Shown here: positions 1 through 64,000 of the stretch, one piece after another | Position numbering within the stretch: position 1 is the first letter of the stretch | Layout: each line of letters opens with the position of its first letter | Assembly (NCBI RefSeq): GCF_015687155.1 | Contig: NZ_JADPQF010000005.1 | Span: forward strand, 248,001-312,000 | Length of the DNA: 64,000 bases | Reading direction: 5' to 3' | From: Aliikangiella sp. G2MR2-5 | Lineage (GTDB): Bacteria > Pseudomonadota > Gammaproteobacteria > Enterobacterales > Kangiellaceae | Program-made: the position numbers and the translations under genes | The notes under the pieces: model-generated | What the model saw: only the letters and a program-made list of their open reading frames with translations | Told to the model about the DNA's origin: nothing | The model's database searches: none

Positions 1-362
1 GTGACAAATGCAGCGTAAAGCAAAGTAATTTTTGCACCGAAAGTGACCCAGAAAAGTGTGATGATAAAAGGATTGAGTAAAGGGCTTGTAAAGAGAAACG
101 CCATAATTGGTCCGAATGCCGCCCTGGCCTGAATCAGTCCGATTGTCATTGGCAAAGTTGAGCAACTACAAAATGGTGTTATCGCTCCCAAGCCCACGGC
201 GACACTGTAGCCGCGGTTACCGCTCAATAATGTTTTAATCTTGTGAGCCGGTAGCTTGTGGTTAATCCAGGCGACAAAGAAACTAATTAAAATAAAGAGC
301 ACTGCGAGTTCGCTGAATACGAATAGAAAAAAATTGACTGCTTCGTTGAGTGATTGTGACAT
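1..362 (-). CDS. ArsP-like permease, N-terminal part (cut by window edge)
   Basis: I translated this from the minus strand; it starts with ATG at 362 and runs off the left edge, giving about 120 residues. It begins MSQSLNEAVNFF, followed by a membrane helix, then a segment containing the motif TPFCSCSTLP, and further hydrophobic helices. That CSC motif is a hallmark of the PF03773 permease family, which includes ArsP, an efflux permease for methylated trivalent arsenicals. Adjacent to it and divergently transcribed is an ArsR-type regulator gene carrying a Cys-Cys pair, which fits a thiol-reactive metalloid or similar substrate. The substrate itself cannot be read from the sequence. Family assignment is fairly sure; arsenic specificity is inference from motif plus neighbour. 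Confidence 0.75.
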   Translation of the reverse strand, partial: MSQSLNEAVNFFLFVFSELAVLFILISFFVAWINHKLPAHKIKTLLSGNRGYSVAVGLGAITPFCSCSTLPMTIGLIQARAAFGPIMAFLFTSPLLNPFIITLFWVTFGAKITLLYAAFV

Positions 363-402
363 TTAGGGTCTCCCGATTGAGGGTCATCAGTATAAATAAA
401 AT

Positions 403-451
403 CTATATTTCCAGAATTGTCGAAATATTATATTTCCAGTATTATCGAAAT
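403..451. promoter_or_regulatory. Two direct copies of a dyad, likely ArsR operator
   Basis: The divergent intergenic region holds two 22-bp copies (405-426 and 430-451) that differ at few positions and start exactly 25 bp apart. Each copy has dyad ends ATTTC and GAAAT separated by ten or so bases. ArsR/SmtB dimers bind AT-rich 12-2-12-like dyads, so tandem operators between the permease and the regulator gene would let one repressor control both genes. A further pair of CGAAACTAT direct repeats lies just downstream (474-493). Confidence 0.6.
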
Positions 452-513
452 GTCAAATATCAAGTATTGATCACCGAAACTATCGAAACTATTTCCTGAT
501 TGGTTGGAGTTGT

Positions 514-849
514 ATGAAAGCGCTAAATTCACCTGAAGTAACTCAAGTTGAGTCCATTGCTGCGCGGATCGCTGAGTTGGGTCATCCCACCCGGCTTTTA
601 ATTTTTAAACATTTGGTTAAGGCCGGTGAAAGTGGCGCACCGGTTGGTGAGATTCAACAGGAACTTGGTATTCCGGCATCAACTTTGTCCCATCATATTG
701 CCAAGCTGGTTAAAGTGGACCTAATCAAACAGGTAAGAGAGAGCAGAACGCTTTATTGTCTTCCTCGTTTTGACTCACTTTTAGCTGTAATTAATTTTCT
801 ACAGGAAGAGTGCTGTATTAATGAAAAGTGTGGTGGTAAAAGGTCTTAA
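514..849 (+). CDS. ArsR-family winged-helix repressor
   Basis: 111 residues, the usual length for ArsR/SmtB regulators. The core reads as a winged helix: residues 15-35 (AARIAELGHPTRLLIFKHL) are the typical N-terminal helix, and residues 44-66 with STLSHHIAKL form the recognition helix. The classic ELCVCDL metal site in the alpha3 helix is absent. Instead there is a C-terminal cluster C100, C101 and C106, resembling in type the C-terminal Cys-Cys/Cys As(III) site of the Acidithiobacillus ferrooxidans ArsR, plus C82. It sits divergent to a permease of the ArsP family with two dyads between them. I infer a thiol-sensing repressor of that permease; the true ligand (arsenical, other metalloid, oxidant) is unknown. 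Confidence 0.85.
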   Translation: MKALNSPEVTQVESIAARIAELGHPTRLLIFKHLVKAGESGAPVGEIQQELGIPASTLSHHIAKLVKVDLIKQVRESRTLYCLPRFDSLLAVINFLQEECCINEKCGGKRS

Positions 850-1055
850 TATCCTTTGAGTACAAAGCAGTTAAAATAACCAGCTAAAATACCAAATCCT
901 GATCATTTTTACTGATTTGCCTAGCGGAAAGAGCAGTAAACGACCAATTTTCGAAATTAACAATTAAGTCGTTATTAATCAAATAGATATTGGGTTTTTA
1001 GGGAATAAATATCGCCTGCAAAACTGACTTTTATCTGGCTTTCGAGTTATTTTTC

Positions 1056-1083
1056 TTGATATTTGTTGAAAATAGCGTATAAA
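1056..1083 (+). promoter_or_regulatory. Predicted sigma-70 promoter for the spermidine cluster
   Basis: TTGATA at 1056-1061, a 16-bp spacer and TATAAA at 1078-1083. Both boxes are near consensus. It would start transcription near 1090, giving a leader of about 120 nt before the GTG start of speD. Confidence 0.6.
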
Positions 1084-1106
1084 GCACCTTCCAAAATTTG
1101 TTGGCT

Positions 1107-1130
1107 GCTTAAAAAATAACCTTTTTAAGC
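1107..1130 (+). other. Hairpin in the speD leader
   Basis: Perfect 9-bp stem GCTTAAAAA / TTTTTAAGC with a 6-nt loop, located in the predicted 5' untranslated region of speD. No U-tract follows directly, so it is not an obvious terminator. It may influence speD mRNA stability or polyamine-responsive expression; this is only suggestive. Confidence 0.4.
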
Positions 1131-1210
1131 GGTCCGGCTGTGCGTTCAGAGGTCTTTTTAAGGTTTCCACCCTGAGCTGAGTTTAATCCTTGATTATGGG
1201 AGAATAAGAA

Positions 1211-1690
1211 GTGTTAGAGAGCTTCGACTATAATTCTGAGATTGATCCGACAGTCGCAACAGAAGCTCATTGGCCAGAGTATAACAATGTCAATGAGAAC
1301 GATGAGCGAAACGATCATTTTGTCAGACGCGACGGTAAAACATTTGCCGGTACACATATCATTATCGACCTTTGGGGCGCGTCTAATTTGGACAACCTTC
1401 AAGTAATGGAGCAGGCTTTCCGTGATTCTGTAAAAGAATGCGGTGCGACCCTGTTACATATCCATATGCATCATTTTACCCCTAATGGCGGTATTTCCGG
1501 TGTAGCGGTACTTGCTGAATCTCATATTAGTGTTCATACGTGGCCTGAGGCCGACTATGCCGCTTTTGACGTATTCATGTGCGGCGACGCTGAACCTCAT
1601 AAAGCAACCGAGATTTTACGCAAAGCCTTCTTGCCATCACGTGTTGATGTGCGTGAAATTCTTCGTGGCGAGAATATTAAGCTAAAATAA
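1211..1690 (+). CDS. speH: S-adenosylmethionine decarboxylase, prokaryotic pyruvoyl type (SpeH/SpeD1B)
   Basis: 159 residues; the GTG start has GGGAGAA placed about seven bases upstream. It makes decarboxylated AdoMet, the aminopropyl donor for spermidine. The self-cleavage site is clear: LAESHISVHTWPE at 101-113, with cleavage expected between E103 and S104 so that S104 becomes the pyruvoyl group; H109 and C124 (VFMCGD) match the processing and catalytic residues of the short bacterial class. The first 45 residues form an acidic extension beyond the core of the Thermotoga-type enzyme. It heads a co-directional run of polyamine genes, with speE starting 126 bp downstream. Often called speD in annotations; the short pyruvoyl class is speH. 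Confidence 0.95.
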   Translation: MLESFDYNSEIDPTVATEAHWPEYNNVNENDERNDHFVRRDGKTFAGTHIIIDLWGASNLDNLQVMEQAFRDSVKECGATLLHIHMHHFTPNGGISGVAVLAESHISVHTWPEADYAAFDVFMCGDAEPHKATEILRKAFLPSRVDVREILRGENIKLK

Positions 1691-1816
1691 TTGCACCTTT
1701 GATTAATTGGTCCGGGTATCTTATTGTTAGGCTATCAGCCTGACCAGGGATTTCCGGACTTTTGCTGTTTGCAATTCGAACCTGTCATCAGATTAAGAAA
1801 ATTACGGACTAGAACT

Positions 1817-2668
1817 ATGGCCAAACGATTTACCGAGACGCTTTATTCTACTTATGGGCAAAGCTATGTTATTGATGAGGTGTTATTTGAAAATCGCACC
1901 GAACATCAACATTTGATTATTTTCAAGAATGAACAGTTCGGTAACGTCATGGCACTTGATGGTGTGGTTCAGACAACAGAGAAAGATGAATTCATTTATC
2001 ATGAAATGTTAACTCATGTGCCCATGTTTGCTCATGGGGATGCCAAGCGTGTACTGATCATCGGTGGTGGAGATGGTGGCATCTTGCGTGAAGTTTTGCG
2101 CCATCCTGGAGTTGAGCACGTTACTATGGTTGAAATTGATGCTGCGGTAGTGGATATGTGCAAACAATATTTTCCTGGGCACTCAGATGGCGCATTTGAT
2201 GATCCGAGAGTCAACCTGGTAATTGCTGACGGTGTCGATTTTGTCGTGAATAATCAAGACAAGTTTGACGTTATCATTTCTGATTCTACGGATCCTGAAG
2301 GGCCCGGAGAAGTTTTGTTTACCTCTCGTTTTTATCAGGGTTGTAAGGATGCATTAAATCAAGGTGGTATTCTGGCAACACAAAATGGTGTCTGTTTTAT
2401 GCAGCTCGATGAGGTGATTACTACCTTTAATCGTTTCAACGGTATTTTCACTGATCGTTGGTTCTATGCAGCACCAGTTCCTACCTACGTTGGTGGTATT
2501 ATGACCCTTTCCTGGGGAACCGATAATCCTGAGTTAAGAAGAGCCCCTGTGGAAGTTATTCAACAGCGTTTTGATGCGGCAGGATTTAAAACTCGGTATT
2601 ATAATCCGGCACTACACGTTGCAGCTTTTGCACTACCTCAATACGTCGTTGAAGCGCTCGAAAGTTAA
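1817..2668 (+). CDS. speE: Spermidine synthase
   Basis: 283 residues from the ATG at 1817, close to the family norm (E. coli about 288). The open frame extends upstream to 1724, but the family N-terminus begins at [17 protein letters not shown], so I use the internal ATG; its ribosome site is weak. It transfers the aminopropyl group of decarboxylated AdoMet to putrescine. Visible motifs are [34 protein letters not shown], the nucleotide-binding [14 protein letters not shown], and the substrate-binding [14 protein letters not shown] with its conserved aspartates. It lies between the AdoMet decarboxylase and arginine decarboxylase genes, completing the route from arginine. Confidence 0.95.
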
Positions 2669-2788
2669 AGCCTTTTTGACGTGGGCTACTTGCGAACTAA
2701 GTGGCCCTGCAAAGTTGGCTCAAACGTGTAGTTACTTTTCTTACTTGAAAAATATTTGCACTTATTTTGCTAAATTCGGAGAGCTGAC

Positions 2789-4786
2789 TTGCTAAATCCA
2801 TCTCGAGATTTTTCCTCCAACCCGTCAGATTTTAGTGACTGGTCGGTCGATAGCGCTCGCGCGCATTATAACCTGCCTTATTGGAGCGGTGGCTTTTTTG
2901 ACCTGGATGAGGATGGTCAACTGGTTGTTCGTCCTGATCCGCTTAAAGGAGAGAAAACCTTTGCCTTATCAACAATTTGTCAGCAGTTAAAAGGCAAAGG
3001 ATTATCAACGCCTACATTATTGCGTTTCGTTGATATACTGGCATGTCGAGTTACTGCCCTTTGCGAATCCTTTAATCAGTCGATCGAAGAGCTCGAGTAC
3101 CAGGGGACTTATACCGTGTGTTACCCCATTAAGGTTAATCAGCAGCGTAGGGTGGTTGAAGGTCTGGTTAATGCCAATCGGTCTTTGGAACAGAAACAGG
3201 TAGGATTAGAAGCGGGTAGTAAGCCCGAACTTATGGCGGTCCTTGCGCTGTCCGAAAATACCAACTCGACCATTGTTTGTAATGGCTATAAAGATAAAGA
3301 GTATGTTCGTGCTGCGTTGATAGCAGAGCGGTTAGGGCATAAAGTTTATATCGTTGTTGAAAAGCTGTCTGAGCTGGAATTGGTTCTTGCAGAATCGAGC
3401 GCTATGGGTATTGAGGCGAGAATCGGTGTCCGCGCGCGTCTCGCTACCAAAGGTGAGAGTAAGTGGCAGGACTCTGGTGGTGATCATTCTAAATTTGGTC
3501 TCTCCGCCAGCCAGATGCTACGGGTGGTAGAAAGACTTAGTGCGGTGAAAAAGCTCAATATATTTCAGCTGCTTCACTTTCACCTGGGATCTCAAATTAC
3601 TTCAATCGCTGATATTCAAAACGGGTTAAGAGAGTGTTCACGTTTCTATGCGGAACTGCGTAGCCTGGGAGTTCCTATTTCCATTTTGGATATTGGTGGA
3701 GGACTCGGGGTCGATTATGAAGGGACGCAGAGTCGCAGTCACTGCTCGGTAAATTATACTTTAGCTGAATACGCTTCTAATGTTGTTGGTGCTTTTAAAC
3801 AGGTTTGTGAAGAAAATGATTTGCCGCATCCTTCGATCATTACTGAATCGGGACGAGCGCTAACTGCCCATCATGCAGTGCTGATTGCAAATGTTATCGG
3901 GGTAGAAAAAGCTAGAGAAATTCAGCTGGACGAATCCAGTGAAGCAGATCATCCTTTGATTAGTTCTTTATGGCAAATATTGAAGCGTATTGAGTCGACT
4001 CCTTATGAAACGACATCAGGCGATCTTTCTTCACCAATGGATGACTCACTCGGACGACAGTTGACAGCGGATTTTCATAGTGCAGAACACTACCTGAAAC
4101 AGGCACAAGAGATGTTTAGTCACGGCGTTGTCGGATTAAGAGAAAGAGCTCTGGCTGAACGTTTGTACCGCAATATCCTGTTTGCAGTCAAATCCCGGTT
4201 ACATGAAACCGAGCCAGGACATGCAGAAACTATAGCGCAACTAGAGAGCAAGCTAGCCAGTAAATTTTTTGTGAACTTTTCTGTTTTTCAGTCATTGCCT
4301 GATGCATGGGCTATTGATCAAATTTTTCCAATTATGCCGCTTGGAGGACTTGATAAAGCACCAAGTGAAGTTGCTTTGTTGCAAGATATTACTTGTGACA
4401 GTGACGGTATGATTAAGCAATATGTCAATCGTAAAGGAATTACCCCAACCATCGATTTACCGGAATATATTGAAGGCGAAGACTACTTGCTAGGCCTTTT
4501 TCTGGTTGGCGCATACCAGGAAATTCTGGGCGATATGCATAACCTTTTTGGAGACACTCATACTGTCGATCTCAAACTTGATGAGGAAGGAGAGCTTCGT
4601 ATCATTGCCACAGAATCGGGTGATAGTGTTGAAGAGTTGCTTGACTATGTTGACTTTGGTGCGAAATCGTTACTGGAGTCTTATAAGCGTCAGTTAAAAG
4701 AAAGTGATATAGAACAGTCGATACAACGTCAGTACCTTGCTGAACTTCGACAAGGGATCTATGGTTATTGTTATCTGGAAGAGTAG
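2789..4786 (+). CDS. speA: Biosynthetic arginine decarboxylase
   Basis: 665 residues, matching the large biosynthetic SpeA (E. coli 658). It starts at TTG 2789, which is preceded by CGGAGAG at good spacing. It decarboxylates arginine to agmatine using PLP. The fold-III alanine-racemase-like barrel is evident: PLP lysine K115 in TVCYPIKVNQ, VGLEAGSKPELM, HFHLGSQI, DIGGGLGVDYEG and ITESGRA. The second active-site segment DITCDSDG lies in the C-terminal beta domain. It is followed after 18 bp by agmatine deiminase, so agmatine is most likely channelled through N-carbamoylputrescine and not agmatinase (no speB is in the window). Confidence 0.96.
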   Translation: MLNPSRDFSSNPSDFSDWSVDSARAHYNLPYWSGGFFDLDEDGQLVVRPDPLKGEKTFALSTICQQLKGKGLSTPTLLRFVDILACRVTALCESFNQSIEELEYQGTYTVCYPIKVNQQRRVVEGLVNANRSLEQKQVGLEAGSKPELMAVLALSENTNSTIVCNGYKDKEYVRAALIAERLGHKVYIVVEKLSELELVLAESSAMGIEARIGVRARLATKGESKWQDSGGDHSKFGLSASQMLRVVERLSAVKKLNIFQLLHFHLGSQITSIADIQNGLRECSRFYAELRSLGVPISILDIGGGLGVDYEGTQSRSHCSVNYTLAEYASNVVGAFKQVCEENDLPHPSIITESGRALTAHHAVLIANVIGVEKAREIQLDESSEADHPLISSLWQILKRIESTPYETTSGDLSSPMDDSLGRQLTADFHSAEHYLKQAQEMFSHGVVGLRERALAERLYRNILFAVKSRLHETEPGHAETIAQLESKLASKFFVNFSVFQSLPDAWAIDQIFPIMPLGGLDKAPSEVALLQDITCDSDGMIKQYVNRKGITPTIDLPEYIEGEDYLLGLFLVGAYQEILGDMHNLFGDTHTVDLKLDEEGELRIIATESGDSVEELLDYVDFGAKSLLESYKRQLKESDIEQSIQRQYLAELRQGIYGYCYLEE

Positions 4787-4804
4787 TTAAAGAGCTTTGC
4801 TATC

Positions 4805-5791
4805 ATGACTGAATCTACTAAAAAAACACGCTGGCCTGCAGAATGGGAAGTTCACGCTGCAACCTGGATGGCTTTTCCTTGTCGAGAGGAGATCTGGTCA
4901 AACGGGGTGGATGTTGCTCAAATAAAGTTTGCAGAAGTAGCTAACACTATCAGTGAGTTTGAACCGGTAAAAATGCTAGTGAGCACTAAACATCAGGCAT
5001 TTGCTCGGCGAAAATTATCTTCTGCAATTGAAATAATCCCGACTGAACTGGATGACAGTTGGACACGAGATACTGCTCCAATCTGGGTAAAGGAAAGTGG
5101 GCTATATAAAGCATTAGATTTTACATTTAATGCCTGGGGCAACAAGTTTTCGCCTTACAGCAACGATGCATTAATTGCGAAAAACGTGGCCCGGCTTTGC
5201 AATTCTGAGCGTGAAAAAGTTGAAATGGTATTGGAGGGAGGTTCGATACATTCTAACGGCAAAGGACGTTTGCTAACGACAAAGGAATGTCTGCTCAACC
5301 CCAACAGAAATCCACAGATGTCTCAACAGGCAATAGAAAAGCAGCTAGCCGATTCTTTGGGGGTGGAAGAGGTTATCTGGTTGGAAAAAGGTATTACCGG
5401 TGATTGGGATACTGATGGACATATTGATAATATTGCCTGTTTCGTTAGTGATAAAACTATTCTGACGCAAAAGTGTTCTCGAGAAAGTGAAAACTATTCT
5501 ATCTACCAGGATAATCAGAGAATTATTTTAGATCATGGCTGTGAGCTGGTTGAAATTACTGAACCGCAAGCCCGCTATATTGATGGTGAAAGAGTTCCCC
5601 TGAGTTATATTAACTTCTACATTGCGAATGATTTGGTTTTGATTCCTCGTTTTGGTGTGAAACAGGATGACGAAGCATATAATGTAATTGCTGAACTTTT
5701 TCCTGAAAGGAAAACCATTAGCATTGATGCTAATGATATTCTTGTTGGTGGTGGCGGAATTCATTGCATTACTATGCAACAACCGGGATAA
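4805..5791 (+). CDS. aguA: Agmatine deiminase
   Basis: 328 residues. It hydrolyses agmatine to N-carbamoylputrescine and ammonia. It is a guanidine-modifying enzyme of the PPAD fold. Visible signatures are DDSWTRDTAPIWV, LEGGSIHSNGKG, GDWDTDGHIDNIACFV with the catalytic histidine, and the C-terminal nucleophile C321 in GGGGIHCITMQQP. It is shorter than the roughly 365-370 residues of many AguA proteins but all active-site segments are present. It is 18 bp after speA and 67 bp before the amidase gene, in the same direction. The short N-terminal tail is compatible with the ATG used here. Confidence 0.95.
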   Translation: MTESTKKTRWPAEWEVHAATWMAFPCREEIWSNGVDVAQIKFAEVANTISEFEPVKMLVSTKHQAFARRKLSSAIEIIPTELDDSWTRDTAPIWVKESGLYKALDFTFNAWGNKFSPYSNDALIAKNVARLCNSEREKVEMVLEGGSIHSNGKGRLLTTKECLLNPNRNPQMSQQAIEKQLADSLGVEEVIWLEKGITGDWDTDGHIDNIACFVSDKTILTQKCSRESENYSIYQDNQRIILDHGCELVEITEPQARYIDGERVPLSYINFYIANDLVLIPRFGVKQDDEAYNVIAELFPERKTISIDANDILVGGGGIHCITMQQPG

Positions 5792-5858
5792 CTTTTTTTA
5801 AGTTTAAATTTTTTTGATGCGTAATTTGAAAAATATATTTGGAATAGAGTGATAGCTC

Positions 5859-6716
5859 ATGCGAAACGTTACTTTAGCTGCAACTCAGTTTGCAGTAACC
5901 GAAAACATTGAAGAAAATATCGACCTGGCGAGTTCTCTGGTTAAGCGAGCCGCAGAACAGGGAGCACAGGTTATTCTGTTGCAAGAGCTCTTTGCCGGTT
6001 TTTACTGGTGCAAAGACCAGGATCCCAGATACTTTTCCTGGGCCGAGCCTTTTTCATCGTCAAAAATTTTGCAACATTTTTGTGGTCTGGCCAAGTCTCT
6101 CGATGTTGTTCTACCTGTTAGCTATTTTGAGAAAGCTGAAAATACTTTCTTTAACTCTCTCGCCATGATCGATGCTGACGGTACTCTCTTGGAGAATTAC
6201 CGCAAATCACATATTCCTGATGGACCGGGTTACCAGGAGAAGTTTTATTTTTCTCCAGGAGATACTGGTTTCAAAGTCTGGCAAACCCGTTATGGTCGTT
6301 TCGGTGCCGCTATATGTTGGGATCAATGGTTTCCTGAAGCTGCTAGAATAATGGCATTAAATGGAGCAGAAGCCATTTTTTATCCTACCGCAATTGGTAG
6401 TGAGCCACAGGATCCTGATTGGGATTCCAGCGGGCATTGGCAAAGAGTGATGCAAGGACATAGTGGTGCCAATATGCTACCTGTTGTAGCCTCAAACCGC
6501 ATTGGAGTGGAGAAAGGTGATAGCTGTGAGATAACCTTCTATGGTAGCTCTTTTATTACCAATGAAATGGGCGCTAAGGTCGTGGAAGCTGATCGCGAAA
6601 ACGAGAGCGTTATCTGCCATACTTTTGATCTGGATAGTCTGGCAGAACGACGAGCTTCCTGGGGACTCTTTCGCGATAGACGACCTGAGCTATACCAGCG
6701 TCTAAACTCTCTTTAA
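5859..6716 (+). CDS. aguB: N-carbamoylputrescine amidase
   Basis: 285 residues, nitrilase superfamily. It converts N-carbamoylputrescine to putrescine, CO2 and ammonia, supplying SpeE. The Glu-Lys-Cys triad is visible as E43 (LLQELFAGFYWC), K116 (YRKSHIPDG) and C153 (GAAICWDQWFPE). The segment around IFYPTAIGSEPQ and the C-terminal RRPELY are typical of this clade. Together with speH, speE, speA and aguA it completes arginine to agmatine to carbamoylputrescine to putrescine to spermidine in one locus. A wobble hairpin follows at 6745. Confidence 0.95.
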   Translation: MRNVTLAATQFAVTENIEENIDLASSLVKRAAEQGAQVILLQELFAGFYWCKDQDPRYFSWAEPFSSSKILQHFCGLAKSLDVVLPVSYFEKAENTFFNSLAMIDADGTLLENYRKSHIPDGPGYQEKFYFSPGDTGFKVWQTRYGRFGAAICWDQWFPEAARIMALNGAEAIFYPTAIGSEPQDPDWDSSGHWQRVMQGHSGANMLPVVASNRIGVEKGDSCEITFYGSSFITNEMGAKVVEADRENESVICHTFDLDSLAERRASWGLFRDRRPELYQRLNSL

Positions 6717-6744
6717 TTATTGGTTATTAGAGAACATGTTTCCG

Positions 6745-6772
6745 GGTATCTGACTTTTCAGGTACCTGATTT
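6745..6772 (+). terminator. Possible intrinsic terminator after aguB
   Basis: Stem GGTATCTGA (6745-6753) with TCAGGTACC (6758-6766), one G-U wobble, 4-nt loop, followed by TGATTTT. It is placed 28 bp after the aguB stop, where the polyamine run should end. The T-tract is short. Confidence 0.45.
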
Positions 6773-7022
6773 TCGAAGCTTGTATTTGAACTATCTCTAG
6801 AGAAAACGGCTGCTCAGTTGTTTTTTACTTTCTGTCGCTAAAAATAACGATAAAGTTTTTGTGAATTCCGTCGCACTTCTGTAGAATCTCGTGCCGAGAT
6901 TGTGGTGGATGTCCAGATTTTGTACGCAGATTTTGTATCGTTCGGAAATCTTCACCTGCCTGAATATTGTAGTAGTAAGGTTGAAGGAACAACCTGTTTG
7001 CCCAAAACTAAGGGGAATAGGT

Positions 7023-8117
7023 TTGCCCGGTCACTCTATCCAGTTTGAACATACGCTTGAAGAAGAACTACTTTCGGTAATACGTGAGCAGGAGAGATTA
7101 TCCATGCAGGATAACAACTGCCAGCTGTCCTCACGGTATTATTTTCAACTAGCCGATTTTTATCACTGTGCGAAAGACTATGACAAAGAAGCGGCTATTT
7201 TGTCTCGCTATGCAAGGTTAGATTCCATTGCGGGGGATGAGTTAATCCAGGTTTATGATCGAATTGAGCGCGCATTAAAGCTCTATGATATCAAGGTATC
7301 CGGTAGGTTGGAGTCATCTCACCTGACACTGGTTAGTGAAGACGAGCCTGTAGGAAAATTTACTATCGGCTCAGGTAGTAAAACACATTTTCGAGTAAAC
7401 CCCTCTTTGACCCCCTTCTCACAAAAAAATCACAGGGTTTTGACGGTATGCTCAGCTTATACCGGAAGAAGTGACGACGACGAAATAGCGCAAATTGCTT
7501 TGGTCCTGTTTGAGTTTAATTCGGAGAGTTCTGAAGCTAGTAGGGTACTCGATACCTATGTGGCTAACCGTACGACAAGAAAGTCGATCCCCACCAAGAC
7601 AGCAATGCAGTTTGCTCTGGTTGATAAGTCCACGAAGCGAAGTGTGCTGGATTCAGCAAAAATATTGTCTTTGTTTGAGTTGGCTGATTTTGTTGTTAGT
7701 CACAATGATGCTGAAATTGAAAGAAAACTTATTAGTTTGCATTTTCCTCAGGTGGCCGACAAACCCTGGTATTCCAGCCAGAAAGATATTCCGTGGGGTG
7801 CTCTGGGTTATGAAAACAAAAGCCTTTCTACACTCGCCAGAGCTCATGGTGAAAAGGCTGCCAGAACTTGCCTCGAGAGGGCGAGTGCAATTTGTAAGTT
7901 GGTTCAGAAATTTGAGCCTTCAGCGGAACGAACCTATCTGGAACGTCTCTATCATATGACTCCAATGCGTCCGATGGTGTGGACGCCAGAATTGTTGAAG
8001 CGAAGTAAAAATCTGACAACAAATTCTAGTTTTACTATTGCCCGGATACTCGCCTTACTCATAGGGGGTAGCGCTATTGTGACTTGTGGTTGCTATTTCA
8101 TCACCTGGCCGATATAA
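7023..8117 (+). CDS. Degenerate DnaQ-fold (3'-5' exonuclease-like) protein with C-terminal membrane anchor
   Basis: I place the start at TTG 7023, which has AAGGGG upstream; the frame stays open to 6891 but the extra residues look non-coding. This gives 364 residues. The N-terminal 90 residues are helical. Residues 142-285 follow the layout of a DEDDh exonuclease (VLTVCSAYTGRSDDDEIAQIALVLFEF, FVVSHNDAEIERK, LARAHGEKAARTCLERA), but the catalytic acids are gone: the Exo I D-x-E is C143/A145, and the Exo III histidine and aspartate positions read Ala and Glu. A hydrophobic helix (338-364) ends the protein. So it probably binds rather than cuts, or is a membrane-tethered pseudoenzyme. Function unknown; family assignment rests on pattern only. 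Confidence 0.6.
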   Translation: MPGHSIQFEHTLEEELLSVIREQERLSMQDNNCQLSSRYYFQLADFYHCAKDYDKEAAILSRYARLDSIAGDELIQVYDRIERALKLYDIKVSGRLESSHLTLVSEDEPVGKFTIGSGSKTHFRVNPSLTPFSQKNHRVLTVCSAYTGRSDDDEIAQIALVLFEFNSESSEASRVLDTYVANRTTRKSIPTKTAMQFALVDKSTKRSVLDSAKILSLFELADFVVSHNDAEIERKLISLHFPQVADKPWYSSQKDIPWGALGYENKSLSTLARAHGEKAARTCLERASAICKLVQKFEPSAERTYLERLYHMTPMRPMVWTPELLKRSKNLTTNSSFTIARILALLIGGSAIVTCGCYFITWPI

Positions 8118-8214
8118 ATATTTCAGTCAATAGCCTTCAATACTCGCTTACTGATACAATTTATCATACCAGATGAATAATGCGTTCCAGGTTTAACGCT
8201 TCTTGCTCTCCGTT

Positions 8215-10746
8215 ATGGACCAAAAACAAAGAATTGAATCGAGACTGGAAAAACTTGATTTGCCCATTTCCAGGCACTTAGCGGCAATTTGTGCTCAGGT
8301 TTGCACTCATTCTAGTTTGATATTGCAGGCCGAGCCCGGCGCCGGCAAGACCACCCTGGTGCCCTTGGCGTTGCTCCCTCTACTTGAACCTGACAAACGA
8401 ATATTGGTACTTGAACCACGTCGTCTGGCTGCGAGAACGGCAGCCGTCCGAATGGCTGAAATACTCGGAGAAACGGTTGGAGAGACTGTTGGTTATCGAA
8501 TTCGGCATGAAGTCAAAATCGGGAAGAGCACTCGAGTCGAAGTGATTACTGAAGGCATTTTAACCAGAATGCTACAAACAGATCCTGAGCTACCTGACGT
8601 CGGCATCATTATTTTTGATGAGTTTCATGAACGAAGTGTTGATGCGGATTTAGGGCTAGCATTTGCTCTAGAAGTCCAATCCGGTTTACGAGATAACTTA
8701 AAGTTGCTTGTTATGTCTGCAACCTTACAGGCCGATAATTTAAAAAGGCTAATGCCCGATGCTCCGGTTATTCAATGTGAAGGAAAATGTTTTCCCGTCG
8801 AGGTTGAATATATATCCCCCGGAAACTCATTTGATTGGCGAAGCGTGCTTGTGGATGGCGTTGCAAAAGCTCTAATCAAATCGAGCAAAGATATTCTGGT
8901 ATTTCTTCCTGGACAAAGTGAAATTGAACAGGCCAAAAATATTATTGAAAATGCAGAGTTTTTTCACGAAGGTTTAGTTATTCATACTCTTTTTGGAAAT
9001 CTTCCATTTGAAAAACAACAACGGGCTTTGTTGCCAGAACGAAAAAGAAGAAAAATTATTTTATCCACTAATATTGCAGAAACCAGCCTGACGATAGAGG
9101 GCGTGGATTGTGTGATCGATTGTGGTTTGTTCAGACAAAATGTATTCGACCCCAATAGTGGTTTTAACCGACTGGAAACAACCAGGGTATCCTTGGCATC
9201 AGCTACTCAACGTCAGGGAAGAGCTGGCAGGTTATCGGCGGGATTGTGTATTCGATTGTGGACAAAATCCGATACTTTACGGGCACAGGGCGTCCCTGAA
9301 ATTTTACGAGTTGATCTGGCTGGTTTTATGTTGGAAGCTGCGCTTTGGGGAGTGACCGACGTATCGGAGCTGGCGCTTCTTGATCTGCCAAACAGGGGAA
9401 TGATGTCTCAGGCGCAGTCATTACTTCAATCGATTAATGCGCTGGACTCTTCAAATAGAGTTACGGCTTATGGAAAACAAATTTCCCAACTAGGTGTTCA
9501 TCCTCGACTAGCTCATTTGCTCTTTCAATCAATTCAACTAGGTGCCGCTGAAATAGGCTGCTTGCTAGCTTCTATGCTGGAAGAAAAAGACATTTTTATC
9601 GGGGAGCAGAGTAAACAGATAGATATTCTGGCTAGAATCGAATTTTTACTTCACTCTAATAATCAGAACCGAAGAAGTTCAAATATCTTACGACAAAAGT
9701 CAGTCCTGTATAACCGAATAAAACCTTATCTGCGTGACTCAAAAGTTAATCAAAAAAGCGCTCCTGAAAGTCTATCCGATGCCTCTCAATTACTAGCGCT
9801 GGCTTTTCCTGACCGAGTCGCAAAGCGCAGGGGGAGCGGCTATTTATTAGCTAGTGGCAGAGGAGCGCAGATTGAGCCTTGTTACGATACTGGCGCTGAA
9901 TATATAGTTGCGTGTCAGCTCGGAGGAAGAGACAGAAAAGCAAAAATTTTTCTAGCAATAGACATTGATGTTTCGACAATTGAAAGTACATTCGCTTCTC
10001 AAATAACGGATAGCAAAAAAGTTTGTTGGGATAAAGCCCGTCAATCAGTGATTGCAGAGAATCAAAGACTATTCGGAAAGTTGGTTTTGACGTCAACACC
10101 TTGCAGCGAGGTTACAGATGGCGAGGTGGCTTCTGGTTTGATCGATGGCATACAGCTTTTGGGAGTAGATTCGCTTCCCTGGAGTGACAAACTCAGACAG
10201 TGGCAACATAGAATATTGAAACTCAGGTCACTGTCTGATTTTGCAGAACTATTTCCTGACGTGTCCGATGAAGCTCTGCTAATTTCGGCAGAAAGCTGGT
10301 TGATGCCATTTTTGAGCGGATTATCAAAAATTTCTCAGGTAACCGAAAAGATATTTGGTGATGCGTTAATGAGTATACTTGATTGGGACAGCCAACAGAT
10401 ACTGAATAAACTTATGCCTGAAAAAATTCAGGTGGCCAGTGGTAGCTGGGTAAAGTTGGATTATGTTTCTGCACAACAACCAGTGCTGGCTGTCAAGCTA
10501 CAGGAAATGTTTGGTGAAAAAGATTCACCTGAAATAGCTAATGGACAGATTAAAGTGATCGTGCATCTATTATCGCCTGCCAGACGTCCGCTGCAGGTAA
10601 CAAGTGATTTGGCCAGCTTCTGGACAAACGGGTACGAAGCGGTGAAAAAAGAAATGAAAGGACGCTATCCAAAGCATCCATGGCCGGATGATCCGCTCAC
10701 CGCTGTGGCTACCAATCTAACCAAAAGACGGCTAAACCAATCCTGA
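8215..10746 (+). CDS. hrpB: ATP-dependent helicase HrpB
   Basis: 843 residues from ATG 8215 (a TTG at 8203 is possible; neither has a strong ribosome site). It is a DEAH-family helicase of superfamily 2. Walker A GAGKT at about 42-46, motif II DEFHERS (135 onward, the HrpB-specific DEFH form of DEAH), motif III MSATL, then the second RecA domain with TNIAETSLTIEGV and QRQGRAGR. The C-terminal region ends with RRPLQVTSDLASFW and KHPWPDDP, characteristic of the HrpB C-terminal domain. The biological role of HrpB is poorly defined; it is presumed to remodel RNA. Length fits the family (about 810-850). Confidence 0.95.
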   Translation: MDQKQRIESRLEKLDLPISRHLAAICAQVCTHSSLILQAEPGAGKTTLVPLALLPLLEPDKRILVLEPRRLAARTAAVRMAEILGETVGETVGYRIRHEVKIGKSTRVEVITEGILTRMLQTDPELPDVGIIIFDEFHERSVDADLGLAFALEVQSGLRDNLKLLVMSATLQADNLKRLMPDAPVIQCEGKCFPVEVEYISPGNSFDWRSVLVDGVAKALIKSSKDILVFLPGQSEIEQAKNIIENAEFFHEGLVIHTLFGNLPFEKQQRALLPERKRRKIILSTNIAETSLTIEGVDCVIDCGLFRQNVFDPNSGFNRLETTRVSLASATQRQGRAGRLSAGLCIRLWTKSDTLRAQGVPEILRVDLAGFMLEAALWGVTDVSELALLDLPNRGMMSQAQSLLQSINALDSSNRVTAYGKQISQLGVHPRLAHLLFQSIQLGAAEIGCLLASMLEEKDIFIGEQSKQIDILARIEFLLHSNNQNRRSSNILRQKSVLYNRIKPYLRDSKVNQKSAPESLSDASQLLALAFPDRVAKRRGSGYLLASGRGAQIEPCYDTGAEYIVACQLGGRDRKAKIFLAIDIDVSTIESTFASQITDSKKVCWDKARQSVIAENQRLFGKLVLTSTPCSEVTDGEVASGLIDGIQLLGVDSLPWSDKLRQWQHRILKLRSLSDFAELFPDVSDEALLISAESWLMPFLSGLSKISQVTEKIFGDALMSILDWDSQQILNKLMPEKIQVASGSWVKLDYVSAQQPVLAVKLQEMFGEKDSPEIANGQIKVIVHLLSPARRPLQVTSDLASFWTNGYEAVKKEMKGRYPKHPWPDDPLTAVATNLTKRRLNQS

Positions 10747-10753
10747 TTCGCTA

Positions 10754-10773
10754 CCTCTGAGACAAATCAGAGG
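10754..10773 (+). terminator. Hairpin after hrpB
   Basis: CCTCTGA (10754-10760) and TCAGAGG (10767-10773) form a perfect 7-bp stem eight bases after the hrpB stop. There is no T-tract, so termination activity is uncertain. Confidence 0.35.
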
Positions 10774-10845
10774 AGTCTATTCGCGAACAAGTTCACATTT
10801 TTATTTAGCCGAAGGCACATTATTCAAAAGATTTATGACATTATT

Positions 10846-10874
10846 TTGTTCAAACGTCATAAAAATGCCATAAT
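10846..10874 (+). promoter_or_regulatory. Predicted sigma-70 promoter for the glycosyltransferase gene
   Basis: TTGTTC at 10846-10851, 17-bp spacer, CATAAT at 10869-10874. An inverted repeat TTATGAC / GTCATAA (10834-10840 and 10856-10862) surrounds the -35 box and could be an operator. Confidence 0.45.
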
Positions 10875-10948
10875 CGACGCCCTTTATAACGATGATAAAT
10901 ATCTCCCGCTCAAGGATGGCCTTTAAAAAGGGGAAGGTTTGGCGTCCT

Positions 10949-12343
10949 ATGAATCAAACTAATTTATTTAGTACGCGAAGTATTTTTCTTCTGCTTACTT
11001 TATACAGTATTTCATTTTTAGTTATCTATTTGGCGTTGACTACAGAGTACTCGCCAAACGATGACCTTGCCGGTGTTCGACTGACTATTTTTGCGTTGTT
11101 GGCGCCGATAATTTTCAAGTACTTTGTCCAGCTGTTGTCCCTGCCTTTTTATTCTCCGTTAGAAAAGATAAGGAGAAGGAAGGCGATCAGGCAAGGAATG
11201 ATGAACTTTTCCCCAAAAGTTTCAGTACTCATTCCTGCCTGGAATGAGGAAGTTGGAATATTGAAGACTATTCAGTCAGTGGTTAACACTGCGTATAAGA
11301 ATCTTGAAATTATTGTGGTAAATGATGGGTCAACCGATTCCACTCACAGGCTGGTAACTGGTTACATTGCCGAATTTAAAAAGAATAGTCAGTCGGCAAC
11401 TGAAATTAAGTATTTGCAACTAACTAATGGTGGCAAAGCTAGAGCTTTGAACCAGGGAGTTCGTTTGGCCTCAGGAGAGATTATCGTAACTGTTGATGCT
11501 GATAGTGTCATGGATGAAGCCGCGATTGAAAAGCTGGTTCCGTACTTTAATGATCCGAAAGTTGGCGCTGTTGCCGGTAATGTCATCGTGGGGAACCGTT
11601 CCAGGCCAATCGAGTGGTTGCAACAGATAGAATATCTATACGGGTTCTTTTTCAAACGTGCTGATTCAGTCTTTAATTCTGTGTACATTATTGGAGGGGC
11701 GGCAGCGGCTTACAGAAAAGAGGTTCTGGAAGATGTCGGTGGCTTTGACCATGAAATTATCACCGAAGATATAGAAATGTCGACCCGAATACTAAGTGAA
11801 GGCTATAAAACAAGATACGCCACGGATGTAGTGGTTTTTACTGAAGGGCCTGCTGATTGGAAAGGACTTTGTAATCAACGTTTACGCTGGAAATTTGGAC
11901 GACTACTGACCTTTATGAAGCACAAATCGCTTTTTTTTAGTACTAATAAAAAGCATAACTCTTACCTGACTTTCTTACTGCTTCCAATGGCTGTTTATGC
12001 CGAGTTAACCTTAATGTTTGAAGCATTATTGCTTGCCATATTTTATGGCTACACTATTTTGACTAACGACTATGTACCTTTGGCATTTGTCATTGTGTTT
12101 ATGACCACTCTTGTTGTGATTCAAATTCTGTGTGACAGCAAGAGGCGCTTTCACCAAAACCTCTTATTACTCGCCCCAATAGCCTGGATGCTGTTCTACA
12201 TTATTGACCTTGTCGAGTGGCAGGCCCTGTGCAGAAGTTTAAAGAGGTTAATCACAAGGCAGGAGTTACAGTGGCAGAAGTGGGTAAGAGTTGGTCTTGC
12301 TCAGCATACCAGTCAAAATGAAGCTTTAACTGAAGCGGACTAA
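10949..12343 (+). CDS. Membrane-bound processive family 2 glycosyltransferase
   Basis: 464 residues from ATG 10949; in-frame ATGs at 10892 and 10916 are alternatives. Two N-terminal membrane helices precede a cytosolic GT-A domain with all processive-GT2 signatures: VSVLIPAWNEE, VVNDGSTDST, VTVDADSV, the TED motif in IITEDIE, and QRLRWKFG (Q-x-x-RW). Three more hydrophobic segments follow. This is the architecture of PgaC/IcaA and hyaluronan/cellulose-synthase-like enzymes, which polymerise a UDP-sugar and thread it through the membrane. No pgaB, pgaD or export gene is adjacent, so the polymer cannot be named. A strong hairpin terminates the gene, so it is probably monocistronic. Confidence 0.85.
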   Translation: MNQTNLFSTRSIFLLLTLYSISFLVIYLALTTEYSPNDDLAGVRLTIFALLAPIIFKYFVQLLSLPFYSPLEKIRRRKAIRQGMMNFSPKVSVLIPAWNEEVGILKTIQSVVNTAYKNLEIIVVNDGSTDSTHRLVTGYIAEFKKNSQSATEIKYLQLTNGGKARALNQGVRLASGEIIVTVDADSVMDEAAIEKLVPYFNDPKVGAVAGNVIVGNRSRPIEWLQQIEYLYGFFFKRADSVFNSVYIIGGAAAAYRKEVLEDVGGFDHEIITEDIEMSTRILSEGYKTRYATDVVVFTEGPADWKGLCNQRLRWKFGRLLTFMKHKSLFFSTNKKHNSYLTFLLLPMAVYAELTLMFEALLLAIFYGYTILTNDYVPLAFVIVFMTTLVVIQILCDSKRRFHQNLLLLAPIAWMLFYIIDLVEWQALCRSLKRLITRQELQWQKWVRVGLAQHTSQNEALTEAD

Positions 12344-12384
12344 CTTTTCATTTATTAACTCCACAATCATTAAACTCTCATCTG

Positions 12385-12411
12385 AAATCAGCACAGTCCA
12401 GTGCTGATTTT
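12385..12411 (+). terminator. Intrinsic terminator-like hairpin after the glycosyltransferase
   Basis: Perfect 10-bp stem AAATCAGCAC (12385-12394) / GTGCTGATTT (12401-12410), 6-nt loop, ending in four Ts. It lies 42 bp after the stop codon and separates this gene from the cytochrome cluster. Confidence 0.6.
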
Positions 12412-12541
12412 CCAACGTGTTCTTAAAAATTTTCTGGTTGAACAGGTAATTTCGTTTAATCTGTGCTAGATTTCTATTGCCAACTACTATAAAAACATCA
12501 GTTTATAATCTCTAAAAGCAATAATTATAAGGGGGCTGTCA

Positions 12542-14194
12542 ATGGAGCTATTTAGCAAGCTTGCCTCAAGCCGTTTCACTCACTTCCTGCTTTTATCTAT
12601 TCTGATCTCTGCCTGTGACTCAGGTTCTGAGCAAAGTACTGAAGAAGACACTGGTCAAATGCTCGTTGAACAAGGTTGGGAGCAAACCTTGTCAGAAGAA
12701 TTTCAGCATACCTCTTTTGGTTCGAAGCTAATTCCTCTGGTTTGGTATCAACATCTGAGAACGCCCTCGGGGAGCAATATTTTTTCTTCTGATGTGACTG
12801 CTGAAATAGGATTAATTGAAGGTAAATTATCGACAAACAATAAGTTGGGACTACCTGTAGGCGTTACCATCGACAATGATGATAACGGACAGAGCTGGAT
12901 TGGACTTGGCTGTGCTGCTTGTCACACCGGAGAGGTGAAGTATAACAATCAGTCTATTCTCCTGAATGGAGGACAAGGCATGGTTAACTTTACACGGCTG
13001 GAAGAAACTATTATACAGGCGCTTGAGTTTACCCTGAACAATGAGCAGGAGTTTGTTCACTTTGTCGAATTAAGCGGGAGTAGTGGATATTCAGATAAGG
13101 GCGATAAGTTGAAAGCTCAAATGCGCGAACGTCTTCAATATTTAAAGTATCGTCATCAAATCAACTCCAGTGAAACTGAATATGGTTATGGCCGACTTGA
13201 CGCATTTGGTCAGATTTTCAATACGGTTGGTGTTGAGCTTTTAGGAATCGAAAAAAATCGCATTTCTCCCGATGCTCCAGTCAGTTACCCTGTGCTTTGG
13301 GATGCATCACACTTTGATTTAGTTCAATGGAATGCGTCTGCACCTAACGCCAATCCGGGCCCATTGGTTCAGAACATTACCACTGCAATTGCTGTTTATG
13401 GTCAGATGGAAGTTTTAAAAGACCATAAAATTCTTGGCTATAAAAGCAGTGTCAACATCGAGAATCTTAAAAAGATCGAAAACTGGCTTTATCAGCTTAA
13501 AGCACCTAAATGGCCGCAGCAGTTACTAGGTAAACTGGATGAAAAGTTATTGCTTCAGGGAAAAAAGGTTTATCAATCTGAATGCATTCAATGTCATGCT
13601 CAGGTTGCTGAAGATAAAAGTAAATACAAAATAAAGGTAACCACGACTCCAGTTGATCAAGTTGGAACGGATCCACGAATGGCACATAATTTTCTAAACA
13701 CTCAGATGTGGAGCGGAGTATTTGAAGGGAAAAGACTTTTATGGCTAGCTGGTCATAAAATAGAAAAGAAAGATAAAGCGATCAACCTTGTCGCTCACGC
13801 TGCTGTTGGGGCTGCACTTCATCACCCTCTACAAACTGTAGACGCTGCATTAGAAGATTATCATTCGGTTTATAAAAGCTCGATTGATAAGGCTCCTTAT
13901 TATTATAAAGCGAGGCCATTGACTGGAATCTGGTCTTCAGCACCTTATTTGCATAATGGCTCAGTTTTAACTCTGACTGAATTATTAAGCCCGGTAGAAG
14001 AAAGAAGAAAGGACTTTTATGTTGGTGATAGAACACTGGATCTTGAAAGGATTGGGTTGATTTCTTCTAAGGGAAAAAATCGGAGTTATTTTGATACAAG
14101 ATTGCCGGGAAATAGCAATCAAGGACACCTGTACGGTGTGCATTTGTCAAAGCAGGAAAAGCAAGCACTTTTAGAGTACCTCAAAAGCCTCTAG
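12542..14194 (+). CDS. Di-heme c-type cytochrome lipoprotein, MauG/RoxA-like
   Basis: 550 residues; AAGGGGG lies just before the ATG. A lipoprotein signal ends at lipobox LISAC with C25 as the modified cysteine, so it is anchored in the cell envelope. Two heme c sites are visible: C124-A-A-C-H128 and C348-I-Q-C-H352. Between them are YGYGRLDAFGQIFNTVG and KAPKWP, and after the second heme RPLTGIWSSAPYLHNGSV, motifs shared by large di-heme proteins related to bacterial cytochrome c peroxidase, MauG and the rubber oxygenases RoxA/RoxB. It is paired with a second, larger relative 78 bp downstream. Peroxidase, oxygenase or oxidase activity cannot be decided from sequence. Confidence 0.8.
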   Translation: MELFSKLASSRFTHFLLLSILISACDSGSEQSTEEDTGQMLVEQGWEQTLSEEFQHTSFGSKLIPLVWYQHLRTPSGSNIFSSDVTAEIGLIEGKLSTNNKLGLPVGVTIDNDDNGQSWIGLGCAACHTGEVKYNNQSILLNGGQGMVNFTRLEETIIQALEFTLNNEQEFVHFVELSGSSGYSDKGDKLKAQMRERLQYLKYRHQINSSETEYGYGRLDAFGQIFNTVGVELLGIEKNRISPDAPVSYPVLWDASHFDLVQWNASAPNANPGPLVQNITTAIAVYGQMEVLKDHKILGYKSSVNIENLKKIENWLYQLKAPKWPQQLLGKLDEKLLLQGKKVYQSECIQCHAQVAEDKSKYKIKVTTTPVDQVGTDPRMAHNFLNTQMWSGVFEGKRLLWLAGHKIEKKDKAINLVAHAAVGAALHHPLQTVDAALEDYHSVYKSSIDKAPYYYKARPLTGIWSSAPYLHNGSVLTLTELLSPVEERRKDFYVGDRTLDLERIGLISSKGKNRSYFDTRLPGNSNQGHLYGVHLSKQEKQALLEYLKSL

Positions 14195-14272
14195 TTAAAA
14201 TAATTTCAATGATATCGGCTGGTAATTTCAATATAAGGCCAAACCAAGCTTCCGAATGATAGAGGGGGATTT

Positions 14273-16588
14273 ATGTCGGAGAGTCATTTCATCAATAAGT
14301 TGAACCAGATTACATTAGCAAAGTTCATTCGCTGGAGCATCAGGTTATTGATCTTTCTATTTATTATTCTATTTATCCTTTTTGCCTGGTTCATCCTATG
14401 GCCAGTTTCTTCAATTCCTGATGCTGAACCCGTCGATAAGTACGTTTATCTTGAACAAGGCTGGGGCGGAGAGGCTGAAAGTGAAGGTCGCAATATCTAT
14501 TACTATACCCCTCAAGGTACAACGATGGCGCAGGGAACTCAACATGCTGCAGTTCGCTACAATTGGTTCGTCAATTTGGAATTACCTTTTAGTGAAGAAA
14601 AGTTTTCGTCTCCGGAACATATGAGGAAGTACAGGTTCATTGTGGAGCCAGAACCTACCGCGAAAAATCCACATCAGTTACCTGTTGGATTTACTAAGCA
14701 CTTTAACTCGTCCATAGGACAGGATGTTCTTGATATTACTTGCGCTGCTTGTCATAGCGGAGAAATACATTATACCCGGGAAGGCACTAAATTTGCGATT
14801 CGAATCGATGGCGGACAAGCTATGCATGCGTTTACCGATCCTCAGCGCGGAAATTTTGCGCCGGTACTACTTGCCTCCATGCTTTATACACGTTTAAACC
14901 CCTGGAAATTTGATCGATTTGCTCAAGGCGTTTTGGGGGACAGCTACCCAAGTGGAAAAGATAAATTAAAGGCTGAGCTCTGGACTTCTATTAAAGGCTT
15001 TCTGGACGCAGGTCAGAATAATCCATTTCGTCATCTTTACCCTGTACAGGAAGGCTTTGGCAGAACTGACGCTTTGGGAAGGATTGGTAATACCGTATTT
15101 GGCGATCACTTGACTTCCGACAATTATCAGGATGGGGCTGCGCCAGTGAGTTACCCCTATGTCTGGAATATCTGGAAGTTTGACTGGGTTCAGTACAATG
15201 GCTCAGTAGCCCAGCCTTTGGCGAGAAATATCGGAGAAGCATTAGGAGTTGGCGCTGTTATTCCTCTGTTGGATGATAACGGAAATCCTTTACCGGCCGA
15301 GCAAAGGTTTATCAGTTCAGTGAGAGTGGAAGATTTAACCAAGATAGAGCATAACTTACAAAAGTTAACTCCACCTCCCTGGCCGGAATCCATTTTAGGT
15401 AAAGTTGATCAACAAAAAGCGGTAAAGGGGAAGGCATTATTTAACCAGTATTGTCAGCAATGTCATGGACCTCATCCTGCTACTCTGGCGAAACAACAAG
15501 CTTCGGCTCCTCTGAAGTTATCTCCATTAGACGAATGGTTAATTGAAGTTGTTCCGACAGACCACATTGGTACAGATCCTACCGCAGCTGACGGCTTCAT
15601 GGATCGACGTTATGATATTTCATCCACCGGAATAACTAACGAAGATGTAATTAAAACCCTAAACCCTCTGCTTTTGAGGCAGTTAAACAGAAACGTAGAA
15701 TATCGTTTAAAAGAGGTAATAAGACTGAGGGAAGAGCTGCACCTGGACGCAGAAGAATTAAAGCAGGCGCTGACTAATTTCCCTTCACCAAATAGTGAAG
15801 AGACACCAACTTATCCCAAGGCTGCCTATCAAAATATATTATCAGTACTTTCAAGCATTTCTGATTTGGAACCAGGAGTCGACCAGGTTACCACACAACC
15901 TGACACATCTTATTCCTGTCGAGTTAAATGCCAGACTGAAAATTTAATCTGGTTGTTGAAATCCGGGTACGAAACTTATATGAGCATTCCGAAATCCTGG
16001 GATGTAACCAGTCTGACGGAAGGCGAGGGACTGAGTATAATCGGTTTGCTAATTAAAAATAAATACTACCAGGACAAGAAGCTGGATTATGCACAAATTA
16101 TGCAATTACAAGGTTTTGGAACAATCGATCTACCACAGCAAATACGCGGGTATAAGCCCAGACCTTTAGCAGGTGTTTGGGCCACACCGCCATTTTTACA
16201 TAACGGTTCTGTTCCATCTGTTTATGAAATGTTGTTGCCACCTGAACAGCGCACAAAAAGTTTTTACATGGGCTCTCGAGAGTATGATCCTCAAAACCTC
16301 GGGTTTGTCGTAAAGACAGAAGAAAATTCGGATGGTAAGGGATTTTTATTCGATACCAGTGTTAAAGGAAACTGGAATATTGGCCATGCATTTGTAGCAG
16401 ATTCAGTCTTGTGGACAAAGCATCAAACTGACTATAAAAATAATCCGCTTCCAAAGGGCGTAATCGGGCCGCTTCTTACAGATGAAGAAAGGTACGCTAT
16501 TATCGAATATCTTAAAATAAAAAAAGATGAGTACGCATGCTATCAGACAGATGAAAGAGGCAATTGTACTCAAGGTGAGTGGAACTAA
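14273..16588 (+). CDS. Large di-heme c-type cytochrome, MauG/RoxA-like, membrane-anchored
   Basis: 771 residues, with GAGGGGG just ahead of the ATG. An uncleaved N-terminal helix (about 23-43) anchors it, with the bulk in the periplasm. Heme c sites: C157-A-A-C-H161 and C394-Q-Q-C-H398. EGFGRTDALGRIGNTVFG, APVSYPYVWNIWKFDWVQYNG and RPLAGVWATPPFLHNGSVPSVY repeat the landmarks of the upstream gene, so the two are diverged paralogues. An insertion of roughly 150 residues lies between the second heme and the C-terminal landmarks. RoxA-type enzymes cleave polyisoprene and related di-heme proteins oxidise other substrates; the substrate here is unknown. Its stop is two bases before the ATG of the patatin gene, suggesting translational coupling. 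Confidence 0.8.
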   Translation: MSESHFINKLNQITLAKFIRWSIRLLIFLFIILFILFAWFILWPVSSIPDAEPVDKYVYLEQGWGGEAESEGRNIYYYTPQGTTMAQGTQHAAVRYNWFVNLELPFSEEKFSSPEHMRKYRFIVEPEPTAKNPHQLPVGFTKHFNSSIGQDVLDITCAACHSGEIHYTREGTKFAIRIDGGQAMHAFTDPQRGNFAPVLLASMLYTRLNPWKFDRFAQGVLGDSYPSGKDKLKAELWTSIKGFLDAGQNNPFRHLYPVQEGFGRTDALGRIGNTVFGDHLTSDNYQDGAAPVSYPYVWNIWKFDWVQYNGSVAQPLARNIGEALGVGAVIPLLDDNGNPLPAEQRFISSVRVEDLTKIEHNLQKLTPPPWPESILGKVDQQKAVKGKALFNQYCQQCHGPHPATLAKQQASAPLKLSPLDEWLIEVVPTDHIGTDPTAADGFMDRRYDISSTGITNEDVIKTLNPLLLRQLNRNVEYRLKEVIRLREELHLDAEELKQALTNFPSPNSEETPTYPKAAYQNILSVLSSISDLEPGVDQVTTQPDTSYSCRVKCQTENLIWLLKSGYETYMSIPKSWDVTSLTEGEGLSIIGLLIKNKYYQDKKLDYAQIMQLQGFGTIDLPQQIRGYKPRPLAGVWATPPFLHNGSVPSVYEMLLPPEQRTKSFYMGSREYDPQNLGFVVKTEENSDGKGFLFDTSVKGNWNIGHAFVADSVLWTKHQTDYKNNPLPKGVIGPLLTDEERYAIIEYLKIKKDEYACYQTDERGNCTQGEWN

Positions 16589-16590
16589 TA

Positions 16591-18672
16591 ATGAACAACA
16601 ATAAGTCCGCATTTACTAAATCCTTTGAAGATGTCCAAGCACAAGAAGATATCTGGGTGGAAAAACGCCGCGAAGTTCTAGGCCAGGATAAAGAAGCTCC
16701 GCTTGTGGGGTTGGCTTTGTCAGGCGGTGGAATTCGATCCGCAACATTTAATTTGGGATTACTTCAAGCGTTATCAAGAACCAAGCTGCTAAGACAGGTT
16801 GACCTTTTGAGTTCAGTTTCAGGTGGGGGTTATATCGCCTCCTGTTTTAACTGGATTCGAAATCATGTTTCAGCGGCAGAAGCTTCAGATTTTACTGATA
16901 CGCCTGTCAACAAAGATACGGGCAATGGAGGAAAAGAAACTGTTCTGGATTGGCTACGCGGGCATGGAAACTATCTAATTGCTGGTAAAGGGTTTTCCTA
17001 TTGGCAATTAATTGCTTCTATTATTGCCGGTACTTTACTGAATCTGATTGTATTGGTGCCACTTTTTGTCTGGGTCATTTCAATACTCTCTGCAGACTGG
17101 AGTGCCAGCCTCGGTTGGCCTGTTTTTTTGATCGAGTCCAATCACCAATTGAAAGATACCCATGATGGATTCTTAGTGATTATGGGATTGGGACATCTTA
17201 GTTTATTGTTATACCTGGTTTGTGTTGTCGCCTTTGCATTAACTGGTTTGATTCCGTCTTTTCGACGACTTACCCAAAGCTACTTTTTTCGACGTAATAT
17301 GGGACGCCTGTTGAGTTACGGGTTCATTGCAACTCTTATCGGTTTAATTCCTGTTGTCGCAGGGCTTGAGCATTGGGTCCGAGCTAATTTTGAGGAAGAG
17401 TCTGCCGCAGAGTTTTCAAAACATTTGACTTATTTATTGCCAATTCTGACCGGACTTTTCTCTTTATTTCAAGCACGACCTTCAAAGCAGGCTACTGGAA
17501 GCAGTGGCGCTTTTGCGTCCCTGGGATTATTTCTTTTGATGTATGGTTTTTTTGTGCTCATTTATCACTGGATAAACAGTGATGGTTTAATTGAGCAGAA
17601 CTGGTTCTGGTACTGGTCAGGACTTTCGGTTTTGCTTGCGCTAACCAGTGATGTTAATGCGATATCCATGCATAGTTATTATAGGAGTCGATTAGCATTG
17701 GCTTACATGCCAGAAATTGAATCAAATAAGGGTGGAAAAACGGACCCGGTTTCAGCAATGGATTTCAAATTGGCCTCGATGTCTCCTGATTTTGGTGGCC
17801 CATTACCGATCGTTAACACGACTATCAACACATCCAGTTCAAAAAAACAGAAGCTGCGCAGTAGGGAAGGGGCTAATTTCATTCTGACGCCACTCTATTG
17901 CGGAGCTTCGAATACCGGTTTTCGAGCAACCGAAGATTTTGTTAATGGTGATATGGCTCTGTCTACTGCGTTTTCTGTTTCCGGAGCCGCAGTTGATCCA
18001 AATACCTATGCAACTAACTCAAGGCCGGTTGCTTTTCTTATGGCGCTATTGAATTTCAGGTTAGGTTATTGGACTGATAATCCTGATCCTGAAAAAAGTC
18101 CCAGAAAAGGTCGGGCAGCTTCCTGGTATCGCTTAATGTTGCGCGAAATGTTTGCCGTTGGTCTGAATGAACATAGTCCTCAGATTCATTTGTCTGACGG
18201 AGGACATTTCGAAAATCTTGGTCTTTATGAGTTATTAAGACGCCGCTGTCGATACATTATAGCAAGCGATGCAGGAGCAGACTTGAATAATACGCTTGCA
18301 GATTTGGGAAAAGCTATTCAAAGAGCAAGGGCTGATTTTGATGTGGAAATAGATATAGATGTATCGACAATCGAAGATGAACAGAATATTTGCGGATGTG
18401 CCTGCAGAATAGGAAATATTTATTATGCTGATGGTAGTCGAGGCCAGTTACTTTACGTAAAGTCCCAATTGCAAAAAGCCTTGTCTGCAGATGTTTATGC
18501 CTATTGGCGAAACAATCCAACCTTTCCGGATCAGTCAACAGCAGATCAATTTTTTGACGAATGGCAATTTGATAGCTATCGTCAATTAGGTAAGCAAATT
18601 GGTTTGTCGGTATTTCAAGAGCATCAGACTATTGCCGATGTGTTTGCCCATATGGACAGTAAAAAAACATAG
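16591..18672 (+). CDS. Patatin-like phospholipase with internal membrane domain
   Basis: 693 residues from ATG 16591, two bases after the preceding stop; a GTG at 16579 overlapping the upstream gene is an alternative. The patatin parts are split. The N-terminal part has oxyanion loop LALSGGGIRSATFNLG and nucleophile elbow S77 in LLSSVSGGGYIA; the catalytic Asp is D536 in HLSDGGHFENLGLYE. Residues about 138-360 form an insertion with some five or six membrane helices. This places the lipase active site next to the inner membrane. It should hydrolyse acyl esters of lipids. Linked with two di-heme cytochromes and a diguanylate cyclase, it suggests lipid or hydrophobic-polymer metabolism, but this is inference. 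Confidence 0.85.
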   Translation: MNNNKSAFTKSFEDVQAQEDIWVEKRREVLGQDKEAPLVGLALSGGGIRSATFNLGLLQALSRTKLLRQVDLLSSVSGGGYIASCFNWIRNHVSAAEASDFTDTPVNKDTGNGGKETVLDWLRGHGNYLIAGKGFSYWQLIASIIAGTLLNLIVLVPLFVWVISILSADWSASLGWPVFLIESNHQLKDTHDGFLVIMGLGHLSLLLYLVCVVAFALTGLIPSFRRLTQSYFFRRNMGRLLSYGFIATLIGLIPVVAGLEHWVRANFEEESAAEFSKHLTYLLPILTGLFSLFQARPSKQATGSSGAFASLGLFLLMYGFFVLIYHWINSDGLIEQNWFWYWSGLSVLLALTSDVNAISMHSYYRSRLALAYMPEIESNKGGKTDPVSAMDFKLASMSPDFGGPLPIVNTTINTSSSKKQKLRSREGANFILTPLYCGASNTGFRATEDFVNGDMALSTAFSVSGAAVDPNTYATNSRPVAFLMALLNFRLGYWTDNPDPEKSPRKGRAASWYRLMLREMFAVGLNEHSPQIHLSDGGHFENLGLYELLRRRCRYIIASDAGADLNNTLADLGKAIQRARADFDVEIDIDVSTIEDEQNICGCACRIGNIYYADGSRGQLLYVKSQLQKALSADVYAYWRNNPTFPDQSTADQFFDEWQFDSYRQLGKQIGLSVFQEHQTIADVFAHMDSKKT

Positions 18673-18702
18673 CTGGTCAAGCAACATAAGAGACAGTTTT
18701 AC

Positions 18703-20523
18703 ATGAAACTCTTTGATTCATTGAGTCGTTTTCCTCGCCACAAGCTGGCGATTCAAATTATAGCAGTTATCGTTATATTAGCTGTATTTACGCCTATAAT
18801 TATTGACTCAATGAATCATACAAATAATACCCAGACAGCATTGGTGGGTAATCTTGAAGACAACTCTGAAGACTCTCAAGAGCACAATGTCAACTCGATA
18901 CCGTCGGTTGATATTAGCAAGGTCGATTCGACGATTCGGCTGACCTCATTAATCGAAATATTTGAAGATACTACCGCTTCACTTGGTGTTGATGAGCTGG
19001 TGTTCTCAAATATTGAGCAATCCTTCGTTCGTTCAGCTGAAGAACACAATTATGGATTTTCAAAATCTGCATACTGGGTGCGTCTATCCATTGTTAATAG
19101 TGCTTCTGAAGCCCGAAAAGTTGTTTTAAGACAAGACTATCCTTTAATTGATTTTTTAGATTATTGGCAGATAACTGACAATGAAATTGTAAAACATATC
19201 GACACTGGTGATAAACGACCATTTGGCAGCAGAGAAATTGAACATAAAGATTTTCTTTTTTCGGTGATATTACCTGCCAAAAGCCAACAAACTATTTATC
19301 TCCGATATGAGTCCAGTGGTTCAATTAATATTGGATTGTCACTCAGTTCTATGGAACATTTGATGACTCAGTTTGCCAATGAACAACTAGCCTTTGGTGC
19401 TTATTATGGTGGTGTGCTTGTGCTGGCGGTGTATAACATGTTTCTTTTTTTTGCTGCCAAAGTGAGAGCATTTACTCATTACCTTTGGTATCTGATAAGT
19501 TACGGTCTTTACATGTCCACCCATAACGGTTTTGCTTTTCAATTTTTGTGGCCGGATAATCCATGGCTTGCGAATCAAAGTTTACTTTTTTCTTTGGCTT
19601 TGTCTTTGTATTGGGGGATAAGGTTTGCCAGAGAAATACTGGCTAGTAATATTTATGCGGCAAGACTCGACAAACTCGGGAATGGTATACAAGTTGTCGC
19701 CATTTTTCTATTTGCAGGTTGTTTCGTTCTTCCCTATCCGGTAATGGTAAAACTTTTATCATTACTGACTATAGTTGTCTGTGTCGTGATTATGCTTATG
19801 GGATTTGTTTCATTGTTTGCAAATTATAAGCCTGCTATATTTTTCATGATTGCCTGGAGCACCTTTTTAATTGCCGTACTGGTTTATATGCTGAAAACTT
19901 TTGGTGTTCTTCCCCATAATGGCTTTACTCAAAACGCATTTCAGATTGCAGCGCTTATTGAAATGACACTACTATCAATCGCTCTATCTCATCATTTTAG
20001 CGAACTTAAGAAGAAATCTTATACAGATTCGCTAACTTTTCTATATAACAGACGACACTTCGATGACAAGTTTGAAAAGGAGTTTTCTCTTGCTTGTTAT
20101 CATGGAAGTGAGCTTTCATTGCTGATGATGGATATCGACCACTTTAAAAAATTTAATGATACCTATGGTCATTCTGAGGGAGACAGAGTCATCAAATTTG
20201 TTGCCCGGTCACTGAAAAATAATGTCCGTCAGCCTTTGATTCCATGCCGATACGGTGGCGAAGAATTTGCCGTCATTCTACCCAGAACAGATAAGAAATC
20301 TGCAGCGGTATTAGCAGAGAGAATTAGAAAAGTTATTGAAGAAAATTCGCTCAAAAGCAAGCCGATTACAGTCAGTATTGGTGTCGCAAGTATTCACGAT
20401 GAACTTTCATCGGGAGAAGTGCTTGGCTCCCCCAAACATTTGTTTACTTGTGCGGACAAGGCATTGTATCAAGCTAAAGAACAGGGGCGAAACAGGGTTG
20501 TGAGTTGGAGCCAAAAGAGTTGA
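18703..20523 (+). CDS. 7TMR-DISM diguanylate cyclase
   Basis: 606 residues. An N-terminal membrane helix (about 18-36) is followed by a periplasmic 7TMR-DISM sensor domain (residues about 65-220, with SAYWVRLSIVN), seven membrane helices (about 225-430), and a C-terminal GGDEF domain. The active-site motif is GGEEF at 518-522, with DIDHFKKFNDTYGH upstream, so it should make c-di-GMP. The product-inhibition site RxxD is lost (R509-Q-P-L512). The periplasmic domain of this family binds carbohydrate or other small ligands. It starts 30 bp after the patatin gene, in the same direction, and may report on the substrate of the cytochrome-lipase cluster. Confidence 0.88.
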   Translation: MKLFDSLSRFPRHKLAIQIIAVIVILAVFTPIIIDSMNHTNNTQTALVGNLEDNSEDSQEHNVNSIPSVDISKVDSTIRLTSLIEIFEDTTASLGVDELVFSNIEQSFVRSAEEHNYGFSKSAYWVRLSIVNSASEARKVVLRQDYPLIDFLDYWQITDNEIVKHIDTGDKRPFGSREIEHKDFLFSVILPAKSQQTIYLRYESSGSINIGLSLSSMEHLMTQFANEQLAFGAYYGGVLVLAVYNMFLFFAAKVRAFTHYLWYLISYGLYMSTHNGFAFQFLWPDNPWLANQSLLFSLALSLYWGIRFAREILASNIYAARLDKLGNGIQVVAIFLFAGCFVLPYPVMVKLLSLLTIVVCVVIMLMGFVSLFANYKPAIFFMIAWSTFLIAVLVYMLKTFGVLPHNGFTQNAFQIAALIEMTLLSIALSHHFSELKKKSYTDSLTFLYNRRHFDDKFEKEFSLACYHGSELSLLMMDIDHFKKFNDTYGHSEGDRVIKFVARSLKNNVRQPLIPCRYGGEEFAVILPRTDKKSAAVLAERIRKVIEENSLKSKPITVSIGVASIHDELSSGEVLGSPKHLFTCADKALYQAKEQGRNRVVSWSQKS

Positions 20524-20583
20524 AATTTTTAGCCAACTATATCTGCACTGATAAGACGGTGTGATGAATTTAAAACTGCTCAT

Positions 20584-22659
20584 CTATCTCCAGCGGTAGA
20601 GTAGGCCCAGGTAAACTGAACGCGGGTCACCCGATGGAAGCCTTTCAGACTCCCAGTTACCTTGCCAGATAGAATAGGAATACTCGGTATTAAAAAGGTT
20701 ATGAGCTTGTAGATAAAGCTGAATTTTCTGGGTGAGTTGATATTGTGAATAAACATTAATTAAGTGATAAGCTCCTTCACCATTCCACTCTCCATTATAA
20801 ATAGAGTTAATGTTTAAACTGAATTGATCGTTGAATTGCATCGAAATTCCGGAAGCATGAATGCTTCTGATTGTTTCTCCTTGAATGTCTGCGCCTGTTT
20901 CTCTATCTGTCACTTTAAACAGTTCCGAGCCACGAATATAGAATTGGGTATTCCCGGAAATAATATAGGAAAAGTCATATTCCAGCCCTTGCGTTCGTTT
21001 ACCTTCGACATTGGTATAAGTTGGAACTTCAAATCCAACTTCTGGATCAATTATGGGACGAGTTGTTATTTCGTTGTCAGTTTCATTCCAGAAATAGCTT
21101 ACGTTGAGTGCATATCGGTCGCCTTTGTATACTAATGCAACATCGAGTCCTTGTAGCGTTTCGAAGTCGAGTTGTGCATTTCCTTTGATGACTGGAGTTG
21201 CGCTAACATTATATTCATTTAAGTTAGCTGAACGATAAGCCGTCCCCCAAAGTATCTTTAAAGTTGTAGAACTATTCAAAGCCGCAATGCTACCTATTCT
21301 GTAGTCAAAATGACTTCCCGACTGTTCATTGTCTGTATATCTTAAACCCAAAACACCATTGGTATTTTGATTAAACTGGTATTTTGTATTGGCGTAAAGT
21401 GCGCTATCGCTATTATCAGTATCTGTGGGAATTAATTCGAAATTTGCATTTATGCCCGTTATTTCTGGTGCAAACCAGTAGCTGGATGTTTCTCCTGTTT
21501 CGAAGCTCACCCGATCACCATGGTATTGATCATGCATTATTCCTGCGATTAGTTCCCAGTATTGATCGTGGTAATCAAATATTGCTTCAACTCCAAATTT
21601 CTTGCCACGCCATGATCCTGTTGCTTCCCTGCTACTATCCGCTAGTCCGACGTCGAGTTCCTGATAATTACCAACGGTATAGTCATACCTGTAACTATCA
21701 TAGCGAGCAACAAAACGAAGTTTCGAGTTTTCATTTAGTAGATAGTTATATCGAAAGTCGAGTGCGGCTATGTCAATTTCAAAAGGAGAGCCGCGAAAAT
21801 ACAAAGAGGGTGATATTCCCTGTTTTTGTTCCCTGTCTTGAGCGAATAAACTTAAGTCAACGGTGAAGTTCCCATTATTCAACTGAGCAAACAAACTGGT
21901 ATGTTCTTCTCCCAGGCTAATATCGCCACCATTACCCGAATAAACTTCTTCATTTTCTTTAAAGCTGAAAAAGCTGTCATCTTCATCAGCTAATATTTTC
22001 TGAGCATAGCCATCGGTAGACTTTGCTTCAAATGCGAAGAACAAGCTATTATTTTCTGAGTTTAGCTGACTATCCAATTTGACGATAGTTGTGCCATGGC
22101 TTCCTCGCTCGAGTGCTGCATGAGTGCGAGAATCTTTTTCCGTTTTGGTAATGATATTAATAACGCCTGTTAGAGCATTGGTTCCATAGAGAACTGATAC
22201 GGGACCGCGCACAACTTCCAGTCTCTCTACTGCGTCAAGCGGGATCATGTCACTGAAAAATGTTGTATTCAAGGTATGGTATGAGGGATGACCGTTAATT
22301 AGAAACAATATTTTGGTGTTATAGTCTTCGGCCAGATTACCCCTAATCGAAAATTGGTCTGTCAGATTAAAGTAATTGTTGAAAGTGAAAAGTCCGGGAA
22401 TAGTTTTCAATACGTCAGTAATATTTTTAGCGCCAAGCTTACGAATTTGTCTTTGACTGATAACCGTGGCTATCCCCGGTGCAAAGTCCAGGCTTTCCTT
22501 TTTTCTGGATACGCCTGAAACTTCGGCTTTTAAGAGTTCCTCCAGAGAAAGATTGAGAAGGGTTTCGACAATGTCTTCTTTTTCCGCTGCATTGCACTGA
22601 AAGACAGCGCTGAAAATTACTGCCGAAATAGTTATTGATTTTATTATTGGTAGACGCAT
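20584..22659 (-). CDS. TonB-dependent outer-membrane receptor
   Basis: 691 residues with a signal peptide ending near FQCNAAEK. A short segment LNLSLEELLKAEVSGVSRKKES, typical of a subgroup of receptors, precedes the plug domain (QIRKLGAKNITDVLKTIPGLF, FSIRGNLAEDYNTKILFLINGHP, LDAVERLEVVRGPVSVLYGTNALTGVINIITK). The remainder is a 22-strand barrel with the aromatic C-terminus YLGLLYRWR. It imports a scarce ligand such as a siderophore, cobalamin or a carbohydrate, powered by TonB. The substrate is not evident. It lies convergent to the diguanylate cyclase gene, 60 bp apart. Confidence 0.9.
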   Translation of the reverse strand: MRLPIIKSITISAVIFSAVFQCNAAEKEDIVETLLNLSLEELLKAEVSGVSRKKESLDFAPGIATVISQRQIRKLGAKNITDVLKTIPGLFTFNNYFNLTDQFSIRGNLAEDYNTKILFLINGHPSYHTLNTTFFSDMIPLDAVERLEVVRGPVSVLYGTNALTGVINIITKTEKDSRTHAALERGSHGTTIVKLDSQLNSENNSLFFAFEAKSTDGYAQKILADEDDSFFSFKENEEVYSGNGGDISLGEEHTSLFAQLNNGNFTVDLSLFAQDREQKQGISPSLYFRGSPFEIDIAALDFRYNYLLNENSKLRFVARYDSYRYDYTVGNYQELDVGLADSSREATGSWRGKKFGVEAIFDYHDQYWELIAGIMHDQYHGDRVSFETGETSSYWFAPEITGINANFELIPTDTDNSDSALYANTKYQFNQNTNGVLGLRYTDNEQSGSHFDYRIGSIAALNSSTTLKILWGTAYRSANLNEYNVSATPVIKGNAQLDFETLQGLDVALVYKGDRYALNVSYFWNETDNEITTRPIIDPEVGFEVPTYTNVEGKRTQGLEYDFSYIISGNTQFYIRGSELFKVTDRETGADIQGETIRSIHASGISMQFNDQFSLNINSIYNGEWNGEGAYHLINVYSQYQLTQKIQLYLQAHNLFNTEYSYSIWQGNWESERLPSGDPRSVYLGLLYRWR

Positions 22660-22737
22660 AGATAGTACTTAACATGGCGATATAGACCATAAGACTAGTA
22701 TAGCCTATATCTTTAAGACTCGTTGCCAAAGCGCAAA

Positions 22738-23223
22738 TTAACTTTCGCTGAGCATAGCTTTGCCATGTGCCAGATAGTAATTTAATAACTTTTCTACCTT
22801 CGTTATCTGCTCGTCAAAGTCTGCTTGAGTGATTGATTTAACCAGCACATTTCCCTGTTCGTTTAGTGCGGTGATTTGTTGACTCCAAAGTATTTCTGTG
22901 AACCCATCATTTGACTGTATGTTGAGATCGTATTTAATACTACGAAACTCATTAATTCTTATGAATTGAATTTTTCTATTGGGTAAGAACTCGCTAATTA
23001 CCCAGGTATCAAGCGCATGATCTTTTTCAAATTCAGTAGTAAAGACACAACCTAGCTCCGCAATGCCTGATTGAGAGTAGATTAGTCGGCAATCCCAATG
23101 AGGAATCCAGTCAAACTCTCTGGCAGGACAAAGCAATGGAAAAACCTGTTCAACTGGAAAATCACTTCGACTTGTGGCAGCCAGCTCTATTCGGATAGCC
23201 TTAAATTTGGATGTGCCGGTCAT
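22738..23223 (-). CDS. SRPBCC-fold protein
   Basis: 161 residues. The pattern of an N-terminal strand (FKAIRIELAATSRSDFPVEQVFPLLCPAREFDWIPHWDCRLIYSQSG), a long curved sheet and a C-terminal helix (ITKVEKLLNYYLAHGKAML) matches the START/Bet v 1-like SRPBCC superfamily, which binds hydrophobic small molecules in a deep cavity. Its ligand is unknown. It lies just upstream of the TonB receptor gene on the same strand, 78 bp apart, so the two could be co-transcribed. Confidence 0.65.
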   Translation of the reverse strand: MTGTSKFKAIRIELAATSRSDFPVEQVFPLLCPAREFDWIPHWDCRLIYSQSGIAELGCVFTTEFEKDHALDTWVISEFLPNRKIQFIRINEFRSIKYDLNIQSNDGFTEILWSQQITALNEQGNVLVKSITQADFDEQITKVEKLLNYYLAHGKAMLSES

Positions 23224-23382
23224 TATTTAAATCCTCATCTATTTATGACTGATACCAGCTAATGATTACGGATAGCAATAGCTGGACTTACTAATATTGC
23301 GACTCAAACGATTTCAGTGGAACAAAGCCTAAACTATAAACTAGTAGACAGGTAAAGCATCTGTTTTGATAATTCTATTGAA

Positions 23383-24291
23383 TTATCCGAGAACATCCTT
23401 AAGTGCAGAATTTAGTTCGGGATAGTGAAATTCAAATCCGTAATTGAGTAGCTTTTGTGGGATCACCCTCTGGCCTTTGGTTAACAGGCGAGACATTTCT
23501 CCCAAAGTTACCGTCAATAATCGTTCCGGAGCTCTAAACAGACAGGGGCGGCCAAGAGTCTGGGCCAGTGAGTGGGAAAACTCGAGATTTGTCACCGGAT
23601 TGGGGGCTGTCAGGTTGAAAATACCCTCAGGTTGAAGGTTGCTATTCTCAGAAAGGAGAAATATGAGAGCATTAACCATGTCATCGATGTGAATCCAGGA
23701 CATATATTGTTTGCCGCTGGCGATACTGGCACCCAGGCCAAGTTTGAAAGGTAGTTTTAGTTTTTTTAAGAAACCTCCATCAGGACTAAGCACCAGACCG
23801 GTTCGGCTAATACAGACTCTTACTCCCATACCGACGGCTTTTAATGCAGAACGTTCCCAGGCGTCACAGAGGTGATGGGTGTATTCAGGTTGAGGCTTAC
23901 TGTCTTCGTCCAGTTCTCGATCCTCTCCATCGCCATACCAACCCACTGCAGAGCCACTAATCAAGGTTTTGGGTCGGTGTTTTCTCTCAGAAATCCAGCG
24001 CACCAGGCTGTTGGTTAAATCAATCCGACTTTGCCAGAGTTCCAGCTTCCTCGATGCAGACCAGGGTTTATCAGCTATAGGAGCTCCTGCCAGGTTTACT
24101 ACGTATTCGCACGCCTCCTCTTCGGGAAATTGGTTTAACCTCTCTATGTATCTAACTGAGCCAGCCCATGTGGGAGATATTTTGGACCCGTTACGCGTTA
24201 GCACAGTAATTCGACTGGAAGAGGCTAGCAGCTTTTCGATCAAAGCTCTGCCAATAAGACCGGTTCCGCCTGTTACTAAATAGCTAGCCAT
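23383..24291 (-). CDS. TIGR01777-family NAD(P)-dependent epimerase-like protein
   Basis: 302 residues. Rossmann-fold start ASYLVTGGTGLIGRALIEKLL, then EYVVNLAGAPIADKPWS, the family-typical SGSAVGWYGDGEDRELDE and WERSAL, SRTGLVLSPDGG, and the C-terminal DUF1731 segment ending with LNYGFEFHYPELNSALKDVL. These features define the YfcH/TIGR01777 group of extended short-chain dehydrogenases. The physiological substrate is not known. Length is normal (about 300). Confidence 0.9.
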   Translation of the reverse strand: MASYLVTGGTGLIGRALIEKLLASSSRITVLTRNGSKISPTWAGSVRYIERLNQFPEEEACEYVVNLAGAPIADKPWSASRKLELWQSRIDLTNSLVRWISERKHRPKTLISGSAVGWYGDGEDRELDEDSKPQPEYTHHLCDAWERSALKAVGMGVRVCISRTGLVLSPDGGFLKKLKLPFKLGLGASIASGKQYMSWIHIDDMVNALIFLLSENSNLQPEGIFNLTAPNPVTNLEFSHSLAQTLGRPCLFRAPERLLTVTLGEMSRLLTKGQRVIPQKLLNYGFEFHYPELNSALKDVLG

Positions 24292-24742
24292 AAGTGTTAA
24301 ATTGATGTTGATTGCATGTATTTAAAGAACTTTCTCAAACCTGAATCGAATATACTGAATATAGCTCAACTGAGTGAAACGACCCGGTAAAATAGATAGA
24401 AAGTAACGGCTTTAGTCTTTGAAAAGTTCTAGAATTTATACCTAAAATACCAAATATCTAAAAATATTGTCATTTTTAACGTTGCCATAAACCTTAAATC
24501 ATTTCCTTACAGGCTGAATCCGGCGGAAATTGTACGCTTATTGAGTAATGCCTGGCTTAGCAAGCAATTAATTATTGTGGGCTTTCCTCGCGATATTCTG
24601 GCGCAAAATAGAGCTAAAGAAACTAACAATTATTAGTAAATTCGCCCTTATACTGAAAAAGGCTATAAAAATCCCAGTTTGTGGTGATCTTTACTAGCTT
24701 TTTGGGGTGGATTTTTATATGATGCGGCCCGAATTTTAAGCA
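24292..24742. other. Intergenic, nothing firm
   Basis: 451 bases separating two divergent genes. AT-rich; I see no gene, strong hairpin or consensus promoter with correct spacing. Confidence 0.4.
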
Positions 24743-25543
24743 GTGACGGAGAAACAATTGGAAAGAGATGATTTTGAGCTTCAACTGAAAGTCTGGAAAG
24801 ACCTGGCTATCAGCAAGCAAGTTTTAATGCAAACAGCAGCAAAGTCCCTGGGATTAGCGGCCGAATGTACCACTGAAGAGCTGGAGTCGGCATTAAATAC
24901 GACTATTCAACAGGTTAAAGGGCTAGAGCAAGAGCTTAATGAAGTTAGAGAGCGCTCAGCTGCAGAGATCGAACGTCTGAAAAATGATGTAGAACAGCGT
25001 GATAAAGATATCAAGAAACTTACCGCTGAAAAAGAAGAAGCGTTGTCTGGTAAAGAAGCGGCAGAAAACCGTGCTGAGGTTGGTCGTGCGACAAATGCTG
25101 AAGAATTGAAGAAGATGAAAGCTCAGGTTGCTGAAAAAGACCGAGAGCTGAAAAAGATTACTAAAACTTTGGCTGACACACCTGAAAATGTGGTTAAGAA
25201 GCTAAAAGCGCTTAAGAAAGAAAAAATGGACGAAGCTAACTTGCGCAAGAAGGCAGAAGAAAATGCCAGAAAACAGCGTAAGGAGAAGCAGGACAAAGAG
25301 CAAGAGTTGAAAGATACTGCTGCTCTTATCGAAGAAGCTGGCAAATATGCCGCTGAAATTCGAGAGCTTCATAAATTGGCCAATGAGCAGTTTGACCAGT
25401 TAGCTGAAGGTGCTGAGGACAAGAAGTCTCTAACTCAGGTGCCAGCGCTTAACGAACAATTGCTTGAAGCCTTGGAAGCAAAAGTTGAAGGTGCTGAAAA
25501 AGCCGACGACAAAGCGGACAAGAAAAAAAGTAAGAAGAAATAA
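24743..25543 (+). CDS. Coiled-coil protein of unknown function
   Basis: 266 residues from GTG 24743; a TTG at 24758 has a better ribosome site (GGAG six bases upstream) and may be the true start. Residues about 5-40 (DDFELQLKVWKDLAISKQVLMQTAAKSLGL) look globular. Residues about 50-225 are a nearly continuous, highly charged coiled coil rich in Lys, Glu and Ala. The tail ends in a lysine-rich stretch (DKADKKKSKKK). No signal peptide or membrane helix, so cytoplasmic. The basic tail could contact nucleic acid or acidic partners. I do not recognise a characterised family. It is monocistronic with a strong terminator. Confidence 0.8.
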   Translation: MTEKQLERDDFELQLKVWKDLAISKQVLMQTAAKSLGLAAECTTEELESALNTTIQQVKGLEQELNEVRERSAAEIERLKNDVEQRDKDIKKLTAEKEEALSGKEAAENRAEVGRATNAEELKKMKAQVAEKDRELKKITKTLADTPENVVKKLKALKKEKMDEANLRKKAEENARKQRKEKQDKEQELKDTAALIEEAGKYAAEIRELHKLANEQFDQLAEGAEDKKSLTQVPALNEQLLEALEAKVEGAEKADDKADKKKSKKK

Positions 25544-25567
25544 TCTTCTAAAAAACTGCTAAATTCT

Positions 25568-25603
25568 AAAAAAGCCGATAAGTGAAATCTTATCGGCTTT
25601 TTT
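25568..25603 (+). terminator. Strong intrinsic terminator
   Basis: Perfect 9-bp stem GCCGATAAG (25574-25582) / CTTATCGGC (25589-25597), 6-nt loop, six Ts after and six As before. It ends the coiled-coil gene and could act on both strands. Confidence 0.9.
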
Positions 25604-25720
25604 ATAGTTAAAACATGGGGCTGATAGACGAAAGAGATTGCTCATATTCTGAACTCAGGCTTGAACAGAAAAAATTAATTTCTTTCCCATAGTTAGTAAA
25701 TAGTAGTAAGCCCAAAAAAC

Positions 25721-26320
25721 TTATTTGTTAGTACTCATTTTCCCAGCACCTACTAGCATGGCAAATAGTCGGATCCCTACCGAAATAAGAATTAGCATAC
25801 TGGTTGCCGAAACGTCTGGCATAGTTTTTAATTGGCTGATATCCTTCTGCACAATAGTTGTCTGGTGAGAGCTTGAAAGCTGTTTTGACAGACGAGAAAA
25901 GTTCTGCTTAAGCAACTTATCAAATGATTCAATCTCTCCTGAAAGCATATCCAGAAGCTCTACCTCATTTTTTCCTTCCGTTGGAAGCTTTCTCATATCA
26001 GCATTAATTGCATCAACTATTTTCCTCCACTCTTTGGCAAGAAAGGTTTCTAGTGAAGAAAGTGTACCTAACTTGCTATTAATCGATTGATTCACTCGAA
26101 AGGCATTATGGCCGTGAGTACCTGTAGCCATCGCTTTGCCGAAGTGCTGAACGTTTTGTTTAGCAGTATTTAAGTTACGGCTGATTAAGGTAAGTTGATC
26201 GGAAGTGCTTGCCAGAATTTGATTCCAGTTTGGATTTTTGTCTTTGTTTTTAATCGCCATCACTGCAGAGTTGACGAGCCGGGTCACTTGTTGTTTGGTA
26301 GCAGTTTCGTTGATTGACAT
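25721..26320 (-). CDS. Unknown protein with C-terminal membrane helix
   Basis: 199 residues, starting MSINETATKQQVTRLVNSAVM. The body is predicted helical with many Gln, Asn and Ser and repeated heptad-like spacing (SFDKLLKQNFSRLSKQLSS). A single hydrophobic segment near the end (SMLILISVGIRLFAMLVGAG) suggests a tail-anchored inner-membrane protein. No known domain is recognised. It is convergent to the coiled-coil gene and separated from the ABC transporter genes by about 200 bp. Confidence 0.7.
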   Translation of the reverse strand: MSINETATKQQVTRLVNSAVMAIKNKDKNPNWNQILASTSDQLTLISRNLNTAKQNVQHFGKAMATGTHGHNAFRVNQSINSKLGTLSSLETFLAKEWRKIVDAINADMRKLPTEGKNEVELLDMLSGEIESFDKLLKQNFSRLSKQLSSSHQTTIVQKDISQLKTMPDVSATSMLILISVGIRLFAMLVGAGKMSTNK

Positions 26321-26525
26321 ATCCTTTGTACTCCATTCATTGGTTTAGACCGCCATTTTATCCTCCATATACAGCACGAATGTGAACTGCATTAAATTTT
26401 ATCATTTTAGTAAAGTTTAATTGCTAGAATATCTCATTAGCAAAAGCCATCAGAGGTCACTCAAAGATGAAAGGTTTAATAATTTGATATTTCTACTGCA
26501 TGAGATTTTTCCAGGATAAACTGTG

Positions 26526-27281
26526 TCAGGAGTAAACTTCTTTTCGCGATAGCCAGAGAGTTGAAACAAAAAGCAATATTCCTGATACCGACAGCGATAA
26601 AATAAGAGCTGTAGTTTGTGCATCGGGGTCCCCTCCCATATTCGCCATTGTGATATAGCTCCATGGATAATATATCCAGTGCTCAGACTGACCTATTTTT
26701 AGTATGCCCATGGTTGCAATAACCCCCACCGCAAGGGGGGCAACAATATTTTGTACTCGCCAACTAAGCGCATGTTGAAAAAACAAAATAGGCAAACAGG
26801 ATATTGCACTTTTTGATAGTTGCTTGATGATAGGATAGTCAAAAGCTGAAGAGAAATTTTCTGCAGGATTTGTGACTCCCAACAACATAAATAATAAGAT
26901 TAAAATCGCAGTCCAAACAAAAAGAAAAATGTTGGCTCCGACAATGTAAAACCAGGCAAGCAGGGCTTTGGTAAGATATAGTTGGTATTGCTTAATTGGA
27001 AGCGTCATCATTACTCGCCAAGTTTGATTTTTGTGTTCATTGCCGTTGAGTAATGCAGAAACAAGTGCAACATAAAGTGGGAGCATAAAATAGCACCAAA
27101 GAGAATCCCCCATCATCCACAGCATTTTCCAGCCACTTTTTTCGATCATTGCACCGCCGTCTTTATTAAGCATTAGTAGTGCTTGTAAAGATACAACTGC
27201 AAAAGGACAAGCTATCATCATTAAAAACGAAAGTGACCGTTTGGTCTTAAGTAGCTCAGACTTCAACAAAGCAATCCACAT
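26526..27281 (-). CDS. ABC-2 type transporter permease
   Basis: 251 residues with about six membrane helices, beginning MWIALLKSELLKTKRSLSFLMMIACPF. The pattern of an N-terminal LLKSELLKTKRS segment and the cytoplasmic EHKNQTWRVMMTLPIKQYQLYLTKALLAW loop is typical of bacitracin/lantibiotic-immunity type permeases (BcrB/LanE-like). It lies 25 bp downstream of its ATPase gene on the minus strand. Together they should form an exporter or self-protection pump; no biosynthetic cluster lies nearby to name a substrate. Confidence 0.85.
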   Translation of the reverse strand: MWIALLKSELLKTKRSLSFLMMIACPFAVVSLQALLMLNKDGGAMIEKSGWKMLWMMGDSLWCYFMLPLYVALVSALLNGNEHKNQTWRVMMTLPIKQYQLYLTKALLAWFYIVGANIFLFVWTAILILLFMLLGVTNPAENFSSAFDYPIIKQLSKSAISCLPILFFQHALSWRVQNIVAPLAVGVIATMGILKIGQSEHWIYYPWSYITMANMGGDPDAQTTALILSLSVSGILLFVSTLWLSRKEVYS

Positions 27282-27306
27282 AAATAAATTCCTGAATAAT
27301 CTTATA

Positions 27307-28227
27307 TTAACTTCTGGTTTTGCTAGTTGCAGTCAAAAACCAGTCTTCCAAAGAGGGTTTTGAATAGATCGATTGCAATAATTCAATTCCTGACTCGATG
27401 ATGTATCGGTTAATCTGTGCGATATCCTGACTTTCGATGTCTTTTATAATTATCTGATTCTCAGATTGGATGTAAGCTTCGATAGAGCGACTTTTCAATA
27501 TACCTTGCGCGTTGGATGAATTACTAACTTCTAGCCTAAGTTGACCAGTTTGCTGGTTGACTATGTTGCTCAGTTCCGCTTGTTGCAAAACATTTCCTCC
27601 CTCCAAAACAGCAACATGAGTTGCCATTTTTTCTACTTCGTCAAGTAAATGACTTGAGACAAAGACAGAACAACCGAGCTTTTGTGGTAATGAGCAGATC
27701 AACTCTCTAATTTCCTGCATTCCAGAGGGATCGAGTCCATTAGTAGGCTCATCGAGTATTAATAGCCGCGGTTTTCCCAGCAAAGCCATAGCCAGTGCAA
27801 GCCTTTGCTTCATTCCTAACGAGTAATGCTCTATTTTATTGAAGCGTGCGTTTGCCAAGTCGACAATATCAAGCACGTGGTCAATTTCTCTCATACCTAA
27901 TTTTTTCAGGTAGCAGCCAATTCTCAAAAATTCTTCTCCGTTAAGCTGTGGATAGAGCGCGGGTGAATCGACAATGCAACCCAATTGCCTGCGAATCTCT
28001 ATACTTTGTTCTGGGAGTCTTTTCCCGAGTACATAAACTGATCCTGAGTCGGCCTTTATTAGCCCAGTCAATATACGAATAGTTGTTGATTTCCCTTCAC
28101 CATTGTTCCCTAGAAAAGCAAAGACACTCTTATCAGGAACTTTAAGATTCAGATTTTTGAGAATCTTTATTCCCCCCAGCGCTTTTGTCACCGAATCGAG
28201 CTCGATTACATTGGAAGCTGTATTCAT
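27307..28227 (-). CDS. ABC transporter ATP-binding protein (BcrA-like)
   Basis: 306 residues from ATG 28227; the open frame reaches 28338, but GGAG sits six bases before 28227 and the family N-terminus (NVIELDSVTKALGGIKILKNLNLKV) starts there. Walker A GNNGEGKST at 40-48, signature YSLGMKQRLALA near 135, Walker B RLLILDE near 154, followed by PTNGLDPSGM and the switch SSHLL. The C-terminal extension is typical of multidrug or bacitracin-type exporters. Paired with the permease gene just downstream. Confidence 0.92.
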   Translation of the reverse strand: MNTASNVIELDSVTKALGGIKILKNLNLKVPDKSVFAFLGNNGEGKSTTIRILTGLIKADSGSVYVLGKRLPEQSIEIRRQLGCIVDSPALYPQLNGEEFLRIGCYLKKLGMREIDHVLDIVDLANARFNKIEHYSLGMKQRLALAMALLGKPRLLILDEPTNGLDPSGMQEIRELICSLPQKLGCSVFVSSHLLDEVEKMATHVAVLEGGNVLQQAELSNIVNQQTGQLRLEVSNSSNAQGILKSRSIEAYIQSENQIIIKDIESQDIAQINRYIIESGIELLQSIYSKPSLEDWFLTATSKTRS

Positions 28228-28516
28228 GCATAACTCCGTCATTCTCAGTTTCCCGGTTAAGATCCATCCAAAATAATATAAGTCTCTCCCTGAAAGCCAA
28301 AATAGGCTAATGTAAAATTCCTTTGATAAATGTAACAAGACTCTTTACTTCTACTAGCTTACTTTATTTTTTTTGTGTGTTTTCCGCCCAATTTGAAAAG
28401 CTATTTTTGTAAAAGCTGCTTACAATTTGCAGACTGATTTTTCGCTAGAGGTCAATTATTATTGATTCGTCTGGTAATTCGCGATTGCTGAAACAGTCTG
28501 ATTCATAGGGATATTA

Positions 28517-28873
28517 ATGAAAAACTGGAAAGAGCTGACTAATTTCCAAAAGCTGGTAATCACTTTGGCAATAGTTATTTTGGCACTGCTCGCTCCCGAG
28601 TTTATGATGCTATTGGATCTGGGAGGGATTGAGGCAGCTTTTACATGTCTTCTTCTGTATTACAAACCTTTGTTTCAATGGCTCAGGATTAAAAAAGAAA
28701 AGCTTATTAATGAACTAAAAATAATTAAGCTCTATCTTCAGGGTTGTGCTCTTTCTGAAACTCGAGTGCTGATTAGTAGCGTATTTTACGGTTCTCTCTT
28801 TATTTTGATTACCGGTTCAGGCTTTATTGCATTGAGCTTTTTCTTGCCCTCGTTATTTATTGGCGTCGCTTGA
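28517..28873 (+). CDS. Small membrane protein of unknown function
   Basis: 118 residues with AGGGA before the ATG. Two or three hydrophobic segments: about 10-30 (LVITLAIVILALLAPEFMML), 32-48, and 85-115 (FYGSLFILITGSGFIALSFF). The linker is basic (RIKKEKLINELKIIK). No domain recognised. It stands alone between divergent and convergent neighbours. Confidence 0.6.
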   Translation: MKNWKELTNFQKLVITLAIVILALLAPEFMMLLDLGGIEAAFTCLLLYYKPLFQWLRIKKEKLINELKIIKLYLQGCALSETRVLISSVFYGSLFILITGSGFIALSFFLPSLFIGVA

Positions 28874-28914
28874 ACTTAGCATTTCATTAGATGAACAGAT
28901 TTAAAATAGTATTT

Positions 28915-30984
28915 TTAGCTTTCTTTGGATCGCAAAGAGCATGTTGCTACCTGATTCATCTGTATCGCGGATTCCAGATTAGTCAAACCTTCTAGTGATT
29001 TTAATAACTGTATATAGATAGCGCGATTTCGACCTTCCTTTTTTGCTTTGTATAGAGCTTGATCAGCTAGCTCCAGTGTTTCAGTAATTTGAATGGAGTG
29101 GCGTGATTTTTGGAGTTGAATGCAACCTATCGAGGTGGTTACTGAAATCAACTCGGAATTGATTTCAAAAATTTTGTCAGCAATAGTCTTAAGTATTTTT
29201 CGTGCGATTACTTTATCCTGTTCTACACCCATACTTTCGGTAATCAGTAAAAACTCCTCACCACCCATACGTACTAGGGTATCGCTTTCTCTAATAATGC
29301 TATTTATTCGATTGGAAAACTCCACCAGTATCATATCGCCGACCGAATGCCCCCAGGTATCATTAATCGATTTAAAATGGTCAATATCAAGAATGAAAAT
29401 GCAATAGTCGAGATTTGAATTTTGTTTGATTTTTTCTGTCACTCTCTGGTCGAAAAATCTTCTGTTGTAAATTTGGGTTAGCGGATCGATATAGCGTTGT
29501 CTATCCAGCTCCTTGTTTTCATAAACAAGCTTTCTACTATAGGCTCTTGCTTTTCTGTACATGAAAATAAACAGTGAAAGTAGTAGCAAAACGATAATTG
29601 AGCTTAGCCACCAGATTTTTTCTTGCAGTTGCTGGTTTTTGATTTCTATTTCGTTTCTTCGATTTCTTTCTGCCAGAGCTTCAATTTCCCGGTCTTTTTC
29701 GGAGAGTTTATACAAAGTTTTTAAGCGAAGCATTTTGCCTTCACGCTCTGAGTTAAATATCTTGTCAGACAGCTTTTTATATTCGACATGGGCGAGGTAT
29801 GCTCTCTTATAGTCACCTATCTGAGCCATTGCTTCAGCCCAGCTATCAAAGTTGTCCGATAAAGCATCGAGTTTATTATGTTCATGAAAATAGTGATTGG
29901 CTGAGGAAAAATATTCTTCAGCGGTTTCAAGGTTGTTTTTATAAGCGAGGCTAACAGCAATTAACGAGCGAGCATATGCGGCTAGTTCCTGAAAATTATT
30001 CTGATTGGCATAATTTAATGTTTCTACTGCATAAGCTACCGCTTTTTCATAATTTTGTTTACGATGCTCTATTGCAGACAAGTTAGTATAAATACTATGA
30101 ATCGCATATTGGTTTTTAATCGTTTGTGCAAGCAGTATTGCTTTTTGGTAGATATTCGAAGCTTGCTCAATTTTGTCCGCGCCAATCAAGATATAGCCGC
30201 GATTCTGATACAGTTCGAGTACCTGTGATTTGTTATCGGTGCTCAGATGATAATCTATTGCGCGCTGGTTCAGTTGAAGAGCATCTTCGGTATAACCAAG
30301 AGCCGCTTCAGACAAAGCTAGTACTTTAAAAGCGGTGGCCATGCGAAATTGGTCATTATTATTTTGAGCGATAGAAAGCGCATTCTGCATAGCCTCAATT
30401 GATTCGGAATGACGAGAGCTACTTTGTGCAATCGAAGAGAATGTCGTGCTGATCCAGTAGTTAAGTATTGCTGAAGAAGAGCCAATTATCTGGTTGTAGG
30501 ACTTTTCAATTAATAGCTCATATTTGGGCTGGTCTCCCTTTTGGTATGCCTGCCACGCCCGGCAAAATGATATCGAAGCAACTAGCGCCGTCTTATCAGG
30601 TTGAGTAAGTGCAAAGTTTTCCATGAACTCAATGCTTTTGATAATGCCATCAAATTGATTTGAAAATGCGTGCAGATAGCAGCGATAACCAAAATAGTAA
30701 GCAATATCATTGACGTTTGAGTCCAGAATCGATGTTTCTATTTTGGCCAGCTCTTCTAAAATAGTCTGGCGACTGCCTTCGTTTATCTGAGCGATTGATT
30801 CTATGAGCTTTTCATTCTTTGAGTAGTAGATGCTATCAGACGGTGCTTCAGAGGGTTGTAGTGAAGCGCTATAAAGAAAAAAAGATAATAAAACATTAAG
30901 AATAAAGAATAACTTTACTCTCTGGCTGAGCCCGGTCGTAATTTCGAATTTAGCTATTGAAGATTGATTTTGGGATTTAGACAC
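28915..30984 (-). CDS. Periplasmic-TPR diguanylate cyclase
   Basis: 689 residues. An N-terminal membrane/signal segment (about 24-45), then about 400 residues of helical TPR-like repeats (for example AFKVLALSEAALGYTEDALQLNQRAI and YTNLSAIEHRKQNYEKAVAYAVE), a membrane helix near 455-475 (IWWLSSIIVLLLLSLFIFMY), and a GGDEF domain. The active site reads GGEEF at 574-578, with DIDHFKSINDTWGH, and the inhibitory I-site RESD (565-568) is intact. It should synthesise c-di-GMP under feedback control, with the periplasmic repeats as sensor or protein-binding surface. Confidence 0.88.
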   Translation of the reverse strand: MSKSQNQSSIAKFEITTGLSQRVKLFFILNVLLSFFLYSASLQPSEAPSDSIYYSKNEKLIESIAQINEGSRQTILEELAKIETSILDSNVNDIAYYFGYRCYLHAFSNQFDGIIKSIEFMENFALTQPDKTALVASISFCRAWQAYQKGDQPKYELLIEKSYNQIIGSSSAILNYWISTTFSSIAQSSSRHSESIEAMQNALSIAQNNNDQFRMATAFKVLALSEAALGYTEDALQLNQRAIDYHLSTDNKSQVLELYQNRGYILIGADKIEQASNIYQKAILLAQTIKNQYAIHSIYTNLSAIEHRKQNYEKAVAYAVETLNYANQNNFQELAAYARSLIAVSLAYKNNLETAEEYFSSANHYFHEHNKLDALSDNFDSWAEAMAQIGDYKRAYLAHVEYKKLSDKIFNSEREGKMLRLKTLYKLSEKDREIEALAERNRRNEIEIKNQQLQEKIWWLSSIIVLLLLSLFIFMYRKARAYSRKLVYENKELDRQRYIDPLTQIYNRRFFDQRVTEKIKQNSNLDYCIFILDIDHFKSINDTWGHSVGDMILVEFSNRINSIIRESDTLVRMGGEEFLLITESMGVEQDKVIARKILKTIADKIFEINSELISVTTSIGCIQLQKSRHSIQITETLELADQALYKAKKEGRNRAIYIQLLKSLEGLTNLESAIQMNQVATCSLRSKES

Positions 30985-31075
30985 ATTTTTAGAGCGTTAA
31001 CGATAAAACAGCTAATATATAGAATAGCCTATCTTCGAAGATTTCGCTGAGAGCTCATTGGTGATTTAGCTTGCA

Positions 31076-31096
31076 CTGCCCCGTGATTCGGGGCAG
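31076..31096 (-). terminator. Hairpin after nhaA
   Basis: Perfect 8-bp GC-rich stem CTGCCCCG / CGGGGCAG with a 5-nt loop, ten bases after the nhaA stop on the minus strand. No T-tract follows, so it may be a stability element or a weak terminator. Confidence 0.5.
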
Positions 31097-31105
31097 AGAT
31101 TTAAG

Positions 31106-32335
31106 CTATTTGTCGCTTGTACAATAGCGGAGTAGAAGATAGCCGGAAAGTCCGGAAATGAAAGAGGATAAAATTATCGCAAGCTTTTCACCTGACTGAA
31201 AAGCGTTGGTGTCACCAAAAGCGAGACTGTTTACAAATAAACTCATTGTAAAGCCTATTCCCGTCAAAATGCTCACTGCATATAGCATCGGCCAGTTCGA
31301 CCTTTCCGGCAATTTTGCCAATTTTAACTTGATCGCAAGCCAGCTGAATCCAAAAACACCAAGTTGTTTACCAACAAATAATCCAAGAAAAACGCCAAGC
31401 GGAACCTCTTTTAACATTGCATCAACCGATAACCCTTTTAAGTCTACACCTGCATTCACAAATGCAAACAGGGGAAGGATTAAATAGGCAACCCAGCTAT
31501 GTAACTGGTGCTCGGTATGTTTAAGCATAGAGAATTCATTACCGACACTATCTTTGCTTGTTAACGGAATGGTAAATGCTAGAGCAACACCTGCGAGGGT
31601 CGCATGAACACCAGACTTTAATACGCTAACCCAGAGGATAATCCCGATGGCAATATACAAGCTTCTCCTGGCAACGTTTAAATAATTTAACACAACTAGT
31701 GCTGCTAACGACGCAAGCGAAACAGAAAGAGATACTGTAGAAAGATCTTCTGTATAGAATAGCGCAATGATGACGATGGCACCCAGATCATCGATAATTG
31801 CCAACGCCATTAGAAACATTTTTAGAGAAATTGGTACTCTATTGCCAAGCAGGCTCAATATTCCCAGAGCAAAGGCAATGTCAGTTGCTGTTGGTATCGC
31901 CCAGCCTCTCATCGCAAACTCATCGCCCTGATTAAAAAAGGTATAGACCAGAGCCGGGACCAGCATTCCTCCTATAGCAGCAAAACCCGGCAGGGTAATC
32001 TGAGCCATCGATGAAAGCTCCCCTTCCATTATTTCTCGCTTCACTTCAAGACCTATGAGGAAAAAGAATATTGCCATCAGGCCATCGTTTATCCATAGAA
32101 TCAGGGGCTTATCAATTTGTAGTTCGCTAATTCTTATTTCAACAGGTAAATGCAGAAATGCTTCATACTCATCGATTAAGTTTGAGTTTTTTAGGACAAG
32201 TGCGAGCAATGTGGCAATCATCAGGAGGATACCGCCTGATGATTCCTTCTGGAAAAATGACTCAAGCGAGCGCAAAGGTTGCTGGATAACCGGCGAATTT
32301 AACAAGTTTTCCGGGGATAGGTCTTGTTTGGTCAT
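31106..32335 (-). CDS. nhaA: Na+/H+ antiporter NhaA
   Basis: 409 residues, about twelve membrane helices. It exchanges Na+ or Li+ for protons, important for sodium and alkaline pH tolerance, which fits a marine lifestyle. Signature segments: GLMAIFFFLIGLEVKREIMEGEL, AIPTATDIAFALGIL with D152, and the paired aspartates D182/D183 in AIIDDLGAIVIIALFY, which bind the cation. The C-terminal TGIGFTMSLFVNSLAF is also typical. Start ATG agrees with the family N-terminus. Slightly longer than E. coli NhaA (388). Confidence 0.95.
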   Translation of the reverse strand: MTKQDLSPENLLNSPVIQQPLRSLESFFQKESSGGILLMIATLLALVLKNSNLIDEYEAFLHLPVEIRISELQIDKPLILWINDGLMAIFFFLIGLEVKREIMEGELSSMAQITLPGFAAIGGMLVPALVYTFFNQGDEFAMRGWAIPTATDIAFALGILSLLGNRVPISLKMFLMALAIIDDLGAIVIIALFYTEDLSTVSLSVSLASLAALVVLNYLNVARRSLYIAIGIILWVSVLKSGVHATLAGVALAFTIPLTSKDSVGNEFSMLKHTEHQLHSWVAYLILPLFAFVNAGVDLKGLSVDAMLKEVPLGVFLGLFVGKQLGVFGFSWLAIKLKLAKLPERSNWPMLYAVSILTGIGFTMSLFVNSLAFGDTNAFQSGEKLAIILSSFISGLSGYLLLRYCTSDK

Positions 32336-32599
32336 AGTTTTTTAATTCATTACCTCTTTGTCTGGAACTTAAGATGGGGTAGGTTATAAGCATAGTCTAA
32401 CGAGCGTGATTACATAATATTCCCGTTTTCAAAAAATAAATTGATTTTATGACAGCTTACTGAAAAGGAGAGGCAAGGTCCTGTCTGTTGACAAAAGTTA
32501 TACTCCCTCTTTCAAATAAAACTGAGAGGGAGCAAGTAAGTTATAGCAGATAAAGTGTTGTCTGTCTCCGAATGGAGAAGGTGCTGGTCATGCTTCTGG

Positions 32600-33883
32600 C
32601 TACACACTTAGACCCAGAATATGTGACTTCAGTTGTTCAAAGTTAGCTTGCAATTGCACTGAAAGGTCTTCCTTGGTCGCACAGCTTTCCAGAGCTTCTG
32701 GTAAGGGAAGTGCTATTTCCAGTGTTTCCTCGACTGTCGATTTGAATTTCGCCGGATGGGCTGTACCAAGGAAAATGCCGATTTCGTCGTCGACCAGAGA
32801 GTCTGCTAACGCCTTAAAAGCAACAGCAGCATGAGGCTCGCTAATATAACCTGATTGATAAAGACTCCTTAAACTATCACGCGTATCTTCTTCAGAAACG
32901 GCTGTACCTGTCAGATCTTTACGATCAAACTGGTCTGATTGCATTAAGTACTCTATTCGAGGCCAGTTATTTGGTCGACTAACGTCCATTGCATTGGATA
33001 TTGTTGCTATTGTCTCATTGGGAGACCATTCTCCGCTTTGTAGATAACGTGGTACTGTATCGTTCAAGTTTGTTGAAGCAATAAAGCGTTTAATCGGTAA
33101 TCCCAGGGTTTTAGCAATGATACCTGCGCATAGATTACCAAAGTTGCCGCTTGGTACGCTGACAACAACTGAATTCCTTTTATCTTCCGGCAGTTGAGTA
33201 AACGCGTCGAAGTAATAGCAAACCTGAGCTAACAATCGGCTAATATTAATGGAATTTGCTGAGTTCAAGCCAATTTGTTCAACGAAAGATGCATCGTCGA
33301 AGCTTTGTTTTACTAACTGCTGGCAATCATCAAAGTCTCCTTCTACCGCTACCGTATGAATATTATCACCCAAAGTAGTAAACATTTTTTGTTGGAGTTC
33401 TGAAATCTTCCCTTTTGGAAAAAGGACCACTACCCGGATATCTTTCAGTCCGTGAAATGCATGGGCAACTGCGGCACCAGTATCTCCCGAGGTTGCAGTG
33501 AGAATTGTGATAGGCTGTTCACTAGCAAATTCTTGCAGACAATTAGCCATAAAGTTCGCACCAAAATCTTTAAACGCTAAAGTTGGACCATGAAAAAGTT
33601 CCAAACAGTAGTTTTGAGTACTGACTTTTTCCAGTTTGGCTGGAAAACGAAAGGTCTTATCGATGACCATTTTTAACGTACTATCGTCCATATTTTCCGA
33701 AACAAAATTCTTCAGTATTTCAAAGTATCTCTGGTGTGGCGAGAGTTTTAGAATTTGTTCGATGTTCGTCAGTTGCGGAATTTTCTTTGGAAAAAAAAGT
33801 CCCTGATTTCTTCCTAAACCTGTCCGAACAGCGGTTTTAAAATCGACAATTTGAGAGTTGTCCTTAAGATTATAGAGTTTCAC
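32600..33883 (-). CDS. thrC: Threonine synthase
   Basis: 427 residues starting at GTG 33883 (AGG seven bases upstream). It converts O-phosphohomoserine to threonine with PLP. The PLP lysine is K105 in HGPTLAFKDFG; other landmarks are TATSGDTGAAVAHAF, VVSVPSGNFGNLCAG and the C-terminal FLGTAHPAKF. It is the last gene of a minus-strand thrA-thrB-thrC operon, 90 bp after thrB, under the attenuator near 37.6 kb. Confidence 0.96.
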   Translation of the reverse strand: MKLYNLKDNSQIVDFKTAVRTGLGRNQGLFFPKKIPQLTNIEQILKLSPHQRYFEILKNFVSENMDDSTLKMVIDKTFRFPAKLEKVSTQNYCLELFHGPTLAFKDFGANFMANCLQEFASEQPITILTATSGDTGAAVAHAFHGLKDIRVVVLFPKGKISELQQKMFTTLGDNIHTVAVEGDFDDCQQLVKQSFDDASFVEQIGLNSANSINISRLLAQVCYYFDAFTQLPEDKRNSVVVSVPSGNFGNLCAGIIAKTLGLPIKRFIASTNLNDTVPRYLQSGEWSPNETIATISNAMDVSRPNNWPRIEYLMQSDQFDRKDLTGTAVSEEDTRDSLRSLYQSGYISEPHAAVAFKALADSLVDDEIGIFLGTAHPAKFKSTVEETLEIALPLPEALESCATKEDLSVQLQANFEQLKSHILGLSV

Positions 33884-33973
33884 TTGTTTGCCTATGCTGT
33901 ATTAAATAATTTACATCATCTTTTGACTATTTACTCTGCTCGCTATTTTTAGTGAGAGGCAATAGCATTTTGT

Positions 33974-34930
33974 TTAGCACTTTCTTGCACCTTGATGGTC
34001 AACCTGGCAGATATGAACAAATCCTGCCTCCGATTGTAAATAGTTTTCAGTCAACCAGTCTTTTGCTTTTGTGGCGGACTCGCGATCGTCGAAAACGGTA
34101 AAAAGTGTAGGACCAGATCCTGAAATTCCGGACGCCAGGCTTCCCAGCTGCTTTAGTTCCAAAATACTTTTTTCAAAATTAGGAAGTAAACTTTTACGGT
34201 AAGGTTCGGCGACAACATCTTTGAGCAATGAAAATGCCTGCTCCTTGTCCTGACGATAGCAGGCGTCAACAAAACCTGCCAGGTTTTGGCCGAACTCAAT
34301 AAGTGTTTTACGTTCGTATTGAGCTGGAAGTATTTCTCGAGCAGCTTTGGTGCTTACTTCGACATCTGGATAGGCGATTACCCAGAAACAATCATCGAAC
34401 GTAGGCAGTTTCTGGGTGATTTTATTTTCGTCGTTCAACATTAGTTGCAAGCCACCGAGAAAGCAGGGAGCTACATTGTCATAGTGCAGACTACCACTGA
34501 TCTGAGCTTCAAGTTCGCCCATCATTTTTAGTAACTTAATTTCGCTAAAAGGGAGTTGGTAGAACTGATTGAGAGCGACAAAGGCGGCGACTACCGAGCA
34601 AGCGCTAGACCCCAGACCGCTGCTAACAGGGATATTTTTTTCCAGCGTTACTTTGATTAACAGAGGTTCTCTTCCAAGTTGAGCAAGAGCGGTATTAAAT
34701 GCCACAATACACTTCCAGACAATGTTTTCTTTTGTGTCCTGAGGCAATTTATCTGCGTGAGTTCCGGTCAGAATAAACTGATCGGAATTAGCATCAGTTT
34801 TCAACAATTTCTCAACTCGAACAATGTCACCAACTAGTTGACCATCAACCGGTGATAAACATAGGCCGAGTGTATCAAATCCGACACTAACATTTCCGAT
34901 CGAGATAGGTGCAAAGACTGAAACAGACAT
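33974..34930 (-). CDS. thrB: Homoserine kinase
   Basis: 318 residues from ATG 34930 (CAGGA eight bases upstream; the frame would allow a TTG three bases earlier). GHMP-kinase fold: VFAPISIGNVSVGFDTLG, ATP-loop IPVSSGLGSSACSVVAAFVALN, and GISGSGPTLF. It phosphorylates homoserine for ThrC. It is 66 bp after thrA in the thr operon. Confidence 0.96.
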   Translation of the reverse strand: MSVSVFAPISIGNVSVGFDTLGLCLSPVDGQLVGDIVRVEKLLKTDANSDQFILTGTHADKLPQDTKENIVWKCIVAFNTALAQLGREPLLIKVTLEKNIPVSSGLGSSACSVVAAFVALNQFYQLPFSEIKLLKMMGELEAQISGSLHYDNVAPCFLGGLQLMLNDENKITQKLPTFDDCFWVIAYPDVEVSTKAAREILPAQYERKTLIEFGQNLAGFVDACYRQDKEQAFSLLKDVVAEPYRKSLLPNFEKSILELKQLGSLASGISGSGPTLFTVFDDRESATKAKDWLTENYLQSEAGFVHICQVDHQGARKC

Positions 34931-34999
34931 CAATTTTTCCTGGTTGTTATATTCAAATCAATTTCGCTACACATAGATATAAAAGTGACCAATTTCTTA

Positions 35000-37495
35000 T
35001 TAGTGCTCCAGATCCCAAGAAAGAGTTCTAAGCATGTCGCCAAACAAACCTGCGGCGGTAACGGCAGCACCTGCACCATAGCCTCTAATAACATAGGGTT
35101 TAGGCTGGTAATACAATGTATGCAGCGCTAATGCATTTTCTCCCTCGGCAACACTATATAGTGGATGGCTTGTATCGACAGCTTGTATGCTTACCTTGCA
35201 ACAATCGTTCTCGATACAAGCAATATAACGCAGGACCTTATTATCTTTTTCCGCCTGGTCAATCCTTTGCTGGAATGCTTCATCAAATTCTGGCAAGCGA
35301 GCGACAAACTCTTCTCCGTCAGTTAAAGCTGCAAGTTCTTCGGGTACTACGGGTTCTAATTCTATATCCGAGAGCTCCAATTCTAGCCCCGCTTCCCGCG
35401 CAATTACCAGCACCTTACGAGCTACATCCAGACCGCTCAGGTCTTCTGCCGGATTAGGCTCAGTATAACCGAGTTCTTTGGCCTTGAGTGTGGCTTCGGA
35501 TAAAGACAGGCCTTTGTGTAGTTCTCCAAAGATATAAGATAATGAGCCTGAAAGTATTCCTTCAAACTGTTTCAGCTTGTCTCCGGCCCTCAGCAGTCCC
35601 TGGAGGTTGTCAATGACCGGTAATCCAGCCCCCACATTGGTTTCGTAAAGAAACCTTCTTTGTTTCTGTTCGGCTATTTCACGTAGCTCTCGATAATAGG
35701 AAATTTCTGCTGTGTTGGCTTTCTTATTTGCTGTAACAACATGGTATCCGCTTTCCAGGTAATCTTTGTATTGCTTGGCAATATCATCATTGCTAGTGCA
35801 GTCGATAATGACCGGGTTATTTAGGTTAGCGTCAGAAACAAACTGGTTGATAGCGTCAAGGCTAAATGACTGAGATGCACTTTCCAGAGCTGTCTCCCAG
35901 GTTTGCAGGTCAATGCCGTTTTTCTCAAGAAGAAGCTTTCTACTATTTGCAAGGCCAACCAGGTTCAAAGCAATATTTTCATCCACCAGTCTTGGTTGCT
36001 GCTTTTTTATCTGATTCAATAACTCTTTTCCTACAGTACCACAGCCAATAAGTATGGCGTCGATACTTGGTCTTTTAATAAAGAGATTTTGATGGCAAGT
36101 TCTAACCGCATCATCTGTTCTTTCATCTCGAATCACGGCAGATATACTACGTTCAGATGAATCCTGAGCAATAGCGATGATATTGACTTTTGCCTGTGAT
36201 AGCGCCTTAAAAAATTTCGCGGCAATGCCTTTTTGTTGTTGCATGCGATCTCCAACTAACGTCACTATGGCAAGGTTTTTCCTCACCGATATTGGTTCTA
36301 AAAGTTCATTTTTGATTTCTAGTTCAAAAGCCTGATTTAAGCAATCTAACGCGGCATCAGCTTCGTTTCCTGGAACACAAAAACTAATGCAGTACTCGGC
36401 TGATGATTGACTGATCATAATGACTGAAATATCAGCTTGACTGATGGTAGAAAAGACTCTTGCAGCCATTCCTACCATACCTTTCATTCCTGGTCCGGAA
36501 ACATTAATCATGGCCACATCCGACAGATTGGAAATGGCTTTGACTGACTCTGCTCCATTTGAGCTGTTTGAGATTAGCGTACCAGCGGCTTGAGGAGAGT
36601 GAGTGTTTTTGATCCAACAAGGTATATCTGACTGAGCTAACGGAGAAATTGTTTTTGGATGAAGTACCTTGGCACCAAAATAGGAAAGCTCCATTGCTTC
36701 ATGATATGACATCTGTTCAATCAATTGAACTTGATTGACCAGCCTTGGATCTGCATTGTAAACACCATCGACATCGGTCCAAATTTCGCAGGCTTGTGCA
36801 TCCAGACATACCGCAAGGACTGCTGCCGAATAATCGGACCCATTTCTGCCCAGCGTTGTCGTTTCTCCATTAGGCTTGACGCCAAAAAAGCCCGGCATAA
36901 TAGCCAGGCTTTGAAGACCAGAATAATGTGCCTTAAAAAGACGTTTAGATTGTTTAAGATCGGCAACAGGTTCTGCGGAGCGAGCGTCAGTTGTCAAAAA
37001 CTTTTCAGGGTCTATTAAAGAAACACTTTCAGCTTTGGCTGATAAAAAGCCATTGAGCATCGCAACGCTGAATTTTTCACCAGTACTTAATATTTGCGCG
37101 CTAGTTGACTCCGGGCAGTGAGAAAGTAATTGGGCTCCTTTGGTCAATTGATTCAAGCGAACAATCAGGTTTTCTAGCTCTGCACAAAGAGAGTTCTTAT
37201 CCAATGCTTTGTTTCGCGCGATTATATTGGCGAGAATATCTGACAATTTTCTTTCGATTGTTCGTAGTGTGCTTTCTACGTCAGAAGTCTCTGCGAGGTC
37301 ACAATCCTTGCTATTTTGTATTAAGGAACTATTAAGGTGCTGTGTTAAAGCTACCAGATCATTAGTAATCCCTTGCGGAGCAGATACTACTGTCGCTATT
37401 GAAGCGGCCTCAGCGTTAGTTAAGATAATTTCAGATACGCGTTCAAAACATGCTGCGTTCGCAAGAGATGACCCGCCAAACTTTAATACTTTCAT
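35000..37495 (-). CDS. thrA: Bifunctional aspartokinase I / homoserine dehydrogenase I
   Basis: 831 residues (E. coli ThrA 820). The N-terminal aspartokinase starts MKVLKFGGSSLANA, with TTLGRNGSDYSAAVLAV and WTDVDGVYNADPR. ACT-type regulatory segments lie around 315-470. The homoserine dehydrogenase begins near 480 with the Rossmann motif LIGCGTVGKELL and has VVTANKKANT, GAGLPVIDNLQ and GYTEPNPAEDLSGLDVARK. Feedback inhibition by threonine is known for this family. It is the first structural gene of the operon and lies 51 bp downstream of the attenuator terminator on the transcribed strand. Confidence 0.97.
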   Translation of the reverse strand: MKVLKFGGSSLANAACFERVSEIILTNAEAASIATVVSAPQGITNDLVALTQHLNSSLIQNSKDCDLAETSDVESTLRTIERKLSDILANIIARNKALDKNSLCAELENLIVRLNQLTKGAQLLSHCPESTSAQILSTGEKFSVAMLNGFLSAKAESVSLIDPEKFLTTDARSAEPVADLKQSKRLFKAHYSGLQSLAIMPGFFGVKPNGETTTLGRNGSDYSAAVLAVCLDAQACEIWTDVDGVYNADPRLVNQVQLIEQMSYHEAMELSYFGAKVLHPKTISPLAQSDIPCWIKNTHSPQAAGTLISNSSNGAESVKAISNLSDVAMINVSGPGMKGMVGMAARVFSTISQADISVIMISQSSAEYCISFCVPGNEADAALDCLNQAFELEIKNELLEPISVRKNLAIVTLVGDRMQQQKGIAAKFFKALSQAKVNIIAIAQDSSERSISAVIRDERTDDAVRTCHQNLFIKRPSIDAILIGCGTVGKELLNQIKKQQPRLVDENIALNLVGLANSRKLLLEKNGIDLQTWETALESASQSFSLDAINQFVSDANLNNPVIIDCTSNDDIAKQYKDYLESGYHVVTANKKANTAEISYYRELREIAEQKQRRFLYETNVGAGLPVIDNLQGLLRAGDKLKQFEGILSGSLSYIFGELHKGLSLSEATLKAKELGYTEPNPAEDLSGLDVARKVLVIAREAGLELELSDIELEPVVPEELAALTDGEEFVARLPEFDEAFQQRIDQAEKDNKVLRYIACIENDCCKVSIQAVDTSHPLYSVAEGENALALHTLYYQPKPYVIRGYGAGAAVTAAGLFGDMLRTLSWDLEH

Positions 37496-37546
37496 TATGT
37501 GTCTCTTCTTATTGCCCCATATTGACCAAATTTTTACTCTATAAAC

Positions 37547-37583
37547 AAAAAAGCCCGTGAGTCTTGTCGAGTCACGGGCTTTT
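37547..37583 (-). terminator. Threonine operon attenuator (intrinsic terminator)
   Basis: On the minus strand, a 12-bp stem (37572-37583 with 37549-37560; core GCCCGTGA / TCACGGGC), 11-nt loop and a run of six Us. It sits between the leader peptide stop (37604) and thrA (start 37495). Its 5' arm (37566-37579) can instead pair with the end of the leader coding region (37607-37623), as described under findings. Confidence 0.9.
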
Positions 37584-37603
37584 GCTTTTTACTATTCAGC
37601 GCA

Positions 37604-37798
37604 TTAGCCAGTGACGGTTCGACCAATAGTCGTTCCGGTAATCATGGTGGTGCCGGTAATAGTTGCCGCAATCGAAGAGTTTAAATCTTCGAACGAATTA
37701 TTCTCCGGTTTTGCAGCAAACCGCCAGCTAATGATGGAAGGCGAATTGCCATCAAAAGCGACACTTTTCGAAGATATTTGCTGCAAAAACTTAACCAT
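37604..37798 (-). CDS. thrL: thr operon leader peptide
   Basis: 64 codons ending 20 bases before the attenuator terminator. The last 20 residues contain nine Thr and three Ile (TITGTTMITGTTIGRTVTG), the amino acids whose supply controls the thr operon in enteric bacteria. The ATG at 37798 has AGG about nine bases upstream (CAGGTAAAATCA). The E. coli leader has 21 residues, so this one carries an unusually long N-terminal part (MVKFLQQISSKSVAFDGN...), with no Thr enrichment. The real start could be internal, but I see no better start signal downstream. Stalling in the Thr/Ile run would expose the antiterminator segment. Confidence 0.8.
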   Translation of the reverse strand: MVKFLQQISSKSVAFDGNSPSIISWRFAAKPENNSFEDLNSSIAATITGTTMITGTTIGRTVTG

Positions 37799-38310
37799 TG
37801 ATTTTACCTGATCTTAAGGTCGTTTCTTGACTTTAAGATAATGCTCTGTGAAATATTGCTAAATACTTAATTTAATTATAATAATTTTTTGATTATCATT
37901 TATTATAGTAATCTAATTCCTAAATTTGGAAACTATTCTGGCATTAATTACTTATTTGTTCACTTTTAGTTCAATCGTTCAACTAAACAACTAAGTGGTC
38001 AATTAAGACTTATATCCAGTAAGACTTATATCCAGGTACGATTTTTAATCCTGTACTACCTGACTCCAGTACTAACTTGATTCGAGCACTGCTGAGTTTT
38101 CAATACCATTAAGAATTGAATATCACTAAGATATCAGTTCGAACAGAGTGCCAATATAACTAAAAGTAGCAAATAGATGTTTAGCCGTCTAAATGATTCA
38201 GGCAGGTTATAGGACTTCAATCATATTGCCAAATAGCTTGTAGTTATAATGTGGAGCAATTTGGATAAATTGGATATCTGGATGACTAATGTAATGAAAA
38301 GGCGATATCA
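37799..38310. other. Intergenic, AT-rich
   Basis: 512 bases between thrL and the EVE gene, divergent. It must hold the thr promoter on the minus strand (TATAAT-like boxes near 37885 and 37905 are present, but without clear -35 partners). It also contains an exact tandem 16-bp duplication at 38004-38035. Confidence 0.4.
38004..38035. repeat. Exact 16-bp tandem duplication
   Basis: TAAGACTTATATCCAG occurs twice without interruption (38004-38019 and 38020-38035), in the intergenic region between thrL and the EVE gene. Either a replication-slippage product or a pair of binding sites. Confidence 0.85.
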
Positions 38311-38772
38311 ATGAACTACTGGCTACTAAAGACAGAGCCTGAAGAATTTTCTATTGACGATCTTCAAAATAAAGCTGGAGCCGAGATTTGGGAGGGTATT
38401 AGAAACTATCAGGCGCGCAATATTATCAGAGATCAAATAGAGCTGAATGATAGAGTGCTTATTTATCACTCCAGCTGCAAAAATGTTGGTGTTGCTGGCG
38501 TGGGTGAGATTTCAAAAGCAGGGTATCCCTGTCCTTATCAGTTTGAAAAATCGCATAAATATTTTGATCCTAAAGCTGAGAGCGGAAGTCCCCGTTGGTA
38601 CGTTATGGATGTAAAGTTTGTCGAAAAGTTTTCCAGCTTGGTTAGTCTTAAACAAATTAAACAGGAATCAATATTAAAAGATATGGTTCTGGTCAAACAA
38701 GGAAGGCTTTCTGTTCAACCAGTAACAAAAGATGAGTTCGAGAAGATATGTTCGCTTGGAAGAAGCGACTAA
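38311..38772 (+). CDS. EVE domain protein
   Basis: 153 residues: MNYWLLKTEPEEFSIDDL and GIRNYQARNIIRD, HSSCKNVGVAGVGEI, then PRWYVMDVKFVEKF. These match the EVE/THYN1 family of PUA-like domains, which bind modified bases in DNA or RNA. Full family length. Its stop overlaps the 3' end of the convergent EamA gene by four bases. Cellular role in bacteria is not established. Confidence 0.93.
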   Translation: MNYWLLKTEPEEFSIDDLQNKAGAEIWEGIRNYQARNIIRDQIELNDRVLIYHSSCKNVGVAGVGEISKAGYPCPYQFEKSHKYFDPKAESGSPRWYVMDVKFVEKFSSLVSLKQIKQESILKDMVLVKQGRLSVQPVTKDEFEKICSLGRSD

Positions 38773-39701
38773 TCTGCTACTTTTGCTGACAAAACCTTGT
38801 TGACGAGTGGTAGTTTATTGAGCTTTCCCATAGCGATTAAGTTACCCAGAAGAATTAACAACAGTCCAATAATTCCTTCGCTCGTCCAGTGATAGCTTTC
38901 GAAAAAGGTAGAGAGCACCATTGCTATAACGGGAAAGACGAGTGTGACATAACCAGCTTTGTCCGGACCAATTCTACCTAATAATGTCAGAAATGCGCCA
39001 AATGCCAGTACAGAACCAAATAGTGCCAGGTACACCAGTGAACCTATATACGAAAAGGAAGTATCAAAGTTGAACTCAGCTCCGGTGATAAATGCGATTA
39101 GAGCAATCAACATGGCCGCATAGCCCATGCTCAAAGCGTTGGTTTGAATTACCGGAATTTTTCGACGTTGCGCTTTAGCGGACACAATATTTCCTAGTGA
39201 CGCAAACAAACTTCCGATAAGAAGCAAACTGATTCCCTTCCAGGTATCCTGGATTGCTTGCTCACTTTGGCCTTCATTTAACTGTATTTCGGGCATAAAT
39301 ATGAGAATAATTCCCACAACTCCCAGAGTTGCTCCGAATAGAACCTCTTTCTTAATAGGGTCGCCCAGAAAAATTCTTGAGAAAACTACATTGAAATAGA
39401 CAATGCTGGTGCTAAGGATTGCAGCTAGTGCGCTGGTTATATTTTCAATTGCCAGGTAAGTAAACCAGTAATTGAAGCCGAAAAGCAAAAGCCCTTGCAT
39501 CAATATCAGCAGTTGATCGCTTTTCTTGTAATTAAACTTTCTTTTGGTGAAAAAACAGAACACCAACAAAATCAGGCTAGCAAGTCCGAATCGGTAAGCG
39601 ACGGAGACGATAGGTGCAACTTTACCTAGCTGGAATGTAATCATTAGCCAGGTGGAGCCCCAGATCAGTGAAGAAACTGCGAATAATAAAATATTTTGCA
39701 T
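38769..39701 (-). CDS. EamA/DMT-family transporter
   Basis: 310 residues with about ten membrane helices in two EamA repeats (ILLFAVSSLIWGSTWLMITFQLG near the start; SLLLIGSLFASLGNIVSAKAQRR beginning the second half). The drug/metabolite transporter superfamily exports amino acids, nucleosides or other metabolites. The substrate is not predictable. Possibly relevant that the threonine operon is nearby, but other genes separate them. Confidence 0.88.
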   Translation of the reverse strand: MQNILLFAVSSLIWGSTWLMITFQLGKVAPIVSVAYRFGLASLILLVFCFFTKRKFNYKKSDQLLILMQGLLLFGFNYWFTYLAIENITSALAAILSTSIVYFNVVFSRIFLGDPIKKEVLFGATLGVVGIILIFMPEIQLNEGQSEQAIQDTWKGISLLLIGSLFASLGNIVSAKAQRRKIPVIQTNALSMGYAAMLIALIAFITGAEFNFDTSFSYIGSLVYLALFGSVLAFGAFLTLLGRIGPDKAGYVTLVFPVIAMVLSTFFESYHWTSEGIIGLLLILLGNLIAMGKLNKLPLVNKVLSAKVAD

Positions 39702-40003
39702 AATCGTTGTCGTATTGTTAAGAGCTTACTGTGTCGCTATGTCGCCGAATAAGTCGGGAATTATTCTGGTGCCAGATCGAAATCGTGTTAAATGCAAAGG
39801 TAGCTGAAAATACTAAAAAAATCGATTTGAAATTCTATAATAGAATAAAGTTGCTCAGGCGAGAAGTATTATCCGCAAAAATTAGCTGGCTTGTGGTTCA
39901 CAGGCAGAGGTGATATTTTGGAGAAGCAAATCAGTTAGATTTTGTTTTTATTATTTCATGGGACAAAAGCTTATTTATAAGGTAGGTTGTTTTAGTGGAG
40001 AAC
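39702..40003. other. Intergenic between EamA and TetR genes
   Basis: 302 bases of AT-rich DNA between divergent genes. A TATAAT occurs near 39837 but lacks a well-spaced -35. No other feature is seen. Confidence 0.35.
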
Positions 40004-40663
40004 ATGACCAGTATACTTGATTCGGTTAATGCAGCCTATCGTGGACGACTTCCGAGTCGAGCAGATGGAAAAGCTCGTCGACGCAAGATTTTGGACGCTG
40101 CTCATCAGATTATTATTCGACAGGGCGTACAAGGAGTAAAACACAGAGCTGTTGCTGAAGAAGCCGATGTTCCACTTGCTGCCACTACATACTATTTCCC
40201 GGATATACACGCTCTTTTACATGATGCCTTTCTCGATTTTTACGAGAGAAATATTTATCAGTTGCAAGCACTAGAGAGTCAGGGGAATCAGTTTATCAGT
40301 TCTTTGAGAGAAGAGTCACCAGTTAAAACTGGCAAACTCGATGTTAGCCAAGTATTAACAGATTTAATTTTCCAGCATATTCAAGCGCAGGTTGCCAATC
40401 GCGATGACAGGATCATTGAAAGAGCCTTCCGTAATGAGTCAATCAGAAATGAACAGATGGCGAATCTGGTTAACTCTATGGAACTACAGCAGCTCAAAGC
40501 AATAGAAGAGTTTTTCCGAGCTTTAAAGTCAGAAAATCCCGAGTCTGATAGCCGGGAGCTGATGGGATTGATCCTGTTTCTTGAGCACAGTTTACTAGCC
40601 AGATACGTTTGCGAAAAAGAAGCCAAGATTACAATAGCCCGTTTTTTTAAGAGAATCCTTTAA
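40004..40663 (+). CDS. TetR/AcrR-family regulator
   Basis: 219 residues from ATG 40004 (GGAG just upstream; a GTG at 39995 is possible). The N-terminal helix-turn-helix is clear: ARRRKILDAAHQIIIRQGVQGVKHRAVAEEADVPLAATTYYFPDIHALLHDAF. The C-terminal ligand domain has no recognisable ligand signature. It is 232 bp upstream of a TonB-dependent receptor gene in the same direction, and a palindrome overlaps that gene's predicted promoter, so the receptor is a plausible target. Confidence 0.9.
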   Translation: MTSILDSVNAAYRGRLPSRADGKARRRKILDAAHQIIIRQGVQGVKHRAVAEEADVPLAATTYYFPDIHALLHDAFLDFYERNIYQLQALESQGNQFISSLREESPVKTGKLDVSQVLTDLIFQHIQAQVANRDDRIIERAFRNESIRNEQMANLVNSMELQQLKAIEEFFRALKSENPESDSRELMGLILFLEHSLLARYVCEKEAKITIARFFKRIL

Positions 40664-40745
40664 CCTCAAAATAATCTAACCTTATGATATTAATTGAAAA
40701 ACAATAATAGATCAGGACGAATCGTCGATTTCCTTTGAACAACAT

Positions 40746-40780
40746 TTGACAAGAATATCTCTAACAGGTACTTTCGTACC
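40746..40780 (+). promoter_or_regulatory. Promoter with overlapping palindrome upstream of the TonB receptor
   Basis: Consensus TTGACA at 40746-40751; the -10 position (40769-40774, TACTTT) is weak and lies inside the palindrome GGTAC-TTTC-GTACC (40767-40780). A half-copy GTACC recurs at 40795-40799. A repressor bound here would block the promoter; the adjacent TetR protein is the obvious candidate. Confidence 0.45.
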
Positions 40781-40895
40781 AGATCATGGTGGTTGTACCA
40801 CAAGCATTGACTAGCGCTGGAGCCAGCGCACACTATGCCGGTAAATAGGGAATCCTTCTGGCCAACTAACAATAATTACATTCAAGGGGGAGTTC

Positions 40896-43307
40896 ATGAC
40901 TCATCTCACGCCTTTCAATTTCAAGGAATCAAGACGTCTGTTTTCACCGAGCAGGGTTGCGATTGCCGTATCAACCTTGCTGTTTTCCAGTATTAGCCTT
41001 GCACAGGATGAAGCCGATGACGAGGCAAGCGAAACTAAAGAACATAAAATAGTGGTAACCGCACAGCACCGGGAACAAAATCCGCAGGAAGTACCGATTG
41101 CTTTGAGCCTGTTTCAGGAAGAAGAGCTAAAAAACATGGCGGCATTAAATCTTAGTGACCTAGGAGAGATGACCCCTGGATTTGAGTCTAATAATGTTAG
41201 CTTTACTCAACCCACCTATAATATTCGCGGAATTGCTTCCAATGACTTCGGGGTTGGTTCTGATCCGGCAGTAGCCGTTTATGTTGACGGTGTCTATGTG
41301 GGTCGAGGTGGTGCTTCTCAGGCCAACTTCAATGATGTTGAAAGGGTAGAGGTGCTAAAGGGACCACAAGGAACTTTATTCGGTCGTAATGCCGCTGCTG
41401 GTGCTTTACATGTAATCACCAAGAAGCCCGAAAAGGGGACCAGTGGAGAGCTGGGGCTAACCGCAGGTAACTATAATCTGGTCCAGGTTAACGGAGTCTA
41501 CAATGCTGAAGTTGCCGAGGACTGGTATTTTAGAACCAGTATCAGTTCAGTTACTCGGGATGGTTTTATCCCGGTGGCTGATGGTCGAGATGATTTACGT
41601 AATATCGATAACCAATCTGTCAGAGCTGCTCTACTCTGGGATTACAGTGATGATACCGAAGTGTTATTCCGACTGGATTTCGATACAACTGCGCAAGATG
41701 CTCCTATTACAGCAACAATTAATCCAGCCATTGCGCCGCTTCCTGTTGATCCTTTTGGCCCTGTAGCTACCGACATTGATTCGTTGGAAGAACGTGATAT
41801 GTGGGGGGCATCAGTAGAGATAATTTCTGATTACAAAGATTACGTGCTGACTTACATGGGAGCTTATCGGACTTTTGATTCCGCGAGTCTGGAAGAAGAA
41901 GATGGTAGTGCTAGTGATCGCTTCATGTTTCACACCAAAAATAACGAAGAGCAGGAGCAGGTCAGCCACGAGTTAAGGCTATCTTCAACCACCGACGAGC
42001 CTCTCCATTGGACGGTAGGTGCGACATACTCCTGGGAAAGGGCAAAGCAGGCGCATGAAGTTTTTGTTAATACCAATACTCTGGATACTTTTTTCTATCT
42101 TGCTGGTGGTGCACCGGCGGAAATAATTCCTTCCTTACCTCTCGGTGGCGGTTTAACTGGCTTTTTTGGAAGTCAGTTTTCTGACCAGCTGGAGCTACTC
42201 TCCATCCTCAGTGGTATTCCGTCACAAACGATATTAGATATGACGGTTGCGGCTAACTTAAATCGAGACTGGTTGGAAACAACCTTTGATGACGGAACTT
42301 ACACAAGTGTCGCTTTTTATGGTGATTTCACCTACGAAGTGACAGACAAATTTAATTTAACTTTTGGGCTCAGATATACCCATGACAAGAAAAATTTCGC
42401 GGTAACAACAAGCTGGGATAACTCATTTATCATTCCTGTTCCTGGTGTTGATTCTGTTCCTTTTGGTCTGGTTTTTTTCGATGAGTTTAAAGGAGAACAA
42501 CAGCAAGCTTCCTGGGATGCATGGACTCCACGATTTGTGATGGATTACAACTTTTCTGACAATGTGATGGTCTACCTGAGTAGTGCTAAAGGATTTAAAT
42601 CGGGTGGTTTTAATAGTCTTGGTGTTGACCCAGCATTTGATGCTGAAAATGTACTTAACAATGAAATTGGTTTTAAGTCCAGCTGGTTAGATAATAATTT
42701 GATTTTTAATGTCGCAGTGTTTGATTATTCCTACGACGATCTACAGATCCTAAAGCTCACTGGCCCAGATGGTACAATTCCAACATACAATATTGGTAAT
42801 GCTGATGCAGAAGGCAATGGCTACGATATTGATTTTCGCTGGCAAGCGACAGACAATTTTGCAATCACAGCTAATTATGGTCACGTAGAAACAGAATACA
42901 CTCGCTATGACTATGCACAGTTTCCTGGTGAAACAGCAGCTGATGATGTTACTGGGGAGCCCTTATCTTCTATTCCAGAAAATAAATGGAACATGATTCT
43001 GGATTACAATCTGGATATGGGGAGTTCTGGAACTCTGGCATTTAGATACCACCAAAATTTTACCGATGACCGAGTTGATCACACAGGGGCTGATATAAGC
43101 CGTCATATTGAAGATTATAGTCTTCAAAATGCGCGTATTAGTTACTATCCAAATGACGCCAGCTGGGAGATTTCTATCTGGGGTAAAAACCTTGGAGATG
43201 AAGAATATCTGTATGATATCGGTGGTCAGGGGGAAGCAATTGGTTCACCTACTGCTTCACGCGCAGAACCAATGACAGCAGGTATTGACTTTAAAATGTA
43301 TTTTTAG
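40896..43307 (+). CDS. TonB-dependent receptor
   Basis: 803 residues with signal peptide ending at SISLAQDE. TonB-box-like HKIVVTAQHREQNPQEVPIALS, then plug landmarks (NIRGIASNDFGVGSDPAVAVYVDGVYVGR, DVERVEVLKGPQGTLFGRNAAAGALHVITKKP) and a barrel ending FKMYF. The plug pattern belongs to the large IroN/FecA-like group common in marine and sphingomonad-type bacteria that take up aromatic, terpenoid or glycan-derived molecules as well as iron complexes. AGGGGG precedes the ATG. Convergent to the molybdenum hydroxylase cluster. Confidence 0.93.
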   Translation: MTHLTPFNFKESRRLFSPSRVAIAVSTLLFSSISLAQDEADDEASETKEHKIVVTAQHREQNPQEVPIALSLFQEEELKNMAALNLSDLGEMTPGFESNNVSFTQPTYNIRGIASNDFGVGSDPAVAVYVDGVYVGRGGASQANFNDVERVEVLKGPQGTLFGRNAAAGALHVITKKPEKGTSGELGLTAGNYNLVQVNGVYNAEVAEDWYFRTSISSVTRDGFIPVADGRDDLRNIDNQSVRAALLWDYSDDTEVLFRLDFDTTAQDAPITATINPAIAPLPVDPFGPVATDIDSLEERDMWGASVEIISDYKDYVLTYMGAYRTFDSASLEEEDGSASDRFMFHTKNNEEQEQVSHELRLSSTTDEPLHWTVGATYSWERAKQAHEVFVNTNTLDTFFYLAGGAPAEIIPSLPLGGGLTGFFGSQFSDQLELLSILSGIPSQTILDMTVAANLNRDWLETTFDDGTYTSVAFYGDFTYEVTDKFNLTFGLRYTHDKKNFAVTTSWDNSFIIPVPGVDSVPFGLVFFDEFKGEQQQASWDAWTPRFVMDYNFSDNVMVYLSSAKGFKSGGFNSLGVDPAFDAENVLNNEIGFKSSWLDNNLIFNVAVFDYSYDDLQILKLTGPDGTIPTYNIGNADAEGNGYDIDFRWQATDNFAITANYGHVETEYTRYDYAQFPGETAADDVTGEPLSSIPENKWNMILDYNLDMGSSGTLAFRYHQNFTDDRVDHTGADISRHIEDYSLQNARISYYPNDASWEISIWGKNLGDEEYLYDIGGQGEAIGSPTASRAEPMTAGIDFKMYF

Positions 43308-43370
43308 ATTGATTCAAAATTTGAACAGGACGTTCAAATTACAGTAATAATCTTGGTTAACTTGCATTTT

Positions 43371-43395
43371 GAAAGCCCCGATAATTGGGGCTTTC
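43371..43395. terminator. Bidirectional hairpin between convergent genes
   Basis: Perfect 9-bp stem GAAAGCCCC / GGGGCTTTC, 7-nt loop, between the receptor gene (+) and the Mo-hydroxylase large subunit (-). Flanking T/A runs are short. A second stem AATTTGAAC / GTTCAAATT lies at 43318-43340. Confidence 0.6.
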
Positions 43396-43438
43396 TAATT
43401 CATACGTGTGGGCTTGGAAAATTGAACACTTTAAAAAG

Positions 43439-45733
43439 CTATACAATCCCAAATTGCTTTAACGGTAATCTCCGATATCTTTTACCGGTTGCTGCAAAAA
43501 TCGCATTACAAAGCGCTGGCGCAAATGGCGGAACACCCGGTTCACCAATGCCTGTTGGTAATTCGCTACTTTTCACAATGTGAGTTTGAATTTCCGGAAT
43601 ATCAGTCATTCTTGCCAAAGGATAGTCATGAAAGTTGCTCTGTTGTATTTGTCCGTTTTCAGCCGTTATTTCTCCATATAACGCCAAAGATGCCGCAAAA
43701 ATTGCTGCTCCCTCCATTTGCGAACGAACGCGATCGGGATTGAGAACTTTACCTACATCTACAGCGCTGTGAATTGCTTCAATTTTAATTCGTCCTTTAT
43801 TTACTGAAACTTCTACAACAGTCGCAACATAACTCAAAAAGCTGCGATGCGCTGCTATTCCCATAGCTCGCCCTTCAGGCAGTTTTTTACCCCAACCTGA
43901 CTTTTCCGCAACCAGGTTGATAACATTTTTAAGACGCGCAGTACTGGCTGGGTACTGATTAATGTCTTCGCCATAATTTCCATATTTGTAATCATCCTTA
44001 CTGAAATCAACGGCTTGATCTTTTCCTATGAGTTCGAGCAAGAAGTCTTTTGGATCTTTACCCGCTTCATGTGCGAGTTCATCAGCAAAGGAGCCGGCTG
44101 CAAAAGCATTATTGATATTGGTGACAGAGCGTACCCAGCCAATACGATAGAAAGTTTCAGTATCTCCAAGATCTACCAGAATATTCGGGATATCAAACAT
44201 CATGTCGCCCTGGCCAAGGTCCGCACTTCCAGCGGTTTTCGCTGCCGGATTAAAAGTGGAGCCTATTGGGTGATTGACCATGCTGTGATGCCAGCCAGTC
44301 ACTTTTTTATTTTGATCAAAAGTTGCCGCCAATTTTTGGTAACTTGGAGAGTGATAGTAGCCGTGTTGAAGTTCATCTTCTCGAGTCCACAATACTTTTA
44401 TCGGCATTTTGCTTTCGTCGGCCAGATACGCCGCTTCTGCGACATAGTCAGGCTTTGATTTTCGGCCAAAGCCTCCGCCAAGCAAGGTAACGTTTACTTC
44501 TATATTGCCAATCTTTTCTTGCGGAAAGTTAAGCGTTCGCATGACATTGGCCTGAGCTGATTGTGGGGTTTGGGTGCAAGCCCACACTTCGACCTTCTCA
44601 TCTTTTATTCTGGCGGTTGCTGCTGGAGGCTCCATAGTTGCGTGAGCAAGTCCGGGGACATAGTAATCAGCTTCAAAGGTTTTGCTTGCAGATTTTTCTG
44701 CTGAAGAATAGTCTCCTCGTTTTCGGACTACTGTTGAAGGCTTTTTTAACGCTTCCCTAAACACTTGTTCGTGGGCTTGAGTCTGATGATTCTGGTTAGT
44801 TCCATGCTCCCACTCGATTTTCAGTTTTTCTCTTCCCTTGATTGCCGCATAAGTATGTTCGGCGATTACCGCAATACCGCCGAGCATTTTAAAGGCTGCG
44901 GGTGGAGTGAGTGCAGGCAACTCAACGACCTTAATTACACCGGGAACTTTCATGGTTTCGCTGGCATCGAATGATTTTACTTTACCGAATACCACCGGTG
45001 GTCTTGCGATAACCGCAACTTTTAATCCTTCAAAGTCAACATCAAACCCGAAAGTCGTCTGTCCTTGTGTGATCAGTTCTCCATCTAACAGTTTAATATC
45101 TTCTTTTCCAATATAGACTTGTTCATTTTCATTTTTAAGCTGGAGCTGGTCTCTTGCCGGAACCTGTAGCGTTGCAGCGACTTTTACCAGTTGGCCAAAA
45201 TCAAGAGCTTGGTTGCTGCCTTTTAACAGAGCTTTATGCTGCTTTATCTCTACACTGGTGGGCTTCACTTTCCAGGCTATAGCTGCCGCCTGGGTTAGCA
45301 TTGTTTTTGCAATCGCCCCGGCTTGTTTAAGCTTCAAATAGTTTTTTCTGACACTTCGCGAGCCATCGGTATTTTGACTACCATATTTTTGATCGCCGAT
45401 TGCTTGTTCTACCGTCACTCGTGACCAGTCGGCATCCATTTCATCAGCCACTAGCAGCGGCAAAGTGCTGCGCACGCCTTGCCCCATTTCACTTCGGTGA
45501 CAAATTATTTTTACTTGTCCATCCGGTTCAATGGAAACAAAAACATCAGGAGAGAAGTTGTCTGATGTTTTTACTTCATCTGTTTGGTTTTCAACGGAAG
45601 CAATTGCCGGTGATAGTTGGACACCCAGTACAAAACTTCCGCTGGCGATCCCTGCATTACTCAAAAAACGACGGCGACTGACATTTTCAATTTCGAGTGG
45701 CTGGATAAGTTCAGGAGACTGGGTATCTTTCAT
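43439..45733 (-). CDS. Molybdopterin hydroxylase large subunit, isoquinoline 1-oxidoreductase type
   Basis: 764 residues. The N-terminus carries a twin-arginine signal (SRRRFLSNAGIASGSFVLG), so it should be exported folded to the periplasm. The rest matches the xanthine-dehydrogenase/IorB group: CHRSEMGQGVRSTLPLLVADEM, the MPT-binding LGGGFGRKSKPDYVAEAA and the C-terminal GEPGVPPFAPALCNAIFAATGKR with the catalytic glutamate region. These enzymes hydroxylate N-heterocycles or oxidise aldehydes using a molybdopterin cytosine dinucleotide cofactor. It is followed upstream in the operon by its [2Fe-2S] subunit, 1 bp apart. Substrate unknown. Confidence 0.92.
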   Translation of the reverse strand: MKDTQSPELIQPLEIENVSRRRFLSNAGIASGSFVLGVQLSPAIASVENQTDEVKTSDNFSPDVFVSIEPDGQVKIICHRSEMGQGVRSTLPLLVADEMDADWSRVTVEQAIGDQKYGSQNTDGSRSVRKNYLKLKQAGAIAKTMLTQAAAIAWKVKPTSVEIKQHKALLKGSNQALDFGQLVKVAATLQVPARDQLQLKNENEQVYIGKEDIKLLDGELITQGQTTFGFDVDFEGLKVAVIARPPVVFGKVKSFDASETMKVPGVIKVVELPALTPPAAFKMLGGIAVIAEHTYAAIKGREKLKIEWEHGTNQNHQTQAHEQVFREALKKPSTVVRKRGDYSSAEKSASKTFEADYYVPGLAHATMEPPAATARIKDEKVEVWACTQTPQSAQANVMRTLNFPQEKIGNIEVNVTLLGGGFGRKSKPDYVAEAAYLADESKMPIKVLWTREDELQHGYYHSPSYQKLAATFDQNKKVTGWHHSMVNHPIGSTFNPAAKTAGSADLGQGDMMFDIPNILVDLGDTETFYRIGWVRSVTNINNAFAAGSFADELAHEAGKDPKDFLLELIGKDQAVDFSKDDYKYGNYGEDINQYPASTARLKNVINLVAEKSGWGKKLPEGRAMGIAAHRSFLSYVATVVEVSVNKGRIKIEAIHSAVDVGKVLNPDRVRSQMEGAAIFAASLALYGEITAENGQIQQSNFHDYPLARMTDIPEIQTHIVKSSELPTGIGEPGVPPFAPALCNAIFAATGKRYRRLPLKQFGIV

Positions 45734-45734
45734 G

Positions 45735-46199
45735 TTATTTCACCTCTTTAGCGAGTTTGGCTGCATGGTGGATAGCTTTTCGAATGCGAGGGTAGGTACC
45801 ACAGCGACAAAGATTCCCTGCCATAGCGGTGTCTATATCTTCATCACTCGGGGCCGGATTATTGGCCAGTAATGCACTAGCCGACATAATCTGTCCTGAT
45901 TGGCAATAGCCACACTGGGGAACATTATGTTCTATCCAGGCTTGTTGTACCGGATGATCTCCATTTTCAGATAAGCCTTCAATTGTTGTTATCGTTTTAC
46001 CCAGCGCTGCACTAACCGGAGTAACACAGGAACGTATAGGTTGCCCATCGATGTGGACGGTACAAGCGCCACAAAGGCCTTTACCGCATCCATATTTGCT
46101 GCCGGTTAACTTTGCGAAGTCTCTGAGAGCCCACAGCAGTGGCATCTCTGGGTCCAGGTCCAGTTTTTGAGTCTGGCCGTTAATTTTTAGTTCTACCAT
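45735..46199 (-). CDS. [2Fe-2S] subunit of the molybdopterin hydroxylase (IorA-like)
   Basis: 154 residues. The plant-ferredoxin-type cluster ligands are C38, C43, C46 and C58 ([13 protein letters not shown]), and the second, helical cluster ligands are C96, C99, C131 and C133 ([20 protein letters not shown]). This is the canonical small subunit of the xanthine oxidase family. It passes electrons from the Mo site to an acceptor such as a cytochrome. No signal peptide; it should be co-exported with the Tat-signal partner. GGAGAGAGAAG precedes the ATG. Confidence 0.95.
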
Positions 46200-46232
46200 C
46201 TTCTCTCTCCGTTAACTAAAGATTTCCATTTT

Positions 46233-46862
46233 TTATGAATTAATTGATTGTTGAAATTGTCTCAGGTCTTCTGGCGTGTCCAGATCAAATTGTGCGTTGT
46301 CAATTGGCACTGGTATAACATCTGGATTGTTTTTTAGCAATTCCCGTGCTCCCTTGCTGGTTAATTCCAGTAGCCTTGGGAAATAGCTCCTGGGGAAAAT
46401 AGCCGGAGCTCCCTCGACTATTTCGTTAAGTCGCTTTTCAAAATATTGACTGGCAACTATATTATCCGGATGGTTTTTCCAGTTGTGTACCAGTCTTTTT
46501 ATGTCATGCGATGAAAGTGCCCATTGATCGCTTAAACAAATTAGTATGGCATCGGCGTTTAGTGTTTGACTTACGCCAAAAGCTATCGAGCTGCCCATTC
46601 CAGTTTGCCAATCCTGATGAATGACAAATTTGATCTTTGCGTTTGTTGTTTGCTTTAGTCCGTCCAAGATCGTTTTTGCTCTATAGCCTAGCACACAAAT
46701 GCAACTTTCGACTTCGCATTTGGCCAGGCGTAAGACCTTGTCCAGAAAGGTTTCGCCCGCTAACTCCAGCAGCTGTTTTGGCTCTCCCAGGCGAGACGAA
46801 TTGCCAGCGGCGATAACCACCGCTGCCAGCTGACGAGATTTTTCCGGGGTAACCTGGTTCAC
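46233..46862 (-). CDS. MocA-like molybdenum cofactor cytidylyltransferase
   Basis: 209 residues from GTG 46862, whose GTGA overlaps the stop codon of the preceding xdhC gene (translational coupling); a TTG at 46883 is less likely. N-terminal nucleotidyltransferase signature AAVVIAAGNSSRLGEPKQLLELAGETFLDKVL, with HQDWQTGMGSSIAFGV. MocA adds CMP to the molybdopterin cofactor, producing the MCD form used by IorB/CoxL-type enzymes, which matches the hydroxylase encoded just downstream. Confidence 0.88.
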   Translation of the reverse strand: MNQVTPEKSRQLAAVVIAAGNSSRLGEPKQLLELAGETFLDKVLRLAKCEVESCICVLGYRAKTILDGLKQTTNAKIKFVIHQDWQTGMGSSIAFGVSQTLNADAILICLSDQWALSSHDIKRLVHNWKNHPDNIVASQYFEKRLNEIVEGAPAIFPRSYFPRLLELTSKGARELLKNNPDVIPVPIDNAQFDLDTPEDLRQFQQSINS

Positions 46863-47860
46863 CGTGTGATGTCCTGATAGCAAAATCTGGCATTCTTGTT
46901 AGCTAATACAGCCTGAATTTCAGCCAGTATGGCAAGTGCAATGGTTTGTGGAGTTCCTGCCCCAATATCTAGTCCTACTGGACCAAATACTCTGCCTTCC
47001 TGATGGTCGAAATCGGTATTGCATTCTTTGAGTAATTTGTCTCTTCTTTTACGCGGCCCAAGCAAACCAATGTAGCGAATATCACTCGCAAGTAGTCGGG
47101 TTAAATAGTCCTGGTCTCTCTCAAACTGATGGCTCATCACAACTGCAGCATCAAATTCAGTCAGCGAAAAGCTCTCCCATTCGCTTCTTTTAATATGATT
47201 AACCTGATTGGCCTGCGGAAACTGTTTCTCAGTCGCCAGTGCTTTTCTATGATCTATGACCCAGGTTTTCCATCCAAGGCTTTTGGCTATTTCAGTGACA
47301 GGAACTACGTCTGGAGAAGCTCCGCAAAGCAGGAGCTTGAGAGGCGCCTTTAGATTAATAACTAGCTCATTATTATCGCTGTCCCATTTTGAATCTCTCA
47401 AAGGTGAGCAGGCCTGGTTTTCGGGTGCTCTTGATGCCGGTTGAATATGAAGAGCATTATTCGCATCTAGCTGGAGCGTTAGTTTATGGTCTTGTCCACG
47501 GTCCAATTCCTTTAAGGCGCTAAAAAAGCCCAGATGGTTATCACTGGCCGGCAAGTATTTAACTAAAACATCAATTGCCCCTTCACAACCCAGCCCCAGA
47601 CCCCATAACAGGTCTTCATCGCCTCTCATATCATAACTGAGTTTCAAGTCCTTTTTATCACCAAATACCTGCTTGCTATTCTCGACAACGTCGCCTTCCA
47701 GACAGCCCCCGCTCAACAATCCCCAGTAAGCACCGTTAGGCTCTATCAGCATCAGCGTGCCTGCTTTTCGGTATGTTGAGCCCTCAGTTTTAGTAATAAT
47801 TGCTAATGCATAGTCATTATTGACTTCAAAATTTTCCAGAGCATCCAGTAAGTTAAGCAT
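46859..47860 (-). CDS. XdhC/CoxI-family Mo-hydroxylase maturation protein
   Basis: 333 residues from ATG 47860 (GGAGAAG upstream); the open frame extends to 47932 but overlaps the upstream gene much further. N-terminal XdhC_CoxI domain (LAIITKTEGSTYRKAGTLMLIEPNGAYWGLLSGGCLEGDV) and C-terminal Rossmann-like domain (LLLCGASPDVVPVTEIAKSLGWKTWVIDHR; GLLGPRKRRDKLL; GLDIGAGTPQTIALAILAEI). XdhC proteins bind the cofactor and help its sulfuration and insertion. It overlaps the upstream scaffold-like gene by 8 bp and the MocA gene by 4 bp. Confidence 0.93.
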   Translation of the reverse strand: MLNLLDALENFEVNNDYALAIITKTEGSTYRKAGTLMLIEPNGAYWGLLSGGCLEGDVVENSKQVFGDKKDLKLSYDMRGDEDLLWGLGLGCEGAIDVLVKYLPASDNHLGFFSALKELDRGQDHKLTLQLDANNALHIQPASRAPENQACSPLRDSKWDSDNNELVINLKAPLKLLLCGASPDVVPVTEIAKSLGWKTWVIDHRKALATEKQFPQANQVNHIKRSEWESFSLTEFDAAVVMSHQFERDQDYLTRLLASDIRYIGLLGPRKRRDKLLKECNTDFDHQEGRVFGPVGLDIGAGTPQTIALAILAEIQAVLANKNARFCYQDITR

Positions 47861-48308
47861 TAGACTTCTCCATTTCGGACCGGAGCGATTTCCTGATGGC
47901 TTGTGCCAGTGTTTGCCAAGGCAGAAGAGCACAATTTATGCGCGATCTATGGCGTGAAACTTGTCCGAGGCAATATAGATTTTCAAACGGAATATCATGT
48001 CCTAGTCGAATAGCCTCACTCAAGACTTCGATATCAATAAGTAACTGTTGCGCATGTTTGTTTAGGCTGTGCTCACACATGAGTGAAGCCGATGCTTTAC
48101 AGATTGCGCAGGCATCGGCGGTGAAACCAATGGGGGAAATTTCTCCCTGAGCATCAATACAAAGTGATAAAGTCAGCTCATCTCCGCAACTTGGGTTATA
48201 ACCTTCTTCCTCAATAGTTGCAACGAAATCAGGTGCATAACCCACAGGGTTATCGTTATGAAGCTTTATTGTTTGTTGGTAAAGCTGAGAGATCGACATA
48301 ATTGGCAT
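47853..48308 (-). CDS. SufU/IscU-like Fe-S scaffold protein in the Mo-hydroxylase operon
   Basis: 151 residues. It has the landmarks of the NifU_N/SufU family: NPSCGDELTL (C41, D43), ADACAICKASASLM (C67, where SufU has GC-x-IS-x-ASAS), and RINCALLPW (C126). The four ligand positions C41, D43, C67 and C126 are kept, while C70 replaces the usual serine. SufU proteins act in sulfur transfer or Fe-S assembly in Gram-positive bacteria; a gammaproteobacterium uses IscU as its housekeeping scaffold. Its position as first gene of the Mo-hydroxylase maturation operon suggests a dedicated role in sulfur or Fe-S delivery. A second start at 48299 is possible; neither has a clear ribosome site. Confidence 0.85.
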   Translation of the reverse strand: MPIMSISQLYQQTIKLHNDNPVGYAPDFVATIEEEGYNPSCGDELTLSLCIDAQGEISPIGFTADACAICKASASLMCEHSLNKHAQQLLIDIEVLSEAIRLGHDIPFENLYCLGQVSRHRSRINCALLPWQTLAQAIRKSLRSEMEKSNA

Positions 48309-48474
48309 CGAATCGCCGAGTTTGCGGCAGAGTTCCTTTTACTTGTTGTTTATTTGTACAGCTAAGCCGGACTATCCAGCTGGAATGCTTTAGTTTAACC
48401 TGCTTTAAAGCTAAAGACATTATGTCCGAAATGGTATTCGTCCCGCCAACCACTCCTAGTATCTCATATTAAAG

Positions 48475-48507
48475 CCTGATTATCCTGTTTCACAGTTTCT
48501 AATCAGG
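48475..48507. other. Hairpin between Mo operon and methyltransferase
   Basis: CCTGATTA (48475-48482) and TAATCAGG (48500-48507) form a perfect 8-bp stem with a 17-nt loop. No T-tract. Possibly part of the control region of the scaffold-xdhC operon. Confidence 0.35.
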
Positions 48508-48670
48508 GAAATTCATTAAGCAATATAGCGAATAAAAGTAGTATTAGTAATATAGGTAGTAGAGGCTGAGTATCGTGAGTAGCCACACTTTACTTTATGG
48601 CACAAATGCTGGAAAAGGATAAATCCTGATACCTATTTAGTTAAAAATCACTTAAATATTTCTTTTTGTG

Positions 48671-49339
48671 TTAAGAATGCGGTGAAGCAACGACAACATA
48701 TTGCAAGTAGCTAATATCGTTTCCAATCAATCCCAAAGTAAATAGCTTCATTAATTTAGGACGTATTGATTTGCTCGCATTGATTGGTGTAAGTGAATTA
48801 ATATCATAGTCAGACTCTTCAAATAATCGCATTATACTTTTGCGAGTGAAAAAGCGCAGATGAGTTTCGTCCATTATGCCTGCTTGTTCGTATTTAAAAT
48901 CTTTATCTCTTAGCAACATCAAAAGAACGCTAAAGTGACGTACGTTTGGGATAGAGGCTATCACTACTCCATTTGGCACTAATTTTTTTCTAATGTCTTT
49001 TAATAATCTTGCTGGATTGGGCAGGTGTTCAAGGACATCGTTAAAGTAAATTACGTCAAAATAGTTGTCGGGGATAACGTCCATATTTTCAGTTAGATCA
49101 ACACACAGTATCTTGTCCAGATGGTGAGCAGCTGAATCACTGGCAGGCTGATTGATATCTACCCCCCAGACTTCACAGTTTTTTTGCGTTTTTAGGGTAA
49201 CCGCGAAATTACCTTCACCACAACCGACGTCAAGCACTTTATTACAGTGTGCGGGAGCAAAGGTTAACATTTCAGGTCTGGAATTGGCGTAAGTAGTCGT
49301 TTTTTTCTGATAGAGTTCTTTTAATTCTTCGCTAGCCAT
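48671..49339 (-). CDS. Class I SAM-dependent methyltransferase
   Basis: 222 residues. AdoMet-binding motif I VLDVGCGEGNFAVTL, acidic loop VWGVDINQ, and motif YFDVIYFNDVLEHLPNP, as in the Methyltransf_11/23 group often found with glycan biosynthesis genes. It lies 26 bp downstream of a family 2 glycosyltransferase on the same strand, so the two probably modify a surface glycan or lipid together. Substrate unknown. Confidence 0.88.
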   Translation of the reverse strand: MASEELKELYQKKTTTYANSRPEMLTFAPAHCNKVLDVGCGEGNFAVTLKTQKNCEVWGVDINQPASDSAAHHLDKILCVDLTENMDVIPDNYFDVIYFNDVLEHLPNPARLLKDIRKKLVPNGVVIASIPNVRHFSVLLMLLRDKDFKYEQAGIMDETHLRFFTRKSIMRLFEESDYDINSLTPINASKSIRPKLMKLFTLGLIGNDISYLQYVVVASPHS

Positions 49340-49365
49340 AAATTCTCAACGCTTTTAAGTCAGAG

Positions 49366-50199
49366 TTATCTTGAAAAATATTTGATTAGGTATTTGATTG
49401 TATCAACAATTCGTCCTGCCTTAAGTGACTTTTGTGCACATTTCCGATAGATTTTTTTGATTGCGATTCTTTTCAGATCGGGCTCCGGAATATTCTTGTT
49501 ATAAATTCTGATTAACTCGTCATAATAAAATGAAAGTGCATTTTTATTATCACTAAGGTTGTCCCCATGCCAGCGATAATAAGTGTGCGCTTTGTTGATA
49601 AAACCCACTTTATGGTTGCGAGACAGGCGTAACCAGAAATCTGTGTCTTCAAAGCGGAAGTTCGGATCATAGTAGCCGACTTCCTCATAGATACTTGTGC
49701 GATAAAGATGCGATGGCGTATTGATTCCACCAGTTCTATTTATTAGCGCTTCATATACAGAGCCGCTATTAATTTTATCGCTATAATCAATAGGCTTTAA
49801 TACTTTGCCTTGGGCATCAACCTTTAGAGAGTTTGAGTGAACCAAAGTACAGTCTTCATTGTTTTCCAGAAATTCTACTTGTTCGCTGATTTTATCTTGC
49901 ATCCAGAAATCATCAGAGCCGATAAATGATATGTATTTCCCTTTCGCTTTATGAGCTATTTCATTCAAGGTTTCACACATACCCTTATTGGGGCGGGTGA
50001 CAATGGAATAATTGTCAAGAAATGACTGTTCTTCCAGATAGCTTTTGGCTACGTTATAAGAGTTGTCTTTCGAACCATCGTCGACAACGATTAATTCAAT
50101 ATTCGAATAATTTTGGGTAACTATGGACTTCAGGCATTCTACAATGTAATCCTGATGATTATAAAGTGCTACTCCAACGGTAACTAGAGGGAATTCCAT
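49366..50199 (-). CDS. Family 2 glycosyltransferase
   Basis: 277 residues. GT-A fold start FPLVTVGVALYNHQDYIVECLKSI, then IELIVVDDGSKDNSY, FIGSDDFWMQDKISEQVEFL with the metal-binding acidic pair, and RFEDTDFWLRLSRNHKVGFI as the catalytic-base segment. No membrane helices; non-processive type adding a single sugar. Forms a pair with the methyltransferase gene downstream. Confidence 0.9.
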   Translation of the reverse strand: MEFPLVTVGVALYNHQDYIVECLKSIVTQNYSNIELIVVDDGSKDNSYNVAKSYLEEQSFLDNYSIVTRPNKGMCETLNEIAHKAKGKYISFIGSDDFWMQDKISEQVEFLENNEDCTLVHSNSLKVDAQGKVLKPIDYSDKINSGSVYEALINRTGGINTPSHLYRTSIYEEVGYYDPNFRFEDTDFWLRLSRNHKVGFINKAHTYYRWHGDNLSDNKNALSFYYDELIRIYNKNIPEPDLKRIAIKKIYRKCAQKSLKAGRIVDTIKYLIKYFSR

Positions 50200-50332
50200 A
50201 AATCGCTCTATTGGTATTTCAATGAAAGCGGCATCATACTACAACCGTAGTGATAACGAAACTTAGCTGCCAACGTCTGAACGGATTGAATGCGAAGAGC
50301 ATTTAATAATGAGATACTAATAAATGCAGGGT

Positions 50333-52069
50333 CTAGCTCAACCAACGAACAAGCAGATTGTCGAGTGTCGAGCGGGCAATCGGTTTTGTGACAACCTCAT
50401 TCATTCCTGATGATATGCATTTTTCCCTATCCATATTAGTGGCGCCAGCGGTTACCGCAATAATCGGAGTCTTGATATTCATTTTATCTCGAATGCATCT
50501 TGCGGCCGCGTAGCCATCCAATACTGGCATATGTGCATCCATTAAAATAAGGTCGAAAGATTGTGACGCCAGAATATCCAGAGCTTCCTGTCCATGGTTG
50601 GCTAACGTCACCTGCTGATTTTTTAACTCCAGCTGACGTTTCAGAACCATCTGGTTGATTTCATTGTCTTCTACCAGCAGAATCCTCGCTGATTTAATTG
50701 GACGAGGTTGTTTTTCGAATTGGCGTTTAATATTTGAATCAACTTTCGACTGAGCATCGCTGGTGGTAACTGATACCGAACTTCCTGGAACTTTCTGCAG
50801 CAGGCTAAAGCGAAAAGTAGTGCCTTTTCCCAGCTCGCTGGAAACATCGATATCTCCTTGCATCGACTCAATCAGCTGTCGACAGATTGCTAATCCGAGA
50901 CCAGATCCGGAATATTGACGAGTTGAAGAGTCATCGACCTGATAAAAAGCATCAAACAAGTGTTCAATTTCATTGGCCGGAATGCCAATTCCTGTGTCGC
51001 TCACTTTGATGATAAGTTTGACCAGTTGATTGTTAACTTTTTCACTACAGATATAAAGATAGACTTCACCGTGGTGAGTAAATTTAAGAGCATTTCCCAG
51101 AAAATTAATTAATAGCTGATCGATTCTGCGACTGTCTCCGACCAGTATTTCAGGTGTTTTCTCGTCGATTTCATAATCCAGAGATAGTCCTTTTTGCTGA
51201 GCTATTGGTTGCAAACTCGATATTACATTTTTGACATTATCTTTAAACCGATAAGGCGTTTTGTTCAGCCGAGAATCCATTGACTGGGCTTCACTTAAAT
51301 CCAGTATGTCATTCACTATGCCGAGTAAGTGATGACTTGAAAAATCCAGTGTTTGTAAATGTTGCTTTCGTTTGTCGCTGTCATCGCCTTCATGCTTCAA
51401 TAGCTCTACGATCCCTAGAATGCCATTCAGAGGAGTGCGTAATTCGTGACTTACATTGGATATTAGTTGATTCTTTGTCTGATTGATTTCTCTCTCTTTA
51501 TTCAGTGCTGTCCTTGACAATCCATAATAGGCCAGGCCGATCGCCAGAATGACTGGGGCTACAAAAATAATGGAAAGAAACTGAAAGGTTTGATGAGTTT
51601 CTTGTGAGGATTCACTATAGATGACCGCGCCATTAAGTTCGAGTAGTTTGAAAGTGATAAGTAAAGCGAGACACAGTGATAAGACAATGATACTGGGTCT
51701 AAGACCCATTGAATTGAGCGAGAGTAAAGGAAGAATCAGTATCCACAAAAGTCCGCCAAACTGGGTACCGTTATTAATTAACATTAAAGCAGCGAACATG
51801 GAAAACAATGAGGCAATAAATATTACCGCTGAACGTAGTATATTCGCCGTAAACTTTAAAACCAGTACACTGGTCATAGAACCGAAAAAACCAACCAGAA
51901 TAATGAGAGCGGTAATGGGCGAGTCAAAATAAAAGGTTAGCAGACTCATCCCTGGACCCCAGATGATTGTTGTGCCTGCATTGACCGCCAGATACTTGGC
52001 TTTAATCTGATCGTCGACCGTCAGCTGTTTTAAATTATCGGGTAAGAACCACTTTTGAAATCTGAACAT
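50333..52069 (-). CDS. Hybrid sensor histidine kinase / response regulator
   Basis: 578 residues. About six N-terminal membrane helices (30-185) without a large periplasmic loop, then HisKA with H208 in NVSHELRTPLNGILGI, a HATPase_c domain (INFLGNALKFTHHGE, DTGIGIPANE, GSGLGLAICRQL, GKGTTFRFSL), and a receiver domain with phospho-acceptor D511 in LILMDAHMPVLDGY. No C-terminal Hpt domain, so a separate phosphotransfer protein or direct signalling is needed. Ligand and output unknown. Monocistronic, minus strand. Confidence 0.93.
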   Translation of the reverse strand: MFRFQKWFLPDNLKQLTVDDQIKAKYLAVNAGTTIIWGPGMSLLTFYFDSPITALIILVGFFGSMTSVLVLKFTANILRSAVIFIASLFSMFAALMLINNGTQFGGLLWILILPLLSLNSMGLRPSIIVLSLCLALLITFKLLELNGAVIYSESSQETHQTFQFLSIIFVAPVILAIGLAYYGLSRTALNKEREINQTKNQLISNVSHELRTPLNGILGIVELLKHEGDDSDKRKQHLQTLDFSSHHLLGIVNDILDLSEAQSMDSRLNKTPYRFKDNVKNVISSLQPIAQQKGLSLDYEIDEKTPEILVGDSRRIDQLLINFLGNALKFTHHGEVYLYICSEKVNNQLVKLIIKVSDTGIGIPANEIEHLFDAFYQVDDSSTRQYSGSGLGLAICRQLIESMQGDIDVSSELGKGTTFRFSLLQKVPGSSVSVTTSDAQSKVDSNIKRQFEKQPRPIKSARILLVEDNEINQMVLKRQLELKNQQVTLANHGQEALDILASQSFDLILMDAHMPVLDGYAAARCIRDKMNIKTPIIAVTAGATNMDREKCISSGMNEVVTKPIARSTLDNLLVRWLS

Positions 52070-52266
52070 GAATAAGGTTATATCCTGTTATTTTGGAGTC
52101 ATCGACACTGACTACCGGTAATTCCATTTATTCTTCTTATTCTATAATTATTTCGATGAATTAACTTTCTATTAAAATAGATGATTTTATACCAATGGTA
52201 AATTAAAAAACTCAAAGTTGAGAAGCTGGTTGGTTTTTTTAGGGATATCTTTGACTGTCTGGGAGG

Positions 52267-52297
52267 AAAAGAGTGCTTCTTTTATAAGGAAGCACTC
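52267..52297 (-). terminator. Intrinsic terminator of the c4/MauG/beta-helix operon
   Basis: On the minus strand, perfect 9-bp stem GAGTGCTTC / GAAGCACTC followed by TTTT (52267-52270). It lies about 70 bp after the beta-helix gene stop. The stem can extend inward with one wobble. Confidence 0.8.
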
Positions 52298-52367
52298 AAA
52301 TGGGCAGGTGTAGTCTGAACGTTTTTATTCAATTTAGTTTAATCAGGCTATTCGGTTATCGACTCTG

Positions 52368-53891
52368 TTACTCGCTGTTACCGGGGTTAAACTCCAACAT
52401 GAATTTTGCTGCTGCTAGTTTGACCTCATCCGACAAATAGTCTTGTGGTGGCATTTCTGGATAATCATCGCGCTTTTTGATCGGATTGGAAATGTATTCA
52501 GCGATCCCTTGTGGATTATCCATGTATAGTGCTTGTATTACCTGAGTCGGTGGTCCTATCATCTTTACGTTGTAGGCATGGCAACCCGCGCAAATGCCGT
52601 AATAGGCAAGCTTGCCTCTCTCCTTAACGGTGATTTCTCGCGGCGCCACAGGCTTTTCAAGCAAGTAGGTTTTGGTGCCGTAGGTGGTATCGAATGCACA
52701 GGTACCAAATTCGTCGATACCAAAAGTTAAATATTTCTCCCGGTTGAGAATACAGCTTTCCTTGCTTTCACCGACGCGAATAATATCCGGACCGCGCTTG
52801 GAGAATTTCGTCATCATTAATGCTTTAACTTCGTCAATCGGTTCATTACCATTGTTATACATAACATTGTCGAGTATTGCGATCTTGTCCGAGTTAGGTT
52901 CGGCCCCCGGATCGAGGGTCAGATTGGCCGCATGCCCGTGATCGGTGATGATTATTCCGGCGTTGTTATTTCCGGTGATCACATTATTTTCCAGAGTGAC
53001 TTCGTCGCCGGCCATAATCAATATTCCGGTTCCCGGCGGAATACCTGCGACAATCGAACCCGGTGCACCGAAATTTTCATGATTATTATCCACTACAAAA
53101 TTGTCACGTACGATGACATCATAAGTGGTTTTAATTGGGAGTCCGGGAGTAATAAAAACTAAAATCCCTCCAGTGTTATTGTGAGCAAAATTATTTTCAA
53201 CTATTGCATGTCTGGAATTTTCTATCTCAATCCCGGCAACGTTGGCAAAGACTTCATTATGGGCAACATGAATATTGTCACACATACCTACATAGATAGC
53301 GGCATCTTCTATTCCTGTAAGCACGTTATATTCTATTATTCCATTTTTACCAAACTCAGGGAAAATACCATAAACGCCGGTATCAATAATCATGTTGTTG
53401 CGGATAATAAAATTATTACCCGCTTGTCCCATTACGCCGTTGCCTTTGTAATGAGTAATCAGAAAATTTTCTACTGTGAAATTGTTACCGGAATAGAGTA
53501 CCGCGTCGTTAAGTTTACCTTCACCTTCCAGCACCGGCCAGTCGCCTTCAACAATCACGCCGCTCAAGGTGATATCATCTTTATCGATATAAACAGTTTC
53601 CTTATAGGTTCCAGGATAAACCAGAATTTTGTCGCCGGGGTTCGAGTTATCAACCGCCGCTTGAATTGACTCTCCGTCCCTCACCTCATGGATCTGACCG
53701 ATAAAAGGCGGGCGCTCAATTTCGGAAACCTGACCAAAGGTTTTCTTTTCTGAAGGACTATTCTGTTGGTATCTATCAGTGTCGCCGACAATTATTCCCG
53801 AGTTGTCGATATTCATCTGACCAATAAAATAGCCGATAACAAGGGTAATTGCCGCGAAGATGTATCCAGTCCACTTGCGAGGGCTACTCAT
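52368..53891 (-). CDS. Parallel beta-helix protein fused to a c-type cytochrome domain
   Basis: 507 residues. An N-terminal membrane helix (about 7-26) anchors it facing the periplasm. Residues about 65-360 contain repeated right-handed beta-helix coils (GDKILVYPGTYKETVYIDKDDITLSGV, FIIRNNMIIDTGVYGIF, HIHVAHNEVFANVAGIEIENS-like repeats), the NosD/polysaccharide-lyase/epimerase fold. The C-terminal 75 residues are a cytochrome c domain with heme site C434-A-G-C-H438 and a distal Met candidate in MPPQDYL. It overlaps the upstream MauG-like gene by one base (TAATG). Fusion of a beta-helix with a heme domain suggests redox chemistry on a polymer or copper-type assembly; function unknown. Confidence 0.88.
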   Translation of the reverse strand: MSSPRKWTGYIFAAITLVIGYFIGQMNIDNSGIIVGDTDRYQQNSPSEKKTFGQVSEIERPPFIGQIHEVRDGESIQAAVDNSNPGDKILVYPGTYKETVYIDKDDITLSGVIVEGDWPVLEGEGKLNDAVLYSGNNFTVENFLITHYKGNGVMGQAGNNFIIRNNMIIDTGVYGIFPEFGKNGIIEYNVLTGIEDAAIYVGMCDNIHVAHNEVFANVAGIEIENSRHAIVENNFAHNNTGGILVFITPGLPIKTTYDVIVRDNFVVDNNHENFGAPGSIVAGIPPGTGILIMAGDEVTLENNVITGNNNAGIIITDHGHAANLTLDPGAEPNSDKIAILDNVMYNNGNEPIDEVKALMMTKFSKRGPDIIRVGESKESCILNREKYLTFGIDEFGTCAFDTTYGTKTYLLEKPVAPREITVKERGKLAYYGICAGCHAYNVKMIGPPTQVIQALYMDNPQGIAEYISNPIKKRDDYPEMPPQDYLSDEVKLAAAKFMLEFNPGNSE

Positions 53892-55210
53892 TATTTTTCT
53901 CCTGCTGCTGTATTAATATTTTTTTCATTATTGTTTGAAATCAATTTTGAATTCTTGTGAGGATGGTTCACTACTGACAGACCGGAAGGTACTCTCTCCG
54001 GTACTTGTGGTTTAAACGCCTCATCAGTCAGGGTATGCAAAAAATCAACCAGGCGATCCAGTTCTTCATCGGAAAGCTTCGGCTCCCATATGTGCCAATG
54101 TAAAAGCAATTTCTCGCCTTTTGGAACTGCATGACCTCGTCCCTTTGTGTAAAACTCTACTGTTTCTCTTAACGTCTCAAATTTACCAGAATGCATGTAG
54201 GGTGCCGTTTTTGCAATGTTACGTAAAGAAGGTACTTTAAAGCCTGCTCGTAGTTCGGGGTTATTGAAAGTTTGTTCGGCCCCAATGTCGAGAGGTCTTC
54301 CATCAGGCTCAGGGGTTCCTAGCACGGCGATTTGCTGGTTAGTAAATAGCGGCGGGGTATGACATTCTGCGCATCGAGCTACGAAAGAGCGGAAAATGTT
54401 AAGACCTTGTATTTCCTGTTTGTTCAAAGCACCATGAAATCCGTGTGCGTATTGATCGTAGCGACTGTTCAAACTAATAAGTGATGACTCGAAAGCTGCA
54501 ATTGCCGTATAAATTTGCGGCAGAGTAATCTGCTCGGAGAAATCAGGAAATGCCTGTGCAAATAGATTTCGATAAACTTCATTTTTATTGAGGTCTCTAA
54601 GTAGCTGCTCTGGAGTATTCGCCATTTCTTTTTCGGCATACAACGGCCCCTGCATTTGTTCTTCCAGCGTATGTGCGCGTGAGTCCCAGAATAGATTTTT
54701 TAAAAAGGCAACATTCCACAACGTTGGAGAGGCGCGTCCAACATCAACCTGTTTGTGCCCGATGGCGCGAGGCTTGTCATCGCTAAAGCCTTTATCGGGA
54801 TGATGGCAGGAAGCACACGACTGAGTGTGATCGCCGGATAAAACTGGATCGAAAAATAGATATCTTCCCAGATCGATTTGTTCTGCTCGAAAACCATCTC
54901 TAACTTCGGGCAGCGATGTTTTAAGTCCACCTACACCTTTACCATAGAGAGAATCGTACTGTTGATAGAGTGAACGCAAATGGCAACGACTACTGACTTT
55001 TTCAAAACCGGGCGGGCAATGGTTGCGAAGCTTAAAAGTAGATTCTTTGTTTAACTCTTCTCCTATGGTTTCCTGGACCGAAAATTCACCGGCCGGTAGC
55101 TCATTGGTAAAAGTACCTGCTACGGCTTTGATATTTAATTCACAGGAAAAAAAAGCAATCGAAGCAATGGAAAGCAATTGCATTTTAATAGATGATTTAC
55201 TTTGCATCAT
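53891..55210 (-). CDS. Di-heme cytochrome c peroxidase / MauG-family protein
   Basis: 439 residues with an N-terminal hydrophobic segment (about 10-25). Heme sites C132-A-S-C-H136 (TQSCASCHHPDKGFSD) and C280-A-E-C-H284 (FVARCAECHTPPLFTN). The landmarks GRYLFFDPVLSG, GRASPTLWNVAF, FWDSRAHTLEEQ and FKVPSLRNIAKTAPYMHSGKFETL are standard for bacterial cytochrome c peroxidase/MauG. About 55 residues between hydrophobic segment and core include HCPPGFEKVSSRCHLRSLY with two extra cysteines. It follows a c4-like cytochrome gene by 5 bp and precedes the beta-helix cytochrome with a TAATG overlap, so all three act together. Confidence 0.93.
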   Translation of the reverse strand: MMQSKSSIKMQLLSIASIAFFSCELNIKAVAGTFTNELPAGEFSVQETIGEELNKESTFKLRNHCPPGFEKVSSRCHLRSLYQQYDSLYGKGVGGLKTSLPEVRDGFRAEQIDLGRYLFFDPVLSGDHTQSCASCHHPDKGFSDDKPRAIGHKQVDVGRASPTLWNVAFLKNLFWDSRAHTLEEQMQGPLYAEKEMANTPEQLLRDLNKNEVYRNLFAQAFPDFSEQITLPQIYTAIAAFESSLISLNSRYDQYAHGFHGALNKQEIQGLNIFRSFVARCAECHTPPLFTNQQIAVLGTPEPDGRPLDIGAEQTFNNPELRAGFKVPSLRNIAKTAPYMHSGKFETLRETVEFYTKGRGHAVPKGEKLLLHWHIWEPKLSDEELDRLVDFLHTLTDEAFKPQVPERVPSGLSVVNHPHKNSKLISNNNEKNINTAAGEK

Positions 55211-55215
55211 CGCCT

Positions 55216-55830
55216 CTACAGAGTCTTGATATAGGCAACAACATCCCTGATTGCTTGCTCGTCTGGCAGCGTCTTTGCCATCATTGCCATCTGCCGACCA
55301 AACTTGTCGTTGGCATCACTACCGCGAATTCCCTGACGAAAGTGTTCCAGCTGTCTTATCAAATAAGATTCTGACTGGACGAGTAATGAAGGGCTGTTCA
55401 ATGCCTGATTGCCTGCTGCATTGTTGGAATGGCAAGCGGCACAATTAGAAAGATAGTATTTCTTGCCCGCTTCACTATCGCCGGATTCAGCTGGTTTAGC
55501 TTTACTCGGGTTAAGCTGGGAGAGTGAAAGGGTGAGGGTCTTTATTTGTTCAGTCGATAAAGAGGCGCTGATCGCCTTCATTTGTGCACCAAAACTATCT
55601 TTCGCATGGCTACCGCGAGTGCCTTCCTTAAAAGCGATGAGTTGTCGCTCTAAATACCAGTCTGCCAATCCGGCCAGCGCCGGCGCGCCAAGCGCTTCAT
55701 TTCCCTGAGCTTTATCACCATGACAGGCGACGCAAGTCTGGTAGTCTGGGCCTAAAGAGTCAGCGATAAGGCTACTGGGAATTATTAGGTAACTCATTGT
55801 TATTAATAAAATTATCTTTTTAAATTGCAT
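55216..55830 (-). CDS. Di-heme cytochrome c4-like protein
   Basis: 204 residues with signal peptide (about 1-25). Two homologous halves, each with a CxxCH site: C33-V-A-C-H37 (CVACHGDKAQGN) and C130-A-A-C-H134 (CAACHSNNAAGN), and matched downstream segments GADWYLERQLIAFKEGTRG-like and YLIRQLEHFRQGIRG. This is the cytochrome c4 family, which shuttles electrons in the periplasm. First gene of a three-gene operon, probably supplying or draining electrons for the MauG-like enzyme. Confidence 0.92.
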   Translation of the reverse strand: MQFKKIILLITMSYLIIPSSLIADSLGPDYQTCVACHGDKAQGNEALGAPALAGLADWYLERQLIAFKEGTRGSHAKDSFGAQMKAISASLSTEQIKTLTLSLSQLNPSKAKPAESGDSEAGKKYYLSNCAACHSNNAAGNQALNSPSLLVQSESYLIRQLEHFRQGIRGSDANDKFGRQMAMMAKTLPDEQAIRDVVAYIKTL

Positions 55831-56015
55831 AAGAAAGCGATCATTTTTGTTACTAACTGGTACTAATGTGCCATATATTGTCGGTTAATTGACCAGTTTG
55901 CAAGTACAAATTGATTCGCCTCAAGATATCAAGGCTCGCAAACGCTGCAGTTGAAAGAATGTCGTTCTCAATCGGGTCTTATTGGTGTCGAAATAATTAG
56001 AAGCAAAGGCATAAA

Positions 56016-56486
56016 ATGAAAATTAAACACATAAATAAGACAATAGCCAACTGTTGGCTGATTCTCTTGCTTTACTCCGGTCTTTCTCTACCCGCGCTGG
56101 CCGGCAATGTTACGCTAAAAAATAAGCAGCTGGTTTCCGAGTTTTATCAAAAGTTTTTTGTGGAGCGTGATCTGAGTAATGCGCCGAATCAGTATTTAAG
56201 TGAAAACTATATTCAGCATAATCCCTATCTTGCCAGCGGAAGAACACCTCTGGTTGATTTTTTTCAGGAATATTTTAAGAAGTTTCCTTTATTGTCGGTT
56301 GATGTCAAGCGAGTGATAGCTGACGGTGACTTGGTTGTAGTACACAGTCATTGGCAAAAAAGTAAGGATGAAAACGGAAGTGCGGTGATGGATATTTTCC
56401 GGATTCAAGATGGTACTATTGTCGAACATTGGGATGTGGTGCAGGCGGTAACAATGTCAAAATTTAATACCAACGGTATTTTTTAA
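56016..56486 (+). CDS. Secreted SnoaL-like (NTF2-fold) protein
   Basis: 156 residues. A signal peptide (to about LPALAG, residue 30) is followed by an NTF2/SnoaL-like domain: KQLVSEFYQKFFVERDLSNAPNQYLSENYIQHNPYLASGRTPLVDFFQEYFKKFP, DGDLVVVHSHWQK, and VEHWDVVQAV. Such domains bind or isomerise small hydrophobic molecules. It is divergent from the c4/MauG operon (186 bp between starts), which may reflect shared regulation. Confidence 0.85.
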   Translation: MKIKHINKTIANCWLILLLYSGLSLPALAGNVTLKNKQLVSEFYQKFFVERDLSNAPNQYLSENYIQHNPYLASGRTPLVDFFQEYFKKFPLLSVDVKRVIADGDLVVVHSHWQKSKDENGSAVMDIFRIQDGTIVEHWDVVQAVTMSKFNTNGIF

Positions 56487-56599
56487 TAAGTTTGTACGGG
56501 GAGTCCAGGTGAAAATTTGGCACTACCATCATGAAATAATTGAATCGCGAATGTGATTTTTCATCTAATACGAAAGTTCGACAGATAGGAAAACGTAAC

Positions 56600-57241
56600 A
56601 TGGCAGTTAATGGTTTATTCCAATCAAAATCAAGGCGACTTGCTTCAATACTGATAGGTTTTCTAATGGTAGCTGCAGGGCTAGTTCTTGCGAGATACTC
56701 TTTGACTGCAGATGCGAATAGTTTTGAACCTGTTGCCAAGTCAGAGTCGCCTAAGTTGGATCATCAAGTTGGCAGTGTTCAGCAAAAAAAAATGAAAAGT
56801 AACTTAGTAGATAAAGATAAACTCAGTTCTGACTGGACGCTAAAAAGCCTGGATGGGGAATCGATTCAGCTATCCAGCTATCGAGGACAGCCTGTCTTAC
56901 TGGTATTTTGGGCGACCTGGTGTCCTTACTGCAAGAAGTTATTGCCAGGCATTCAAAAGTTACATGAAAATTATTCTGATAAGGGACTAAAAATAATTGC
57001 CGTGAATATCAGAGAAGACTGGAAGCCTGATGTATACTGGCGCAATCATGAATATACTTTTGATGCTGTATTGGATGGTGATCAAGTTGCAAAAATATAC
57101 GGAGTCAGAGGAACTCCCGGAGTTGTTTTTGTAGCGCCTACAGGTGAAGTTCTAGCAGTAAAATCTTTTTCTGATCCTGAACATCCTTCACTCACTCAGT
57201 TTGCAGAGTATTTTACCCAACAAAAGATAGAGCTGGAGTGA
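56600..57241 (+). CDS. TlpA/ResA-like membrane-anchored thioredoxin
   Basis: 213 residues from ATG 56600 (AGGAAAA upstream; the frame opens earlier with TTG at 56540). One N-terminal membrane helix (about 14-32) leads to a periplasmic thioredoxin fold with active site C108-P-Y-C111 (FWATWCPYCKKLLPG), RGTPGVVFVAP with the cis-proline, and a helical C-terminus. ResA/TlpA proteins reduce heme-binding cysteines of apocytochromes, so a link with the adjacent c-type cytochrome operon is plausible. Otherwise a generic periplasmic reductase. Confidence 0.9.
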   Translation: MAVNGLFQSKSRRLASILIGFLMVAAGLVLARYSLTADANSFEPVAKSESPKLDHQVGSVQQKKMKSNLVDKDKLSSDWTLKSLDGESIQLSSYRGQPVLLVFWATWCPYCKKLLPGIQKLHENYSDKGLKIIAVNIREDWKPDVYWRNHEYTFDAVLDGDQVAKIYGVRGTPGVVFVAPTGEVLAVKSFSDPEHPSLTQFAEYFTQQKIELE

Positions 57242-57257
57242 CAAATATCTTATTATT

Positions 57258-57301
57258 TTGAGCATATATATTTTTTTATACATATATCTATGCTCAATTT
57301 T
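57258..57301 (+). terminator. Possible terminator after the TlpA-like gene
   Basis: TTGAGCATA (57258-57266) and TATGCTCAA (57289-57297) form a 9-bp stem, extendable through the AT-rich loop, followed by TTTT. Confidence 0.5.
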
Positions 57302-57402
57302 GATGCATTCATTACACTTGCTTGCACCCAGCAGTTAATGAATTTTACCAAATCACGAAAACACAAACCGCTAGCTAGTAACTTCAGCGCTTTATTTAAT
57401 AT

Positions 57403-58026
57403 TTAACTATCATTATTATCTTGATGTTCGACCTTTTCGATATCACCAGTCACCTTCTTCGACAACTCAGCCTCATCTAACTTCCCATAGGTTTCAGACA
57501 ACATTTCATTGATCTCAATTAATAACTCAAGACGGTGCACAAAACCTTTTGTAAAATGAGGGAATTCATCGTCTTCCAGGTCGCCAATTTGCATAATCAT
57601 CTCGATCAGTTTTTGCTGGTGTTCAACATAAAGCTCCTGAAACTTGTAAACCTTTGAAAAATTTCTAACCTCGTCAAATGTCATAAATTGAGCCGATTGG
57701 GTCATTCTTGCCGTATCCCAGGCTGCAGAGGTTATGATGGCCATTGAGAAGCTAAAATCGAAGTTGGCATCGGTATTACCCGTTTTCTTAAAGTATTCGA
57801 GTTTTTCATTGAGCAGCTTTAACATATCCTGATGAACAGGCAACTTGCTGTCCAGCTGCTTCTTATTGTCCTTTATTTCTTCAATGATTGCGTGCTTAGC
57901 ACTATCTGCCAGCTCCATTTTTTCCTTATCTTCTCGCCACTCGTCAAGTGCCAGTGCACCTAAAAGCGCGATAACGATAAAAAACGACTCGAGTAAAATA
58001 TCGGGAAGTTTTTTGGACAGTTTCAT
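57403..58026 (-). CDS. Membrane-anchored protein, DUF6090-like
   Basis: 207 residues. One N-terminal membrane helix (ILLESFFIVIALLGALALDEWRED) followed by a helical, charged region. The pattern helix then LDEWRED-K resembles small membrane-anchored proteins of the DUF6090 type, whose function is unknown. No enzymatic motif. It stands alone with AT-rich flanks. Confidence 0.65.
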   Translation of the reverse strand: MKLSKKLPDILLESFFIVIALLGALALDEWREDKEKMELADSAKHAIIEEIKDNKKQLDSKLPVHQDMLKLLNEKLEYFKKTGNTDANFDFSFSMAIITSAAWDTARMTQSAQFMTFDEVRNFSKVYKFQELYVEHQQKLIEMIMQIGDLEDDEFPHFTKGFVHRLELLIEINEMLSETYGKLDEAELSKKVTGDIEKVEHQDNNDS

Positions 58027-58610
58027 CGATAGCTCCTTGCTAAAGGGATTCTTATTGTAGTTGTAAAGTGCTTCTAATTGCTTGAGATGTACATAATAAC
58101 GATTTTAAAGCCTCTTTGCATTGATGATCGCAGGAAGGGAGTGAGAATTAAAAGGAATTATTTAAGGTCACTAAAACAGCTAATCCAGAAACAATTGGTT
58201 TTCCTCAACGACTTTAGTCACGACTCAAAATGTATTATTCATGGTTCATAGATAGGTCCTACTAGAGGGTGGGGCGTGAGCACAAATAGGTGTTGGGCGA
58301 TTAGATGATTTTAACATGCTATCAAGAGCTAATAGCGCTGGCCCAGCGGCCTGAGCGCAGGGTATTTTTTGGTGACTTTCGCCTACAAGGATGTAGGTGA
58401 GGGGCGTTAGCCTTTGTTGCTCTTGACAAAAAGTTACTTACGTCCAAGGATGGACTGTATGCAGTTTTTGCAGGAGCAAAAAACAGTCGCACGAAAGCCC
58501 AGTGGAGCGAAAACCGTTTAGGTTTTGATTTTCCAATCCACAACCTAAAGAGATTTTAATAAAATAGAAAGTTAAGTACGAAGGATTAAATGAAGTCGAC
58601 AAACTAAAAA
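58027..58610. other. Intergenic stretch containing a structured element
   Basis: 584 bases between two minus-strand genes. The part 58321-58520 is a dense array of hairpins (see separate entry). The rest is AT-rich. A minus-strand frame of 73 codons across the hairpins is not credible as a gene. Confidence 0.5.
58321..58520 (+). ncRNA. Structured element with three AGGA-loop hairpins (CsrA-sponge-like RNA or dispersed repeat)
   Basis: Read on the plus strand, three hairpins have different stems but the same loop AGGA: CCTACA-AGGA-TGTAGG (58382-58397), GTCCA-AGGA-TGGAC (58442-58455) and TTTTTGC-AGGA-GCAAAAA (58465-58482). The first contains UACAAGGAUGU, the core of the known CsrA selection consensus (RUACARGGAUGU). 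A long-range stem TCAAGAGC / GCTCTTGA (58322-58329 with 58419-58426) encloses the first, GACTG / CAGTC (58453-58457 with 58484-58488) encloses the third, CGCTG-GCC-CAGCG lies at 58336-58348, and AAAACC / GGTTTT near 58510 may end it. Different stems around an identical loop speak for selection on structure. I see no clear promoter. It could equally be a copy of a dispersed intergenic repeat. Confidence 0.5.
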
Positions 58611-59213
58611 CTAAACCCCAAGGTCACCAATTATTTTACGCAAATAATCGATATTTTCCTGATAACGCCTAATATCTTTCGTACATTTGGAGTTGCTTTG
58701 AATACCCTGAAAGGCACTTACCAGAAAGCGCGCGGTTTTTACCGGCTCAATATCATTCTTTATGTGACCCAGATCGATCCCCTTTTGAATGACTTGAGCA
58801 AGCTGTTCAGTCCAGGACTCAAAAACATTATTAATTCTTTCCCTGAAGCCTTCGTCTTCATAAGCCATTTCCTGACCGAGATTGGTTAAAGGACAACCGA
58901 CTTCGAGATTGGCGAGACAAACCTCTCCTCTGGGATCATCAAAGGAGGCTTTGAGCGTTTCCAATGGGGGCAGGTTTTGTTCCACCAGATCTTGCCAATG
59001 TTGCATAAACATGCCATGCAGCAATTCATCAACCACCGCGTAGCCTAACGCCTGTTTATTGGGAAAATGGTGATAAATAGCACCTTTGGTGAGTCCGGTT
59101 TTCTCAACCACTTCATCGACACGCAATCCCTTATAGCCGTGCTTGTGCAGTAGCTCTGCGGTGACTTCCAGAATTTGTTGTCTGGTCTGTTGGGGGTTCT
59201 TTTTGCGTACCAT
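58611..59213 (-). CDS. TetR/AcrR-family repressor of the RND operon
   Basis: 200 residues from ATG 59213 (GAGAAG upstream). N-terminal helix-turn-helix: TRQQILEVTAELLHKHGYKGLRVDEVVEKTGLTKGAIYHHFPNKQALGYAVVDELL. The C-terminal domain (LANLEVGCPLTNLGQEMAYEDEGFRERI) matches the TetR_C group of YcdC/AcrR-like regulators with a conserved GCPL. It is downstream of, and co-directional with, the LolA-like and RND genes, and a palindrome typical of TetR operators lies upstream of the RND gene. Confidence 0.92.
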   Translation of the reverse strand: MVRKKNPQQTRQQILEVTAELLHKHGYKGLRVDEVVEKTGLTKGAIYHHFPNKQALGYAVVDELLHGMFMQHWQDLVEQNLPPLETLKASFDDPRGEVCLANLEVGCPLTNLGQEMAYEDEGFRERINNVFESWTEQLAQVIQKGIDLGHIKNDIEPVKTARFLVSAFQGIQSNSKCTKDIRRYQENIDYLRKIIGDLGV

Positions 59214-59303
59214 AATCACTTCTCAAGTATTTCAGGCCTTGTGTACAACTATTTTCGTGGCCCTATATAAACATTGTATGGGATATACCTCTCTTTGGGA
59301 ATA

Positions 59304-59349
59304 CTCCCTTTCGACTCCGGGTTAGTGGAGCATAACTGTCGAAAGGGAG
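59304..59349. other. 12-bp perfect hairpin between LolA-like and TetR genes
   Basis: CTCCCTTTCGAC (59304-59315) and GTCGAAAGGGAG (59338-59349), 22-nt loop. Located 36-81 bp after the LolA-like stop and 91-136 bp before the TetR start. No T-tract; it could separate mRNA stability of the two parts of the operon or be a repeat unit. Confidence 0.6.
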
Positions 59350-59384
59350 CCTCCAAGCTTGTTTAACAGTTAATCGAATTACGG

Positions 59385-60242
59385 TTAACGTGCCCGTTTC
59401 AGGCTGTTTTTATTAAAGTCAGCGTCATTCAAGCCTACTTTAAACTGATAGTTAGACCACAGCAGCTGGGTTTCCTTTTCCGATTGATGATTGGTCATCA
59501 CCATTTTATGGGCGCGCCAGTACTGACCCAGGTACTGCTGGTAGTCACTATAAGTCAGAGTTTTCAGCAGCGCACTTTTACGGTCATAGAACTCAGTTTT
59601 AAGGACTCTGAATTCCTTTTGATCGATCCAGGAAATCATCTTGCTGTAGCCCGAGTGTTTGTAGGTCGGATAGTACTCAACTTTAAATACGTCCTGGTCC
59701 TGAATCTTCTCATTCCCCAGAAACTTGTAAGTGTACTTGCCAACTTCAAAAGAGCTCAAGTCCTCAAAAGCAAACTCGCTTCCCATAAAGGGACCCGACT
59801 TGTTGCTGGATGAAATTCTTTTCACCCTCTTTAGCGCTGGCAAATACAACCACTGCTCATCGGGCGACACAATATGCGAAAAGGACAGGAAGGCTGTGCC
59901 TTTGACATCTTTAGGGCTGTCAAAAATGGTCAGGCTTTTGTCGCCACTGTCGTCGCCGCCAACTTCTCTGGATTTGATACGAATTTGTCTTTCGCTTCTT
60001 TCTCCTTGCTTATTGGTTAAAATCATTTGCATATCGGCAGTAGAGTCGAGCCAACCGAGATCCCGTCGATCCGCTTCCTGAGCAATCGCAAGGCCTTTGA
60101 TTTCAGGCGTTGCCGCTTGCTCTATTTTGGCAATATGCGTGGCTTTGAGCGCTTGCCCATTCTTCATCAAATCAGTATTGGCTTCGGCCAATAGTCCACT
60201 AGCTGGCAGAGCCAGAAGTAAGCTCAACAGGGGCTTGTACAT
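59385..60242 (-). CDS. LolA-like outer-membrane-lipoprotein-sorting family protein, RND partner
   Basis: 285 residues from ATG 60242, which has AAGGAG eight bases upstream (a start at 60260 would lie within that site). Signal peptide (MYKPLLSLLLALPASGLLA), then the LolA-like fold of the MMPL-associated family: WLDSTADMQMILTNKQGERSERQIRIKSRE, LSFSHIVSPDEQWLYLPALKRVKRISSSNKSGPFMGSEFAFEDLS, and YWRAHKMVMTNHQSEKETQLLW. It overlaps the 3' end of the RND gene by 44 bp, so the two are coupled. These proteins are thought to carry or chaperone a hydrophobic substrate of the exporter. Confidence 0.9.
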   Translation of the reverse strand: MYKPLLSLLLALPASGLLAEANTDLMKNGQALKATHIAKIEQAATPEIKGLAIAQEADRRDLGWLDSTADMQMILTNKQGERSERQIRIKSREVGGDDSGDKSLTIFDSPKDVKGTAFLSFSHIVSPDEQWLYLPALKRVKRISSSNKSGPFMGSEFAFEDLSSFEVGKYTYKFLGNEKIQDQDVFKVEYYPTYKHSGYSKMISWIDQKEFRVLKTEFYDRKSALLKTLTYSDYQQYLGQYWRAHKMVMTNHQSEKETQLLWSNYQFKVGLNDADFNKNSLKRAR

Positions 60243-62523
60243 TTTTTCTCTCCTTTTCAAAAGTTAATAGCAGTGCAGGGAGTAATAAGAAATCGACAAT
60301 CAGGGCGATGGTAATCGTTAAAGCCGTCATAATGCCCATGTCGGAGTTAAGGCTGAAGCTGGAAAAGGTCATCACACTAAACCCGGCACCTAGTACCAAA
60401 GTTGTGGTTACCAGAGCTTTACCGACATTATTAAAGGCGTACACAATCGCATCTTCTGGAGAAAGTCCTTTTTCTTTTCGAGCTCGAAGGTACTTACTTA
60501 AAAAGTGCACGGTATCGTCTACCACTATTCCAAGCGTCATACCTGCGACCATAGCCAGAGACATACCTATCTGGCCAACAAAAATTCCCCAGACGCCAAA
60601 TGCAATAACTGCGGGGACCAGATTGGGAACAAGTGAAATAGCACCCATTCGATAAGAACGCAGGGCAAACATCAGGATCCCGGAAATAAGAACTAACGCG
60701 ATAGCCGTTCCGCCCAGCATGCTGACTATGTTTCTCTCGCCGATATGGGCGAACATAAGTGAAGGACTGGCGGCTTCAAATTCATAGCCCTCACCATTCA
60801 GTACCAGCCAGGCGCCCAGTCGGTTTTCCAAATCAATCGTTTCTTTAGTTGATAAATTTTTCGCTGTCACAATAACGCGGGTCGAAGATTTTTTAACATT
60901 GATCTGGTTGTTCAGATCCAGTCCGTAAGGCAACGACATTTCGTATAGCAACAGATATTGTGCAGCAAGCTCACGGTCCTGCGGCAGTTTGTAATACTCA
61001 TTGTTGTCACCATGCATGTTCCTATTCAGACGTGACATGGTATCGGTGAAAGTATTTACATGAATGACTTCATCCTGTTGCTCAGCATAGTCGGCAAAAG
61101 CTTCAACCATTTTCAGGAATTTTGGAGCGGAAACGCCGCCTTCTTCACCGGTTTTCATCGAGAATTCCAGAGTGTAAAGTCCGGTCAGATTTTCCAGAAC
61201 AAAGTCGGTATCGGTTCTAAATTGAACGGATTTATCGAAGTACTGTACCCACTCGTCATTCAATTCGTTACGCGGTAAAAATGCGACAGCAATTAAAGTT
61301 GCCAGACTCATTCCCCACAATAGATTTTTGCGGTTTGAAATAACAAAGTTGGCCAAACGGTTCATGCCATCGTTTTGGTCTTGTGCAACAGTTTTAACTT
61401 TTAAAGGTAAAGCGAGAACCAGTGCTGGCAACAGGGTTACCGAGAAAACAAAAGCTGCGGCCACACCCATGGCGACGATATTGCCCAGATCGTGGAAGGG
61501 AGGTACTTCGCTAAAGTTCATAGTAAGGAAACCAATAACAGTCGTGATACTGGTCAAAAACACCGGCTGGAAATTTACCCGCAAGCTCTCTTCCATCGCT
61601 CTTAATTTGTCAGAGCCCTGGCGCATATTTTGCAAAAAGGTCACCAGAATATGTACCGCATCGGCAACGGCCATGGTCATGATGATGGTTGGTGCCGAAC
61701 TGGAAGGTGGAGTGAGTTTAATGCCAAGCCAGCCGGTTAGTCCCATCGCTGTAACGATAGAAGCAATGATCATCACCAGTGTTGAAAAAGTGGCGTTAAA
61801 GCTGCGTAGCAAGAATCCAAGCACCAGCAAAACGACCAGGAACATAATCGGAACTATAGTAGCCATATCGTTTTGTGAAGAAACCTGGAAGGCTTCGTTC
61901 AGCATAACAAAGCCGGTCATATAGACTTCAATGTCAGGATATTTCTGCTGCAGTTGCTGTTTTAAGTCGGCTGAAAAAGTGGCCACCTGATTGTTTTCAT
62001 CCATCGCTTTTCCGGGCAACTTCACGGTGACATTGACTGCGCCAACATGACCGGAAGCAGATACCAGACGATGAACGAGTAAAGGCTCATTGAGCGCGAT
62101 CTGCTTGATGTAATTCAGGTTTTCATTGGTAAGCTCAATCTCTTCGCCCGCCAAATCATAAACCAGAAGATCGTCTTCTTCGGCGACCGTGTGCTGATAA
62201 TTGCTGATGGAATCAACCCGGGTTGAGTAGGGCGTTTGCCAGGCTTCATCGGTAAGCCATTGAATGGCTTCGATGGTTTGCTTGTTAAAGATGTCTTTTT
62301 GCTTGGGTTTTAAAACAAAAAGTACGTTATCTGATTTTTCGTAGGTATTTTGCAGGCTCTCGTATGCTTCCAGCTGTTCATTACCTTCGTCAAAAAAGAC
62401 GCGATAATCCGTGGTAAATCCCAGTTTTGAGCCGCCATATCCTGCGGCACCGATAGCTCCTATTGCGAGCACTAAAAGAAGCCAGCGAAAGCGAATGACC
62501 AGGTTCGCTAATATTGCAGACAT
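60199..62523 (-). CDS. RND/MMPL-superfamily exporter
   Basis: 774 residues with two halves of MMPL type: an N-terminal helix, a periplasmic domain (about 35-205), helices around 220-395, a second helix near 405, a second periplasmic domain (about 425-620), and helices 630-765. The landmark MTMAVADAVHILVTFLQNMRQGSDKLRAMEESLRVN and GMTLGIVVDDTVHFLSKYLRARKEKG hold the proton-relay Asp residues. It exports hydrophobic compounds (lipids, hopanoids or similar); partner LolA-like gene follows. The GC-richer third-position usage compared with upstream genes may suggest recent acquisition, but I did not compute it. Confidence 0.92.
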   Translation of the reverse strand: MSAILANLVIRFRWLLLVLAIGAIGAAGYGGSKLGFTTDYRVFFDEGNEQLEAYESLQNTYEKSDNVLFVLKPKQKDIFNKQTIEAIQWLTDEAWQTPYSTRVDSISNYQHTVAEEDDLLVYDLAGEEIELTNENLNYIKQIALNEPLLVHRLVSASGHVGAVNVTVKLPGKAMDENNQVATFSADLKQQLQQKYPDIEVYMTGFVMLNEAFQVSSQNDMATIVPIMFLVVLLVLGFLLRSFNATFSTLVMIIASIVTAMGLTGWLGIKLTPPSSSAPTIIMTMAVADAVHILVTFLQNMRQGSDKLRAMEESLRVNFQPVFLTSITTVIGFLTMNFSEVPPFHDLGNIVAMGVAAAFVFSVTLLPALVLALPLKVKTVAQDQNDGMNRLANFVISNRKNLLWGMSLATLIAVAFLPRNELNDEWVQYFDKSVQFRTDTDFVLENLTGLYTLEFSMKTGEEGGVSAPKFLKMVEAFADYAEQQDEVIHVNTFTDTMSRLNRNMHGDNNEYYKLPQDRELAAQYLLLYEMSLPYGLDLNNQINVKKSSTRVIVTAKNLSTKETIDLENRLGAWLVLNGEGYEFEAASPSLMFAHIGERNIVSMLGGTAIALVLISGILMFALRSYRMGAISLVPNLVPAVIAFGVWGIFVGQIGMSLAMVAGMTLGIVVDDTVHFLSKYLRARKEKGLSPEDAIVYAFNNVGKALVTTTLVLGAGFSVMTFSSFSLNSDMGIMTALTITIALIVDFLLLPALLLTFEKERKNVQAPVELTSGSAS

Positions 62524-62555
62524 GAGTTTTTCCTCTTGGTATTAGTTTTAGAAAC

Positions 62556-62569
62556 TACCAATGCTGGTA
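62556..62569 (-). promoter_or_regulatory. Secondary palindrome in the RND leader
   Basis: TACCA-ATGC-TGGTA, 33-46 bp upstream of the RND start. It resembles a half-strength version of the TACCA/TGGTA motif in the main operator at 62625. Confidence 0.35.
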
Positions 62570-62624
62570 ATCCCTTTTTTGTTAAATACTTTAGTTAGGC
62601 GCTGATCGTTTAATCAATAAACCG

Positions 62625-62659
62625 ACCAGTTGGTATGAATATACATACCAACTGGTATG
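62625..62659. promoter_or_regulatory. TetR-type operator upstream of the RND operon
   Basis: Perfect 13-bp arms ACCAGTTGGTATG (62625-62637) and CATACCAACTGGT (62644-62656) around a 6-bp centre; within it, CATACC-AACT-GGTATG (62644-62659) is itself a 16-bp palindrome. TetR dimers bind such sites, often two per palindrome. It lies about 100 bp before the RND start and presumably responds to the TetR protein encoded at the end of the same gene run. Confidence 0.75.
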
Positions 62660-62885
62660 TATGCAAGTTCAAATTTTGATCTAAAGTGATAAAAGGGCCG
62701 ATTAGACGAGTAAAAATTAATATATCTATTTGATATTTATGAATAAATTTTCATTGAGATTATTTTGTTATCGATATAGAGAATTTTAAGTCAAGAGTAA
62801 AATATAGAGCTGGAAAGCGGAAAAACATCCCCTATCAACTGATATGATGATTAGTTCGAGTAGTTAATAATCGACAGTAATCCTG

Positions 62886-62915
62886 TAGCCTTGATGAGGC
62901 TTGCTGAATCAAGGA
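62886..62915 (+). repeat. Hairpin repeat copy A
   Basis: TAGCCTTGATG at its start and AATCAAGGA at its end, giving a CCTTGAT / ATCAAGG stem. It matches copies at 63371-63400 (same strand) and 63560-63590 (inverted). Confidence 0.8.
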
Positions 62916-62959
62916 ATTTGTACAAAATCACTCATTCACTAACCAGGGAGGGTGTTGAA

Positions 62960-63340
62960 ATGACGTATTTCAAGAATCTGAGTCAGATCGTCGAGCAGCT
63001 GGAAGCCGATGAATCGACCAAAAATGACCCAATAAAAAGAGCTTTTGTTTTCGACGGGAAACACATAACCGCCAATATTGGTATAGTTCGAGACAGTGGG
63101 AATGCTCTTCATACGCAGAAATACCATGATGAGCTACTCGTAATCATCGAAGGTAATGTGGAGTTTAGAGTCGGTGATGAAATCAAGAAAGTGAGTCAGG
63201 GAGATCTGGTCTTCATTCCAAAAAATACACTTCATGGTCCAATTTTAGAAGAAGGACAAAGTTTCGCCGCGCTTTCCGTTTTTGCGCCATATTTTGACCG
63301 AGCCAAGGATAATATTACCTGGGATAAGGATTTGAATTAG
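62960..63340 (+). CDS. Cupin-domain protein
   Basis: 126 residues from ATG 62960, which has GGGAGGGTG at ideal spacing; the frame opens upstream at 62891. Single-domain cupin beta-barrel with a complete metal-binding set: H51, H56 and E58 in LHTQKYHDELLVII, and H92 in IPKNTLHGP. It may bind Fe or Zn and act as an isomerase, dioxygenase or sensor, but the substrate is unknown. Short hairpin repeats flank the gene on both sides. Confidence 0.9.
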   Translation: MTYFKNLSQIVEQLEADESTKNDPIKRAFVFDGKHITANIGIVRDSGNALHTQKYHDELLVIIEGNVEFRVGDEIKKVSQGDLVFIPKNTLHGPILEEGQSFAALSVFAPYFDRAKDNITWDKDLN

Positions 63341-63370
63341 TTTCAGTGGTAGCCTGAATATCCTGGAATA

Positions 63371-63400
63371 TAGCCTTGATGGAGCTCGCGGAATCAAGGA
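63371..63400 (+). repeat. Hairpin repeat copy B
   Basis: TAGCCTTGATG then GAATCAAGGA, same orientation as copy A; the first 11 and last 9 bases agree fully with copy A and similarity continues a little downstream (TGTA-CAAA). Confidence 0.85.
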
Positions 63401-63433
63401 GCATGTATACAAATTGACCGACTTAATTATGGT

Positions 63434-63460
63434 CGCGCATCGCCGAAGCAAGCGATGCTC
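63434..63460. other. Dyad between repeat copies B and C
   Basis: GCATCGC followed by GCGATGC, separated by eight bases, forms a 7-bp stem. It lies midway between the two inverted repeat copies. Confidence 0.5.
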
Positions 63461-63559
63461 TTTGATTATAAACGTCAGAATATCAAGCCCGAAAACAGGG
63501 AAGCAAGTAGAGTTATATTGAGTGGAATTTGGAGAAGTTGTACCATTGTTAATAAGTTT

Positions 63560-63590
63560 TCCCTTGATTACGCAAGCTTCATCAAGGCTA
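63560..63590 (-). repeat. Hairpin repeat copy C (inverted)
   Basis: Reverse complement starts TAGCCTTGATGAAGCTTGC and ends AATCAAGGGA; 31 nt, one base longer than copies A and B. With copy B it forms inverted ends around about 160 bp. Confidence 0.8.
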
Positions 63591-63768
63591 CTTTTCTGCG
63601 ATGCAGAGGCTTGTGTTAATCTACGCAATAAATAATATAAGTATCTAGCCAGGAAGTTTAAATGGAATTACAAATAGAGGGGGGACAGTCAAAATTATCC
63701 AGAGCGGGCAATATGGGATGATAAATTTAAACGATGCGAAGTTTCGGATAGGGTAAGAGGTTCAGGTA

Positions 63769-64000
63769 TTGAGCGTTAATGTAGTACCAATAGTTGTTTA
63801 TTCCGGTATGATGGGCGTAACCATTTTTGCCCTTTTGGACGCAACGTTTAAACCAAGACAAAGACAGACAACTTTTCTGATCGGACTGCTTGTATTGTTA
63901 TTGATTCACATCCTGGGGGAACTTTATATTTATACTGGTGCATATCAGTATATGCCCGCATTAGCTGGCGTACAATTGCCAATCAGGGTGTTACTTGGAC
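63769..64000 (+). CDS. N-terminal part of a membrane protein, probably AraC-type regulator with membrane sensor (cut by window edge)
   Basis: Open frame from TTG 63769 (AAGAGG eight bases upstream, in-frame stop just before) to the window end, 77 residues. It encodes two hydrophobic helices (VPIVVYSGMMGVTIFALLD; TTFLIGLLVLLLIHILG) and then YTGAYQYMPALAGVQLPIRVLLG. The segment ending in PALAG-x-x-LPIRVLLG resembles the start of membrane-bound AraC-family regulators, whose DNA-binding part would be beyond the edge. Low-moderate confidence on family; good confidence that it is coding. Confidence 0.55.
   Translation, partial: MSVNVVPIVVYSGMMGVTIFALLDATFKPRQRQTTFLIGLLVLLLIHILGELYIYTGAYQYMPALAGVQLPIRVLLG

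Follow-up and report, generated by a model that had tools for sequence, protein, structure and literature searches.

A copy of what we tentatively read as a small mobile DNA hairpin cassette, bearing paired CsrA-type sites and perhaps keeping its loop for CsrA, as a decoy or as portable control, lies in the window, the 64-kb stretch of Aliikangiella sp. G2MR2-5 DNA analysed here. We give this reading a chance close to even. That the cassette inserts, that its stems covary, that a free N stands beside a constrained GGA and that the host carries csrA are each documented below; a decoy role for CsrA is a proposal.

The region had been singled out for three hairpins with the same AGGA loop on one strand within about 100 bp, and these stand exactly where the initial annotation had placed them: hairpin A, CCTACA-AGGA-TGTAGG, at 58382-58397 (+), with CANGGANG in its loop region; hp1, GTCCA-AGGA-TGGAC, at 58442-58455 (+); and hp2, TTTTTGC-AGGA-GCAAAAA, at 58465-58482 (+), whose GGA begins 25 nt after that of hp1. 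No other perfect AGGA tetraloop hairpin with a stem of at least 5 bp is present on either strand of the 64-kb window. The cluster exceeds expectation, as 300 dinucleotide-preserving shuffles gave a mean of 0.54 such hairpins per 64-kb window and none with two of them within 100 bp, which rules out its origin by chance. The folding energy of the 280-nt region is -96.2 kcal/mol, compared with a shuffle mean of -73.0 (z -5.3).

The two long-range stems that had been seen to enclose the hairpins, GGTGACTTT.../...AAAAAGTTACT, turned out to belong to a larger dispersed repeat of about 310 bp at 58206-58514 (+), the ends of which are approximate and were set by eye after genome blastn and side-by-side reading of copies. 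This host repeat starts with CAACGACT..TAGTCACGACTCAAAATG and has inside it a long hairpin, GGTGACTTTTTG...CAAAAAGTTACT. When positions 58321-58520 were compared with the window's own genome by blastn, 16 pieces matched at 11 places, including the window itself and a copy of the unit described below in an integrase gene; the host repeat was recognisable at 10 of the 11, being partial or diverged at some. Copies elsewhere in the genome, which has csrA, are what the initial annotation had foreseen in its alternative, a dispersed repeat.

Two inserts interrupt the host repeat in the window. The first, at 58380-58412 (+), between GGTGACTTT and TTTGTTGC of the host repeat, comprises hairpin A and a short GGCGTTAGCC hairpin; all nine other host-repeat copies that were read lack the hairpin A insert, and a relative of hairpin A, CGCCTACANGGATGTAGGTGAGG, is present in two other genomes (L074 and L085). 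A terminator-like site at 58400-58415 (+) lies inside this insert, between hairpin A and the second insert. The latter is a mobile two-hairpin unit of 49 nt, hp1 plus hp2, at 58439-58487 (+), inserted at AAAAAGTTACT^CGCA of the host repeat and matched by a covariance model at 58436-58491 with 60.7 bits. Five of the nine other copies lack the unit (L005, L006, L007, L018 and L019), and the first three of these are empty at the insertion point, between AAAAAGTTACT and CGC. The window copy (L023) had an empty-site match (97% over 37 nt), and the joined flanks of another full copy, L022, matched L006 over 70/70 nt. What had been listed as the second and third hairpins of the cluster is one 49-nt unit, inserted into a dispersed repeat of which empty copies exist elsewhere in the genome. 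The own genome holds six covariance-model matches to the unit, one of them at a contig end (C34:23-78), which may be the same DNA as the copy on contig C12.

The initial annotation had inferred a CsrA-sequestering small RNA or a dispersed repeat, and of this interpretation the consensus loops, the stem covariation and the dispersed repeat in a genome with csrA held, whereas the dedicated sRNA gene was not supported. A CsrB/RsmZ-like sRNA gene at the window locus would account for three CsrA-type loops in about 100 nt of one strand and for the strong fold, but we regard it as very improbable. Hairpin A is missing from the nine other host-repeat copies and the unit from five of them, and the unit is mobile and shows no orientation bias. 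No Rfam family matched the window, nor 58200-58600 at E values up to 10, nor 16 related loci at gathering scores, and these absent matches are the grounds for rejecting a known RNA family for the hairpins. A sigma-70 consensus scan, which can miss promoters of other kinds, gave one promoter-like site, downstream of the element, compared with 1.6 in shuffles, and on the plus strand no promoter stood out; terminator-like sites numbered 2, compared with 0.6. Both neighbouring ORFs, one at 57403-58026 (-) and one at 58611-59219 (-) that is TetR-like by eye, are on the minus strand, so that read-through from them would give UCCU loops. A 73-aa ORF at 58322-58543 (-) lies almost wholly inside the repeat and is likely spurious.

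The initial annotation had also seen stems that differ with pairing kept around a fixed loop, and this pattern extends beyond the window to modules of other genomes. We retrieved 117 distinct modules through hp2 alone. At its fixed place, hp1 showed GGA in 104, ANGGA in 99 and CANGGANG in 97 of them. Column by column, the closing C was found in 103 modules and the following A in 103, the N was T57 A38 G14 C8, the GGA was G112 G109 A109, the second N was mostly T (T95), and the closing G was found in 109. The distance from GGA to GGA was 25 nt in 104 of the 117 modules, and 115 of them carried an extra, bulged A in hp2. The hp1 stem is flanked by G/A-type non-canonical positions (-21/-2 and -20/-3), and its outer position was T-A in 65 modules, C-G in 18 and unpaired in the remainder. 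The hp2 loop was mostly an AGGA tetraloop or an NNGGA pentaloop, the full consensus being present in hp1 only. Within the host's family and order, hp2 stems were diverse (TTTTTGC, TTAATGC, ATAATGC, GTTGTGGT and GAATCTT) and most loops kept NGGA, a few matches being degenerate.

Covariation was measured on 27 of 39 non-redundant modules, which also served for the covariance model, the other 12 having been excluded for an absent hp1 or for an offset or longer hp1 or hp2. In this alignment 95.9% of the cells were paired, compared with 35-51% in slid controls, and 61 cells had changed on both sides, compared with 20.6 in shuffles. The number of pairs with a change on both sides was 7, compared with 5.6, and 22 of 500 shuffles reached 7. 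Stem mismatches of the G.T type outnumbered those of the A.C type by 28 to 13 over four pairs of the 117 modules, and by 39 to 12 on distinct hp1 sequences with a fifth pair added. After collapsing to distinct stems the asymmetry was 12 vs 8 (P 0.25, not significant), and it is therefore not used as evidence.

A fit of the loops to the CsrA/RsmA-type consensus had been claimed as well, and it was borne out. The RsmE/CsrA consensus is A/U-CANGGANG-U/A according to Schubert 2007 as quoted in a passage of PMC6849547, and part of PMC4894983 describes CANGGANG apical hexaloops as high-affinity sites with an optimal intersite distance of 18 nt. An apical CANGGANG loop of the CsrA/RsmE type, closed by C-G, is present in hp1 of the window and in 97 of the 117 modules. 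Two tests of constraint did not have the loop in the query. The first concerned a flank hairpin of Methylotuvimicrobium-type loci, anchored on the arms CCTAC (1 mismatch) and GTATTCACG (2 mismatches) only. Over 110 places, chance matches included, its loop read A89, N (T52 C22 G21 A15), G95 G89 A87 and C72/T22. The second used a composite of 26 copies and 138 columns, anchored on the linker and hp2. Here the N of the flank loop was the most variable column (1.73 bits). The 14 most variable columns further included the second N of that loop (1.10), hp1's N (1.17) and two columns at junctions; the others belonged to the outer flank, and GGA and most stem columns were near zero. A reader of C-A-N-G-G-A-N-G would be expected to leave such a pattern.

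The loop constraint was measured in Methylotuvimicrobium-type genomes rather than in the window's own. Whatever the family does elsewhere, the window copy might be an inert fossil that has decayed as a passenger of the host repeat and now lacks a function. The foot of its hp2 is mismatched (CAG opposite CAG), its fold is weaker than that of copy L119 (z -2.15 vs -3.41) and the own genome has just six model matches, yet all three GGA loops are intact in the window, and we judge such a fossil unlikely.

Hairpins with an ANGGAN loop were also counted in unselected DNA and compared with 89 control loops. In M. buryatense there were 16, compared with a control mean of 1.84, and none of the control loops reached as high a count. 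The corresponding figures were 11 and 5.34 in the own genome (1/89 as high), 4 and 1.40 in strain wino1 (4/89), 3 and 2.07 in Marinobacter (23/89), and 4 and 1.52 in Microbulbifer (10/89), so that the enrichment in unselected stretches is clear only for M. buryatense. In module-bearing named loci with the modules masked, a selected sample, 36 were counted, compared with 2.6. Another GGA-loop repeat family was seen in L174 (335, 2539 and on the minus strand), where AATTCANGGATGAATT lies within a longer CTCTGA/TCAGAG stem with three copies in the 8-kb locus; it occurs in L124 as well.

To see how widely the repeat family is distributed, we used pattern searches and a covariance model. The pattern TTTGCAGGAGCAAA gave 29 matches in 16 of 61 genomes (own included), several of them lone 14-mers with no hp1, and its backwards control gave one. 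The sequence TGCAGNTTTTGCAGGAGCAAAA was found in at least 119 stretches of a genome collection of 84,980 species; going by their titles, the matches listed are from Gammaproteobacteria or unnamed Proteobacteria, except for one Nitrospinae MAG. The search of the genome and its relatives that the initial annotation had proposed proved productive, with covariance model R1 matching 20 of 41 genomes. In a class sample the model matched at least 42 of 276 genomes (own included), or 35 of 216 genera, and in a phylum sample at least 19 of 299 genomes, 14 of them class members and the other 5 from a single genus outside the class; the counts are lower bounds, as filters were stricter in model searches spanning over 40 genomes and, for the class and phylum samples, about 20 candidates were scored per genome. 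The family thus occurs in Methylotuvimicrobium, Microbulbifer, Marinobacter, Kangiellaceae and others. An unusual local cluster was seen in L259 (G013 C10:132001-147000), with eight model matches of at least 28 bits in 12 kb among ordinary-looking genes.

The window's own genome encodes one CsrA (90.8 bits). In the class sample 242 of 276 genomes had a csrA gene, and in the phylum sample 157 of 299; the E. coli control genome carries it too. All 19 module-bearing genomes of the phylum sample had csrA, compared with 138 of the 280 others, a contrast that is not independent evidence because it largely follows the class boundary, so that descent confounds it. Within the class sample, csrA was found in 40 of 42 module-bearing genomes and in 202 of 234 others, and this co-occurrence is not decisive. 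The two module-bearing genomes with no csrA match, G148 and G174, are fragmented assemblies of 430 and 470 contigs, and G257, a congener of G148, has csrA.

Mobility of the unit is apparent from the places in which it was found. In the own genome, at about C1 1696317-1697334 (L016:318-1335), it splits an integron-integrase (tyrosine recombinase) gene, the pieces of which match the TIGR02249 profile at 2-278 and 279-315 on either side of the insert. In relatives it lies inside tRNA genes of tRNA arrays (L032, L243, L040 and L054; positions by eye). A tRNA-Ile is interrupted in L032 (G005) and a tRNA-Val in L243 (G001, of the same genus), where the tRNA-Ile of a similar array is intact; by eye, the insert occupies the identical place in the D-stem of these two different tRNAs. 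The four arrays, from relatives G005, G011, G001 and G012, each hold 6 to 14 ARAGORN tRNA genes in 3 kb, and some of these genes are broken by the hairpin unit or by palindromic inserts of other kinds. Tandem copies of the unit were seen (L053), and it often sits, by eye, at the tip of another hairpin, either a REP-like GTAGGAGC hairpin (L060, L080 and L102) or another GGA hairpin (L066, L069 and L125). Joined flanks were used as queries in 143 cases; an uninterrupted match was obtained for 68, and 41 remained after filtering. The figure of 41 is an upper one, as some of these, for example L053, L088, L118, L158 and L178, are tandem or partial copies and not true empty sites. By eye, the inserts occupy the tips of hairpins, the gaps between helices and the stems of tRNAs, which suggests that single-stranded folded DNA is captured at insertion.

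No orientation bias of the modules was seen between genes: 66 of 122 were usable, after removing 34 at a locus edge and 22 inside called ORFs (the ORF calls being crude), and these included 23 sense/sense and 18 antisense/antisense cases. Nor was there a bias relative to replication, with 17 vs 18 in M. buryatense, where at least 39 modules were placed, and 7 vs 4 in strain wino1, origin and terminus having been taken from sampled GC skew and tandem copies collapsed. Of the 22 modules inside called ORFs, 17 were antisense and 5 sense; the base composition of such repeats may be what leaves their complementary strand open. In composites, both strands bear GGA hairpins.

The main rival to a loop kept for CsrA is a purely DNA-level mobile element, whose enzyme, like HuH or attC-type recombinases, would recognise the folded single strand by its ANGGA loop, bulged A and fixed spacing, the likeness to a CsrA loop being coincidental or secondary. 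Such an element would explain the mobility and the missing orientation bias, between genes or to replication, better than CsrA does. It is in keeping with insertions in a protein gene, in tRNA genes and at hairpin tips, with tandem copies, with the conserved bulged A and non-canonical positions, and with composites that use both strands. However, under this reading the agreement with the entire CANGGANG consensus, free N positions included, has to be accidental, and no constant target site or target duplication was seen by eye. Moreover, no two-hairpin unit stood beside the Y1 transposase genes examined, a result that covers the own genome, with its 6 Y1_Tnp matches, and 8 other genomes, from which 30 loci had been fetched for 39 matches; lone GGA hairpins do lie near some of these genes. 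We consider the DNA-level element a serious contender that is nevertheless rather doubtful.

If the loops are instead kept for CsrA, the following course can be proposed. The 49-nt hairpin pair, nested in a larger dispersed repeat, inserts as DNA and has a largely fixed cassette geometry across Gammaproteobacteria (25 nt from GGA to GGA, conserved linker and bulged A), and hp1 keeps the RsmE/CsrA loop C-ANGGAN-G while the stem sequences drift with pairing kept. Given what is established about CsrA, RNA from the GGA strand would likely bind a CsrA dimer via two sites. A copy transcribed on the GGA strand is thus predicted to be a two-site CsrA ligand, and each copy might titrate CsrA as a decoy or bring the transcript in which it has landed under CsrA control; CsrA binding would then be the reason why the loop is retained. 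The missing orientation bias, the both-strand composites and the minus-strand neighbours in the window speak against a simple RNA reading. A broader proposal, which seems possible if somewhat improbable, is a class-wide mobile family with a CsrA/RsmA-site core, made up of selfish or domesticated cassettes that would spread the loop, rewire or titrate CsrA and possibly use CsrA or CsrA-bound RNA to propagate. If CsrA is what retains the loops, transposition would offer a way of rewiring a global post-transcriptional regulon, and any estimate of CsrA dosage would need to take account of how many copies of the repeats a genome has; if DNA mobility is what retains them, they would point to a further enzyme recognising ANGGA-loop hairpins. 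Under either reading, this is a repeat family for which neither the window nor 16 related loci gave an Rfam match and of which no account or name turned up in the open-access PMC literature.

Compared with known systems, the unit shares with CsrA/RsmA/RsmE sites and CsrB/RsmZ decoys the C-G-closed CANGGANG loop of hp1, paired sites on one strand and a host csrA. It differs from them in being dispersed, mobile and orientation-blind between genes, with promoter-like sites no more frequent than by chance and no Rfam match in the window and 16 loci. Like MITEs, it is non-autonomous, present in several copies and precisely inserted, but it is only about 49 nt long and by eye showed neither terminal inverted repeats nor target-site duplication in the empty-site comparisons, where boundaries are ambiguous by 1-2 nt. 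The palindromic elements of Rickettsia are likewise palindromic insertions within genes and are longer than the unit; we know of no motif that they have in common with it. Phage or plasmid cargo is disfavoured. At the sensitivity of the searches, plasmids and phages gave no match to the window element and viral contigs none to the 22-base hp2 pattern; for the 56-nt unit of L119, phages and 5,426 E. coli genomes were likewise without a match, and plasmids yielded a single one of 27 nt, in Halomonas.

With REP/REPIN elements and their RAYT (TnpAREP), the unit has in common short dispersed palindromes that are at times tandem or composite, but its stem sequences vary while its loop is fixed, and no unit stands beside a RAYT-type gene. 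The part of PMC3733652 that deals with REP sequences defines them by a tag, GTAG or CGTC, at the palindrome's foot, and by eye neither tag is in the column consensus of the 117 modules. The absent tag, together with the absence of the unit beside the Y1 transposase genes examined, is the ground for rejecting REP/RAYT identity. Some unit copies do, by eye, lie inside REP-like GTAGGAGC hairpins. Lone GGA-loop hairpins occur upstream of Y1-transposase (RAYT-like) genes in L212 (about 1410), L218 (about 1457) and L205 (about 1261; L210 is the same place), and these are possibly CsrA-controlled or else due to chance.
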